Shown piece after piece: positions 1-36,148 of a DNA stretch of 36,148 nt. Origin of the DNA: a virus. Where the stretch lies: positions 1-36,148 of the IMG/VR virus record IMGVR_UViG_3300031963_000465. One strand, written 5' to 3'. The translations under genes and the position numbers were made by a program. The notes below the pieces were generated by a model. That model did no database searches and was not told the origin of the DNA. It saw nothing but the letters and a program-made list of their open reading frames with translations. The number at the start of each line of letters is the position of its first letter. The first letter of the stretch is position 1.

Positions 1-2
1 AG

Positions 3-125
3 GCTTTTCTAATTGACAATTTCGCCAACGAGTTGGCTTCAGAAAATCCTCGCTTTGATAGAAACCGCTTCGCTAATGCTTGCGGAATGACACCGATGGA
101 ATTGAACTACATTCTCACTCACTAG
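3..125 (+). CDS. 3' end of a small unknown protein (partial)
   Basis: An open frame runs in from the left edge and stops at TAG 123-125. It gives 40 visible residues including NPRFDRNRF and ending in MELNYILTH. The start lies outside the window, so full length and function are unknown. I recognise no catalytic motif. It is read in the same direction as the small-gene train that follows and is separated from it by a structured 78-nt gap. Confidence 0.6.
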   Translation, partial: AFLIDNFANELASENPRFDRNRFANACGMTPMELNYILTH

Positions 126-126
126 C

Positions 127-187
127 GTCTGCCTATCGCCCACCTTCACGGGTGGGCGGTGGGGAGGTTCTAGCCGAACGAGCAGAC
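127..187 (+). other. Nested stem-loop in the leader of the small-gene train
   Basis: An inner hairpin pairs CGCCCACC (137-144) with GGTGGGCG (151-158) across a 6-nt loop. An outer pair GTCTGC (127-132) and GCAGAC (182-187) encloses it. No T-run follows the inner stem, so it does not look like a simple intrinsic terminator. It lies between the stop at 125 and the ATG at 204. It could be a processing site, mRNA stabiliser or translational control element for the first gene. Confidence 0.4.
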
Positions 188-203
188 TCCGAAGGGATAG
201 ACA

Positions 204-416
204 ATGAGCGAGTGGCTTATCAACCGCGAGGCGGTAGAAGAACGCTTCGGACAACCTCTCACCGAAGAGGAGTGGAGCGCGGTCACCGAAGAGGTGGCAG
301 GGCGCGTGGAGAACTTCATTGAGGAAATTCTTGACGGCGTTCTTGAGATGAAAGTAAGAGAGTGCGATATGTGTCAGACGGGCTATATCCATCAGCACGA
401 GAAGGCGAGCAAGTAA
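204..416 (+). CDS. Small acidic hypothetical protein
   Basis: This 70-residue protein begins MSEWLINREAVEERFG. A mostly helical acidic body is followed by a Cys pair (CDMC) near residue 54 and a C-terminal His-rich stretch (YIHQHE), so weak metal binding is possible. AAGGGAT lies just upstream of the ATG as a ribosome site. Its TAA overlaps the ATG of the next gene (TAATG), implying translational coupling. Function is unknown. Confidence 0.75.
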   Translation: MSEWLINREAVEERFGQPLTEEEWSAVTEEVAGRVENFIEEILDGVLEMKVRECDMCQTGYIHQHEKASK

Positions 417-535
417 TGAGCAAGTGCCAACAATGCGGAGACGATAACGACCTCCTCGCACAATTCACGAAGTCGGGCGTATGCGGTAAGTGCGCCCGTG
501 CCAACCAACGCAAGGCGACTAGAGGGGGCAAGTAA
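416..535 (+). CDS. Micro zinc-ribbon protein
   Basis: This 39-residue protein, MSKCQQCGDDND..., has CxxC pairs at 4-7 and 23-26 (CGKC), the pattern of a four-cysteine zinc ribbon, followed by a basic tail (NQRKATRGGK). It starts on the stop of the previous gene and ends on the start of the next, both as TAATG. Such micro zinc ribbons usually bind DNA, RNA or protein partners, but no specific role can be assigned. Confidence 0.7.
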   Translation: MSKCQQCGDDNDLLAQFTKSGVCGKCARANQRKATRGGK

Positions 536-666
536 TGAAATCCTGGAAATGTGAAAAGTGCGGGCGCGACCTCGCACTAGAAGGAATTGACGACAACCTA
601 GCACTATGTCACCCCTGTTATTGCGAAGCAAACCTCAAGTCCGAGAGAGAGAAGGAGAACGCATAA
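535..666 (+). CDS. Micro zinc-ribbon protein
   Basis: This 43-residue protein starts MKSWKCEKCGRDL. The first CxxC is at residues 6-9 and the second pair (CHPC) is near 25-28, again a four-cysteine ribbon, with a charged C-terminus. It is coupled to both neighbours by 1-nt stop/start overlaps. It resembles the preceding gene in size and metal-site layout but not in sequence. Confidence 0.7.
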   Translation: MKSWKCEKCGRDLALEGIDDNLALCHPCYCEANLKSEREKENA

Positions 667-863
667 TGAGCGAGAAAACGGCTTATACGATACTAAGCGG
701 GGAAAGTTATGAGGTAATGGCAACAAGCGCGGAGGAGGCTCTTGCTAAGTTCTTTGTCGCTTACGGGCATACAAGCGCGGAAGACTACGAGGGTAAGGGC
801 TACGATTTAGAAAATACTGAAGATGATGTAATTGAATCCGAAACCCTAACGGAGGTAATCTAA
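666..863 (+). CDS. Small hypothetical protein with YxVxAxSxEEA motif
   Basis: This 65-residue protein begins MSEKTAYTILSGESYEV. The segment SYEVMATSAEEALAKF resembles a motif common in small phage proteins, where a beta strand is followed by an EEA-type helix. The ATG at 666 is chosen over an upstream in-frame ATG because it overlaps the previous TAA and follows a GAGAAGGAG ribosome site. The C-terminal half is acidic. Function is unknown. Confidence 0.75.
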   Translation: MSEKTAYTILSGESYEVMATSAEEALAKFFVAYGHTSAEDYEGKGYDLENTEDDVIESETLTEVI

Positions 864-1033
864 TGGAAAAGGCAACAGTATTCACGGGTTGTTTTGAGTG
901 CGACAAGGAGAGCGAAGAGTTCAACGAAGGCGCAAAGTATGTTCTGATGTATCTCGCTTCATTGTATAGCGGGCTAACGGAGACGGATATCTGGCAGGAG
1001 TTCTTTCCAGAAGAGAAGGAGGGGCAGGAGTGA
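863..1033 (+). CDS. Small acidic hypothetical protein
   Basis: This 56-residue protein starts at an ATG overlapping the previous stop, with GGAGG just upstream. It carries one CxxC-like pair (CFEC, residues 10-13), too few cysteines for a complete zinc site in a monomer. An amphipathic helix with a hydrophobic YVLMYLASLY stretch and an acidic tail follow. Function is unknown. Confidence 0.65.
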   Translation: MEKATVFTGCFECDKESEEFNEGAKYVLMYLASLYSGLTETDIWQEFFPEEKEGQE

Positions 1034-1194
1034 GCTCGATCGAATTGAAGCGCGAACTATGGGCAGGGATAGCAAAGGCGAACGGGTGGTATAGCGAGCC
1101 TTTTTTCGTTCAGGTGTGGGTAGATAAGGAGGGGCAAATTGTGGATAGTGTCTCGTTCGCAGGGCTAGACCGCGACATTATTGAAAGAGCGTAG
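1030..1194 (+). CDS. Small hypothetical protein (GTG start)
   Basis: This 54-residue protein has a GTG start overlapping the previous stop as GTGA, with GGGGCAGGA upstream. The sequence begins MSSIELKRELWAGIAKANGW, and a beta-rich C-terminal half includes FVQVWVDKEG. It is the last gene before an 87-nt gap with hairpins, so it may close the first sub-operon. Function is unknown. Confidence 0.6.
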   Translation: MSSIELKRELWAGIAKANGWYSEPFFVQVWVDKEGQIVDSVSFAGLDRDIIERA

Positions 1195-1207
1195 TGCTTT
1201 ACTATGG

Positions 1208-1255
1208 GGGAGAGTGTCGTGTACCCTCTCCCTTGTGGTAGGTCACTACGACCTA
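1208..1255 (+). terminator. Two consecutive inverted repeats in an intergenic gap
   Basis: GGGAGAG (1208-1214) pairs with CTCTCCC (1226-1232). Directly after it TAGGTC (1239-1244) pairs with GACCTA (1250-1255) across a 5-nt loop. There is no long T-run, so the first may be a weak terminator or attenuator, and the second, more operator-like repeat could bind a repressor. They sit between the first sub-operon and the strongly signalled GTG start at 1282. Confidence 0.4.
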
Positions 1256-1281
1256 ACAACAAAGAACGAGGAGGAAAGTAA

Positions 1282-1644
1282 GTGGAAACACAGGACTACA
1301 ACGGGTGGACTAACCGCGAGACTTGGGCTTTCAACTTGTGGATAGACAACGATAGAGGGTTACAAGAGATGGCGGAGGATTACGCTCGCACATCTTTAGA
1401 AAATCACCGCAACGACAACCCCGAAGAACCCGAAGCAGGGCTATCTTCGGCGGTCTATTGCCTCGAAGAGTCGCTCAAGTATTGGGCGGAGGAGGAACTC
1501 TTCACCTTTGAGAGCGTGTCTAACAACGAGGCTCTCTTCAATGTTCTCACAGATATTGGCTCGCTCTATCGTATCAACTACCGCGAGATAGCAGACTCAA
1601 TGATTTCAGAACTACTACAAGAGGAGCAGGTGGCTAATGTTTGA
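1282..1644 (+). CDS. DUF7249-like conserved phage protein
   Basis: This 120-residue protein starts METQDYNGWTNRETW, followed by NLWIDND. The GWTNxETWxxxLWxDN signature resembles a family of small phage and plasmid proteins that I associate with DUF7249; the family name is from memory. The GTG start follows a very strong ribosome site (AGGAGGAAAG). The protein is acidic and mostly helical. It overlaps the next gene by 8 nt. Its biochemical role is not established. Confidence 0.75.
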   Translation: METQDYNGWTNRETWAFNLWIDNDRGLQEMAEDYARTSLENHRNDNPEEPEAGLSSAVYCLEESLKYWAEEELFTFESVSNNEALFNVLTDIGSLYRINYREIADSMISELLQEEQVANV

Positions 1645-1747
1645 TATCTCTTTGAGTTGGGTGAGTGGCTTCGGACAGGTCATCAGCTACGCCCTGATAA
1701 TCGGCGCGGTGCTGTGGCTCTTGAGTAAGTGGGAGGTGGGCGAGTAA
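1637..1747 (+). CDS. Single-pass membrane micro-protein
   Basis: This 36-residue protein has one clear transmembrane segment, about residues 12-29 (VISYALIIGAVLWLL), and a short charged C-terminus KWEVGE. The start overlaps the previous gene by 8 nt and has GAGGAGCAGG upstream. It likely inserts in the host inner membrane. Role unknown; immunity, host takeover or a holin-like accessory are all possible. Confidence 0.6.
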   Translation: MFDISLSWVSGFGQVISYALIIGAVLWLLSKWEVGE

Positions 1748-1893
1748 TGAGCAGGGAGTTAGAAGTATTGAGAGAAGAATATAAGAGGGCGGTAGAGAGC
1801 CCAATTTTTGATGACCCAAAAGATTACTGCGTGTTGTTAGACCTAATCCAAGACCGCATCAACGAAATCGAAGAGCGTTATGCCAACTACTAG
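1747..1893 (+). CDS. Small helical hypothetical protein
   Basis: This 48-residue, highly charged, predicted all-helical protein begins MSRELEVLREEYKRAVESP and ends INEIEERYANY. It starts on the TAA of the membrane micro-protein gene (TAATG). The pattern suggests a short coiled coil or helical hairpin. Function is unknown. Confidence 0.6.
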   Translation: MSRELEVLREEYKRAVESPIFDDPKDYCVLLDLIQDRINEIEERYANY

Positions 1894-1909
1894 AGAGAGA
1901 GGGCGAGTA

Positions 1910-2032
1910 ATGAACGCTTTGAAAGAACTAGATGAGGCTATGACTAGCCTTTGGTATCAGGCAGAAATTAGCGATGAGGCTAAGTTATATTGGAACGACC
2001 TAGTGGCAAAACTAAAAGAGGAGGGCAAGTAA
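1910..2032 (+). CDS. Small helical hypothetical protein
   Basis: This 40-residue protein, MNALKELDEAMTSLWYQAEI..., ends KEEGK. The ribosome site GAGAGAGGGCG precedes the ATG. The last codons contain the GAGGGCAAGTAATGA junction element that also provides the ribosome site and start of the next gene. No recognisable domain. Confidence 0.55.
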   Translation: MNALKELDEAMTSLWYQAEISDEAKLYWNDLVAKLKEEGK

Positions 2033-2247
2033 TGAGTGAGGTCTGCTTAGTATGTAGCGGAACTTATCCGCCTAACAACTCGCTTGTGTGTGACACCTGC
2101 GAAGGAAAAGATATTATCGGCGTATATCTTGACGATAGTTTGATATGCGTTCCGTGTAGCACAACAGGCGAGGGGGAGAGGGTGACGGCGGAAGCTGTAC
2201 CCGATGGCTTCACCTGTGATGAGTGTTTGGAGGTAGTCAATGCGTGA
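2032..2247 (+). CDS. Multi-CxxC zinc-binding protein
   Basis: This 71-residue protein carries four CxxC-type pairs: CLVC (5-8), CDTC (about 20-23), CVPC (about 40-43) and CDEC (about 62-65). The number suggests two zinc ribbons. Start 2032 is chosen over an upstream in-frame ATG because it overlaps the previous TAA and follows GAGGAGGGC. The last bases overlap the next gene by 8 nt. A regulatory or nucleic-acid-binding role is plausible but unproven. Confidence 0.7.
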   Translation: MSEVCLVCSGTYPPNNSLVCDTCEGKDIIGVYLDDSLICVPCSTTGEGERVTAEAVPDGFTCDECLEVVNA

Positions 2248-2401
2248 GTATGGAATACGAAAGACAGAAACCTATTATGTCCGAGCCAATTCTGAGGAGG
2301 AGGCTAGGGCGTTAGTGGATCAAATGGACAACTCCTATGCGTGGAGTGTCAATGTGGAAGCTATTTGGGCAGGGGCAGAGGAGGAGAACGCTAATGTCTA
2401 A
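2240..2401 (+). CDS. Small hypothetical protein with EEARALV helix
   Basis: This 53-residue protein begins MREYGIRKTETYYVRANSEE. The YxVxANSEEEARALV segment resembles the beta-alpha motif seen in the 666-863 product, suggesting a related fold. It overlaps both neighbours by 8 nt. Its start lies in a 16-bp sequence repeated at the start of the 2800-2955 gene. Function unknown. Confidence 0.6.
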   Translation: MREYGIRKTETYYVRANSEEEARALVDQMDNSYAWSVNVEAIWAGAEEENANV

Positions 2402-2807
2402 GATGAAATATAAATTACCAAAGGGTGTCACGCTAGAGATACTAGACGATGACGCTCACCGAAAAGACCGCCAAGATAGTGCTTTCTATACTTGGTATGA
2501 CAGTAACAATGTCGCCTACCTTACTTATGAGGACAGGGAATACAGTGTTACCTGCGTAGGTGAGATGCGTATTCACTACAAAAACCAAGTGATTAGATAC
2601 TGTGACGACTTGGTAAATGCTGGCATAAAGAACGACAAAGACCTAGCCAAGATAGACAAAGCTGGAGGAGAGTGGATCAACAACTCTTGGTTTGAAGTCT
2701 ATGATGAAATAAATAACGACTACACAGGCGAGGTCTATCACACAGTTCAGGACGCTATTGAAAGCGTGGCTAATTGGATAGTAGATGAGGAGACTGTCAA
2801 TGCGTGA
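2394..2807 (+). CDS. Hypothetical protein
   Basis: This 137-residue protein starts MSKMKYKLPKGVTLEILDDD and is one of the largest of the early train. It looks alpha/beta and is rich in Asp, Tyr and Asn (YTWYDSNN, YTGEVYHTVQDAIESV). No known catalytic motif was recognised. Start 2394 is preferred to an in-frame ATG at 2337 because GGAGGAGAACG precedes it and it overlaps the previous stop by 8 nt. Confidence 0.7.
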   Translation: MSKMKYKLPKGVTLEILDDDAHRKDRQDSAFYTWYDSNNVAYLTYEDREYSVTCVGEMRIHYKNQVIRYCDDLVNAGIKNDKDLAKIDKAGGEWINNSWFEVYDEINNDYTGEVYHTVQDAIESVANWIVDEETVNA

Positions 2808-2955
2808 GTATTCAACCTGCCATATATGTAAAGAGGATAGCCATACCGAAGATATGGTGACAGATATATCGGGAACGCTATATTGCTATGTCTGCTCTGA
2901 CATCTGCTTAGTCTGCGGTGTCTATCAACACGACTGCGAGGGGGCGAGCGTATGA
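2800..2955 (+). CDS. Micro zinc-binding protein
   Basis: This 51-residue protein begins MREYSTCHICKED and has CHIC (7-10), CYVC, CLVC and two further cysteines, enough for one or two zinc sites. Its start shares the sequence GTCAATGCGTGAGTAT with the gene at 2240 but the two proteins diverge at once after MREY. It overlaps the next gene by 4 nt (ATGA). Confidence 0.65.
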   Translation: MREYSTCHICKEDSHTEDMVTDISGTLYCYVCSDICLVCGVYQHDCEGASV

Positions 2956-3047
2956 ACTACATCAAGAACGAGAAGGGAAGGTTGGTCTGTTGTTCTTGCG
3001 AACGCGACATAATGGAACACCACAAGAGGCGGTGTCCATATGCCTAA
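2952..3047 (+). CDS. 31-residue C2HC-type zinc finger
   Basis: The whole protein is little more than one metal site: CCSC (13-16), then HH at 23-24 and a cysteine at 28, in a basic context (HHKRRCPYA). It is coupled by an ATGA overlap upstream and an 8-nt overlap downstream. The size is near the lower limit for a gene, but phase, coupling and metal ligands support it. Confidence 0.55.
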   Translation: MNYIKNEKGRLVCCSCERDIMEHHKRRCPYA

Positions 3048-3189
3048 GTGTGGCGTGTGTGGGTGGAGCTTCTCAGATAGAACGCTGATGAAGCACGCTG
3101 AAACCCCGTGTGGGGAGGAGAGCGAGAAGGCAGGTAGATACCTGCCTGAAATAGATGACTTACTACGACAAGAGGAGGAAAGTAAATGA
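3040..3189 (+). CDS. C2HC zinc-finger micro-protein
   Basis: This 49-residue protein, MPKCGVCGWSFSDRTLMKH..., has the C-x2-C ... H-x4-C arrangement (C4, C7, H19, C24) of a classical small zinc finger with a WSF hydrophobic core. A charged helical tail follows (IDDLLRQEEESK). The tail encodes GAGGAGGAAAG, which is the ribosome site for the next gene. DNA or protein binding is likely. Confidence 0.65.
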   Translation: MPKCGVCGWSFSDRTLMKHAETPCGEESEKAGRYLPEIDDLLRQEEESK

Positions 3190-3371
3190 ACGAAGTAATG
3201 GAGTGCGCTTGTGTTGATGTCTGTGGTTGGACTAAAGACCATACGCTAGTGAAAGAGGGCGTGTGGTGGGTATGTTCTAATTGTGGAATAGAACTAGCCT
3301 ACCCTGATGAGAAAGAGCAGTTGATTTCTTTTGACTGCGATACGCACGGCGAAAGGAATTGGATTAGATGA
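3186..3371 (+). CDS. Zinc-ribbon micro-protein
   Basis: This 61-residue protein has CAC and C (residues 7, 9, 13) near the N-terminus and CSNC (about 30-33), a split four-cysteine ribbon, and an additional Cys/His pair near the end (CDTHGERNW). The ATG follows a strong ribosome site and overlaps the previous stop (ATGA). Function is unknown. Confidence 0.65.
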   Translation: MNEVMECACVDVCGWTKDHTLVKEGVWWVCSNCGIELAYPDEKEQLISFDCDTHGERNWIR

Positions 3372-3535
3372 ACAAGGAATACTATCAAGCTAAGGCAGAC
3401 CTATGTCAGAAGCTGGCTATCCAGCAGATGACAGAGGGCAACGCGAAAGAGGCAGGGGCTAACCTGATCCGTATGGTCAATGCCCTGAACGAAATCAACC
3501 TAATCAACTACAAGGAGGAGAAGGCAAGTGAGTAA
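3368..3535 (+). CDS. Small helical hypothetical protein
   Basis: This 55-residue all-helical protein begins MNKEYYQAKADLCQKLAIQQ. It has a repetitive amphipathic pattern and ends in EEKASE. ATGA overlap upstream and 8-nt overlap downstream place it in the same translationally coupled chain. No domain recognised. Confidence 0.6.
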   Translation: MNKEYYQAKADLCQKLAIQQMTEGNAKEAGANLIRMVNALNEINLINYKEEKASE

Positions 3536-3701
3536 TACAATAGAAAGAGAGGCGATGCTTACACACCTAGAGGGGTATCGTAAGTATCTACGCAAGTTAC
3601 TAAAGCAACAAGACGGAGCAGATACCTCTGTCTATGAGTTTCGAGGCGCGATTAGCGCAGTAAATAATCTCATCAGAGAAGTAAAGAAGGGCGAGGTATG
3701 A
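3528..3701 (+). CDS. Small helical hypothetical protein (GTG start)
   Basis: This 57-residue protein, MSNTIEREAMLTHLEGYRKY..., has a GTG start preceded by AAGGAGGAGAAGG. It reads as two charged helices (RKYLRKLLKQQ and ISAVNNLIREVKKG) and may be nucleic-acid binding given its basic character. It overlaps the next gene as ATGA. Confidence 0.6.
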   Translation: MSNTIEREAMLTHLEGYRKYLRKLLKQQDGADTSVYEFRGAISAVNNLIREVKKGEV

Positions 3702-3928
3702 AACTCATCAACTTTTATGAGGTAATGGACCGCAAAGGAGATATTGCGTGGGGAGGAGCGAGCGTAACCGATGCGGTGGAGTGGTTTAGACGAGGCTTAG
3801 ATAACTCTATCTTTGTATCAGTGTGGGACGAGAGTAATGGGGAAGACCCCGTGTTAGTCACCGACAAGATAGAAGTTACTGCCCTCGTGCTGGCTACGAT
3901 TACGAGCGAGAGGGAGAGAGGGCGATGA
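3698..3928 (+). CDS. Small hypothetical protein
   Basis: This 76-residue alpha/beta protein, MKLINFYEVMDRKGDIAWGG..., includes a TDAVEWFRRG helix and a VSVWDESNGEDPVLVTD strand-turn-strand. It looks like a compact single domain. No active-site motif is recognisable. ATGA overlaps on both sides. Confidence 0.7.
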   Translation: MKLINFYEVMDRKGDIAWGGASVTDAVEWFRRGLDNSIFVSVWDESNGEDPVLVTDKIEVTALVLATITSERERGR

Positions 3929-4011
3929 TACTCTTGGGCGTAGTGATAGTCTGTATCCTTGTTTATATTCTAATTGTATGGGAGCATAAGCTCAATGAAC
4001 GAGATAGATAG
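3925..4011 (+). CDS. 28-residue membrane micro-protein
   Basis: MILLGVVIVCILVYILIVW is a nearly pure transmembrane helix followed by a charged tail (EHKLNERDR). It starts in an ATGA overlap and overlaps the next gene by 17 nt. The preceding GAGAGAGGGCG gives a ribosome site. Its position two genes before the transglycosylase-like gene could indicate a lysis or envelope role, but this is a guess. Confidence 0.5.
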   Translation: MILLGVVIVCILVYILIVWEHKLNERDR

Positions 4012-4300
4012 AAGGGTGGATACTGCCCTCAGAGAGGCAGTTCGCCAACGCAACTACCGAAGGATAAGAGATCGAGCTTTGTCTAGGCTGAAGAAACTTC
4101 ACCCTGACGATTACGCTCGACTATTAGAAGAGGAGAGGGCGAGAGATGAAGCTGAAGGCAAGAAGTGGCTGGACATTAGTGGCACTACCCGTACTGACAT
4201 TAGTCTTCACCTACCTACACATAGACAAGACAGTTCATATAGACCTAAACAAGCCAACACAGATGAGCAGGACGAAGGCAACGTGGGAGGAGAAGAATGA
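3995..4300 (+). CDS. Basic hypothetical protein with long out-of-frame overlap
   Basis: This 101-residue protein begins MNEIDRRVDTALREAVRQRN. The first 70 residues form a basic, Arg-rich helical domain (RRIRDRALSRLKKLHPDDY) ending near EGKKWLDISG. The last 50 residues, low in complexity and hydrophilic, are encoded in the 155 nt shared with the downstream transglycosylase-like gene in another frame. Start 3995 is preferred to 3974 because it keeps overlap with the previous gene short. Possibly nucleic-acid binding. Confidence 0.6.
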   Translation: MNEIDRRVDTALREAVRQRNYRRIRDRALSRLKKLHPDDYARLLEEERARDEAEGKKWLDISGTTRTDISLHLPTHRQDSSYRPKQANTDEQDEGNVGGEE

Positions 4301-4577
4301 GAACAGGAAGCTGGCAAAGCAATACGCGTGGGTTGCGTTTGGTTGGAGAGGACGAGAATGGACGTGCCTCAACACCCTTTGGACCCGTGAAAGTAGGTTT
4401 GACCACTACGCACAGAACCCAACTAGCTCAGCTAGAGGCATCGCTCAGATGCTTGGAGAGAGAAGTCGAGAGCCTTCACTCCAAATACTGCGAGGCTTAC
4501 GTTACATTGACAAGCGTTATGGATCACCTTGTAAAGCTCTTAGCCATTGGAAAAGGGCTAAGCCTCACCACTACTGA
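4146..4577 (+). CDS. Membrane-anchored lytic-transglycosylase-like protein
   Basis: This 143-residue protein has an N-terminal signal anchor at about residues 9-25 (WTLVALPVLTLVFTYL) and a C-terminal lysozyme-like domain. The motif LWTRESRFDHYAQNP contains the likely catalytic Glu82, followed by SSARGIAQMLGE and GLRYIDKRYGSPCKALSHW, a pattern typical of actinobacterial SLT-type or aggregation-promoting-factor-type domains. It should cleave peptidoglycan glycan strands outside the membrane. The ATG follows GAGGAGAGGGCGAG. It is far from the holin/endolysin cassette, suggesting a separate envelope role or a second lysis factor. Confidence 0.8.
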   Translation: MKLKARSGWTLVALPVLTLVFTYLHIDKTVHIDLNKPTQMSRTKATWEEKNENRKLAKQYAWVAFGWRGREWTCLNTLWTRESRFDHYAQNPTSSARGIAQMLGERSREPSLQILRGLRYIDKRYGSPCKALSHWKRAKPHHY

Positions 4578-4585
4578 GGAGGATA

Positions 4586-4747
4586 ATGTTTAGATATTGG
4601 TTGCTCTTTGGTATGAGAATGGGTTGGATAAGTAAGCCATACTGTATGACCCACGATGGGAACTATGAGTTTATGACAGAGGAAGAGCGTGAGGAGTGGG
4701 ACGCAGGTGGCGACCCTTGCCATACCGCAATTTCTATATTAGAATAA
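4586..4747 (+). CDS. Small hypothetical protein with CMTHDG...GGDPC motif
   Basis: This 53-residue protein begins MFRYWLLFGMRMGWISKPYC. It contains CMTHDG, a run of acidic residues (EEEREEWDAGGDPC) and a Cys/His pair, resembling small proteins common in actinobacteriophages. The ribosome site GAGGAGGATA lies just upstream. It is the last gene of the early plus-strand train, immediately before the double hairpin. Confidence 0.7.
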   Translation: MFRYWLLFGMRMGWISKPYCMTHDGNYEFMTEEEREEWDAGGDPCHTAISILE

Positions 4748-4749
4748 GG

Positions 4750-4819
4750 ATTACTGATCCCCTTTGACATCAGTAATAAATAACCCCGCAGATCAAGAGT
4801 GCTAACTGCGGGGTTATTT
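4750..4819. terminator. Double-hairpin bidirectional terminator
   Basis: Two perfect hairpins abut. ATTACTGAT (4750-4758) pairs with ATCAGTAAT (4769-4777). AAATAACCCCGCAG (4778-4791) pairs with CTGCGGGGTTATTT (4806-4819), a 14-bp stem. The second is followed by T-rich sequence on the plus strand and preceded by A-rich sequence that reads as U-rich on the minus strand. It separates converging operons and should stop both. Confidence 0.85.
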
Positions 4820-4995
4820 TATTTGTCTTTGTCTGTTGAATAGAAGCCTGATCCCCTGAACGAAAGAGGAGGAGAGGACCAGACCCTATTCATCATTTCG
4901 CCACACGAGCAGAAGGGGTTGCTCGCTTCAGCGTGGATAGACCTATCAACTTCGGAGGTTAGCTGACAGGTCGGACACTTGTATTCATAAATCAC
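4819..4995 (-). CDS. FmdB-family zinc-ribbon protein
   Basis: This 58-residue protein begins MIYEYKCPTCQ. Cysteines at 7, 10, 29 and 31 form the zinc ribbon, and the C-terminus FRGSGFYSTD matches the conserved tail of FmdB-type putative regulatory proteins. The GTG start overlaps the sigma-like gene stop (GTGA). The stop codon lies in the right arm edge of the terminator. The second CxxC is reduced to CxC, a small departure from the usual family pattern. Probable transcriptional or protein-binding accessory factor; the family's biochemistry is poorly known. Confidence 0.75.
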   Translation of the reverse strand: MIYEYKCPTCQLTSEVDRSIHAEASNPFCSCGEMMNRVWSSPPLSFRGSGFYSTDKDK

Positions 4996-5624
4996 TGATA
5001 AGGACTTTCGCCACCAAGATTATTCTGTAATCTGCGTAGAGAGTTCTGACATCTACGATCAGCAGTAGAGGTAGCACACTCTAGGTAGGTAGCTAACTCT
5101 TGGAGTGTAAGGTTCTCGTGGTATCTCTTGATGAGAATATCTTTGTCCATCACATCTAGTTTGAGGTACGCCTTCTTGATATCAATGAGCGTGGCGAGCA
5201 GGTTGCCACCTTCAGCAGGAGCAGACTGCTTCTTTGGTTGCCCATCGTTGATGAGGTTTTGAGCCTGTTCTAATACTGTGTTATCTACAACGGAGGCGAT
5301 AACGTGGGGAAGAAGTTGGGCTATGACGACAGTATCGTAGAAGGCTTCATCAGTAAGTTTATATCCGCTACGAGTAGCCTTCTCCCTGCGAGCGTAGCGT
5401 TCTGCGTGACGCTTCATCTGCCACGCCATACGCTTCTCGTTGATGACTCGCTGGACTGTGTTCTCTTCCGATAGTAATTGGTTGAAGTGTTCTGCTCGTG
5501 AGTAATACCACGACCAGCACTCTTGAACTACATCTTCTCGCTCAACAAAGTTGCGGTATCTACTGAAGATAGTTCTAGCTACGCTAAAGACTATATCAGG
5601 AGCTGATGGGTGTGTTTCTGTCAT
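4992..5624 (-). CDS. Sigma-70-like RNA polymerase sigma factor
   Basis: This 210-residue protein has an N-terminal sigma region 2-like helical segment (REDVVQECWSWYYSRAEHF, around residues 29-47) and a C-terminal region 4-like helix-turn-helix (about 155-205; NLTLQELATYLECATSTADR). The linker contains low-complexity Pro/Ala. It would redirect host RNA polymerase to phage promoters, or act as a DNA-binding regulator derived from a sigma factor. It sits near the end of the replication operon, coupled to FmdB-like and small genes. Family assignment is from motif layout only. Confidence 0.7.
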   Translation of the reverse strand: MTETHPSAPDIVFSVARTIFSRYRNFVEREDVVQECWSWYYSRAEHFNQLLSEENTVQRVINEKRMAWQMKRHAERYARREKATRSGYKLTDEAFYDTVVIAQLLPHVIASVVDNTVLEQAQNLINDGQPKKQSAPAEGGNLLATLIDIKKAYLKLDVMDKDILIKRYHENLTLQELATYLECATSTADRRCQNSLRRLQNNLGGESPYQ

Positions 5625-5733
5625 TGGCTCTCTTATTCATCTCTTCTACGTATCGGTCAGCCTTGTCACGTTTCTTTTTAGCGATTTGTTTGCGGCGTTG
5701 CTCTGCCTTGTACCACGAATACTTCTCAGTCAT
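5596..5733 (-). CDS. Small basic helical protein
   Basis: This 45-residue protein begins MTEKYSWYKAEQRRKQIAKK. It is Lys/Arg-rich and helical, so it may bind nucleic acid. Start 5733 is used rather than an upstream in-frame ATG because it overlaps the preceding gene by only 8 nt. The end overlaps the sigma-like gene by 29 nt. Function unknown. Confidence 0.55.
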   Translation of the reverse strand: MTEKYSWYKAEQRRKQIAKKKRDKADRYVEEMNKRANDRNTPISS

Positions 5734-5938
5734 TCTTACCTCTGATAATTTGAGCAGCAAGATAGAAAGTTTTAGCACGAACCGCTGTGTCATTGAAGTT
5801 GTACTCGTCACTTATCATTGCGTTACGAGCCTCTTGCTCTAAGTTATTAGCAAGTTGATTACGGGTAAACTTCACTATGTATTTATAGTGCTCTATAGGA
5901 ATCTCATCTCCATTAGGAAATGCGTATGTATTAGTCAT
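5726..5938 (-). CDS. Small hypothetical protein
   Basis: This 70-residue protein, MTNTYAFPNGDEIPIEHYKY..., reads as a short beta hairpin followed by two helices (ARNAMISDEY, AVRAKTFYLAAQII). Start 5938 gives an 8-nt overlap with the upstream DUF1599-like gene; a longer start at 5980 would overlap it more. No known domain. Confidence 0.65.
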   Translation of the reverse strand: MTNTYAFPNGDEIPIEHYKYIVKFTRNQLANNLEQEARNAMISDEYNFNDTAVRAKTFYLAAQIIRGKND

Positions 5939-6347
5939 TGGGTAGTTCAGGCCACTTCTTATCAAGCACCATAATTGCAATGGCAGAATAGTTCAGCAAG
6001 TCTATGAAAGAGTCGCGGAGGGACTCGTTGCTGGGAGAGACTTTGCTATCGAGGAGGTTATTGATGCGAGCCACCTTGTCCCACATCCGCACTCGGAGTC
6101 CATTGAGTGGGCCACCTGGACTGTGAGCGATGTTCTTCGGGCCGTAATCGTGATGCTTGCGGATGAGCAGATTTCCTGCTGTGTCAAGGACTCGCCAGAT
6201 ATCTGCGATGAACTCATCATCTACTCTCTTGTTGGTATCAGGCGACAGGTTATCGTACCAGCCTTGTAATCTATCGAGACTATTATCATCCCCATATCCA
6301 TCAATAATCTGGCTGCCTCTTGGAGATCCTTTTTCTTGCTCACTCAC
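5931..6347 (-). CDS. DUF1599/Nmad1-like protein
   Basis: This 138-residue helical protein contains KHHDYGPKN (about 63-71), GGPLNGLRVRMWDKVARI and SLRDSFIDLLNYSAIAIMVL. These segments match DUF1599-type proteins, reported near phage thymidylate synthase or nucleotide-modification genes and named nucleotide-modification-associated domain 1. A role in nucleotide pool or DNA base modification is therefore possible. No thymidylate synthase or other modification gene lies in this window. ATGA overlap with the primase gene upstream. Confidence 0.7.
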   Translation of the reverse strand: MSEQEKGSPRGSQIIDGYGDDNSLDRLQGWYDNLSPDTNKRVDDEFIADIWRVLDTAGNLLIRKHHDYGPKNIAHSPGGPLNGLRVRMWDKVARINNLLDSKVSPSNESLRDSFIDLLNYSAIAIMVLDKKWPELPND

Positions 6348-7003
6348 TTTGCTCCTCCTACTAGGTTGGCTGTTGCTTCTTTTCCATTCACCAGATAGAA
6401 GTCTGTTATGTCCATACCTGGTGGTAATTGTACGATTTGTGAGTTCGTAACCTCACCTGCGACACGCCTAGAAAACTCTGCTCCTGGGTTGGTGCCATCA
6501 TCTTTCACATCATTGTCTCCGAGAATATACACAACATCAAAGCCACCGAATAGTTTGGGATAGAAAGGTTTCCACGCCGCTACTCCAGGTACTCCTACTG
6601 CTGGTACACCACAGACTGCATCCATAATAATCGCATCGAACTCACCTTCACAGATGACGATGCTCTTGGTTGCAGACATTGTAGCTACAACATTGAACAG
6701 GTGAGTCTTCTGTCCTACTGGTGAGCCATACTTTGGCTTGCCATCATCAAGCCTGCGGAACTTGAAACCTACACATAAATCTAAAGCGGTGAAGTAGGGT
6801 ATGGAAATCCAACCCTCATATCCTTGATGCCCTTCTATCGGATCTGTGATAGTTCCTAATCGGTAGCGAGCTGCTACCTCTTCAGATATTCCACGTCCTG
6901 CGAGATAGGCTAGAGCCTCGTCGCTTATTGCCTCCGCGTAATGGTGAGCCGCCTCCTGTAACGATTTCGCCTGCTCTTGCGAGAGCATCTTTGAACCCCA
7001 CAT
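6344..7003 (-). CDS. DNA primase, TOPRIM catalytic subunit (split primase)
   Basis: This 219-residue protein carries the primase core. An N-terminal helical region is followed by YRLG and KFRRLDDG segments. A TOPRIM fold follows with catalytic Glu119 (ICEGEFDA) and the Asp pair D163/D165 (LGDND). LPPGMDITDFYL is typical of phage DnaG C-termini. It should synthesise RNA primers for replication. The zinc finger is encoded separately just upstream in another frame, with a 122-nt overlap. An alternative start is the ATG at 6988. No helicase domain is fused. Confidence 0.88.
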   Translation of the reverse strand: MWGSKMLSQEQAKSLQEAAHHYAEAISDEALAYLAGRGISEEVAARYRLGTITDPIEGHQGYEGWISIPYFTALDLCVGFKFRRLDDGKPKYGSPVGQKTHLFNVVATMSATKSIVICEGEFDAIIMDAVCGVPAVGVPGVAAWKPFYPKLFGGFDVVYILGDNDVKDDGTNPGAEFSRRVAGEVTNSQIVQLPPGMDITDFYLVNGKEATANLVGGAK

Positions 7004-7259
7004 TCTCTAATTCCATTATGACATTGACTGCATTGCCACCCTTGCCACAGGTGTGACAGTAATACAAGTTGTTGTATGTATCTATGACTGCACTCTTGCG
7101 AGAGTCATCGTGCATACAGCAACGCACTGAGACGTTGCGTCCCTCTTTCACTTCTCCTCCGAAGTGTCTTACTACCTCTGCTATGGAGACTGAGTTTGCA
7201 TCTGAGTTGGTCTTTGACCTCTTCGCACGAACCACCCTGGACCAGTCTTGTGCTGGCAT
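6882..7259 (-). CDS. DNA primase, CHC2 zinc-finger subunit (split primase)
   Basis: This 125-residue protein has the DnaG-type zinc ligands C47-x2-H50 and C68-x2-C71 (CHTCGKGG), then FKDALARAGEI. The Gly/Arg-rich tail looks like a genuine C-terminus rather than a frame-shifted remnant. It recognises template trinucleotides for the TOPRIM subunit. The first 79 nt overlap the upstream small zinc gene. The downstream subunit is one base ahead in frame, so a programmed frameshift giving one fused protein is an alternative. Confidence 0.85.
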   Translation of the reverse strand: MPAQDWSRVVRAKRSKTNSDANSVSIAEVVRHFGGEVKEGRNVSVRCCMHDDSRKSAVIDTYNNLYYCHTCGKGGNAVNVIMELENVGFKDALARAGEIVTGGGSPLRGGNKRRGSSLSRRTWNI

Positions 7260-7357
7260 CCGCAGTCTCCTTCACACTTCTCGTGAAACTCTTTGGCTAG
7301 GTCAGTCTTACCGATGGTGTTGTGATGACCTGCCCAACTACAGCTACTGCAGATCAT
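7181..7357 (-). CDS. Micro zinc-binding protein
   Basis: This 58-residue protein begins MICSSCSWAGHHN. Cysteines at 3, 6, 28, 32 and 34 with CGCQHKTGPGWF form a compact zinc site. The ATG lies one base below the upstream gene's stop at 7359-7361. It overlaps the primase zinc-finger gene by 79 nt in another frame. Both frames look coding, so I keep both. Confidence 0.65.
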   Translation of the reverse strand: MICSSCSWAGHHNTIGKTDLAKEFHEKCEGDCGCQHKTGPGWFVRRGQRPTQMQTQSP

Positions 7358-7358
7358 C

Positions 7359-7529
7359 TTACTCCCACTTGCCTAATAGGAAATCAATATTGAATCCTAG
7401 AATACGGATAGTCAGTCCGTAGGGAGTTTCATCCCACTCATAAACAGAGACAAGTAGTATCTGTTTCCATAGTGGTTCACAGTCACAAAGACTTACTCCA
7501 TCAAATCTTACTGGAAAGTATTTACTCAT
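7359..7529 (-). CDS. Small hypothetical protein
   Basis: This 56-residue protein, MSKYFPVRFDGVSLCDCEPL..., is hydrophobic and aromatic in its second half (GLTIRILGFNIDFLLGKW), perhaps a small beta/alpha domain or membrane-associated. Its start overlaps the preceding 39-residue gene by 8 nt. Function unknown. Confidence 0.6.
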   Translation of the reverse strand: MSKYFPVRFDGVSLCDCEPLWKQILLVSVYEWDETPYGLTIRILGFNIDFLLGKWE

Positions 7530-7641
7530 CTGCTTCTGCCTCTTCTTCCTTCTCTTCTACCTCAGTTGGTTCCTCTGGTAGTGGTACATCTTCTGCTGTC
7601 CATATCTTGCTCGTTGTTATCTGTCCCTCTGGTACTGGCAT
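7522..7641 (-). CDS. Very acidic micro-protein
   Basis: This 39-residue protein begins MPVPEGQITTSKIWTAEDVP and ends in a run of Glu/Ala/Asp (EKEEEAEADE). It overlaps the stop of the resolvase-like gene by one base (TGATG). The acidic tail suggests a DNA mimic or protein-interaction tail, but the length is close to noise and only context supports it. Confidence 0.5.
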   Translation of the reverse strand: MPVPEGQITTSKIWTAEDVPLPEEPTEVEEKEEEAEADE

Positions 7642-7994
7642 CACTTACTCCTATCTTGTAACCATTGGTCTAGGTCTTGGATTACCCAAGCCTTCTCTAC
7701 TCCGTGTTGTCTGCGTTTGACTATGACGAAGGCTGGTGGGTTGACGGGTAGTCCACGAGCCTTCGCATAGTTGGCTGCCTCAGTCTGAGCTTCTGCCCAG
7801 AACTGCGGAAGATTGATTGACTTACGGTTCTTACACTCCAGAATATAGGTCTGACCTGCGATTATGGTAACGATGTCACCTTCATCATTAGATCCCGCCT
7901 TGGCTAGGCGCTCAGCAAAGTGTCCAAGTTTCCTCAAGTATTTCATTACATCCGTCTCAAACTTGGAACCCTTTTGCTTATTGTATGAACTCAC
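7641..7994 (-). CDS. Holliday-junction-resolvase-like PD-(D/E)XK nuclease
   Basis: This 117-residue protein begins MSSYNKQKGSKFETDVMKYL. Putative active-site residues are E13, D40 (GSNDEGDI), E53 and K55 (YILECKN), the Hjc/VRR-type arrangement. It would resolve branched recombination or replication intermediates. It overlaps the upstream ATPase gene by 4 nt, which supports a recombination role. A restriction-like nicking enzyme is a less likely alternative. Confidence 0.78.
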   Translation of the reverse strand: MSSYNKQKGSKFETDVMKYLRKLGHFAERLAKAGSNDEGDIVTIIAGQTYILECKNRKSINLPQFWAEAQTEAANYAKARGLPVNPPAFVIVKRRQHGVEKAWVIQDLDQWLQDRSK

Positions 7995-8824
7995 AAAGCC
8001 CTCGCTAAGTTAGAGTTATAGACCATCCTGCCGTAAGCATCAGCGTCAGATATCTGGCAGGTAGCAAAGTTTACGAATAAACCTGCCCAATCCTTGCCAT
8101 CAACTGAATGCTTTCCGAAACGATTCTTTACGGCTGCAACCCTAAGCGTATGCTCAAACGGGTTGTAACCCAGCGTGAGTATCAGAGCTGGTAGTTGAGA
8201 TACCTTACCTTGGATTGCTCGTCGGTGCGGTGGCTCAGTCATAGATCCGTACTCAGTCTGTTCTGATACGTGATGCAGAACAACGACACAGGCTTCTGTC
8301 TTGCGTGCCATATCGTGTAGCTCCACCATTATCTGGCGTAAGCCTGCCCACTCATTATCAGATTCAGCGATGACATTCATCAGGTTATCTACGACTATCA
8401 ACTGTGGTGCGATGCCATAGAGTTCAATGTAAGCCTTTACCTCTGCCTCAATATCATCAAGGTTTGGTGATGAATCAAAGACCCACTGTATGTGTGATAT
8501 AGCCTGTAGATTTTCTTCATAAGCATCAGGGTTGATACTCATTTGATTCTCTACAGTTTCTTGGGTGTGACCTGCTAGATGTGCTGCAGCACGCAACATC
8601 ACCGTAGCAGTATCGGTATCTGCAGAAAAGAACAGAGTAGGCACCTTGGCCTTGATAGCGTACACAAGAGCGAACATAGACTTTCCAGCGTTAGGTGCAG
8701 CGGCAACCATACACACTTGACCACGCCGAAACTTTATGCCTTTAGTATCTAAGTCTTTCCACACAGTCGGAAGTGGCTGCGCCAATGTATGGGCAGTCTT
8801 CCAAGCGCGGTCTAACCTAAGCAC
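7991..8824 (-). CDS. RecA/DnaB-type ATPase (putative replicative helicase or recombinase)
   Basis: This 277-residue protein has Walker A APNAGKSM (residues 43-50), a strand-capping segment LFFSADTD and Walker B LIVVDNLMN (D146). A sensor-like segment VVVLHHVSE and a C-terminal KNRFG follow, the layout of DnaB C-terminal domains. The family's N-terminal primase-binding domain is missing, so it is shorter than a usual DnaB. Two small primase subunits encoded in the same operon would be natural partners. A RecA-like recombination ATPase cannot be excluded. Confidence 0.82.
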   Translation of the reverse strand: MLRLDRAWKTAHTLAQPLPTVWKDLDTKGIKFRRGQVCMVAAAPNAGKSMFALVYAIKAKVPTLFFSADTDTATVMLRAAAHLAGHTQETVENQMSINPDAYEENLQAISHIQWVFDSSPNLDDIEAEVKAYIELYGIAPQLIVVDNLMNVIAESDNEWAGLRQIMVELHDMARKTEACVVVLHHVSEQTEYGSMTEPPHRRAIQGKVSQLPALILTLGYNPFEHTLRVAAVKNRFGKHSVDGKDWAGLFVNFATCQISDADAYGRMVYNSNLARAL

Positions 8825-9077
8825 TTTCCTCCCGTCGTAAAACTATTCTTCTTTGTTTTCTTATCTGCTTTCGATGTGCCTCTGTAAGGCCACCCCAGAT
8901 TCCGTAACGCTCGTTATGGATACCCCATTCTGCACACTCAGCTTGATGGATACAGTTGTTACATATACTTCGAGCGAAGTGCGTTTCAGGCTTGCTTCCT
9001 TGCCCTGGTTCTGGAAACCAGAAGTCGCTACCTGATTGAGCGCAGAGAGGATCCTCGAATTCACGAGGCTCTCGCAT
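8817..9077 (-). CDS. whiB: WhiB-family iron-sulfur regulator
   Basis: This 86-residue protein has the four cluster-ligating cysteines C12, C39, C42 and C48 (CxxC-x5-C), the turn motif GIWGG (59-63) and a basic C-terminal region (RKQIRKQRR) for DNA contact. WhiB-like proteins are specific to Actinobacteria and their phages and bind the host primary sigma factor. They can switch host transcription or block superinfection, as described for mycobacteriophage TM4 WhiB. A GTG at 9119 gives a 100-residue alternative overlapping the upstream gene; the ATG is preferred because it leaves no long overlap. Confidence 0.9.
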   Translation of the reverse strand: MREPREFEDPLCAQSGSDFWFPEPGQGSKPETHFARSICNNCIHQAECAEWGIHNERYGIWGGLTEAHRKQIRKQRRIVLRREESA

Positions 9078-9081
9078 TGGG

Positions 9082-9450
9082 TCATCGGACCCAGATAGTT
9101 TGGCACTTATCTGTAGCACCCTTTGGTGCGCTACACATATAACCTTTCCAAGGACCCTTAGCGCTTACGCCTTCTTTGTAAGCCATCGGTCCGTGCTTAC
9201 AGAAGTTACCTGACCCAACAGGAGCAATAGTTGGTGCAGGCGCAGATGCTACTGGCGCAGCACTTGGTACGGGCGCAGCAACTCTAGCGCCTGAGAATGA
9301 TTGGCTAACGCTTCCAATGAGGGCAGAAAAGTCCTGCGCTGTTGATAACAGCGCCTCAAGTTCTTCCTTATTCGCAGCGTACAAATTGATAAGAGTTCCA
9401 TCTGGTGCTTTGAAATTCACCTGAAACTTTGTTGACTCTGGTGCAGCCAT
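9082..9450 (-). CDS. Zinc-ribbon protein with Ala/Pro linker (recombination-associated)
   Basis: This 122-residue protein has an N-terminal beta/alpha domain (KFQVNFKAPDG, NKEELEALL) and a long Ala/Pro/Val linker (about 55-80). A C-terminal zinc ribbon follows with ligands in CKHGPM, GYMC and KCQTIW. Similar three-part proteins occur beside Cas4-like nuclease genes in actinophages. A single-strand DNA-binding or recombination-mediator role is possible by context only. Its stop and the exonuclease start are tightly coupled. Confidence 0.7.
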   Translation of the reverse strand: MAAPESTKFQVNFKAPDGTLINLYAANKEELEALLSTAQDFSALIGSVSQSFSGARVAAPVPSAAPVASAPAPTIAPVGSGNFCKHGPMAYKEGVSAKGPWKGYMCSAPKGATDKCQTIWVR

Positions 9451-10388
9451 TATTTGTCTCCAGTCTTTTTGATGGAAAGCCTTGCGCTTTCCTTCCCTTG
9501 TTTCATCGGCACGAAGCCTAGTGCTTTCTCCACTGCTTCCTTGTCGATGGTATTACTCTGAACAGTAGACCACTTGATCTCGTATCCAGTAGTAGTAACT
9601 CCAGTTTTACCAAGCAACTTATCGCGTAGTGCTTGTTTCTTTTCTTCTAATGTTTTTATTTCGGTGTCTATCTGCGTGTAATGCAGTGCATCCATCGCAG
9701 CTTCAAAGTCATCAAGCTGAGGTAACTCAGACTTGGTAAGTCCTTTTTTTATACCAACGCATCCCATCTCACCAGAGGCATCATAGAATTTGCAGTAGCT
9801 CTGACAGTAGCTCTCGTGCCTTTCGGGCGCAGGAGCGTCAGTCATAGTCCGAATCGCTGCTAACCAATTCAGAGCCTCTAGTGCGATGGCCTCGTCATAT
9901 GGCTCGGAGTGAACAAGAATATCTCGCTCATCTCCGTCACGAGGTATAGCTACTAGGTTCACGTTCTGGACCTTCCCCAAGCCAGACTTAGAGATCAGGT
10001 AGCCATAGACTTGTACTTGCCAGCGTTGCTGTTCTGACGGAAAGTAAGAAAGGTTCTTGACTTTCGTAGTCTTCCAGTCAACGACATCCCCTGTCCCAGG
10101 AATGAAGCAATCAACGTGGGCCTTCATACCGTCAAACTCAACGGTCTTCTCCAGAAGGACCTCTTGATTCTCTGCAAGTGCATTCTCTATTGCAGCGTGA
10201 ATGGCAGTCCCCATAATCGCTGCGAGTTTTATCTCGTTGTCATTGGTTTCAGGTTGACCATTCAACCGATACCACACCTTGCGTCTACATCCACCGAGTT
10301 CTGATGGACCGATTTGAACTTGCGTGGACCTGCCGCGCTTGTTCTCTTTCTCGTGAAGAGCCTTTACAAGTAGTTCTTTGATATCCAT
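9450..10388 (-). CDS. Cas4/RecB-like PD-(D/E)XK exonuclease
   Basis: This 312-residue protein contains GTAIHAAIE (H64), HVDC (D93), DWKT (D104, K106) and QVQVYGYL (124-131), the RecB nuclease signature. Cysteines C34, C196, C200 and C211 are placed as in the iron-sulfur cluster of Cas4/AddB nucleases. A charged helical C-terminal domain follows (IKTLEEKKQALRDKLLG). Probable 5'-3' exonuclease for recombination or replication. No CRISPR locus is nearby, so this is a phage replication enzyme rather than an adaptation protein. Confidence 0.87.
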   Translation of the reverse strand: MDIKELLVKALHEKENKRGRSTQVQIGPSELGGCRRKVWYRLNGQPETNDNEIKLAAIMGTAIHAAIENALAENQEVLLEKTVEFDGMKAHVDCFIPGTGDVVDWKTTKVKNLSYFPSEQQRWQVQVYGYLISKSGLGKVQNVNLVAIPRDGDERDILVHSEPYDEAIALEALNWLAAIRTMTDAPAPERHESYCQSYCKFYDASGEMGCVGIKKGLTKSELPQLDDFEAAMDALHYTQIDTEIKTLEEKKQALRDKLLGKTGVTTTGYEIKWSTVQSNTIDKEAVEKALGFVPMKQGKESARLSIKKTGDK

Positions 10389-10389
10389 A

Positions 10390-10587
10390 TCAAGCCCCTG
10401 AGATATATTCGCGTGTGAACCAACGAGTCAATGTTACATTGAAAAACAAAAAGTTCAACTGAAACACTTTTGCTCTCCTAATATTTGTCGGATACATATA
10501 GATGATGTAGTAATCAAAACCCAGAGCAAAGTTCTCTAGGGTATGTTTGTTCACGTGAAGGGTGAACGATTTGAAATCTTTATACAT
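10390..10587 (-). CDS. Small aromatic AT-rich hypothetical protein
   Basis: This 65-residue protein has many aromatic residues (FDYYIIYMYPT, FQLNFLFFNVTLTRW), probably a small beta sheet. Base composition is more AT-rich than its neighbours, which could mean recent acquisition. The start overlaps the stop of the Ntn-hydrolase gene by one base (TAATG) and it ends two bases before the exonuclease start. Function unknown. Confidence 0.6.
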   Translation of the reverse strand: MYKDFKSFTLHVNKHTLENFALGFDYYIIYMYPTNIRRAKVFQLNFLFFNVTLTRWFTREYISGA

Positions 10588-11150
10588 TACAGCTCCCGTC
10601 TCTGAGTAACTAATTGAATCGGAGGACAGGTATTGATGTCAAGCATCGAGGCTATCTGAACGGCTTTCTCGGCGTGTTGGTCTACATTGCCCATAGTGAG
10701 ACGGCCCACGCGGTCATAAAGATAACCAAGAGCAAACTGCCCACCACTACCAAGTCCATAAATATTGGCGGACGACTGGATGAACGAGAGGTCCGTCGCA
10801 ATATGGAAGAGGTTGCCATCAAACGAAACAAGGTAGTCGAACCCTGCGTCTTTTTCTTTTGTCGATTCATACGGATCATATCCATTCTCCTTGAACGCCG
10901 TGATGATGGATGGCATTACCTTGGTACCCATCCACTGAACAGGGTTAGCTCCTTTGTATACAGGTGGTTTCCAGTTGTAGGCAAGGATGTCACCAGGACG
11001 TGAGTCACCTGTGATACCTAGCAGGTACTTACCGACGTGAATTATTTTCGGAGTGGATGTGCTAACGGTCCTCAAGTTATCTTCGGTAATCTGAGAATCT
11101 GCAGCTAATACAACTCGATCTTCGAGTTGCACACCAACCAATGTTGTCAT
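10587..11150 (-). CDS. Proteasome-beta/HslV-like Ntn hydrolase
   Basis: This 187-residue protein begins MTTLVGVQLEDRVVLAADSQ. After Met removal the first residue is Thr1, Asp17 is in place (AADSQ) and a Lys at 34 (TPKI) corresponds to proteasome Lys33 with one inserted residue. KYLLGITGDS and YGLGSGGQFALGYL match the later strands, including the GSGG seen in HslV. It should be a threonine peptidase forming rings. No cognate ATPase is in this window. The start is fixed by the need for an N-terminal Thr, so the longer upstream frame to 11351 is not used. Confidence 0.82.
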   Translation of the reverse strand: MTTLVGVQLEDRVVLAADSQITEDNLRTVSTSTPKIIHVGKYLLGITGDSRPGDILAYNWKPPVYKGANPVQWMGTKVMPSIITAFKENGYDPYESTKEKDAGFDYLVSFDGNLFHIATDLSFIQSSANIYGLGSGGQFALGYLYDRVGRLTMGNVDQHAEKAVQIASMLDINTCPPIQLVTQRREL

Positions 11151-11266
11151 AGCGGAACTATACATCTCTCGGCGTGTCGTCGCGGTAGCGACACACCAGT
11201 TCATTACAATATGAGCCGTTAGGCGAATTACAGTAGCGGCCCTCACGGGCCGATAGGAGTGAGGCA
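11151..11266. promoter_or_regulatory. Divergent promoter region with central operator-like repeat
   Basis: On the minus strand TATAGT (11157-11162) lies 6 nt from the ATG at 11150, fitting a leaderless -10 box of the TANNNT type common in Actinobacteria. On the plus strand TACAAT (11205-11210) could drive the gene at 11267. An inverted repeat GTGTCG-N9-CGACAC (11174-11179/11189-11194) lies 11 and 10 nt from the two -10-like boxes, over both -35 regions. No good -35 hexamers are seen. A repressor or activator dimer could control both operons. Confidence 0.5.
11237..11259 (+). promoter_or_regulatory. Leader hairpin and ribosome site before the gene at 11267
   Basis: CGGCCC (11237-11242) pairs with GGGCCG (11247-11252) over a TCAC loop, followed at once by AGGAG (11255-11259). 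The hairpin ends 3 nt before the ribosome site, so it may tune translation of the zinc-ribbon gene or protect the transcript 5' end. Confidence 0.45.
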
Positions 11267-11503
11267 ATGCTGCTCCGTCTACTTCGGCTGCTGAAATATA
11301 GCCAAGACATCCCACCAATTCAAGCCTCTGACCTCCGCGATGTAGGTCCAACCCACCAGTGTGTCTGTGGTTGTACCGTGTTCAACACGTATGTCCAATT
11401 TGAGAACTATGAGATAGTTTGGTATGCCCTTGATGTACAATGTGCTAATTGTGGAAACCTTTTGAAGGCGCCCTGTCCGATAGATAATCCAGAGGCGCAA
11501 TGA
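11267..11503 (+). CDS. Zinc-ribbon protein
   Basis: This 78-residue protein has a cysteine cluster CVCGC (32-36), CANC (59-62) and C70, the metal-binding core of a zinc ribbon, around aromatic beta strands (FENYEIVWYALD). The first 20 residues are basic and hydrophobic and may be an amphipathic helix. It is the first gene of a two-gene plus-strand operon divergent from the replication operon. A regulatory DNA-binding role would fit its location but is not shown. Confidence 0.7.
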   Translation: MLLRLLRLLKYSQDIPPIQASDLRDVGPTHQCVCGCTVFNTYVQFENYEIVWYALDVQCANCGNLLKAPCPIDNPEAQ

Positions 11504-11883
11504 ACGAAAAAGAACTCTTTGATTATCTAAAAGACAGCAAGTTCCCCGACCTAATCAAGAGTGAAGGAACCTTCGACTCCTTCGACTGCATCTCTGATGA
11601 GTTCGGTTTCTACATAGAACTCAAGTGCAGACATACCCACTACCCAGAACTACTGATAGAGAAATCTAAATACGACAGGCTCTTACTAGAGGCTAAGTAC
11701 CGTAACCTTGAGCCTTGGTATATCAACTCTACGCCTGCTGGTAAGTGGGCCTTTGATCTCTTCAAAGTACCAGAACCTGTCTGGTCTGAGCGCTGGATGC
11801 CAGCTACCACAGAATTCAAGGACACTCGCAAGATACGCAAGGTTGTCGGGTTCATCCATACCGACTACGGAGTTTCCGTATAA
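11500..11883 (+). CDS. Small ExK nuclease-like protein
   Basis: This 127-residue protein has FDCISDEFGFYIELKCR. Asp29 followed by Glu40-x-Lys42 resembles the D...ExK centre of PD-(D/E)XK nucleases, with surrounding alpha/beta pattern. The length is near the minimum for that fold. It could be a small endonuclease attacking host or competing phage DNA, or an inactive relative. ATGA overlap with the zinc-ribbon gene implies a two-component unit. The terminator begins 10 nt after the stop. Confidence 0.6.
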   Translation: MNEKELFDYLKDSKFPDLIKSEGTFDSFDCISDEFGFYIELKCRHTHYPELLIEKSKYDRLLLEAKYRNLEPWYINSTPAGKWAFDLFKVPEPVWSERWMPATTEFKDTRKIRKVVGFIHTDYGVSV

Positions 11884-11887
11884 ATGC

Positions 11888-11923
11888 AAAAAGAGGCCCC
11901 ATCACCTTTCGGTGACAGGGCCT
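11888..11923 (-). terminator. Terminator between converging operons
   Basis: AGGCCC (11894-11899) pairs with GGGCCT (11918-11923), and inside it TCACC (11902-11906) pairs with GGTGA (11911-11915) over a 4-nt loop with a small internal loop. On the minus strand the stem is followed by five T residues (11888-11892), so it mainly stops the late operon after the holin gene. On the plus strand the T-tract is weaker. Confidence 0.82.
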
Positions 11924-11946
11924 TTCCTCGCAGTTTTCTCTACAAA

Positions 11947-12129
11947 CTACTTACGTCCGAACTCCTTGGCAGATGAATCTAGCCACTTCAATACAGGACC
12001 AAGGAATCCTGCAAGTGCTGCAGTTCCAAGAGTCTTGATGTCAGTCTCGCCTGCTAGGTACAGAGCGATAGCAGCAGATGCTGCAGCGCGGAACCAGGTA
12101 AGCGATACCTGCTTGAGTTGTTCTTTCAT
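11947..12129 (-). CDS. Holin (r1t-type, small two-TM)
   Basis: This 60-residue protein has two hydrophobic helices (about 13-27, FRAAASAAIALYLAG; about 34-50, LGTAALAGFLGPVLKWL) and polar ends, resembling the r1t-type holin family of Gram-positive phages. It sits directly after the endolysin, with a 1-nt overlap, and is the last gene of the late operon. It should form pores in the cytoplasmic membrane to release the endolysin and time lysis. Confidence 0.78.
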   Translation of the reverse strand: MKEQLKQVSLTWFRAAASAAIALYLAGETDIKTLGTAALAGFLGPVLKWLDSSAKEFGRK

Positions 12130-12596
12130 TAGTCCTCCTTCGGACTTGATACTTCCTTCTTTTTAGGCTTCGGTGTGACCTTAGCCTTCACCTTAGCCAA
12201 GGGCTTAGGTGTTCCCAACCAAGGGAACCAAGGACTTGTATCCTTAGCACATTCTTCCTTGATGGAAATATGCAGATGTTTGACGTGTTTATTTGGTCCC
12301 GTATAAACGCGGTCCCCGCGTTCTGCAGACCAGATACGTCCACTGAAGATCAGATATGAGACTCTCTTGTCTGCCTTGAGTTTCTCGTAGATATCACCGC
12401 AATCAATCCCATTATGTGGGTCGTGAGTCAAGTCCACTGCGTGACCTGTGTTGTGGTCAGAGTTAGGGTTTTGGTGTATGTGCGCCTTGCTTGGTAGTAG
12501 GCCATCCGATGCTTTCTTGCGCTTGGGAACAAGCGCAGTTGCCTGCCGTAGAACGGCAACAGCGGCAGGTGTTGCACTCTTTGCAAGTGGTTTCAT
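12129..12596 (-). CDS. Endolysin, M15-type peptidase
   Basis: This 155-residue protein has the metallopeptidase motif SDHNTGHAVDL (zinc ligands H48 and D55) and HVKHLHIS with the third ligand at H107 or H109, as in VanY/M15 L,D- or D,D-peptidases. A Lys/Pro-rich C-terminal tail (KPLAKVKAKVTPKPKKK) probably binds anionic wall polymers. No signal peptide is present, so it needs the adjacent holin. It cleaves peptidoglycan cross-link peptides at the end of infection. Confidence 0.87.
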   Translation of the reverse strand: MKPLAKSATPAAVAVLRQATALVPKRKKASDGLLPSKAHIHQNPNSDHNTGHAVDLTHDPHNGIDCGDIYEKLKADKRVSYLIFSGRIWSAERGDRVYTGPNKHVKHLHISIKEECAKDTSPWFPWLGTPKPLAKVKAKVTPKPKKKEVSSPKED

Positions 12597-12599
12597 TCG

Positions 12600-12803
12600 T
12601 CACTTCCTCAATGCTTCCTTGACTAGATCGGTTAGTAAATCTACTTTTTCTTCCAAGGCATTTACCTTGTCCTTGATAGATGAGCCGCCATTGGGCTTGA
12701 GTTCCATAAGAAATGTTTTGACTAGCCACCGCAATCCCATTAGCAGGGTTGAGGCTATTCCTAGAATGGTGGCAACAAGCATTGCCCAATCGGTAGGGGT
12801 CAT
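12600..12803 (-). CDS. Small membrane protein with coiled coil (DUF2746-like)
   Basis: This 67-residue protein has one transmembrane helix (about 6-28) followed by ELKPNGGSSIKDKVNALEEK, a pattern seen in DUF2746-like phage proteins encoded near endolysins. The C-terminal half is a short coiled coil. It lies between tail and lysis genes, suggesting a lysis accessory or second-holin-like role. Family assignment is by resemblance. Confidence 0.7.
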   Translation of the reverse strand: MTPTDWAMLVATILGIASTLLMGLRWLVKTFLMELKPNGGSSIKDKVNALEEKVDLLTDLVKEALRK

Positions 12804-12814
12804 TTACTGGCTCC

Positions 12815-15043
12815 TTATACGGATCTAATAGTTGCAATAAGAACTCCACCAAAACCAGTGAAGCGCTTATCTGTAGGTGTTTTGTTGATGAAATCTAACT
12901 CTTCGATGAGTCCAAGGAATGATTCTCCTGTGCGGAAGTCTTCGATACGGATGGTATCGCCATTGTTTTCAATAGACTCAAGAGCCTGCATACGCTGCCA
13001 AGCAGAGCCTTCGTATCCAATCTCTACTCCGAACTTATCTGACTCGTGGTCATAGCAGAATAGCGGGTACTGAATCAAGCGCTGACGTGGGATTGCAGGT
13101 AGCGACTTGACTTGGTAACCAGTAAACAATGGTCCACTTGTGATGTCACTTGTTGATGGAGTAATCACAAACTTGAACGCTAGGTATTCCTGCGGGATGT
13201 TTGGATATGGCACGCCAGTTTCAGTAACGTCCGAACCTTGTGGGTAGTTACCGATTGTGTACTCGGTATCATCTGCTGTAACAGACTTGACCACTAAGCC
13301 ACCATCGGTGGCAATGAAGCGAGGAAATACCAGCTTGAATATCTTTGGCTCTAGTGTGTTATAGCGGATATAACCAGTCTGGATATACCCTTCCCATACT
13401 AGGTCAGTATCAGATTCAACATAGACGTGACCATCGGTACCGTTGTTATTGGTGGTAAAAGCAAGTCTGTCTGTTCCATTGATGAAAGCACAGGCAGTTG
13501 TATAGCGCCCTGTGACACGATCAAATTCGCTTTCTGGATAGTAATAAGTATCCCAAGCGTAAGGAAATACAAGCGGAGCAATCTGTGTGCCAAGGTCAAT
13601 GCGTGTGGTACCAGGAGCGCCATCTACGTTAGTAGCGCACCAGACATACTTGTCACGAGCAGCAAAGTCATAGACTGGTTGCTCCGATTCAAAGACCAAT
13701 GGTCCATAGGCTATAGATCCGTCATCGGATACTGCCGCTACTCGAACACCTTTATCTGTACCAATGAGCATATAGCCAAGGTAGTAATAGATACGGAAGA
13801 TGCGCTCGCCAACAGGCATCTCAGCAGCAGTGATAGCGCTGGTCAAAGTAGGCATAGCACCTGCGGTAGTCAGTGTGAACTTCTGGATATTGGATTGACC
13901 GCCTGAGTAGCCAGCCAAATAAATAGCAGCACCGCTAGATGTAATGCTGGTGTATACAAAGTTATCTACTGGGTGGGTATAGACCAGCGTTCCTCCGCCA
14001 GCACCTGTCAAGGCAGTTGCGTTTGTAGGAATCTCATAGACTCCATTATTGATAACGGCAACAATACGCTCTTTAGTAAACTCAAGGACTGCATTGTTGA
14101 CAATGACAGATGAGGTCTTCCACATCAAGGTCGGTGATACAGTGGCATCATCATTGAGTAACTTCTTGTACATAGCAGTACGGTCAGTTCCAGAATCATC
14201 AATGAGTGATATCCAGTAGGCATAGACTCCATCATCACAGACTGCGTAGATTCGATAGGCACCTACTACTGCATAGTCTTGGAAGTGTGTGTCATTACTA
14301 ATGACAGTACCTGTGGCTGCAGTAGAGGTTACATTGGTGGCAGTTTTAGCATAGGAGAAAGTGGTGCTAGTGACTGCGGTAATTGTGTATGAGCCATTGA
14401 ATGTGGCATCTACTCCACTGACTTCTGCTGTCATACCTACAGCCATTCCGTGAGCAGCCGCAGTTGTTAGGGTTGCCACGTTAGATGTCAAAGCCTTGTT
14501 GGTAATGGTTGCAGTAATGGTTGGATAAATCTTGTTCAGGTCATAGCCGTCAAGCAATAAGCATCCGTCATAGGTGTTACCACTCTTGGTCCACTTGATG
14601 GATCGCAGGAATTGTCCTGGTCTGCCATTGCTATAGATAGTGTTGGTAGTGTTATGGCCTTGGGCTACGTCGTAGATTAGAGTTGCCTGACCTTTGGTCC
14701 AGACATCTACACCCTTGGACTCCTTGTACTGGAAGCGTAGCGACTCATCTTGAGCAGGCTCGAAGTACTTGATGCCCTGACCTAGATGAAAGGATGACTG
14801 GGATCTGAACCACCAACCAGTGAGTGACTGCTCTCCAGCTTCACGGGTCTGGTCATACTGCTGCTTGCGATACTGAGCAGTGACGCGGCGATACGGAGTA
14901 TCGTCAGAGGTAGCCAAGAAGAATGGTTGTCCACCGATAGCAATGTCATACGCCTCACCAGTAGATGAGTAGTTGATTGCTCCAACTGGGTTGGATAGTA
15001 CATAGGGAATACCTTCTGTGATGTCATCGCCATAGGGGGCCAA
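12815..15043 (-). CDS. Large tail or tail-spike structural protein
   Basis: This 742-residue beta-rich protein begins at TTG, with AAGGAG about 9 nt upstream. Repeated YxxxAVxDDG, GVYEI and KYVWCATNVDG segments over residues 250-520 suggest a beta-propeller or beta-sandwich array. Residues about 176-248 form an inserted Thr/Ser/Val-rich module (TITNKALTSNVATL ... VTSTAATGTV) widespread in phage tail proteins. A C-terminal beta domain follows. Probably a tail or baseplate protein, or a receptor-binding component. The specific fold is inferred. Confidence 0.75.
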   Translation of the reverse strand: MAPYGDDITEGIPYVLSNPVGAINYSSTGEAYDIAIGGQPFFLATSDDTPYRRVTAQYRKQQYDQTREAGEQSLTGWWFRSQSSFHLGQGIKYFEPAQDESLRFQYKESKGVDVWTKGQATLIYDVAQGHNTTNTIYSNGRPGQFLRSIKWTKSGNTYDGCLLLDGYDLNKIYPTITATITNKALTSNVATLTTAAAHGMAVGMTAEVSGVDATFNGSYTITAVTSTTFSYAKTATNVTSTAATGTVISNDTHFQDYAVVGAYRIYAVCDDGVYAYWISLIDDSGTDRTAMYKKLLNDDATVSPTLMWKTSSVIVNNAVLEFTKERIVAVINNGVYEIPTNATALTGAGGGTLVYTHPVDNFVYTSITSSGAAIYLAGYSGGQSNIQKFTLTTAGAMPTLTSAITAAEMPVGERIFRIYYYLGYMLIGTDKGVRVAAVSDDGSIAYGPLVFESEQPVYDFAARDKYVWCATNVDGAPGTTRIDLGTQIAPLVFPYAWDTYYYPESEFDRVTGRYTTACAFINGTDRLAFTTNNNGTDGHVYVESDTDLVWEGYIQTGYIRYNTLEPKIFKLVFPRFIATDGGLVVKSVTADDTEYTIGNYPQGSDVTETGVPYPNIPQEYLAFKFVITPSTSDITSGPLFTGYQVKSLPAIPRQRLIQYPLFCYDHESDKFGVEIGYEGSAWQRMQALESIENNGDTIRIEDFRTGESFLGLIEELDFINKTPTDKRFTGFGGVLIATIRSV
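14300..14518 (-). other. Inserted adhesin-type module within the tail protein
   Basis: This encodes residues 176-248 of the 742-residue tail protein: a Thr/Ala/Val-rich sequence with FNGSYTITAVTSTTFSYAK, unlike flanking aromatic and charged segments. The composition and motif are typical of a domain exchanged between tail proteins of unrelated phages. It probably interrupts the beta-propeller-like region. Boundaries are approximate. Confidence 0.5.
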
Positions 15044-15054
15044 AGACTTACTCC

Positions 15055-15285
15055 TTACTTAGAGAGTGCTGCGATTTCTTCTGCGGTCAAACCAAGTGCT
15101 GCCAGTTTCGCTTCGGCTGCTGCTTTTGCTTGAGCCTTGGCTGCTTCTTCTGCTTCACGTGCTACTTGCTCTGCTTCCCAGGCTAGGCGGCTTTCTTCCA
15201 TCTGTGCAATTTCAGCGTCAGTCAATTCAATGATTGTCTCTTCGCCTGTCTCGCAGTTGATTTCCACTTTAGTTGGTTTTGTCAT
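15055..15285 (-). CDS. Acidic Ala-rich helical protein (tail-fibre associated)
   Basis: This 76-residue protein has an N-terminal strand (KVEINCETGEETIIELTDAE) and a long Ala/Glu helix from about residue 25, ending KLAALGLTAEEIAALSK. This layout is common in small phage proteins beside tail-fibre genes, possibly chaperones or assembly factors. Eleven nt separate it from the large tail protein start. Confidence 0.65.
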   Translation of the reverse strand: MTKPTKVEINCETGEETIIELTDAEIAQMEESRLAWEAEQVAREAEEAAKAQAKAAAEAKLAALGLTAEEIAALSK

Positions 15286-15294
15286 TATTGCTCC

Positions 15295-15822
15295 TTAGTT
15301 TTTCTTGATTCCATATAGATAAAAAGTTGAATCTGCAATAATACTAGCTCCAAATGTTGGATAAAAATCAATTCTACTTATTGTAGATGTAGGAATAAAC
15401 TGTCCAGCAGTTCTTGTAATATACCAGTTGGTGCTTGAATCACTTTCAGATGCAGTAAACATTGTCATAGGTTTACTGGTGGCCGATGTATAATTTGGTA
15501 TATAAATCTCACCAGATGAAAAAGCGTTAGTAGTAGCGGTAACAGCAGTAGCCGCTACGTGTACAATATCACTTGTATTTGCTCCTCTACTTGTGCCTGC
15601 AGAGGTTGATGAAGCGTTGAGTTGTGTATAGCTGTAATTATTGACCGTTGTAACATTGTTCAATCTAAGCGAAAATTGATCATAGGGCCATCCAGAACGA
15701 TTTGTTCTTGCTGACCAACGCAATACAAGGTCTGTATATGTTGATGGTATTGAATTGAAAGTAATTGTTGCTTGATTTGAACTTAGTGTTGTGCTTGCGA
15801 TATTGATATAAGTGATTGGCAT
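15295..15822 (-). CDS. Beta-sandwich tail protein, paralog 1
   Basis: This 175-residue beta-rich protein begins MPITYINIASTTLSSNQATI and ends STFYLYGIKKN. The start (Y-x-IA-x-T), the SIPSTYTDLVLRW segment and the LYGI ending recur in the two upstream genes, so the three are paralogs. It is probably a virion surface or receptor-binding domain. The gene is AT-rich compared with its neighbours. Confidence 0.75.
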   Translation of the reverse strand: MPITYINIASTTLSSNQATITFNSIPSTYTDLVLRWSARTNRSGWPYDQFSLRLNNVTTVNNYSYTQLNASSTSAGTSRGANTSDIVHVAATAVTATTNAFSSGEIYIPNYTSATSKPMTMFTASESDSSTNWYITRTAGQFIPTSTISRIDFYPTFGASIIADSTFYLYGIKKN

Positions 15823-15831
15823 TTACGTTTC

Positions 15832-16335
15832 CTATGCTCTGAGGATTCCGTATAAAGTAAATGTTGAGCCAGCGACCCAGGTAGTAGTATTATCTTCAAT
15901 GGTGAATTGAATTGAAGAAATTGCAGCAGTTGTCTGTGCCAGTAGAACTTCTGAAGAAATTGCTCCAGAGCCATTTCGGTCACCTGCAAAGTCAACTAGT
16001 GCTATCTTATTTGCTGCGGTTGATGAATAATTCATAAAGTCAAACGACATATACGTCTGATTGAGATTAGTAAAGCTATAAGCTGGAATGTTCCAAAAAT
16101 CTCGACCTTGTTGTGCTCCAGTTGATGCAGCATTACCATCTCCACTGAGTCGCCTGAAACTATATATAAAACTAGTATTATTATTGATACGCATAATCAT
16201 TTGACCTGCTTGCGTCCAACTACCAATAATTACGGCACGAAGGTCCGTGTAACTTTGTGAGATGGAACTAAAATTGACTGAATTGAAACCACCTGAAACA
16301 GTAGTAGTTGCAATAGCATCGTAAGTTGCTGGCAT
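15832..16335 (-). CDS. Beta-sandwich tail protein, paralog 2
   Basis: This 167-residue protein starts MPATYDAIATTTVSGGFNSV and ends STFTLYGILRA. It shares with its neighbours the Y-x-x-IA opening, the SxxYTDLR strand, an internal MSFDFMNYSSTAANK-like strand and the LYGI C-terminus. Likely trimeric or monomeric decoration at the tail tip. AT-rich as for paralog 1, with a short intergenic gap and its own ribosome site. Confidence 0.75.
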   Translation of the reverse strand: MPATYDAIATTTVSGGFNSVNFSSISQSYTDLRAVIIGSWTQAGQMIMRINNNTSFIYSFRRLSGDGNAASTGAQQGRDFWNIPAYSFTNLNQTYMSFDFMNYSSTAANKIALVDFAGDRNGSGAISSEVLLAQTTAAISSIQFTIEDNTTTWVAGSTFTLYGILRA

Positions 16336-16338
16336 TGA

Positions 16339-17448
16339 TTATCCCCTAATTCCATAAAGAGCGATTACTGTTCCAGTATTGAAGGTTGTTGAAGTTGCCG
16401 TTACGGTAATTGTTGAAATCGCAGCAGTAGAATTGAATAAACTTGATGCTGATGATATACCAGTTAGGGTATTTGCGGAATCTCCAACGCCAGTAGTGCT
16501 TTTGATTGTCTTTAGTTTACTAGTTGAGGTATAATCAACTAGGTCAATAATTGCTCCAACTACAGCAGTTGTCGGAGGGTTTGCATAGGTAACCAACTGG
16601 ATATTAGAATTGGAAACGCCAACTCCAGAAACCCAAACAGTTCCGCTAAAACCTTCTACGCTATGCTGAGAATAAGAGGCAGTAGTGACATTATTTAGCG
16701 TAAGGTTGATATTTCTTTGACCAGCACCAGTGTGTCGGCAATACATACGAAGTTGTAGTGACTTATATGTTTGTGGGATTGAACTAAAAGTAACAGTACC
16801 AGTACCACTCGGCACTGATGATGCAATACTGTCAAACGAAGTAGGCACAGCAGGCGTTACGCTGTTAGACGCAGCAGATGCAGTAGATGTACCATTGGCG
16901 TTTGTAGCTGTAACTGTAAATGTATAGGCCGTTCCAGCGGTGAGTCCAGACACAGTAATAGGCGACGATGCTGAAGATCCAGTAATAGAACTTGGGCTGG
17001 ATGTGGCAGTATATGTTGATACTGCTTTACCGCCAGTAGCATTACCTGTAAACGCAACAGAAACGCTAGTACCAGTACCTAAATCTGTAGCAGTGCCGAT
17101 TGTTGGTGCTTGAGGAACTGTAGTTGCAAGAATGCTATTGGATGCAGCAGAAGCCGCACTTTGTCCGATAGCGTTTGTTGCCCTGACCGTAAACGTGTAA
17201 TTAGTATTTGACTGTAATCCAGCAACAGTAATAGGACTAGAAGATCCTGTACCTGTATATCCACCAGGGCTTGAGGTAACAGTGTAGCCAGTAATAGGCA
17301 AGCCACCCGTCCACGTAGGTGCAGTAAAGGTAACTGTTGCAGCTCCGTTGTTGAAAGCACGACCAGTGCCTACATCGGTAGCAGTGCCGATTGTTGGTGC
17401 ATTAGGTACTTCACGAGATGATGATGCTACTACTCCAAGGATTCTCAT
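16339..17448 (-). CDS. Two-Fn3-domain protein with beta-sandwich tip, paralog 3
   Basis: This 369-residue protein has two fibronectin type III-like domains, about 15-107 and 112-200 (each with APTIGTATD and TYTFTVTATN-like strands). The C-terminal beta-sandwich (about 202-369) is homologous to the two downstream proteins and ends in ALYGIRG. Fn3 repeats act as spacers and weak sugar binders, so it is probably an adsorption fibre. Start 17448 overlaps the upstream stop by one base, preferred over 17478. Confidence 0.82.
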   Translation of the reverse strand: MRILGVVASSSREVPNAPTIGTATDVGTGRAFNNGAATVTFTAPTWTGGLPITGYTVTSSPGGYTGTGSSSPITVAGLQSNTNYTFTVRATNAIGQSAASAASNSILATTVPQAPTIGTATDLGTGTSVSVAFTGNATGGKAVSTYTATSSPSSITGSSASSPITVSGLTAGTAYTFTVTATNANGTSTASAASNSVTPAVPTSFDSIASSVPSGTGTVTFSSIPQTYKSLQLRMYCRHTGAGQRNINLTLNNVTTASYSQHSVEGFSGTVWVSGVGVSNSNIQLVTYANPPTTAVVGAIIDLVDYTSTSKLKTIKSTTGVGDSANTLTGISSASSLFNSTAAISTITVTATSTTFNTGTVIALYGIRG

Positions 17449-18092
17449 TAGGCTGCCAAATCTCCTATTAGTAACCAAGTATTTGATGTTAGTTTGATAA
17501 GAGTTCCAGATGAATACTGTGTGCGAAGGCTCAAGAATGAGTCTGCTGAATAAACAGATACTCCTGCAGCGCCAGCAACTGTAACTTTACCTGCTCCCAT
17601 TTGAGCCAAGGTAATCTGAGTTCCTACTGGGAATCCAATAGATGCGTTAGTTGGAACAGTAACAGTAATTGGTGAGCCATTAGTAAGCGTTACCACGTCT
17701 CCAGCATCAGAGGCAGCAAGAGTGTATGTAGTACCAGTCTGAGCATTGAGAGGTAGTGTTTCGTTGAGTCCAGACTGGAAAGCATTGAGATCGTCTGAAG
17801 TTAGAACGTGCTTGACTGTAGCACCACTTGAATGAGAAACAGCACTTGTTCCAGCTCTACCACGAACTACAGTAAATGTATCAGAGGCTGCGGCAGTAAT
17901 GAAGACAATTTCTTCATTAGCAGTATCTGGATCGATTGCTACTGTGAACTGGTCAACAGCCCCCACAGCCAGAGTCACGCCACCAAGAAGTGCCGCACCT
18001 GTACCAGAGGAGACAGTCATTGTTGTATCACCGCTAGATATCGGTGCTGCCAGCGTGGTCTGAACGCTGATGCTAGAAAATAGACGTGTCAT
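17448..18092 (-). CDS. Virion protein with fibre-type C-terminal domain
   Basis: This 214-residue protein's N-terminal beta domain (SSGDTTMTVSSGTGAALL ... VRGRAGTSAVSH) resembles a domain common in phage tail or neck proteins. Its C-terminal ~100 residues (FPVGTQI, GAG, LRTQYSSGTLIK, TWLLIGDLAA) are homologous to the C-terminus of the collagen-like protein. The two proteins may share a receptor or trimerisation partner. It lies between connector-like and Fn3 genes. Confidence 0.72.
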   Translation of the reverse strand: MTRLFSSISVQTTLAAPISSGDTTMTVSSGTGAALLGGVTLAVGAVDQFTVAIDPDTANEEIVFITAAASDTFTVVRGRAGTSAVSHSSGATVKHVLTSDDLNAFQSGLNETLPLNAQTGTTYTLAASDAGDVVTLTNGSPITVTVPTNASIGFPVGTQITLAQMGAGKVTVAGAAGVSVYSADSFLSLRTQYSSGTLIKLTSNTWLLIGDLAA

Positions 18093-18101
18093 TGGCTTTC
18101 C

Positions 18102-19004
18102 TTACTTGGTGTAGTGGATACGAATTGGATACTTGTCAGCTAACTTCAATGCTTCGTCATTGAGTCTCTGCTGGAATAAAGCAAAGACATAACGAGAAGC
18201 AGAAGCACCAGAGTTGTATGGGTTCTTGGTGTCATTGAGGTCAGCCTCAGCGCTGGATAGATTGATACGACCAGCGTCAACGAATGATAGAAGTCTGTAG
18301 CAGGCACCTAGGACTGTTACATCGTATGTGCTGGCTGGCAATCCTGTGACATCTTCGTAGTCATCTGTGCTGGCATCAAGGGTATTAGGTTCTGTTGTGT
18401 ACCAGACCTGCACTGTTCTACCAGGCTGAATATTCTCATAGATATTGACTGTGACATTGGTGTTGAATGTTGCGGCATTAGCCATACCATCAATTCGCCA
18501 ACGGTTGATAGGTAGCCATTCTTGGCTTGAGCCTGTGGTCTGCCACGACATAAACAGAACTGTTTCACAATCATCTGGAAGTGCATAGGTAGTCTGAGAT
18601 GCGTTGAAAGTAAAGGTTGTTGAACTTACTGCCCATAGTTTCGGGTAGTAACTGTTGATAGTGTCATTGATAGCCTTCTTGATGCTTACTTTAGGGAAGG
18701 TAGGAGCTAAGGTAACTGGGGCATATTGGCTGTGTGGTGAGGCTGTGGTGCCTTGGTATCCACGACCAAAGCCTGGGATAACATTGAGTGTATTGCTTGC
18801 TTTATCAAAGGAATCAATCCAAATCAATTCGTCGTCAATCTCAATGGTGCCTTTGGCAAGATTGGATTGCGAACCGACCTGTATCTGAGTTGACGTTGTA
18901 GTCAAGCCATTAGCGTTAGCAACGTAAGTGATGCGATCTTGACGGAGTGTGTAACCTTGTAGGTTACTCTTTACCTCGTCTATCATCTCGGACAGTGTTG
19001 GCAT
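18102..19004 (-). CDS. Putative head-tail connector or neck protein
   Basis: This 300-residue protein begins MPTLSEMIDEVKSNLQGYTL, contains beta segments (IEIDDELIWIDSFD) and KVSIKKAINDTINSYYPKLW, and ends with a helical region (YVFALFQQRLNDEALKLADKYP). Similar proteins are annotated as adaptors or minor structural proteins. It overlaps the glycosyltransferase gene by 41 nt. Adaptor role is inferred from position and fold type. Confidence 0.6.
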   Translation of the reverse strand: MPTLSEMIDEVKSNLQGYTLRQDRITYVANANGLTTTSTQIQVGSQSNLAKGTIEIDDELIWIDSFDKASNTLNVIPGFGRGYQGTTASPHSQYAPVTLAPTFPKVSIKKAINDTINSYYPKLWAVSSTTFTFNASQTTYALPDDCETVLFMSWQTTGSSQEWLPINRWRIDGMANAATFNTNVTVNIYENIQPGRTVQVWYTTEPNTLDASTDDYEDVTGLPASTYDVTVLGACYRLLSFVDAGRINLSSAEADLNDTKNPYNSGASASRYVFALFQQRLNDEALKLADKYPIRIHYTK

Positions 19005-20064
19005 TGTTTCCTTCCGTGTACCAGCCGTCTCCCCACAGGGTTAGTAGCCTGTTGAAGTATTTTTCGTATTGCTTCGCAATAACATCTACGGAGTAAAGCG
19101 ATACAGCCCTATCCCTAATTGCCTTGCGGTCTAGATTCTTGACGTTCTGTGTCGCCAAGATGAACTCTTCTACGTTACGGCATCTAAAGCCTGTAACGCC
19201 CTCTACTACAGTTTCAGTAAATGCACCCCAGTCTGTAGTAATAACTGGAGTTCCGCAGGCTTGTGACTCAATGTTCACATTGCCAAAAGGTTCTATGTAC
19301 AGAGTAGGTACAAATGTCGCAATGGCATTACCCATCAACTCTGCTCGTTGTTCAGGCCCTACTGTGCCTATGTATTCACCATAGTTCGGGATGTGCTCCC
19401 CTGGACCCGCCATAATCAACTTAGCACCAATGGTCTTGCAGATATGTGCTGCAATGTCCACGCCCTTGCGTGGAATCATTCGACCAATGTAAAGGTAATA
19501 GTCGCCTTTACCTTCGCCTAGCGGGAACATCTCAGGATCTAAGTAACCTGGAATCACCGCATCAAAGAAACTGCCATCTACTGTGGCTGCATCTTTGTGC
19601 TGTGCATAAACGCTGTGCATCCAAGCGTAGGATTCAAAGACTCGGTAGTTAGAAAATACTCCAGAGTATCCAACGCCAAACTCTACTGTCATCATATGTG
19701 GCAGAGCTAGAGCAATCGGCTGATGTGAGCCACCTGCGATAACGCAGATGAAGTCTTGCTTCTCTGCTCGCTTGCGGATTTCTGCAACAACCTTCTTGTT
19801 GAACTTCTCCCAGTGAGGCAGTCTGTAATTGAACGGTGCCTCTACATATGGCTTGTTACCTACCACGATACGTCGTTGCGTCTCAGTGATGCAGGTAATC
19901 AGTTCATCTACATCGGCTTCATTCTCTTCGCCAGCATAGAGATAAACTGTATGACCTAGACTTTTCATCATATTACAGAAGCGCCTAACCTTTTCGGTAT
20001 AGGCGCAACCTGCAAATGCTTTAGTTACTTGGGTATGTGGTAGTGCTACGACGTGGAATCTCAT
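18964..20064 (-). CDS. GT4-type glycosyltransferase
   Basis: This 366-residue protein has a GT-B fold layout: N-terminal Rossmann segment, YIGRMIPRKGVD (192-203), LIMAGPGE and the donor-binding EX7E motif E258-E266 (EPFGNVNIE) followed by ACGTPVITTDWG, all typical of GT4 retaining enzymes. It could glycosylate a virion protein such as the collagen-like fibre, or modify host surface sugars to block re-infection. No clear ribosome site precedes it; a leaderless-type promoter is possible. It overlaps the downstream connector-like gene by 41 nt. Confidence 0.88.
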   Translation of the reverse strand: MRFHVVALPHTQVTKAFAGCAYTEKVRRFCNMMKSLGHTVYLYAGEENEADVDELITCITETQRRIVVGNKPYVEAPFNYRLPHWEKFNKKVVAEIRKRAEKQDFICVIAGGSHQPIALALPHMMTVEFGVGYSGVFSNYRVFESYAWMHSVYAQHKDAATVDGSFFDAVIPGYLDPEMFPLGEGKGDYYLYIGRMIPRKGVDIAAHICKTIGAKLIMAGPGEHIPNYGEYIGTVGPEQRAELMGNAIATFVPTLYIEPFGNVNIESQACGTPVITTDWGAFTETVVEGVTGFRCRNVEEFILATQNVKNLDRKAIRDRAVSLYSVDVIAKQYEKYFNRLLTLWGDGWYTEGNNANTVRDDRRGKE

Positions 20065-20070
20065 ACCACA

Positions 20071-20085
20071 ATCGTATCAAATTGT

Positions 20086-20098
<13 letters not shown>
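20071..20098 (-). promoter_or_regulatory. Candidate leaderless promoter of the glycosyltransferase gene
   Basis: On the minus strand TACGAT (20071-20076) lies 6 nt from the ATG at 20064, the geometry of a leaderless actinobacterial -10 box. A TTGTCA box lies 15 nt further upstream, a short spacer. It overlaps the 3' end of the collagen-like gene. The lack of a Shine-Dalgarno site before this ATG supports the reading, but the match is weak evidence on its own. Confidence 0.4.
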
Positions 20099-21683
<1,585 letters not shown>

Positions 21684-21687
<4 letters not shown>

Positions 21688-22028
21688 GATGTAGTCACTG
21701 CTCCTGTCACTATGAACTTACCTTCAAGGATTCTTGTTACTGTAGAACCAGAATCTAAAACTAAATCGTATGAATAACGGGCAGCCGATATTGCCCCTGT
21801 TATTGTTGAACTAAGCGTCACTGTAACTCTGCCATTAGGTGCATCAAAGGTCATTCGACCATTGGCAGTAGATGCTACGACAGTGGTTGTAGATGCGCCT
21901 ACGAATGGGCGTACTGTCATTGTTCCTGTGTAACCTGCTAGGCTCCAAGGAGTACCATCATTGGTAATCTGGAACTGAAAAGTAAATGTAGTTGCTTGGT
22001 CGCAAACAAGATTATATTTAGCACTCAT
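21684..22028 (-). CDS. Beta-rich virion protein (BppU/Ig-like)
   Basis: This 114-residue protein begins [20 protein letters not shown]. Its strands ([46 protein letters not shown]) match a small beta-sandwich commonly encoded just before tail fibres, similar in layout to BppU N-terminal or Ig-like domains. It may anchor the collagen-like fibre to the virion. ATGA overlap with the fibre gene supports that. Confidence 0.65.
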
Positions 22029-22315
22029 CAGGAGGACACTCCTCTGAGAGCCTGCGCTGCAGCCAGTCCAGAAGTAGAAGCGAGCTGGTTACATACCCCA
22101 GTAAAATCAAGCCACTTACTCTTATCAGTGTTGCCAGCAATTTGATTCAGCACTCCTACTGTGTCTGTAACTGTAGTGGTCACTGTACGAGCCGTAGCCC
22201 ATTGCTGGGCTGCTAATGCCATATCAACCATATCGCTCATCAAGCGATAGGTGCCGCCATTGGCTAGACGATTGAGTTCGTCATTGAGCGTTGTGCCGTA
22301 AACTCCTAGTGCCAC
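22028..22315 (-). CDS. Small helical virion-associated protein
   Basis: This 95-residue Ala/Thr-rich helical protein begins MALGVYGTTLNDELNRLANG. It overlaps the next gene's start by one base. Part of the fibre-attachment gene group by position. No recognised domain. Confidence 0.6.
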   Translation of the reverse strand: MALGVYGTTLNDELNRLANGGTYRLMSDMVDMALAAQQWATARTVTTTVTDTVGVLNQIAGNTDKSKWLDFTGVCNQLASTSGLAAAQALRGVSS

Positions 22316-22324
22316 TTATGTCTC

Positions 22325-22483
22325 CTACTTCTTTTTCTTTGCTACTGCTGCGTTATCTACCAGATTCGGATATGGACGACCTGCTGCTTTAGCGCGTTTC
22401 TTTGCTGCGGTCTTCTGTGCTGGTGTTAGTTTCTTAGATGTTTTCTTAGGATTCTTTGTATCCCAAAATGCTTTCTTCTTCAC
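22325..22483 (-). CDS. Lys-rich micro-protein
   Basis: This 52-residue protein begins MKKKAFWDTKNPKKTSKKLT and contains AGRPYPNLVDN, an ending pattern common in small phage proteins. It starts at a GTG overlapping the previous stop (an adjacent GTG at 22486 is an alternative). Strongly basic, so likely DNA- or RNA-binding or packaged with the genome. Confidence 0.65.
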   Translation of the reverse strand: MKKKAFWDTKNPKKTSKKLTPAQKTAAKKRAKAAGRPYPNLVDNAAVAKKKK

Positions 22484-22761
22484 CACTTCACCTTATCTGC
22501 CCAATATGCGGCGCTCATCTTGCCTTTAGCAATGTTCTTTGCGTGACGTGCCTTGAATGACTTTTGCCGTTTCGTAGGCTGTCTATCGCCTGTTACGCCT
22601 TGTTGTCCGAATCGGATTGTCTTGACTTGACTTCCCTCTTTGGCAACGACGACGTGGCTCTTAGTTGGGTGAGAAGGCGTACGCTTGGGTTTGTTGAAGC
22701 CCGCAACGCCAGCTCTTGCAAGACGCGGATCACGCTTTGATTTTCTTTCCATACTCTCCAT
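22480..22761 (-). CDS. DUF5872-like basic protein
   Basis: This 93-residue protein contains SKRDPRLARAGVAGFNKPKR, KTIRFGQQGVTGDRQPT and SFKARHAKNIAKGKMSAAYW. These segments resemble DUF5872, a family of small basic proteins in phages and viruses with no proven function. Rich in Lys and Arg, possibly nucleic-acid binding. Overlaps the next gene start and the previous gene's C-terminus. Confidence 0.75.
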   Translation of the reverse strand: MESMERKSKRDPRLARAGVAGFNKPKRTPSHPTKSHVVVAKEGSQVKTIRFGQQGVTGDRQPTKRQKSFKARHAKNIAKGKMSAAYWADKVKW

Positions 22762-22873
22762 ACTTTCCTAGCACAGCGCGAACTGTGCCATTCTTGTTGA
22801 GTCTGACGACCATCCCGTCTTTGATAACTACAGAGTTGAACTTCTCACGTCGGCGGTATTGACCCGACGACAT
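22730..22873 (-). CDS. Small basic hypothetical protein
   Basis: This 47-residue protein, MSSGQYRRREKFNSVVIKDG..., is basic with a small beta-turn (VVRLNKNGTVRAVLG) and a Lys-rich end. Starts on the stop of the preceding gene (TAATG). The 32-nt overlap with the DUF5872-like gene is out of frame. Function unknown. Confidence 0.6.
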   Translation of the reverse strand: MSSGQYRRREKFNSVVIKDGMVVRLNKNGTVRAVLGKYGEYGKKIKA

Positions 22874-23046
22874 TACTTCTTCTTTGCCTTCTTCTTAGCC
22901 TTGGACATTCCTGCTTCAGAAAGAGCGATGGCAATAGCCTGCTTCTTGGACTTTACTACTGGTCCCTTTTTACCTGAGTGAAGGGTTCCACCCTTGAACT
23001 CACGCATTACTTTGGCAACCTTCTTAGCGCCTTTTGCTTTCTTCAT
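22873..23046 (-). CDS. DUF6496-like Lys-rich protein
   Basis: This 57-residue protein contains VMREFKGGTLHSG and KSKKQAIAIALSEAG, the core of DUF6496-type proteins found in phages and bacteria, ending in a Lys-rich tail. It is likely DNA-binding or virion-packaged. One-base stop/start overlaps on both sides. Confidence 0.75.
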   Translation of the reverse strand: MKKAKGAKKVAKVMREFKGGTLHSGKKGPVVKSKKQAIAIALSEAGMSKAKKKAKKK

Positions 23047-23189
23047 TATTTGCCCTGCTTTGGTGCTGGCTTACCCATTGCCCCTGACATCAATTTGTCA
23101 TAGGTCATAAACGGCTTATCATTGGTATCGCTAGGCCAAGGTAGGAAGTCTTCTTCCATCTCGTACTGCTTTGGGTCATTTGCTGGCAT
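23046..23189 (-). CDS. Small hypothetical protein
   Basis: This 47-residue protein, MPANDPKQYEMEEDFLPWPS..., has an acidic N-terminal half and a basic Gly/Pro end (MGKPAPKQGK). It starts just after the FmdB-like gene and shares one base with the next gene. No domain recognised. Confidence 0.55.
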   Translation of the reverse strand: MPANDPKQYEMEEDFLPWPSDTNDKPFMTYDKLMSGAMGKPAPKQGK

Positions 23190-23190
23190 T

Positions 23191-23532
23191 TTAGTTCTCC
23201 TTGAGAGTCATTGTATTTCCATCAAAAGCCTTACCGCTTTCGTTGGAAAACTTCATTGCGGCATCTATATCTTTTTGCTTGGTGGAGATTGGTTCGACTC
23301 CCTGACGTACCGCGTCGTAATAGGAGTTTACTTCTTTGTCCCATTTGATTTCTTTACTTTTATCCCAGTGTTGCCGAGTAGGGAAGCACCCTGCAAAGTT
23401 AGGCATATTGATTGCTCTGACCATCTCGTTATCACAGGTAGGGCAAATCTCTTTTCTTTCATATTCTGCGTAAGACTTAGATATTTCTTCTTGTACTTCG
23501 CAGGTCTGGCAAATGTAATCGTATCTAGGCAT
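23191..23532 (-). CDS. FmdB-type zinc-ribbon protein
   Basis: This 113-residue protein begins MPRYDYICQTCEV and has zinc ligands C8, C11, C30 and C33 (CPTCD), matching FmdB-family ribbons. A longer charged C-terminal region (about 55-113) is not part of the core family. It lies among structural genes rather than regulators, so it may act in head assembly. It is one of two FmdB-like genes in the window. Confidence 0.7.
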   Translation of the reverse strand: MPRYDYICQTCEVQEEISKSYAEYERKEICPTCDNEMVRAINMPNFAGCFPTRQHWDKSKEIKWDKEVNSYYDAVRQGVEPISTKQKDIDAAMKFSNESGKAFDGNTMTLKEN

Positions 23533-23534
23533 AG

Positions 23535-23861
23535 TTACACAATCGGTGTTAGGTAGTCGGAATAGCCTGCATCAATAAAGATTTGGGCTTCTTGGTCACT
23601 AATAATAGATTCAGTTCCGCCAAGATAATAGGAGTCAGCAGCAGCCAGTGTGTCTTGGCTTGGTGTCTGCTCTACAGTCACTGTCGTTCCATTGACGATG
23701 AATGTATAGCCACGTGGGATATCTGTCAGGTATGGGTTAGTAGTTCCAGTAATTGAACCGCCAGTAATAGGCTTACCAGCAAGGCGTGAGTATGGATCGT
23801 AGGTGTTATATCCTGCGCCCCAAGTTTCCCAACGCCAAGGTGTTGTCAATCTGTAACTCAT
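23535..23861 (-). CDS. Head-proximal structural protein
   Basis: This 108-residue protein starts MSYRLTTPWRWETWGAGYNT, followed by beta segments (YTFIVNGTTVTVEQT) and an acidic end. The ATG at 23861 with AGGAAAGG upstream is preferred over an upstream in-frame ATG inside the capsid gene. Position after the capsid gene suggests a decoration or head-completion protein. Not recognised. Confidence 0.6.
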   Translation of the reverse strand: MSYRLTTPWRWETWGAGYNTYDPYSRLAGKPITGGSITGTTNPYLTDIPRGYTFIVNGTTVTVEQTPSQDTLAAADSYYLGGTESIISDQEAQIFIDAGYSDYLTPIV

Positions 23862-23888
23862 CTTTTCCTTTCCTAATTTATTCACCAC

Positions 23889-23910
23889 CAAGCAGGGTTG
23901 CCCCTGCTTG
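23889..23910 (-). terminator. Hairpin after the major capsid gene
   Basis: CAAGCAGGG (23889-23897) pairs with CCCTGCTTG (23902-23910) with a 4-nt loop. No T-run follows on the minus strand, so it may be a partial terminator or an mRNA stabiliser that keeps capsid expression higher than the genes after it. Confidence 0.5.
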
Positions 23911-23922
23911 ATAGACAACAAA

Positions 23923-24852
23923 CTAGTTGATTGTTGTTGCAGTCTCGATGCGGTATAGAGCCGCTTCACGGAGACGGTTCCAGCCAGCGAAGGTGTACCA
24001 GCCGATGGTGCGGAAACGACGGAGTGCGTCGATTTCTGGACCGATAACGACTGAAGTATCCTGAGCAAGGGCTTCAGCAAGTGCTTCACGACCAGCGACA
24101 ACTGCGCTGTATACGTTTACGGAAGCAGAATTTACTGCGGATGGAACGCGTGGTGTCTCAACGATGTAAGCACCTTCCAACGCTCCGACTGCACCAGCGA
24201 CGAACGGGGTGCGCTCGACGTATTTGGTGAGTTCCTGGAATCCACCAGTTCCCGCTTCAGCGCGGAGATCCGCAGACTGACGTGGGTGGAGGTATGCAGC
24301 ATAAAGTTCGCCAATACGAGGAACTGCCTTGTTGGTACGGAGTTGAACAACAGCCTTACGAATAAGAGCAGTTGTCATTGTTCCAGAGGAAGTAACTGTG
24401 TTAGGGCTTGATGCTGTGCCACCGTAAAGAACGTTTGAACCGCCAGTCAAAACGCCTGCTACAACTGTGTCGATAGAATCGGCAGCGTTGTAAGCAATGA
24501 TATCAGCAAGTGCTGCATCTACGTCGTTGAAAGAAGTGAGGTTCAACTTCTTGGTGGTTGTTACGGCTGAGCCGTATTCATTGAGTGTAACAGTAACCTG
24601 ATTTGGGTTACCAAGTGCGATTGAGGAAACATCAGAAGTTTCTGTCAAAGTACCAGTCGCTGTTGCGAGATCTGAGTAGATGGAGAATACAACTGACGAA
24701 CCTGGCATTGCTTGCTGTACTGGCTTTACATCAGCCAACGCACGCATCACAGGGATGGAGCGAAGAGCCATACGAACATACTGATCGTACGCACTCTGTA
24801 CAAGGTTTTGCATTGACGAAACTTGCGTCAACGTACCTGTAGGGACTGCCAT
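23923..24852 (-). CDS. Major capsid protein (N4-gp56 type)
   Basis: This 309-residue protein begins MAVPTGTLTQVSSMQNLVQS. It includes NEYGSAVTTTKKL (about 91-103), LHPRQSADLR and YVERTPFVAGAVGALEGAYI, with C-terminal GWYTFAGWNRL and YRIETAT, all consistent with the N4-gp56 family of HK97-fold capsid proteins. It forms the icosahedral shell. The scaffold gene lies just upstream (26-nt gap), the usual arrangement. The ribosome site AAAGG precedes the ATG. Confidence 0.85.
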   Translation of the reverse strand: MAVPTGTLTQVSSMQNLVQSAYDQYVRMALRSIPVMRALADVKPVQQAMPGSSVVFSIYSDLATATGTLTETSDVSSIALGNPNQVTVTLNEYGSAVTTTKKLNLTSFNDVDAALADIIAYNAADSIDTVVAGVLTGGSNVLYGGTASSPNTVTSSGTMTTALIRKAVVQLRTNKAVPRIGELYAAYLHPRQSADLRAEAGTGGFQELTKYVERTPFVAGAVGALEGAYIVETPRVPSAVNSASVNVYSAVVAGREALAEALAQDTSVVIGPEIDALRRFRTIGWYTFAGWNRLREAALYRIETATTIN

Positions 24853-24878
24853 TTACTTGCCTTTCGGTTAGGTTCGAA

Positions 24879-25343
24879 TTAGAGTCCAGACTGTCTAATG
24901 ATTTCATCCAACTCTTCGCGGCTATTAGCGTTCATCAAACGACGATGAATGTCTGCTTGGAACTCAGGAGTAGCTCCCTGTTCTACAGCATTGGTCATCC
25001 GTTGATAAGCCTTAGCCTGTGCTGGGTCAACATTAGGTGTTGCCTGGTTTGCCTGAGTCTCTACACCGAATACATCGGCGTAATTCTCAAGCCATTTTGA
25101 TACAGACTCCTCAGTTGGGTCTATATCCTGTGGGATAAACGCTGCAATTTTGCTGTTTACCCCGCGACTAGCGAGGGCATCTTTGATTGCTCGTTCTCTG
25201 TTTGCTTTTGCAAGTGACTCATACTGCGCCTTTAGTTCGGCGAGTTCTTTGTCTTTTTGCTTTGTTGCTTTACGCAACTGCTTGACGAGATCATTACTGG
25301 TATCAGTATCAAAGTCGTCGTCTTCGTAGTCGTAGTTGGACAT
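24879..25343 (-). CDS. Capsid scaffolding protein
   Basis: This 154-residue acidic protein begins MSNYDYEDDDFDTDTSNDLV. A coiled-coil segment (about 16-48) and a helix-rich C-terminus (EFQADIHRRLMNANSREELD) are typical of phage scaffolds. It directly precedes the capsid gene. It guides capsid assembly and is lost from mature heads. Start 25343 has GAAGGA upstream and is preferred to 25382. Confidence 0.8.
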   Translation of the reverse strand: MSNYDYEDDDFDTDTSNDLVKQLRKATKQKDKELAELKAQYESLAKANRERAIKDALASRGVNSKIAAFIPQDIDPTEESVSKWLENYADVFGVETQANQATPNVDPAQAKAYQRMTNAVEQGATPEFQADIHRRLMNANSREELDEIIRQSGL

Positions 25344-25379
25344 AGGTCCTTCTCCCTTGTTAGTTGGTTTCGTAGACCT

Positions 25380-25457
25380 CATACAGATTCGGGGACTTTC
25401 TGTATGGCTTCTACTACTGGTGTTTGTGTCGCTCTAACGGGCCAGTCGTTCCGTTAG
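25380..25457 (-). promoter_or_regulatory. Two hairpins in the gap before the scaffold gene
   Basis: CATACAGA (25380-25387) pairs with TCTGTATG (25399-25406), and CTAACGG (25434-25440) pairs with CCGTTAG (25451-25457). The 119-nt gap is the largest in this half of the operon. The hairpins could terminate or process upstream mRNA before the scaffold and capsid genes. No convincing promoter was found in the gap. Confidence 0.45.
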
Positions 25458-25462
25458 CAGGC

Positions 25463-26695
25463 TTAGAATTGACCAGCTCTCTCGCGCCCTAGCGCTGTGC
25501 CAGCCATACCGCTTGTGCCAGAGAATGATGCTTGCTCAAGCGCTGTTAGTTTCCTACGCTGCTTGGCTGCCTCTGTTGAACCAGAAAGTCCAAAGACTTC
25601 CTGCTCTGCGGTTGTTTGTGTGTATTCGGGTTGTCCATAAATAGAAGCGAGTTGACCGCCTCGTGGAAGAATATCTGCGATTGTTTGGAAACCTTGTTGT
25701 GCTTGCTCCTTGGTAACTCCATAGGATGCAAGTTCTGTTGCACGCTCAAGACCTGTTGCAAGGCCAGCAATCTTTGCGCCTGCTCCGATTTCAGCAGCAG
25801 TAATCTTGCGTTTGAGTTCTGGCAATGCGCTCTTAGGATCAAGAACATAGGCAAGAACATCACCATTAGTAATGCCAGGATAGAACTGCTTGAGGGTTGC
25901 AGCAACCTCTGGGTTAGCATCAAAGACTCGTGACTGTGCAGTCTGGATACGGTCTTCTAGTTCGACAGGTGATACGTCAAAGCCAATGAACTTCTCAAAG
26001 CCTGCCTGTGTTCCTAGGTCGCCCTTCTTGTAATAAGACTCTGGCATACCGTAGCGGCGCATAATGTCTTGGTACTGGTCTTCAAGACCAATGTACTCAG
26101 CTTCTGATAGCGCACGAAGACCTTGATTGACACGGGTCGCATTAGCAGCAAAGCGCTTCTTGTAGGCATCTGTTTCACGAAGGCGGAGTGTGAACTCTGA
26201 CGGAGATACACCTTCTTGAATTAGATTCTTGAGTGGTTCGACAAGAGACTGTAGTCCATACTGAGCAAACTGAGTATAGAGCAAATCGTATGCAGACTGA
26301 CGCTGGCCCTTTTGTGTATCAAGGTTTGCCTGATACGCCGTATACGCGTCTGCATTAGTAAAAGACTTGCCATCCGTAGCGGTATATGTTGCTACTCCAG
26401 GAGTATTAGAGCCTGGTTTATTATCGCCACCAGGAGTTGATGTTGGACTGTACGAAATTAGATTTCCGCCATCTTCAGTAAATCCAGCGCCAAACTCTGA
26501 TGAACCGCTTATAGCCTGACCATAAGCGCCCTTTTGAGAGACGCTTAGTCTGGAGTATGTCTTGCCAGTTCCTGGGTCTTTATATTGAGTAACCTTGTAG
26601 CCAAGTAAGTTTTCTGGGTTACCAAAGAATCCTCTGTACTTCTCTGGAAGTTCAGTAGCGGCTGTAAAGCCTGGTGGTAATACTTGTTCTGCCAT
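25463..26695 (-). CDS. Putative internal virion protein
   Basis: This 410-residue protein has N-terminal strands (LLGYKVTQYKDPGTG), a Gly/Ser/Pro linker (about 70-110) and a long helical region. FTLRLRETDAYKKRF and AEYIGLEDQYQDIMRRYGMP recall segments in the upstream 611-residue protein. A C-terminal Gln/Gly-rich region follows. Its position next to the giant protein and before the scaffold suggests an internal or ejected virion protein. Not recognised by family. Confidence 0.55.
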   Translation of the reverse strand: MAEQVLPPGFTAATELPEKYRGFFGNPENLLGYKVTQYKDPGTGKTYSRLSVSQKGAYGQAISGSSEFGAGFTEDGGNLISYSPTSTPGGDNKPGSNTPGVATYTATDGKSFTNADAYTAYQANLDTQKGQRQSAYDLLYTQFAQYGLQSLVEPLKNLIQEGVSPSEFTLRLRETDAYKKRFAANATRVNQGLRALSEAEYIGLEDQYQDIMRRYGMPESYYKKGDLGTQAGFEKFIGFDVSPVELEDRIQTAQSRVFDANPEVAATLKQFYPGITNGDVLAYVLDPKSALPELKRKITAAEIGAGAKIAGLATGLERATELASYGVTKEQAQQGFQTIADILPRGGQLASIYGQPEYTQTTAEQEVFGLSGSTEAAKQRRKLTALEQASFSGTSGMAGTALGRERAGQF

Positions 26696-26697
26696 TG

Positions 26698-28533
26698 TTA
26701 CCCCTGGAATCCGAAGTTACGTGCAACTGTTAGTACGCTATTTGAAACATCTTCACGAGCGTTATTGGTGTACTGCCAACGTGGGTCCTTGCGAAGCATA
26801 CGTTGATACTCATAAAGAGAAACTTCTTTGTCTGGCCCGATACCCATACGAAGTGTTGGGTCATTGAGAGTAATTGACTCTGGGCTTACTTCAAGTGTTG
26901 CTGCCATAATTCTCTTGTAAGGACTGTAGATAGTCTCAAGGTCTACGCCTTGGTCAAGAAGACTTGCTACTCTGTCTGGCAGACCAGCCTTGGCTGTGTT
27001 ACGGATGACGCTCTTGAATGTCTCAATAGACTCACCCTTGGCAATCTTGTCGAGCCACGTATCTACAGAGTCCTTGAATACTGTGTCAAGGTCAAAGCCA
27101 TTAGCACGAGCTACTGCTCGTAGAGTCGTTAGGTTCTGTCCTGCAGCACCACCGACAATACCTTTGCCAGCGCCGAATGTTCCAGCGCCTAGGATTGCAT
27201 TACGAATCTTGACTGCATCATCTTCGTTGGCATAGTCATAGATACCAGCAGCAATAACTCTTAGGTCATCATCGCTAATCTGTCTGCCCAGTTTAGTTGC
27301 ATTCTCACGTAGAAGTTCAACTACATCTTGTATGCCGCGACCATAGGTAGACGTACGATTGAGTTCTTCAATCTTAGCCTTGTATTGCGGGTCATCTGTC
27401 TTGAGTTTCTTGACGAGTGCATCGTATTGACGCTTCTCAAAACCGCGTTGACGGATAGGTCCAGAGTTAGTCTTATACCACGTTGTGTTCTGCAAAAGAT
27501 TGATGAATTGGTCTTCATCCATATCATCTTTAGCAGTGGTAGGATCTCCGATAGAGCGAATAAGAAGATTCTTGAGTTCTTCATTGCTTGCAAAGATTTC
27601 ATCAATACCGCCATATAGCTTGACGGCCTCTGCCATAATTTTTTCAAACGGAGTTGCAGTAGGTGTTGTTGGCATTACTGGCTTTGCAACGCCCATAGAT
27701 GCCTGGTCACCTGCAACTGCTGCGGCAGGATTGAATCTGCTACCACTAGTAGTTCCTGGTCCAGTTGGCCCGCCAGTAGGAAACTCTGGCATAGTTCCCT
27801 TTGTTACTGTTCCACCTTTAGGTCCCTTGACCTCTTTGGTTGTAATAGCAGTTACTGCCTGACCGCTGGTATCCCACTTCTGAGTACCAGATTCCCAGTT
27901 ACCTGTAACGGTATTGAACTTGGCCTCTTTAGGTACACCTGTTGGACGATTATCTTTACCTACTTCAGCAAGACCTTCTCTAGCAGTATCGCTTTCTTCT
28001 TCAAGTTTTCTGATTGCTGCTTCAATAGAACTAGTGTCTTGACCCTTGTCTTTAGCACGAGATAGGTCATCTTGAAGACTCTTGATTCTTGCAGCGTTGC
28101 TCTTTAGTTGCTTGTTGTATTTATTACGCTCAGAAGTTTCTTTTTCTGTTGTAGTCTTCTTGAGTGATATAGACTTGTACAGAGCCAAGGAATCATCAAC
28201 GGCCTGCTTCTTAGCATTACGATCCTTGAGAAGAGTCTGATAGTTTGCAGATGTTCTAGGAGTCTCGTTTAGTAATGACTCAGCCCGCTGGAATGCAAAG
28301 CGTGCTACGTTGTAAGCATCGCTAGCCTGCGATACTGTAGTAATTGCTATAGGCGCATCTGCTTGTTCTGGAGCATTTGGCTTAGGTTGTGGGATTTCAG
28401 CAACTTGCCTGAACTTGCCATTCTCTACGTAGCCTACAAGGTCACCAGTAAGAGTTGAGTAGACTGCCTGCTTGCCACCCTTGAGGGTGACTGTTGAAGC
28501 AGACCACGTATACTTTGGTAACTTATCTGCCAT
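26698..28533 (-). CDS. Putative internal virion protein with coiled coil
   Basis: This 611-residue protein has a central coiled coil (about 135-200, KSLQDDLSRAKDKGQD), a Pro/Gly-rich linker (240-290) and a helical C-terminal domain. FINLLQNTTWYKTNSG is similar in pattern to FTLRLRETDAYKKRF of the downstream gene. Start ATG overlaps the upstream stop by one base. Ejection-protein role is inferred from position and size only. Confidence 0.55.
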   Translation of the reverse strand: MADKLPKYTWSASTVTLKGGKQAVYSTLTGDLVGYVENGKFRQVAEIPQPKPNAPEQADAPIAITTVSQASDAYNVARFAFQRAESLLNETPRTSANYQTLLKDRNAKKQAVDDSLALYKSISLKKTTTEKETSERNKYNKQLKSNAARIKSLQDDLSRAKDKGQDTSSIEAAIRKLEEESDTAREGLAEVGKDNRPTGVPKEAKFNTVTGNWESGTQKWDTSGQAVTAITTKEVKGPKGGTVTKGTMPEFPTGGPTGPGTTSGSRFNPAAAVAGDQASMGVAKPVMPTTPTATPFEKIMAEAVKLYGGIDEIFASNEELKNLLIRSIGDPTTAKDDMDEDQFINLLQNTTWYKTNSGPIRQRGFEKRQYDALVKKLKTDDPQYKAKIEELNRTSTYGRGIQDVVELLRENATKLGRQISDDDLRVIAAGIYDYANEDDAVKIRNAILGAGTFGAGKGIVGGAAGQNLTTLRAVARANGFDLDTVFKDSVDTWLDKIAKGESIETFKSVIRNTAKAGLPDRVASLLDQGVDLETIYSPYKRIMAATLEVSPESITLNDPTLRMGIGPDKEVSLYEYQRMLRKDPRWQYTNNAREDVSNSVLTVARNFGFQG

Positions 28534-29267
28534 TAGCTAACACCTAGCGCTCTCTTGAAAGCATTGTAAAAACCAAAGACCTTGTTAGCCTTAGCCTCAT
28601 CAGTCTTGGCAATCTGCTGGAATAGATACTCTTTTGGTGAGAAGGCTGGAGTCACTTCTTGGAATGTTGTTTCACCCTGTGGGGTATATGTAGTCTCAGC
28701 AAAACTGCTTGGCTTTGCCAAGCGTGCATTGATTTTTTCAGACCACTTTGCAATTTCATCGGCAGTAGCACCACGACCAGTGTATGAACGGACTACTTCA
28801 TCGATTGTAGATTCAAGAGTTTCAGGACGGATATTAGTCTTTGTGATGTATTTAGACGCTTTACGTTCTCCACCACCAGTGCCAGCAGAACGCTGACCTA
28901 GGAATGTATTGAGGTCAATAGTTCCAGTCTCTAAAGCTGCTGGGTCATTAGTACGAAGATAATTGATTTCAGCACTAAGGTCGCTAGAAGCATCTAGGAA
29001 AGCCTGACGTACTGAAGCGTTATATTGGTCAGTAACAGGTGTCTGATAACCAGCGTCCTTGAGTTTCTGTGACAAAGCACGACGCATAGCAGGGGACATC
29101 TTGCGGTATTGCTCGACGAGTTGCTTTTGGCTTGAGACAGTGAACTGTGACTGCTTGGCTATACCACCTGCAAGTGGGACTCGTGCGCCCCTTGGGTCTG
29201 GCGTTGATGATGTAATGATGCCAGTTCCAGAAGCACGACCAGTTGGGTCAAAACCTTGTAGGCTCAC
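28533..29267 (-). CDS. Structural protein of the internal group
   Basis: This 244-residue protein, MSLQGFDPTGRASGTGIITS..., has a flexible N-terminus and a helical C-terminal half (LYRKM-like helices, AFKRALGVS at the end). It links the giant protein and the 611-residue protein with overlapping stop/start codons at both ends, so the four likely form one assembly unit. Function unknown. Confidence 0.55.
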   Translation of the reverse strand: MSLQGFDPTGRASGTGIITSSTPDPRGARVPLAGGIAKQSQFTVSSQKQLVEQYRKMSPAMRRALSQKLKDAGYQTPVTDQYNASVRQAFLDASSDLSAEINYLRTNDPAALETGTIDLNTFLGQRSAGTGGGERKASKYITKTNIRPETLESTIDEVVRSYTGRGATADEIAKWSEKINARLAKPSSFAETTYTPQGETTFQEVTPAFSPKEYLFQQIAKTDEAKANKVFGFYNAFKRALGVS

Positions 29268-32200
29268 TTAGTCTCCTCTCAAGAAGTTACTAAACAGGAT
29301 GTCATAGACACCGCTAGCGTTTGGATTTGAAGCTGCAATATCTTGCATTTCAGCAAGTGTTGCTGTACGAAGAATCTCACGTGCATTGATGTCTGATTCG
29401 CTACGGCTGTTATAGACCGTATCAATCTGCAACTTGTAGTCATCGTATAGTTGGACCATCTTGCGGATAGCATTAGCCGCTGGTGAAACTATCTTGGTTT
29501 CATCAAGCATTGTTTTGAGATCTTTATAGGCAGCCATACGCTTGACGTTGTTAGCTGCAGAGTTAGCAAACTCTTCTTGCAGAAGCGGTCTGGTCTGCTT
29601 GAACTCTCTAGACCAAGCGTCCCAAGCCTCATTGAGTTGCTTGCGCTCGCGGTCGGTTCTGACATTCTGAAGCGCCTCTTCATACTTATCGCGCTGAATG
29701 TAATAGAACTGCTTGGACTTTGCTACAAAAGTTTCCTTGAGGAAGTCACCAACGAGTTTAGTCTCGCGGTATCCATTGTCCTTGAGGAACTGGTAGGCCT
29801 CCCACGAGAATGTTCCAGACTGTGGTATCAAGAATGCTGCACCTTCTGGATATTTCTTGATAAGTTCGCTGTTGTCGTCGACCCAGTTTGCTGCCGCATT
29901 GGATGTCTTGACTCGTGCTTGGAATACAGGGTCAGATTCGTTGATAACATACGGAACTTGCTCTGGGTAATACTTGACCCAATCTGCCATAGCATTTCCA
30001 ACAGGATCATTGGTATCGCTGTATTGGTCAATCAACTTGGAGAATACTTGCTTGAAGTTGACGCGACCATTATCACGAACCCAGTCAGCCATATCGCTCT
30101 TGAGCGTTGTGGTTGGTGATGCTGGCGAAATAAAACCTAGAACGAAACGAGTACCTAGGATTGCTGTAATAGTTGACTTCAACTTCTTCTGGTATTCAAT
30201 AAGTTCACCAGGAGTTGCTGTTGCTGATGGCGTATGACCGCCTGCCTCTAGATAGGTAACCGCCTTGCGGAAAGCTGAAGCGTATTGACTATCGCGCTCA
30301 TCCTTGTCAAGGGTAGCGAGAAGACGATTGACGTGGCCTGGCAATGCAGACTGGAAGAACGACTGTCCTTCTCCAATTTCACCAATCGTGTACTGCTCTG
30401 TTGATTTGATTTCCTTGGCAACCTTAGCCATTACAGGAATATCAGATTCAGAGAAGAATCCTGCGATGTTATAGATAGTCTTGAGTGTCAGTCCAGAAAG
30501 CGGTCCTGAGAATGTGGGTAACCACGAGTCAGGGTTTGCAGACGGTGTAAGCATCTTGAGAGATGAACCGAATTGCAATGGCATTGGCGCTACGAACTTG
30601 TCTCCAAGACCAAAGACGTTGAGCATCTTATTGACTGCACCATACGCTGGAGCCAAACCTGGATAGATGAAGTAAGCCTCACCTTGGTCGTCACGTTGAA
30701 CGAACCCTGAGTGGCTTACGCCTTCGTATGTCAAGGCAATCTTCTGTAGGGCCTCTGGGTTGTACTTGACTGTGCGGTATGCACGGCGGTAAGCATCTTC
30801 TGTTGCGCGATAGAAACGTGCAAAGTTACGCATTGACCACGCCATCTGTGTACGAACGGCTGGATTATCTACGAATGCCATCACTCGCTCAATAGCAAGG
30901 TTCTGTGACATCTCAATAATCTGCTGAGTCGCAGCCTTTTCGCCTACCTTCTTCGATAGGTCATCAAGGAATGGTTGAAGATCCTTGCGAATATCAAAAG
31001 CAGCATCAAGAACTAACTGGTCACGTGACAAACGTGCGTTTGCATCTCCAAGCCAGTCCCATAGACGGGTGTTCAAGTCAGAAATAATGTTTTTTGACTG
31101 TGTTGCTGGTATGAAAAGCGGTCCAGTAATGGTCGCTGGTACATCTGCACGACCCTTTGGTAGCCATTCAAGGCTAAACTCTTTCATATTGATAGCGTAA
31201 TCGCCATCATCCTTGAGAGTTACAAGTTTATTTAGTAGGTCATCGTTGATACTGCCATCTGCTTTACCAAGCATCGTAGCCAAATCATCATAGATGACTG
31301 CTGCGTGCTGTTGAGATGTGTATGTTTCATCAACGTAGCGGTCAAAGCGCGGCTTCAAACTAGCAATTTTCGGGTCTGTATCAATTATCTTAGCAAAAGC
31401 GTTGATGAAGCCTGTGCGGTCACCTTTATACTCAGCAAGAAGTTTCAATCCTGCAGAGCCAATCTCATCATTTGCCTTGGCTGCAATCTGGAAAGCCCAA
31501 GCAAGACGACCTTCTTGACTTAGTGGTGAAAGTTCCGTAAAGGAACCGTACGCACGCTTGTAAGCCTCGCCATCTACCTCAAAATCTACGACCTTACCGT
31601 GCTTACGGCTGAGGCGCTTTGCGCGAGAAAAGAAATCATTACCAGCATTGAGGTTGTACGCGCCTTCAGATGCACCTTTGAGAAGGTTCTCGTAGTCGCC
31701 ATACATTGCAAACTCATAGGCATAGCGGTCAAAGTCGCTACCAAACTTACCCATCTGGGCATCGTTGAAGTTTTCACGAAGTAAGGCTTCTGCCATTACC
31801 TTGCGCTTGGCTTCTTCCTTCTTGGCAGGTGATTTGAATACATCATCTACCTTATCCCAAGTCTTAGTTGTCGCATTCCAGCGTAGCTCAGATCCGCTAT
31901 CAATAGCGTTCATACGAGCCAATAGATTGTCTTTGTCCTTGGCTTTTGCATAACGGTTGAGAACTGCAAAGTTCAAATCTTCACTAGCCTGAATGACTTT
32001 CTTTGCAACACCTCTTGCCTTGACGATATCTTTCGCACTGCGAATTACGCCTCGTCCGTTAGCAAGACCGAATAAATAATCTTCGATTGCGTTACGTAGC
32101 GGGAATCGAGGACCTGCAAGAGTACCTGTTACGAATGTAGATACTGCATCATCTGCAGCCTTGGAGTATTGCATACCCCAGGCCTTTGCTAAGAACCCAT

Positions 32201-34043
32201 CACGAGCGCCAAACTTATCTAACTGCTCTGGTGTAATAAATGCTAGGCGATCATTGAGCTGATAAGCATAGGCAGCAGAATCAACACCATTGATTTGTGA
32301 TGGAATAACTCCATCTGGATTATCTGGCGTAATAGCGCGGTTAGTATAGACAGCATCGCGTCCTACTGCACCGAGAGATTCTAGAAGTTTGCGTCCACCT
32401 TGTGTGCCGCGTAGTCCACGTAGTTCACCTACAGCAGACTGTAGACCAATAAACATCTCACGACGCTGACCGATATTGGCCTGCTTGTAAGCATCGCCAA
32501 GGATACGGCTTGAGTAACGTCCATATACAAGACGTGCGTAACGCTCAAAGGCTAGCGCTGACTTCTCTGATGCGAAGTTGCCTAGTTCATCCATATCTGG
32601 AATGAGAGCAAACTTACGAGTAAAATTATCTAGACGCTTATTGATTCCAGCGATAGAGAAACGAGCAAGTTTCTGCTCTGATTCTGCCTTGGTAATGCGT
32701 TCAGCAGTTCTAGCACCTGCTGCAACAGCAGACTCGCCTTCACGTCCAAGAAGAGAACGACGTGCGGCCTCTAGGCTTGAGATGCCTTGGGCATCTGCCT
32801 CGTCAAATACGATGTTACGCAAGAAGTTTGCAGAGTCTGTATTTAGATCAAAGACTGCTCCAGCTTTGTCATAGACCGCAAGTTTAGCCTTGCGTGCTGG
32901 TGACAAGATAGGCATAACCTTGGTTCTAAAACCAGGCTGTCCATAGAAAATTGGCTCAATACGCTGGGCGTTAGAGAGAAAAGCCTTAGCAGTGTTGACA
33001 TCAAGGATTCCGCCAAAGTCTTCGTTAGCAAACTTGATGAGAGCGCTGTCTACGCCATTCTCAGCAAAGGCTGGATTGAGAGCGCGTAGGCGACCTGTTG
33101 CTTGCCCAATCTTTTCTGCGTTATTAGCAATGCGAGCGTCGCGCAAATCTTTTGTAGTCTTTGTAAACTCTGTCCAGAAGTTCTCAATGTTTCTATTCTT
33201 GAAGGCATCTTCTACCTTCTCAGCAGTACCGACCGTCTTATCAAGAGCATACTTCATACCTAGATAACCCTTGCGAGCTTTACCAAGTAAAATGGTTGGG
33301 TCTAAAACAATACGGAATGCGGCATCTGTAGTGCCTGAAATCCAAGAATAAAGTCCAGACTTACCCTCTAAGTCATCTGGCAAGAACGCATTAGCAACTT
33401 GACGACCTGGAGAATACTTAGCAGCATTGACTTTTGCTACTGCTTCTTCTGTAAGTTTGTCGCCTTCTTTAGAACCAGCGGCAAATGCAAGGGCCTTCTC
33501 ATTCTCAGTCTGTGCTTCACGAATGATTTGGTCTAGCGGAATGCCTGCAGAAATCTTCTTAGCGATATTTGTACGGTCACGACCGTAAGTCTTCTCAACT
33601 TTTTCAATTCTGCCAGGGTTGAATACCTGCTCACCATTGGCACCAGAACGCTGAAACGCATCTCCAAGATCTACGCCTTCGGAAATACCGATAGCACCAA
33701 CACGATACGCACGCGTTACTTGGTCTGATGCCCACCCTGCTGCCTTGAATACAGCCTTGATTGGTTCTACAACAGGACGCGAGATGATGTATGCGGCTTG
33801 ACCGATAAATCCACGCTTGGGATCTGTGTCATCAATACCACCAAAGAAATCTGCCTGTGCCTTTTGTTGGTCAATAGGCAACTGATTATATTCAGCAGCA
33901 CCAACAGATGGCGGCAGGTTATTGAGCCGCACGTGCTGTGAGTACATATCTGTAAGCGAGTTGATTTTCTGAGTCTGTTGAGGAGTCAGATTTGCTCGCT
34001 TAGCAGCTTGATATATATTTCCCTTATTGATGTTTTGGGACAT
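29268..34043 (-). CDS. Giant (1591-residue) putative ejected virion protein
   Basis: This is the largest gene of the window. It begins MSQNINKGNIYQAAKRANLT and is mostly helical, with a hydrophobic segment near 80-110 (GFIGQAAYIISRPVVEPI). No peptidoglycan hydrolase, protease or polymerase motif was recognised. Size, helical content and position after the portal resemble the large internal or ejection proteins of podoviruses, which enter the host with DNA. A tape-measure role is an alternative but is less supported because no tail-tube gene is visible. Confidence 0.6.
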   Translation of the reverse strand: MSQNINKGNIYQAAKRANLTPQQTQKINSLTDMYSQHVRLNNLPPSVGAAEYNQLPIDQQKAQADFFGGIDDTDPKRGFIGQAAYIISRPVVEPIKAVFKAAGWASDQVTRAYRVGAIGISEGVDLGDAFQRSGANGEQVFNPGRIEKVEKTYGRDRTNIAKKISAGIPLDQIIREAQTENEKALAFAAGSKEGDKLTEEAVAKVNAAKYSPGRQVANAFLPDDLEGKSGLYSWISGTTDAAFRIVLDPTILLGKARKGYLGMKYALDKTVGTAEKVEDAFKNRNIENFWTEFTKTTKDLRDARIANNAEKIGQATGRLRALNPAFAENGVDSALIKFANEDFGGILDVNTAKAFLSNAQRIEPIFYGQPGFRTKVMPILSPARKAKLAVYDKAGAVFDLNTDSANFLRNIVFDEADAQGISSLEAARRSLLGREGESAVAAGARTAERITKAESEQKLARFSIAGINKRLDNFTRKFALIPDMDELGNFASEKSALAFERYARLVYGRYSSRILGDAYKQANIGQRREMFIGLQSAVGELRGLRGTQGGRKLLESLGAVGRDAVYTNRAITPDNPDGVIPSQINGVDSAAYAYQLNDRLAFITPEQLDKFGARDGFLAKAWGMQYSKAADDAVSTFVTGTLAGPRFPLRNAIEDYLFGLANGRGVIRSAKDIVKARGVAKKVIQASEDLNFAVLNRYAKAKDKDNLLARMNAIDSGSELRWNATTKTWDKVDDVFKSPAKKEEAKRKVMAEALLRENFNDAQMGKFGSDFDRYAYEFAMYGDYENLLKGASEGAYNLNAGNDFFSRAKRLSRKHGKVVDFEVDGEAYKRAYGSFTELSPLSQEGRLAWAFQIAAKANDEIGSAGLKLLAEYKGDRTGFINAFAKIIDTDPKIASLKPRFDRYVDETYTSQQHAAVIYDDLATMLGKADGSINDDLLNKLVTLKDDGDYAINMKEFSLEWLPKGRADVPATITGPLFIPATQSKNIISDLNTRLWDWLGDANARLSRDQLVLDAAFDIRKDLQPFLDDLSKKVGEKAATQQIIEMSQNLAIERVMAFVDNPAVRTQMAWSMRNFARFYRATEDAYRRAYRTVKYNPEALQKIALTYEGVSHSGFVQRDDQGEAYFIYPGLAPAYGAVNKMLNVFGLGDKFVAPMPLQFGSSLKMLTPSANPDSWLPTFSGPLSGLTLKTIYNIAGFFSESDIPVMAKVAKEIKSTEQYTIGEIGEGQSFFQSALPGHVNRLLATLDKDERDSQYASAFRKAVTYLEAGGHTPSATATPGELIEYQKKLKSTITAILGTRFVLGFISPASPTTTLKSDMADWVRDNGRVNFKQVFSKLIDQYSDTNDPVGNAMADWVKYYPEQVPYVINESDPVFQARVKTSNAAANWVDDNSELIKKYPEGAAFLIPQSGTFSWEAYQFLKDNGYRETKLVGDFLKETFVAKSKQFYYIQRDKYEEALQNVRTDRERKQLNEAWDAWSREFKQTRPLLQEEFANSAANNVKRMAAYKDLKTMLDETKIVSPAANAIRKMVQLYDDYKLQIDTVYNSRSESDINAREILRTATLAEMQDIAASNPNASGVYDILFSNFLRGD

Positions 34044-34453
34044 TACAATCCTCTAGCTACGGCCTGCTCGTATAAAGCAGCAATTTCTCCATTGGTATCG
34101 TATTGAACCATTGTGGCAAGGATGGATGAAAGCGATTCTGTTTGTTGTGGAATCCCAAGAACCTCTGGTCCAGGACCAGGGCCTTGTGCAATACCAGATG
34201 TCACAGGTTCATCTTGACGTTGCGATGGAGCGTAAAGCTCTGTTATTGGTTCACGTGTTGCAGCTTCACGTACTTGCGAGGATGGCATACCGCGAACATC
34301 TGGTGTCTTTGCAAGAGGCTGTGCTTCTCTGAGCATCTTATCCTCAATACCTTGACCATAGTAATCTGATTGGAAGTTGAGTTGATCTGTACGTGTGGAA
34401 AATGGCCCAGGACCTGCCACTCCAGCCAGTGGATTTACTGGTTGTTCAGCCAT
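34043..34453 (-). CDS. Pro/Gly-rich hypothetical structural protein
   Basis: This 136-residue protein contains VNPLAGVAGPGPFSTRTDQL and a Pro/Gly run (GIAQGPGPGPEVLG), ending with a short helix (LSSILATMVQYDTNG). Probably a flexible virion component. It starts inside the upstream gene by 8 nt and its stop overlaps the giant gene's start. Function unknown. Confidence 0.55.
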   Translation of the reverse strand: MAEQPVNPLAGVAGPGPFSTRTDQLNFQSDYYGQGIEDKMLREAQPLAKTPDVRGMPSSQVREAATREPITELYAPSQRQDEPVTSGIAQGPGPGPEVLGIPQQTESLSSILATMVQYDTNGEIAALYEQAVARGL

Positions 34454-34664
34454 TACCGTCCTCCATCTTCTCTAAATCTGATGTGAATTGTTCCCATACT
34501 CTGGAAACTTTTGTTTTTCTATTTGCGTTATACACTGCTAAATCTAAAAGTTCTGAGGCGAGCATCTCTATGGCTCGCGTTATATTTACAAAGAAACCTG
34601 ATAAAACTACAAGAAAATCTGCGGGAGTAACAGAGCGTGGTACGTAATCTTCTTCGTTATCCAC
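34446..34664 (-). CDS. Small hypothetical protein with hydrophobic helix
   Basis: This 72-residue protein, MDNEEDYVPRSVTPADFLVV..., has a hydrophobic helix (about 16-35, DFLVVLSGFFVNITRAIEML) and a charged C-terminal helix (RVWEQFTSDLEKME). Could be a small membrane or membrane-proximal virion protein. Overlaps the next gene by 8 nt. Confidence 0.6.
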   Translation of the reverse strand: MDNEEDYVPRSVTPADFLVVLSGFFVNITRAIEMLASELLDLAVYNANRKTKVSRVWEQFTSDLEKMEDGNG

Positions 34665-34686
34665 GCTCTGTCCTCTCTAAATTACA

Positions 34687-34818
34687 CTAAGCCTTCTTGC
34701 CTTTACGAGCCTTAGCTGCATAACCAAAGTCAACTTTGCCGCCTTTTGGCATTGGAGCCTTCTTTGAGCCTTCTGTTGGCTTCTGGACTGAAGCCTTTGC
34801 ACGACCACCTTTTTTCAT
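34687..34818 (-). CDS. Lys/Gly-rich micro-protein
   Basis: This 43-residue basic protein, MKKGGRAKASVQKPTEGSKK..., has a strong ribosome site GGGAGGTG. It lies directly after the portal gene. Very high Lys/Gly/Ala content suggests DNA binding or virion packaging, as for the basic micro-proteins near the capsid gene. Confidence 0.6.
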   Translation of the reverse strand: MKKGGRAKASVQKPTEGSKKAPMPKGGKVDFGYAAKARKGKKA

Positions 34819-34829
34819 TTCACACCTCC

Positions 34830-36148
34830 CTACCCTGCAATAGATGCGAGTAACGTAGCAATGTCTGGACGAGAGCCAGCAGCAGGGGCCGCACCCATTT
34901 GTTCTGGAGTTGGCTGCGAGGCAGGAACGGGGGCCATACCTGCTGCTGGAACTTCTGCGCCCATTGGCACTTCTGGTTGTGGCTCTGGTGCAAAGACCTT
35001 CTCCACAATAGTCTCTAGTTGTAAACCTTTTTGACGGCCCTTGATTACTTCGGCGATTCTGGAAACGATTTGAGAAGGATCTTGACCTTGTGCTGCAATC
35101 GCTGGAATTGCCTGGGCGTACTGAGCAACAGCAACACGGAGAGAATCGCGCATCTCTTCAATATCCACACGCTGTTCTTCTTGAGTGACATTTAGCTCCA
35201 TTGGGATTTCGCGGCGTACATAATCACGTGATACAAGTTTATCGCTACGCATCTGTAGCAAAGCAATGATGGCGTTGTTTGGATTCATACCAGACATAAT
35301 GCCGTAACGAACATCTACGCCGTACTCACCAGCAATAGCTCGACTTGGTACATACTTCATATTGAATGGCGTACCGTCATCTACACCTTTGATTTCCTTG
35401 GTCATATTGCCAAAGATTTTCTCATCTGTTTCAAAGCAGAGAGAAACAAGTTCAGTAAAGAGGCGTGCAAACTGTGCTTGCGCTGCACGTACTTGTGTAT
35501 CAAAGCCAGCCTGAAGTGCTTGAACTCCACGACCTGTAATGATTGATGCGTCGATGTTACCTGAGCGTACCTCTGGATAACGAGCACCTAGACGTAGTTC
35601 ACGCTCTAGTACGCCAGATTCTGTAAAGACTCCGTTAGGAAGTTCTAGTGGAACACGGCGGATTGCCTGTGGATTAGCAGAACGCATAATCGCATCAGGG
35701 CCGAGTGCAAGTTCTTGTACATCTTGCGGAATAGCAATAGGAGCCTGAATGGATTTCTCTGCTGCTTGGATTTGCAATACTGCAAAGCGAGCACGAGCAA
35801 GTTGTACAGCCAAGATATCATCAAACTGACCGCGTGCTTCTCCATCAATAGATGAACGAACAGCCACACGTGCCATACATTTGCCAGTTGGGTTTGGCAA
35901 GTTAGATAAAACTAAGTTCTCACGATCTGGCAAGAAGACAACATCTTGGTCTTTGTCGTGGTAACGAACCATTGAGATATAAGGGCTGCCCATTGTGAAG
36001 GAAGTTCTAGGCATAATCTGAGATGCAAACTCTGGATACTGCGATGCCAATGTTTCAGCATCGGTCTGGATAACCTGAGTCAAAGAAATCGTACGACCGA
36101 ATCTGTCAATCTCTGGGTAAACGCCAAATGGATTGAGCAAGCGGATAC
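34830..36148 (-). CDS. Portal protein (partial, 5' end outside window)
   Basis: The open frame continues to the right edge and gives at least 438 residues. YPEIDRFGRTISLTQVIQT, MARVAVRSSIDG and a long helical region (about 200-260; ALQAGFDTQVRAAQAQFARL) followed by GMNPNNAIIALLQMRSDKL and a Pro/Ala-rich tail fit portal proteins that form the dodecameric DNA gate. The true start is outside the window, so an internal TTG near 36140 is not a real start. The next gene upstream, not seen, is likely the large terminase. Confidence 0.78.
   Translation of the reverse strand, partial: IRLLNPFGVYPEIDRFGRTISLTQVIQTDAETLASQYPEFASQIMPRTSFTMGSPYISMVRYHDKDQDVVFLPDRENLVLSNLPNPTGKCMARVAVRSSIDGEARGQFDDILAVQLARARFAVLQIQAAEKSIQAPIAIPQDVQELALGPDAIMRSANPQAIRRVPLELPNGVFTESGVLERELRLGARYPEVRSGNIDASIITGRGVQALQAGFDTQVRAAQAQFARLFTELVSLCFETDEKIFGNMTKEIKGVDDGTPFNMKYVPSRAIAGEYGVDVRYGIMSGMNPNNAIIALLQMRSDKLVSRDYVRREIPMELNVTQEEQRVDIEEMRDSLRVAVAQYAQAIPAIAAQGQDPSQIVSRIAEVIKGRQKGLQLETIVEKVFAPEPQPEVPMGAEVPAAGMAPVPASQPTPEQMGAAPAAGSRPDIATLLASIAG

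Follow-up and report, generated by a model that had tools for sequence, protein, structure and literature searches.

Comparative sequence evidence for a coupled micro-gene operon with a two-pairing RNA element and an overlaid transglycosylase gene in a freshwater phage

No part of a phage genome is less well understood than its small early genes. Bacteriophage T7 has intercistronic RNase III sites, long intergenic hairpins that lie in both the early and the late regions. Phage HK022 carries put, about 70 nt of RNA that forms two stem-loops; it lies just downstream of PL and, on the other side, about 270 nt past the PR start (PMC9378689). The operator of T4 gene 32 is a pseudoknot upstream of the start that overlaps the end of the upstream gene (PMC535899). 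Overprinted viral genes are characterized by a restricted distribution, disorder in the overlaid protein and a same-strand +1 frame (PMC8227390). Phage small proteins can act on hosts (PMC11323111), and two phages, E7 and F5, have been cultured on 'Ca. Planktophila' LanE-43 (PMC10202952). Here we describe a train of micro-genes in a 36,148-nt stretch of DNA (hereafter the window; IMG/VR record IMGVR_UViG_3300031963_000465) from an uncultured, freshwater, actinobacterial phage. DNA comparison with known phages gave no match, and a genome scan for the host with the capsid returned 50 pattern stretches and no relatives.

Layout, coupling and conservation of the train

The ORF list of the window contains 25 coupled ORFs at 204–4747, all on the plus strand, where a sequence-only reading had claimed about 23 coupled micro-genes joined almost throughout by short overlaps. 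With g23 set aside on account of its deep overlap, 20 of the 23 junctions are overlaps of 1, 4 or 8 nt, as claimed; the exceptions are the 87-nt gap between g6 and g7, the 16-nt gap between g9 and g10 and the 17-nt overlap of g21 with g22. The claimed span stands as a run of genes, but the train begins upstream of 204: an ORF on the plus strand at 1–125, the 3′ end of a gene cut by the window edge, is a member of it and resembles by eye family 7 (MTRKDY...), which occurs in 19 of 55 trains and is often first. Among the minus-strand genes of the window, 10 of 40 junctions are of the 1-, 4- or 8-nt kind (Fisher p=3.5e-6 against the train), a comparison to be read with the caveat that the gene caller had been trained on the same train genes and their homologues. 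Across 60 sources, the window included, such overlaps occur at 611 of 919 junctions, and 566 of these 611 have a Shine-Dalgarno sequence within the upstream gene, as against 138 for matched random internal 13-mers. The junctions themselves provide the coupling, because each gene has its ribosome-binding site in the end of the preceding one. The comparative data indicate that these small, translationally coupled genes make up a real operon, probably an early one. Downstream of it, a 14-bp stem followed by TTTTATTT (4778–4819, plus strand; free-fold z of -5.1) is a likely terminator between the converging gene sets.

Homologues in related viral contigs were found for all 25 genes. A lack of codon constraint across relatives would have refuted the sequence-only reading; instead, the single-frame genes with usable pairs are under purifying selection, with a median dN/dS of 0.02–0.46 (g3, g5 and g11 had no usable pair, and g1, g4 and g14 one pair each). 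This constraint shows that a long run of micro-genes, down to 28 residues, is real. It supports g4 (666–863, 65 aa; one pair), g6 (1030–1194, 54 aa, GTG start, with its stop codon within strand A of the RNA element described below), g9 (1747–1893, 48 aa), g10 (1910–2032, 40 aa), g12 (2240–2401, 53 aa), g13 (2394–2807, 137 aa) and g19 (3528–3701, 57 aa, GTG start), while g7 (1282–1644, 120 aa) carries DUF7249 (Pfam E=1.1e-9; 39.6 bits, cut-off 27). The two claimed single-helix membrane proteins were recovered, judged by eye from sequence, as g8 (1637–1747, 36 aa; dN/dS, family in 40 of 55 trains) and g21 (3925–4011, 28 aa; 47 of 55 trains).

At least eight zinc products had also been claimed, which is about right. 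A fixed rule returned seven: g2 (416–535, a 39 aa zinc ribbon with two CxxC), g3 (535–666, a 43 aa zinc ribbon backed by its homologues), g11 (2032–2247, 71 aa, eight Cys in four CxxC, or two zinc sites), g14 (2800–2955, 51 aa), g15 (2952–3047, 31 aa), g16 (3040–3189, 49 aa) and g17 (3186–3371, 61 aa), whereas 2000 composition shuffles gave 1.5 on average and never more than 5. Weaker sites are present in g1 (204–416, 70 aa, C-terminal CxxC and HxH; homologues and one dN/dS pair), g5 (863–1033, 56 aa, one CxxC; homologues) and g25 (4586–4747, 53 aa). Cys and His are the most conserved positions of the zinc products; ligand conservation supports g2, g11, g14, g15, g17 and g25, joined by dN/dS for all of these except g11. 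The C2HC zinc finger g16 is the commonest zinc family (36 of 55 trains), and its ligands are conserved at 0.98, 0.98, 1.00 and 1.00, against a mean of 0.71 at its other residues (n=42). Pfam and PHROGs gave no functional name for any zinc product above cut-off, the match of g16 to zf-C2H2 (E=0.024) falling below it.

Small gene size and zinc richness are common to the 55 trains compared, and the distant cultured relatives E7 and F5 keep the micro-gene train, which makes parts of this system testable in a real host. Gene turnover is fast: the 55 trains contain 267 families, of which 71 are zinc-like and 130 are singletons. A stable 3′ core (g18 and g20–g24) is joined to fast-changing accessory genes rich in zinc micro-proteins. 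The core gene g18 (3368–3535, 55 aa) is found in 46 of 55 trains, and g20 (3698–3928, 76 aa), the most widespread train gene, in 52 of 55. The predicted structure of g20 is a confident alpha/beta fold (pLDDT 93.9); fold searches returned no confident match and no known relative (best, VIA, Z 4.8), and a PHROGs search with 29 g20 homologues gave 0 matches.

These results support the view that the small proteins are real, co-expressed and rich in zinc sites. The sequence-only reading took the zinc micro-proteins for a pool of host-takeover or anti-defence factors, a possibility that we consider doubtful though by no means negligible. Their accessory behaviour and rapid turnover, with nearly half the families singletons, accord with it, as do their placement in what looks like an early operon, the general precedent of phage small proteins acting on hosts (PMC11323111) and an enrichment of zinc-like proteins among those of <100 aa, 197 of 846 in trains versus 4 of 49 outside (8 sources; Fisher p=0.013; one of the four is WhiB). 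Against it, no family match to named anti-defence proteins was obtained in Pfam, PHROGs or, for 10 of the 25 proteins, PADLOC, whose content is defence rather than anti-defence proteins and which gave two marginal matches only (E 0.016 and 0.009). Most likely, we infer, the zinc micro-proteins bind host or phage proteins.

An RNA element with two competing pairings

In two gaps of the window we observed RNA elements that are absent from the sequence-only reading. A core hairpin, P1, of 13–17 bp is flanked on its 5′ side by strand A, which holds the upstream stop codon, and on its 3′ side by strand B. Strand B can pair with A, giving an extended hairpin of 20–28 bp whose 5′ arm usually includes that stop codon, or with a strand further downstream, C, giving a second hairpin, P3, that abuts P1 in tandem. 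Copy 1 (118–190, plus strand; free-fold z of -3.4) comprises strand A with TAG at 123–125, P1 at 133–162, and strand B and P3 at 163–190; model R1, built without the window, matched it with E=8e-4 (2.5e-5 per record). Copy 2 (1187–1255, plus strand), supported by free fold and covariation, comprises A at 1190–1201 with TAG at 1192–1194, P1 at 1202–1238, B at 1239–1250 and C at 1251–1255. R1 did not find copy 2, and the match of model R2 to it is by construction, R2 having been built with it. Contact between the stop codon and the element is seen in 46 of 60 cases measured, and the median position, 0.145 of train length, is near the operon start. The flanking genes vary (33 upstream and 30 downstream families), so the element is not tied to one gene. 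On the minus strand, a post-capsid hairpin at 23873–23926 has a P1 of the same kind by sequence (CTATC...GGTGG), set inside an outer helix that holds the stop codon of the capsid gene. Off the trains of 20 records, R2 gave three matches, all just after the capsid gene and in three records; it did not match the window's own post-capsid hairpin. Two train-bearing records within G000–G019 gave weak or no model matches. Rfam (4227 families) gave 0 matches at the gathering threshold over the whole window, four weak matches at E up to 5 in positions 1–5000, none on the sense strand of the element, and 0 at E up to 2 in six relatives. Our literature search found no description of this RNA element or of the triple overlap described below.

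Covariation was evaluated in alignments A4 (14 rows) and A7 (15 rows), A1–A3 being left out because MAFFT had misplaced rows; the capsid alignment, A10, was left out of the pair counts because its window stretch begins too late. In A7, A:B and P1 covary, with nine pairs changed on both sides and a score of 0.244, compared with 0.115 when shuffled and at most 0.116 when slid; P1, P3 and A:B covary in A4, A6 and A7. At P1 pair 2 a U-G wobble persists in 15 of 15 rows of one alignment and 13 of 14 of the other, an indication that the pairing takes place in RNA and not in DNA. Across 58 distinct elements, A and B are more complementary than in any of 500 re-dealings, although the alignment rows are related and shuffle counts are therefore not probabilities. 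Among 59 elements chosen without using P3, it adjoins P1 in 57, as against 14, 1 and 3 at control offsets of +4, +8 and +12 nt and a shuffle mean of 7.9. Free folds form A:B in 49 of 58 elements and, when A is blocked, P3 in 58 of 58; this last figure is weak by itself, because P3 was a selection rule for the set of 61 elements from which the 58 came, a set that also underlies the counts of stop-codon contact, placement and flanking families above and of strong pairs below, and because shuffled downstream sequence also gave at least 4 P3 pairs in 202 of 290 folds. Taken as a whole, these results show that a conserved RNA element occupies the larger gaps and that one of its strands has two competing, conserved pairings, as in an attenuator-like two-state device.

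Two other candidates were set aside. For stop-codon readthrough, the frame past the g6 TAG is open to 1281 in the window; this is not a shared feature, since, as read by eye, the frame past TAG 123–125 and that of the class A consensus both end within the element. For a DNA operator, the P1 tip often contains GTTAGNCTA, like the early-promoter spacers of relatives; the window copies are without GTTAGNCTA.

We infer that the element is a ribosome-gated mRNA control element. A ribosome terminating at the upstream stop codon would cover strand A, so that translated messages would adopt the tandem form and untranslated messages the extended hairpin. In the weakest step of this scheme, the two forms would differ in mRNA processing or decay, and the element would act as a translation-gated cut or stability point, both close to where the early operon begins and behind the capsid gene. 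The full proposal, that a phage RNA family senses translation at a stop codon and that ribosomes decide whether early-operon and post-capsid messages are kept or cut, is tentative, and we regard it as somewhat improbable as it stands.

Three other functions have to be weighed, each of which we judge unlikely. The element might be a cis-acting transcription antiterminator like HK022 put, modifying RNA polymerase for readthrough of a long operon: its size is similar, it is promoter-proximal and independent of flanking genes, and two stem-loops abut with almost no spacer near early promoters, which were assigned by eye and in relatives only. A simple put model, however, cannot accommodate a conserved A:B helix that runs through the upstream stop codon, and some copies follow the capsid gene, deep within the late genes. 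Similarly improbable is a role as translational operator or protein-binding site, on the pattern of T4 gene 32, in which A:B and P3 would coexist as an H-type pseudoknot. The P3 loop is the distal part of strand B, so that a pseudoknot can be written; at least 5 strong pairs are available in 41 of 57 elements (re-dealing mean 23.7, maximum 32), both helices covary, and the T4 pseudoknot likewise overlaps the upstream gene (PMC535899). In the aligned rows, however, 0 nt separate PKb from the P3 3′ arm, leaving no room to cross a helix of 5–7 bp, so the helices may alternate instead, and no downstream gene is common to the copies, which precede 30 families. A plain constitutive processing or stability hairpin without ribosome gating, like the T7 RNase III sites, would account for the intergenic position, for the presence of several copies in a genome, among early as well as late genes, and for the long hairpin of the free fold, but would leave the fixed place of the alternative hairpin P3 unexplained; we give it little weight.

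The overlaid transglycosylase gene

The deep overlap of g22, g23 and g24 is a further feature absent from the sequence-only reading. The transglycosylase-like g23 (4146–4577, 143 aa, with an N-terminal hydrophobic stretch) matches the transglycosylase family phrog_12661 (E=2.2e-16) and Pfam SLT below cut-off (E=0.054). It is entirely covered, in other frames, by the conserved genes g22 (3995–4300, 101 aa), whose last 155 nt overlap it, and g24 (4297–4593, 98 aa), which shares 281 nt with g23 in the +1 frame. The product of g24 has a disordered N-terminus followed by one long helix.

That g24 is a chance open frame, kept by relatedness and the amino-acid constraint on g23, could be argued from its dN/dS of 1.17, a value to be expected where one gene overlies another that is conserved and no proof of protein constraint, and from a search of a phage collection, in which g24, like g22, had no match. 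Yet 65 of 73 distinct g23 homologues have the +1 frame open over at least 90 codons, a length reached in 3–4% under synonymous resampling, and the g24 start overlaps the g22 stop by 4 nt in 59 of 73. Where 175 stops would be expected in 378 opportunities, the g24 frame has 1 (control frame, 371 versus 353 expected), and 33 disjoint near pairs give 1 stop against 7.1 expected (control frame, 23 versus 25.7). We consider the chance reading very unlikely. A BLOSUM test of g24 protein constraint was non-discriminating, as control frames gave low counts too. The g24 frame is closed in L075–L080, L117 and isolate F5, all of which keep g23. Its distribution is narrower than that of the older frame, and its restriction to the main clade is consistent with an origin by overprinting. 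On these frame statistics, g23 is fully dual-coding with g22 and g24. With an enzyme gene fully covered by two others, the locus offers a clear example in which to study how genes arise by overprinting.

Overall reading and comparison with known systems

For the whole explanation, namely a coupled operon, a two-pairing element, ribosome gating of that element with an effect on mRNA processing or decay and a dual-coding g23, we estimate a probability of about 0.5. The element would be a further family of phage RNA, and its two-state model is open to direct testing. Stop-codon sensing, if true, would tie the lifetime of early mRNA to the state of host ribosomes, for example when a defence system has arrested translation, and this in an abundant freshwater phage group.

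Among described phages, Streptomyces phage Endor1 (Camvirus) resembles the train in its small genes, overlapping junctions and end at a lytic transglycosylase gene, but there the transglycosylase gene is uncovered by other annotated genes and the array has larger known genes. Isolate F5 of 'Ca. Planktophila' has short overlapping genes with zinc sites like those of the train, and differs in being without g24 and without the RNA element as modelled. With HK022 put, the element shares abutting stem-loops, a similar total size and a place near early promoters, layout rather than sequence being compared; the competing A:B through the stop codon and the copies after the capsid gene set it apart. 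The T4 gene 32 operator also lies in phage mRNA before a start and overlaps an upstream gene end, but serves one gene, whereas the element occurs in 1–3 copies before 30 different families. Like the T7 RNase III sites, the element forms long intergenic hairpins in early and late regions; unlike them, it has a second, competing hairpin that is conserved. Finally, g24 shares its restricted distribution, disorder and same-strand +1 frame with overprinted viral genes (PMC8227390), whereas g23, the older gene, sets this case apart in that its two neighbours, each in a different frame from its own, together cover it completely.

Extent and conservation of the micro-gene train

The window is a virus record of 36,148 bases, and in its positions 204–4747 we read 25 plus-strand ORFs, g1 to g25. 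With g23 set aside, 20 of the 23 junctions of the train overlap by 1, 4 or 8 nt, as compared with 10 of 40 junctions between genes on the window's minus strand (Fisher p=3.5e-6). To find relatives, viral contigs were scanned with g23 (118 relatives, 80 kept) and with the sigma-factor gene (83 relatives, 80 kept), the two lists having some contigs in common. Within these loci, tblastn found homologues for all 25 ORFs. Among the single-frame genes with usable pairs, which leave out g3, g5 and g11 and include g1, g4 and g14 with one pair each, median dN/dS was 0.02 to 0.46 and every pair was below 1. A fixed zinc-site rule was passed by seven train products, against a mean of 1.5 in 2000 composition shuffles. 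The train of about 23 coupled, zinc-rich micro-genes described by the sequence-only reading is confirmed, and codon constraint across relatives, the lack of which would have counted against that reading, is present. The products may, as that reading suggests, be a pool of host-takeover or anti-defence factors. The train genes are real.

We called genes by codon usage, with a caller trained on the train genes and their homologues, in the window and in 59 relatives whose g23 is distinct and preceded by 3 kb or more of sequence. Across these 60 sources, overlaps of 1, 4 or 8 nt occur at 611 of 919 junctions, and the median gene length is 56 aa. Of the 611 coupled junctions, 566 have the ribosome-binding site within the upstream gene. 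Clustering of the 55 sources with trains of at least eight genes placed 973 proteins in 267 families, including 130 singletons; 71 families (209 proteins) are zinc-like. In these 55 trains, g18, g20, g21 and g22 form a near-constant core at the 3′ end, and the other genes turn over. The zinc-like share of proteins shorter than 100 aa was 197/846 in trains versus 4/49 outside (8 sources; p=0.013), and the zinc ligands are the most conserved residues of the zinc products.

Among the 25 products, a clear family was obtained for g7 (DUF7249) and g23 (transglycosylase) only. The most widespread gene of the train, g20, gave a confident alpha/beta model (pLDDT 93.9), for which fold searches found no confident structural relative. 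PADLOC, run on 10 of the 25 train proteins, returned two marginal matches. The g11/g12 (2233–2255) and g13/g14 (2793–2815) junctions carry the identical stretch GTCAATGCGTGAGTAT, hinting at gene shuffling at repeated junctions. Directly beyond the likely terminator, the opposite strand encodes an FmdB-like zinc ribbon protein of 58 aa (4819–4995, minus strand); elsewhere the window encodes a 533-aa protein with long collagen-like repeats (20086–21687, minus strand).

The window also encodes a WhiB-like transcription factor (8817–9119, minus strand; Pfam E=3.2e-14), a mark of actinobacterial phages. For its 1591-aa protein, the nearest phage-collection record is OX376640 (25% identity). This record and OX376641, both named Caudovirales sp. 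ct2KA10, bear the assembly names LanE43-AprE7 and LanE43-AprF5, which agree with isolates named in PMC10202952, where E7 is described as a phage of 'Ca. Planktophila' LanE-43. Given the WhiB gene and this nearest record, the phage probably infects a freshwater actinobacterium.

The enzyme gene g23 and its overlapping frames

The transglycosylase gene g23 (4146–4577, plus strand) is fully covered by g22 and g24 in two other frames: g22 extends to 4300, and g24 begins at 4297. Among 73 distinct sequences, the +1 frame of g23 is open for at least 90 codons in 65 and the +2 frame in none, and synonymous resampling of g23 left the +1 frame open in 3–4%. The start of g24 and the stop of g22 share a 4-nt overlap in 59 of the 73 rows; g24 is missing from seven divergent rows. 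Of the 378 codon choices able to create a stop in the g24 overlap, 1 creates one, versus 175 expected (unused frame, 371 versus 353). In 33 disjoint near pairs the stops were 1 versus 7.1 expected (control frame, 23 versus 25.7), and in disjoint near pairs of the g22 overlap they were 0 versus 6.4 (control, 7 versus 6.2). Since the dN/dS of g24 itself is 1.17 and a BLOSUM test did not distinguish its frame from control frames, these results support constraint on g24 for the open frame only. In its structure model the N-terminus is disordered and residues 38–95 form a single helix. The cultured relative F5 keeps g23, its g24 frame being interrupted by stops.

A structured RNA element in the gaps

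Gaps within the trains are non-random. We found 61 copies of an RNA element with a common plan in 44 of the 55 trains, one to three per train; the window has copy 1 at 118–190 and copy 2, between g6 and g7, at 1187–1255. From 5′ to 3′, the plan comprises strand A, hairpin P1 (13–17 bp, with a U-G rich base, CUWUC/GGUGG-like) and strand B, whose first half forms hairpin P3 with strand C. P3 was a requirement for selecting the 61 copies; when elements were picked by P1 alone, a hairpin lay 0–1 nt from P1 in 57 of 59, as against 14, 1 and 3 of 59 at control offsets of +4, +8 and +12 and an average of 7.9 in shuffles. No Rfam match to the element was found.

Strands A and B are also complementary, with a score that none of 500 re-dealings reached (58 distinct elements). 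An alignment of 15 rows contains three A:B pairs with both sides changed (for instance, 5-63 CG/UA/GC and 6-62 UA/AU/CG). Window copy 2 pairs CGUAGUG with CACUACG; the counterpart in the commonest relatives is CUAGUG with CACUAG. Because strand B serves both pairings, A:B and B:C, with no nucleotides to spare, we read them as alternatives; a pseudoknot, with both formed together, may be the structure instead. Free folds took A:B in 49 of 58 elements, and blocking A gave P3 in 58 of 58, a weak figure in that shuffled downstream sequence gave a P3 of the same size in 202 of 290. The upstream stop codon lies within or touches strand A in 46 of 60 measured copies.

A covariance model built from 14 relatives, the window excluded (R1), matched window copy 1 (E=8e-4) and did not match copy 2; the training set of a second model (R2) contains copy 2, whose match is thus by construction. 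With an E cut-off of 0.1, matches to either model across 20 whole records fell within trains except for three of R2 (G003, G009 and G013), in a tally omitting opposite-strand mirror matches and one unplaced R1 match (E=0.057, G017). By coordinates, and for G003 also by direct reading, the three lie directly 3′ of the capsid gene. Eight of the 20 records had no R2 match, and eight had no R1 match. Within trains, the median position of the element is 0.145 of the train, with 33 families upstream and 30 downstream.

The post-capsid gap is itself conserved, having a P1-like hairpin in 58 distinct sequences (79 of 80 loci), after TAG in 42 and after TAA in 16. In the window this hairpin sits at the capsid stop codon (23873–23926, minus strand), and its P1 resembles that of the train element. 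A possible competing hairpin is seen within the capsid gene end.

The train of F5 has other structured gaps, with no matches to R1 or R2. Gaps of the same kind in the outgroup (L078, L079 and L362, the F5 locus) carry other tandem-hairpin elements (CAGCCCCGC...GCGGGGYACG), unmatched by the models. Upstream of relatives' trains (L062, L073 and L004, for example) are promoter-like sites, TTGACA ... TAtnnT, whose spacer carries GTTAGACTAGCC; it resembles the tip of many P1 hairpins and is a possible operator.

How the element may work

The RNA element and the enzyme gene overlapped over its full length are the most interesting parts of this region. As the stop codon sits in strand A, a ribosome that terminates there would mask A, and B could then pair with C; the element would thereby read translation of the gene directly upstream. 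Its sites, one near the start of a long coupled operon and another behind the late gene in heaviest use, would fit a role in controlling mRNA processing or stability. We infer both the ribosome gating and this output. Alternatively, the element may be a plain processing hairpin, or it may act as an antiterminator like put (PMC9378689), or as a protein-bound operator of the kind described for T4 gene 32 (PMC535899).

Follow-up and report, generated by a model that had tools for sequence, protein, structure and literature searches.

A proteasome-like N-terminal threonine protease gene at the head of the replication operon in a clade of freshwater actinophages

The stretch of viral DNA analysed here, which we call the window, comprises positions 1 to 36,148 of the IMG/VR record IMGVR_UViG_3300031963_000465, and the first gene of its leftward replication operon encodes a protein of the proteasome family, referred to below as the protease (Table 1). 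The reading frame opens with an ATG at 11150 on the minus strand, ends with a stop at 10589-10587 and gives the N-terminus MTTLVGVQLEDRVVLAADSQ. Its Thr (Thr1 once the Met is gone) stands at position 2 of the translation, Asp17 at 18 and Lys34, which aligns to Lys33 of HslV and the proteasome, at 35, and GSGG occupies residues 134-137; the first-pass annotation, which had proposed a phage-encoded proteasome-beta/HslV-like threonine hydrolase with an intact catalytic core, had placed all four correctly. A methionine that precedes such a threonine is taken off by methionine aminopeptidase, which exposes Thr1. A TTG further upstream in frame would make the protein 254 residues long; since in many relatives the frame is closed by a stop within a few codons 5' of the MTT start, we take the protease to be made without a propeptide, and these same stops led us to reject a cleavable propeptide of the actinobacterial PrcB type.

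Table 1. Genes and other features of the window discussed in the text
Feature	Position	Strand	Basis or remark
Sigma factor-like protein	4992..5624	minus	
DNA primase	6344..7003	minus	preceded by primase-like 6882-7259
DnaB-like replicative helicase	7991..8824	minus	
WhiB-like regulator	8817..9119	minus	actinophage marker
PD-(D/E)XK exonuclease (RecB/Cas4-like)	9450..10388	minus	PHROG/Pfam profile searches
65-aa gene	10390..10587	minus	directly downstream of protease; no Pfam/PHROG match
Proteasome-like (HslV/BPH-like) N-terminal threonine hydrolase, 187 aa	10587..11150	minus	profile searches, AlphaFold2 model, structure searches
Small opposite-strand gene, 78 aa	11267..11503	plus	no Pfam match
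Opposite-strand gene, 127 aa	11500..11883	plus	no Pfam match; homolog in phage E7
Strong intrinsic-terminator-like hairpin	11894..11923	minus	between late/lysis transcript and protease operon
Putative peptidoglycan peptidase/endolysin	12129..12596	minus	by-eye assignment from SDHNTGHAVDLTHDP; PHROG_32486 (function unassigned), no Pfam match
Glycosyltransferase gene	18964-20064		among tail-fibre genes
1591-aa protein	29268-34043		between portal and capsid genes; almost no database match
Portal protein	34830..36140	minus	truncated at window end

In the window clade the gene order runs from the putative endolysin through two small opposite-strand genes to the protease, the 65-aa gene, the exonuclease, WhiB, DnaB and the primase. 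The protease is present in 64 of 64 exonuclease-anchored relatives having enough upstream sequence. Among distinct loci of the window clade, the 78-aa opposite-strand gene stands immediately upstream of it in 44 of 52, and the 65-aa gene is its next or next-but-one neighbour in 46 of 57. The ATG of the 65-aa gene overlaps the protease stop (TAATG), so the two are probably translationally coupled, and the small protein could be an adaptor, an inhibitor or a substrate of the protease. Of 47 distinct relatives, 40 have upstream of the protease a hairpin comparable to that of the window but with a differing stem, in 39 cases at a distance of 396-794 nt. The earlier placement of the gene at the head of the replication operon is borne out, and the hairpins support a unit apart from the late genes. 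Promoter-like sites upstream of the protease did not exceed chance expectation, and it is the operon position that suggests early expression in the window. Elsewhere in the window we noted a glycosyltransferase gene, of a kind also reported for related freshwater actinophages (PMC10202952). The 1591-aa protein, whose E7 counterpart has 1764 residues, is possibly an internal or ejection protein.

Bacteria of the 'Ca. Planktophila' group are very abundant in lakes. The phages LanE43AprE7/F5 (E7 and F5 below) were isolated on one such freshwater actinobacterium, 'Ca. Planktophila' LanE-43 (PMC10202952), and the genomes of the window and E7, of about 40 kb, are largely syntenic, with identities of 49% for the portal, 38% for the scaffold, 52% for the MCP, 43% for the helicase and 32% for the protease. 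In the protease tree the window and E7 sequences group with a support of 100, and the window, E7, the Dishui Lake phage DSL-LC01 with metagenomic relatives, and the Microbacterium phage Pumpernickel are joined at a bootstrap of 87. Judged by its WhiB gene and its synteny with E7, the window belongs to a known group of freshwater actinophages, and this kinship to E7/F5 is why we presume an actinobacterial host. A literature search on proteasomes in Nanopelagicales/Planktophila returned nothing useful, and a freshwater phage survey (PMC6802176) mentions no protease.

Computation demonstrates the proteasome-family identity, the fold and the catalytic core of the protease. It matches Pfam Proteasome (PF00227) at 30.3 bits against a cut-off of 22.4 (E = 4e-7) and, over its full length, PHROG_1040, 'peptidase HslV family' (3e-24), while a profile built from its relatives finds HslV (3e-15) and BPH, the betaproteobacterial proteasome homolog (3e-13), in the PDB. 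The AlphaFold2 model of the monomer (pLDDT 89, pTM 0.86) has a proteasome-like Ntn fold whose best Foldseek match is BPH (8e-12), with a VIA Z of 20.1 over 175 aligned residues at 24% identity. Relatives occur in at least about 600 viral contigs. Among 121 distinct homologs, which are mostly viral, Asp17 and Lys33 are invariant; at position 1, 119 have Thr, one has Ser and one a gap. The first-pass annotation had staked its reading on an Ntn fold and on retention of Thr1/Asp/Lys in homologs: the fold is predicted and the structure searches agree with it, and virtually all of the 121 retain the triad. The residues that mark membership of PF00227 (Thr/Ser1, Asp17, Lys33 and the oxyanion Gly47) are all present in the protease, and the secondary site is canonical in window-clade sequences (Gly47 and the Ser129-like, Asp166-like and Thr/Ser169-like residues). 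Purifying selection acts on the gene (median dN/dS of 0.10 across 88 pairs), and each of the 21 records that carry it has a single copy. Two scans of bacterial and archaeal genomes found no close cellular relatives.

In these otherwise syntenic genomes of about 40 kb, the protease gene occupies two sites: the head of the replication operon in the window clade and a post-portal position in the E7 clade. In the latter, which includes the cultured E7 and F5, the portal immediately precedes the protease at 53 of 54 distinct loci, in the order terminase large subunit, (small genes), portal, protease, small gene(s), giant virion protein and, further on, scaffold and MCP; the window has no protease after its own portal. 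The operon position had been read as an argument against a part in capsid maturation, and this stands for the window clade and fails for the group as a whole, because in the sister clade the protease directly follows the portal gene. This is the usual place for a maturation protease and fits a head-related role in the E7 clade, and in ten related genomes we found no Peptidase_S78 or ClpP-like prohead protease. One might propose that the protease matures the prohead or virion by a catalytic type new to that task: it would stand in for the S78/ClpP-like enzymes, be packaged in the procapsid or act on it, and cut scaffold, capsid or ejection proteins. We know of no threonine protease that does this job.

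The natural distribution of the gene tells against such a role. The protease is missing from 9 of 65 portal-anchored relatives, and from the rest of their contigs, with portals about 85-87% identical; two of these contigs, of 39.9 and 37.5 kb, are nearly genome-sized, the completeness of the nine not being proven, and in comparison with E7 they have a portal 86-87%, a scaffold 65% and an MCP 68% identical. A prohead protease would be expected in every genome of the lineage that shares the head genes, and this gene does not follow that pattern. Because these nine portal-bearing relatives, two of them with close scaffold and MCP, lack the protease, an essential role in maturation is unlikely, loss with compensation being an alternative. 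The prohead-protease reading is also weakened by the place of the gene in the window clade, among replication genes and beyond the late-operon terminator, and by distant relatives located among nucleotide-metabolism genes, and overall we consider it decidedly improbable. The absence from relatives with close head genes instead makes the protease look like an exchangeable accessory gene. In eight of the nine protease-less relatives the post-portal site is occupied by a 76-aa gene unrelated to the protease (for example, L321:4786-5016 and L329:4786-5013), so that this position is an exchange site for one or the other; the 76-aa gene was sought in the window and not found.

We think that the protease is an accessory ring-forming threonine protease without an ATPase of its own, which acts on host or phage proteins, and we give this reading a probability of roughly 0.55; for the window lineage, host takeover or protein turnover in infection is the likely role and the one we rank first. 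On this reading it is one of the group I proteasome-like N-terminal threonine peptidases and belongs to a clade specific to actinophages. Synthesised without a propeptide, it would have its Thr1 exposed by the host methionine aminopeptidase and would probably self-assemble into a double ring like those of BPH and HslV. The ring would then cleave unfolded or specifically recruited proteins with no need of a phage unfoldase, either independently of ATP, the mode put forward for BPH, or with the help of a host AAA+ unfoldase; in the window lineage the gene would be transcribed together with the replication genes. Ring assembly, proteolytic activity, timing, substrates and role are all things that we infer. 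In agreement with the first-pass annotation, which had seen no partner ATPase, no AAA_2 (HslU/ClpX-type) unfoldase was matched in ten related records. In the model, helix 2 is followed by a 15-residue loop of lower pLDDT (residues 89-103), whose counterpart in the alignment is the long pore loop of BPH and not the short one of HslV (PMC8665760). In addition, more distant phage homologs often have genes for thymidylate synthase, DHFR, ribonucleotide reductase or PhoH close by, a setting that points to the replicative phase more than to assembly. Thymidylate synthase, for example, adjoins or neighbours the homolog in Microbacterium phage Pumpernickel, a Bacillus licheniformis plasmid, Geobacillus virus E3 and Salmonella phage S124 (L084, L221, L088 and L385), unrelated phages or phage-like plasmids in which DHFR or ribonucleotide reductase is often present too.

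Activity itself cannot be assumed, because BPH, the nearest solved relative, forms rings yet is inert on the substrates tested (PMC5777263). The same inertness would suit a highly specific Ntn enzyme, either a site-specific processing peptidase or a transpeptidase/ligase of the connectase kind, with one phage or host target that is possibly the coupled 65-aa product. Connectase is indeed a proteasome homolog turned ligase (PMC8665760), and the conserved, coupled gene downstream of the protease in the window clade points the same way; however, the model has no insertion over the active site, and the downstream gene of the E7 clade is a different one that is not always present (this 84-aa neighbour is optional, found in 10 of 56 portal-anchored loci with the protease), so that no partner gene is common to both protease clades. 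We regard so specialised an enzyme as unlikely. An inhibitor or hijacker of host proteolysis, which would co-assemble with host proteasome or HslV subunits, has in its favour the fold shared with these host proteins and the likely hosts, since proteasomes are common across the phylum Actinobacteria. However, in structure alignments the identity of the protease to M. tuberculosis PrcB is only about 16%, poisoning would not need the whole triad conserved, and the window's host may or may not have a proteasome; of the readings weighed here this is a very improbable one.

Returning to the accessory threonine protease that we favour, phage-borne proteasome homologs have been described before (Fuchs 2021; PHROG_1040), and what is new is an actinophage-specific, well-conserved clade. 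This large and distinct clade is now tied to phages cultured on 'Ca. Planktophila', and the isolated phages E7 and F5 make the role of a viral proteasome-like protease experimentally accessible. The two alternative positions, together with natural absence in close relatives, provide handles on that role through expression timing, virion content and active-site mutants. A bolder idea, which we put forward as rather improbable, is that freshwater actinophages have either adopted a self-compartmentalising threonine protease as their virion or procapsid protease, or use it as a phage-made, unfoldase-free degradation chamber with the coupled small neighbour as its adaptor.

Among known proteasome homologs, BPH (PDB 5ovs/5ovt/5ovu) is the closest structure match; like it, the phage protease has no known partner unfoldase and a loop of similar length after helix 2. 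The two differ in that identity is about 20-24%, BPH is bacterial and lacks the Arg51 (GDxR) motif that the phage proteins keep, and BPH is a homotetradecameric double ring, whereas the phage side of the comparison is known from sequence and a monomer model. With HslV (ClpQ) it shares Thr1/Asp17/Lys33/Gly47, the GSGG strand and a compact chain without the C-terminal helix 5; unlike E. coli HslV, it has Arg51, and it comes without an HslU-type ATPase. HslV identity was rejected on the NCBIfam equivalogs, which score 26.5 bits against a cut-off of 137 and 25.1 against 157.75, and on the missing partner HslU (the ten records above), a host HslU being possible. PPH, with about 140 residues and no helix H2, was also excluded, because at 187 residues the protease is too long and its model has a long helix at 70-88 after a helix at 50-58.

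The most instructive comparison is with the 22 proteasome homologs described by Fuchs et al. 2021 (PMC8665760), which include the phage-carried PPH and AAH; that survey found no actinophage with AAH and, for phage proteasome homologs, no genomic context pointing to a specific function. Like AAH and PPH, the protease is of group I, carried by phages and without a propeptide or a dedicated AAA+ partner (PMC8665760). Here our comparison with AAH rests on fetched relatives rather than on the reference sets of Fuchs et al., and most of the fetched rhizobial, Streptomyces and phage relatives, which are probably AAH or PPH, have Arg51 in common with the window protein. In those from rhizobial and Streptomyces plasmids, Moorella and Geobacillus phages and a T5-like phage, TSSFR-like motifs prevail, with position 129 mostly Cys or Ser and position 169 mostly Val. 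The window clade keeps Gly47, which is Ser in most of these relatives, and the Ser129-like and Thr/Ser169-like residues; in the tree it also branches apart from the rhizobial and Streptomyces relatives. Some relatives reside on large plasmids of legume-nodulating rhizobia and Paraburkholderia (Sinorhizobium fredii, L218:4001-4546; Paraburkholderia phymatum, L386:2001-2591), and the S. fredii homolog sits between nifQ and iron-sulfur/nifS genes. The public family that contains the protease is PHROG_1040, filed in the PHROG category 'other'. Closest to home, E7 and F5 (PMC10202952) share with the window both synteny and a homologous protease, which lies after the portal in these phages and before the exonuclease in the window clade.
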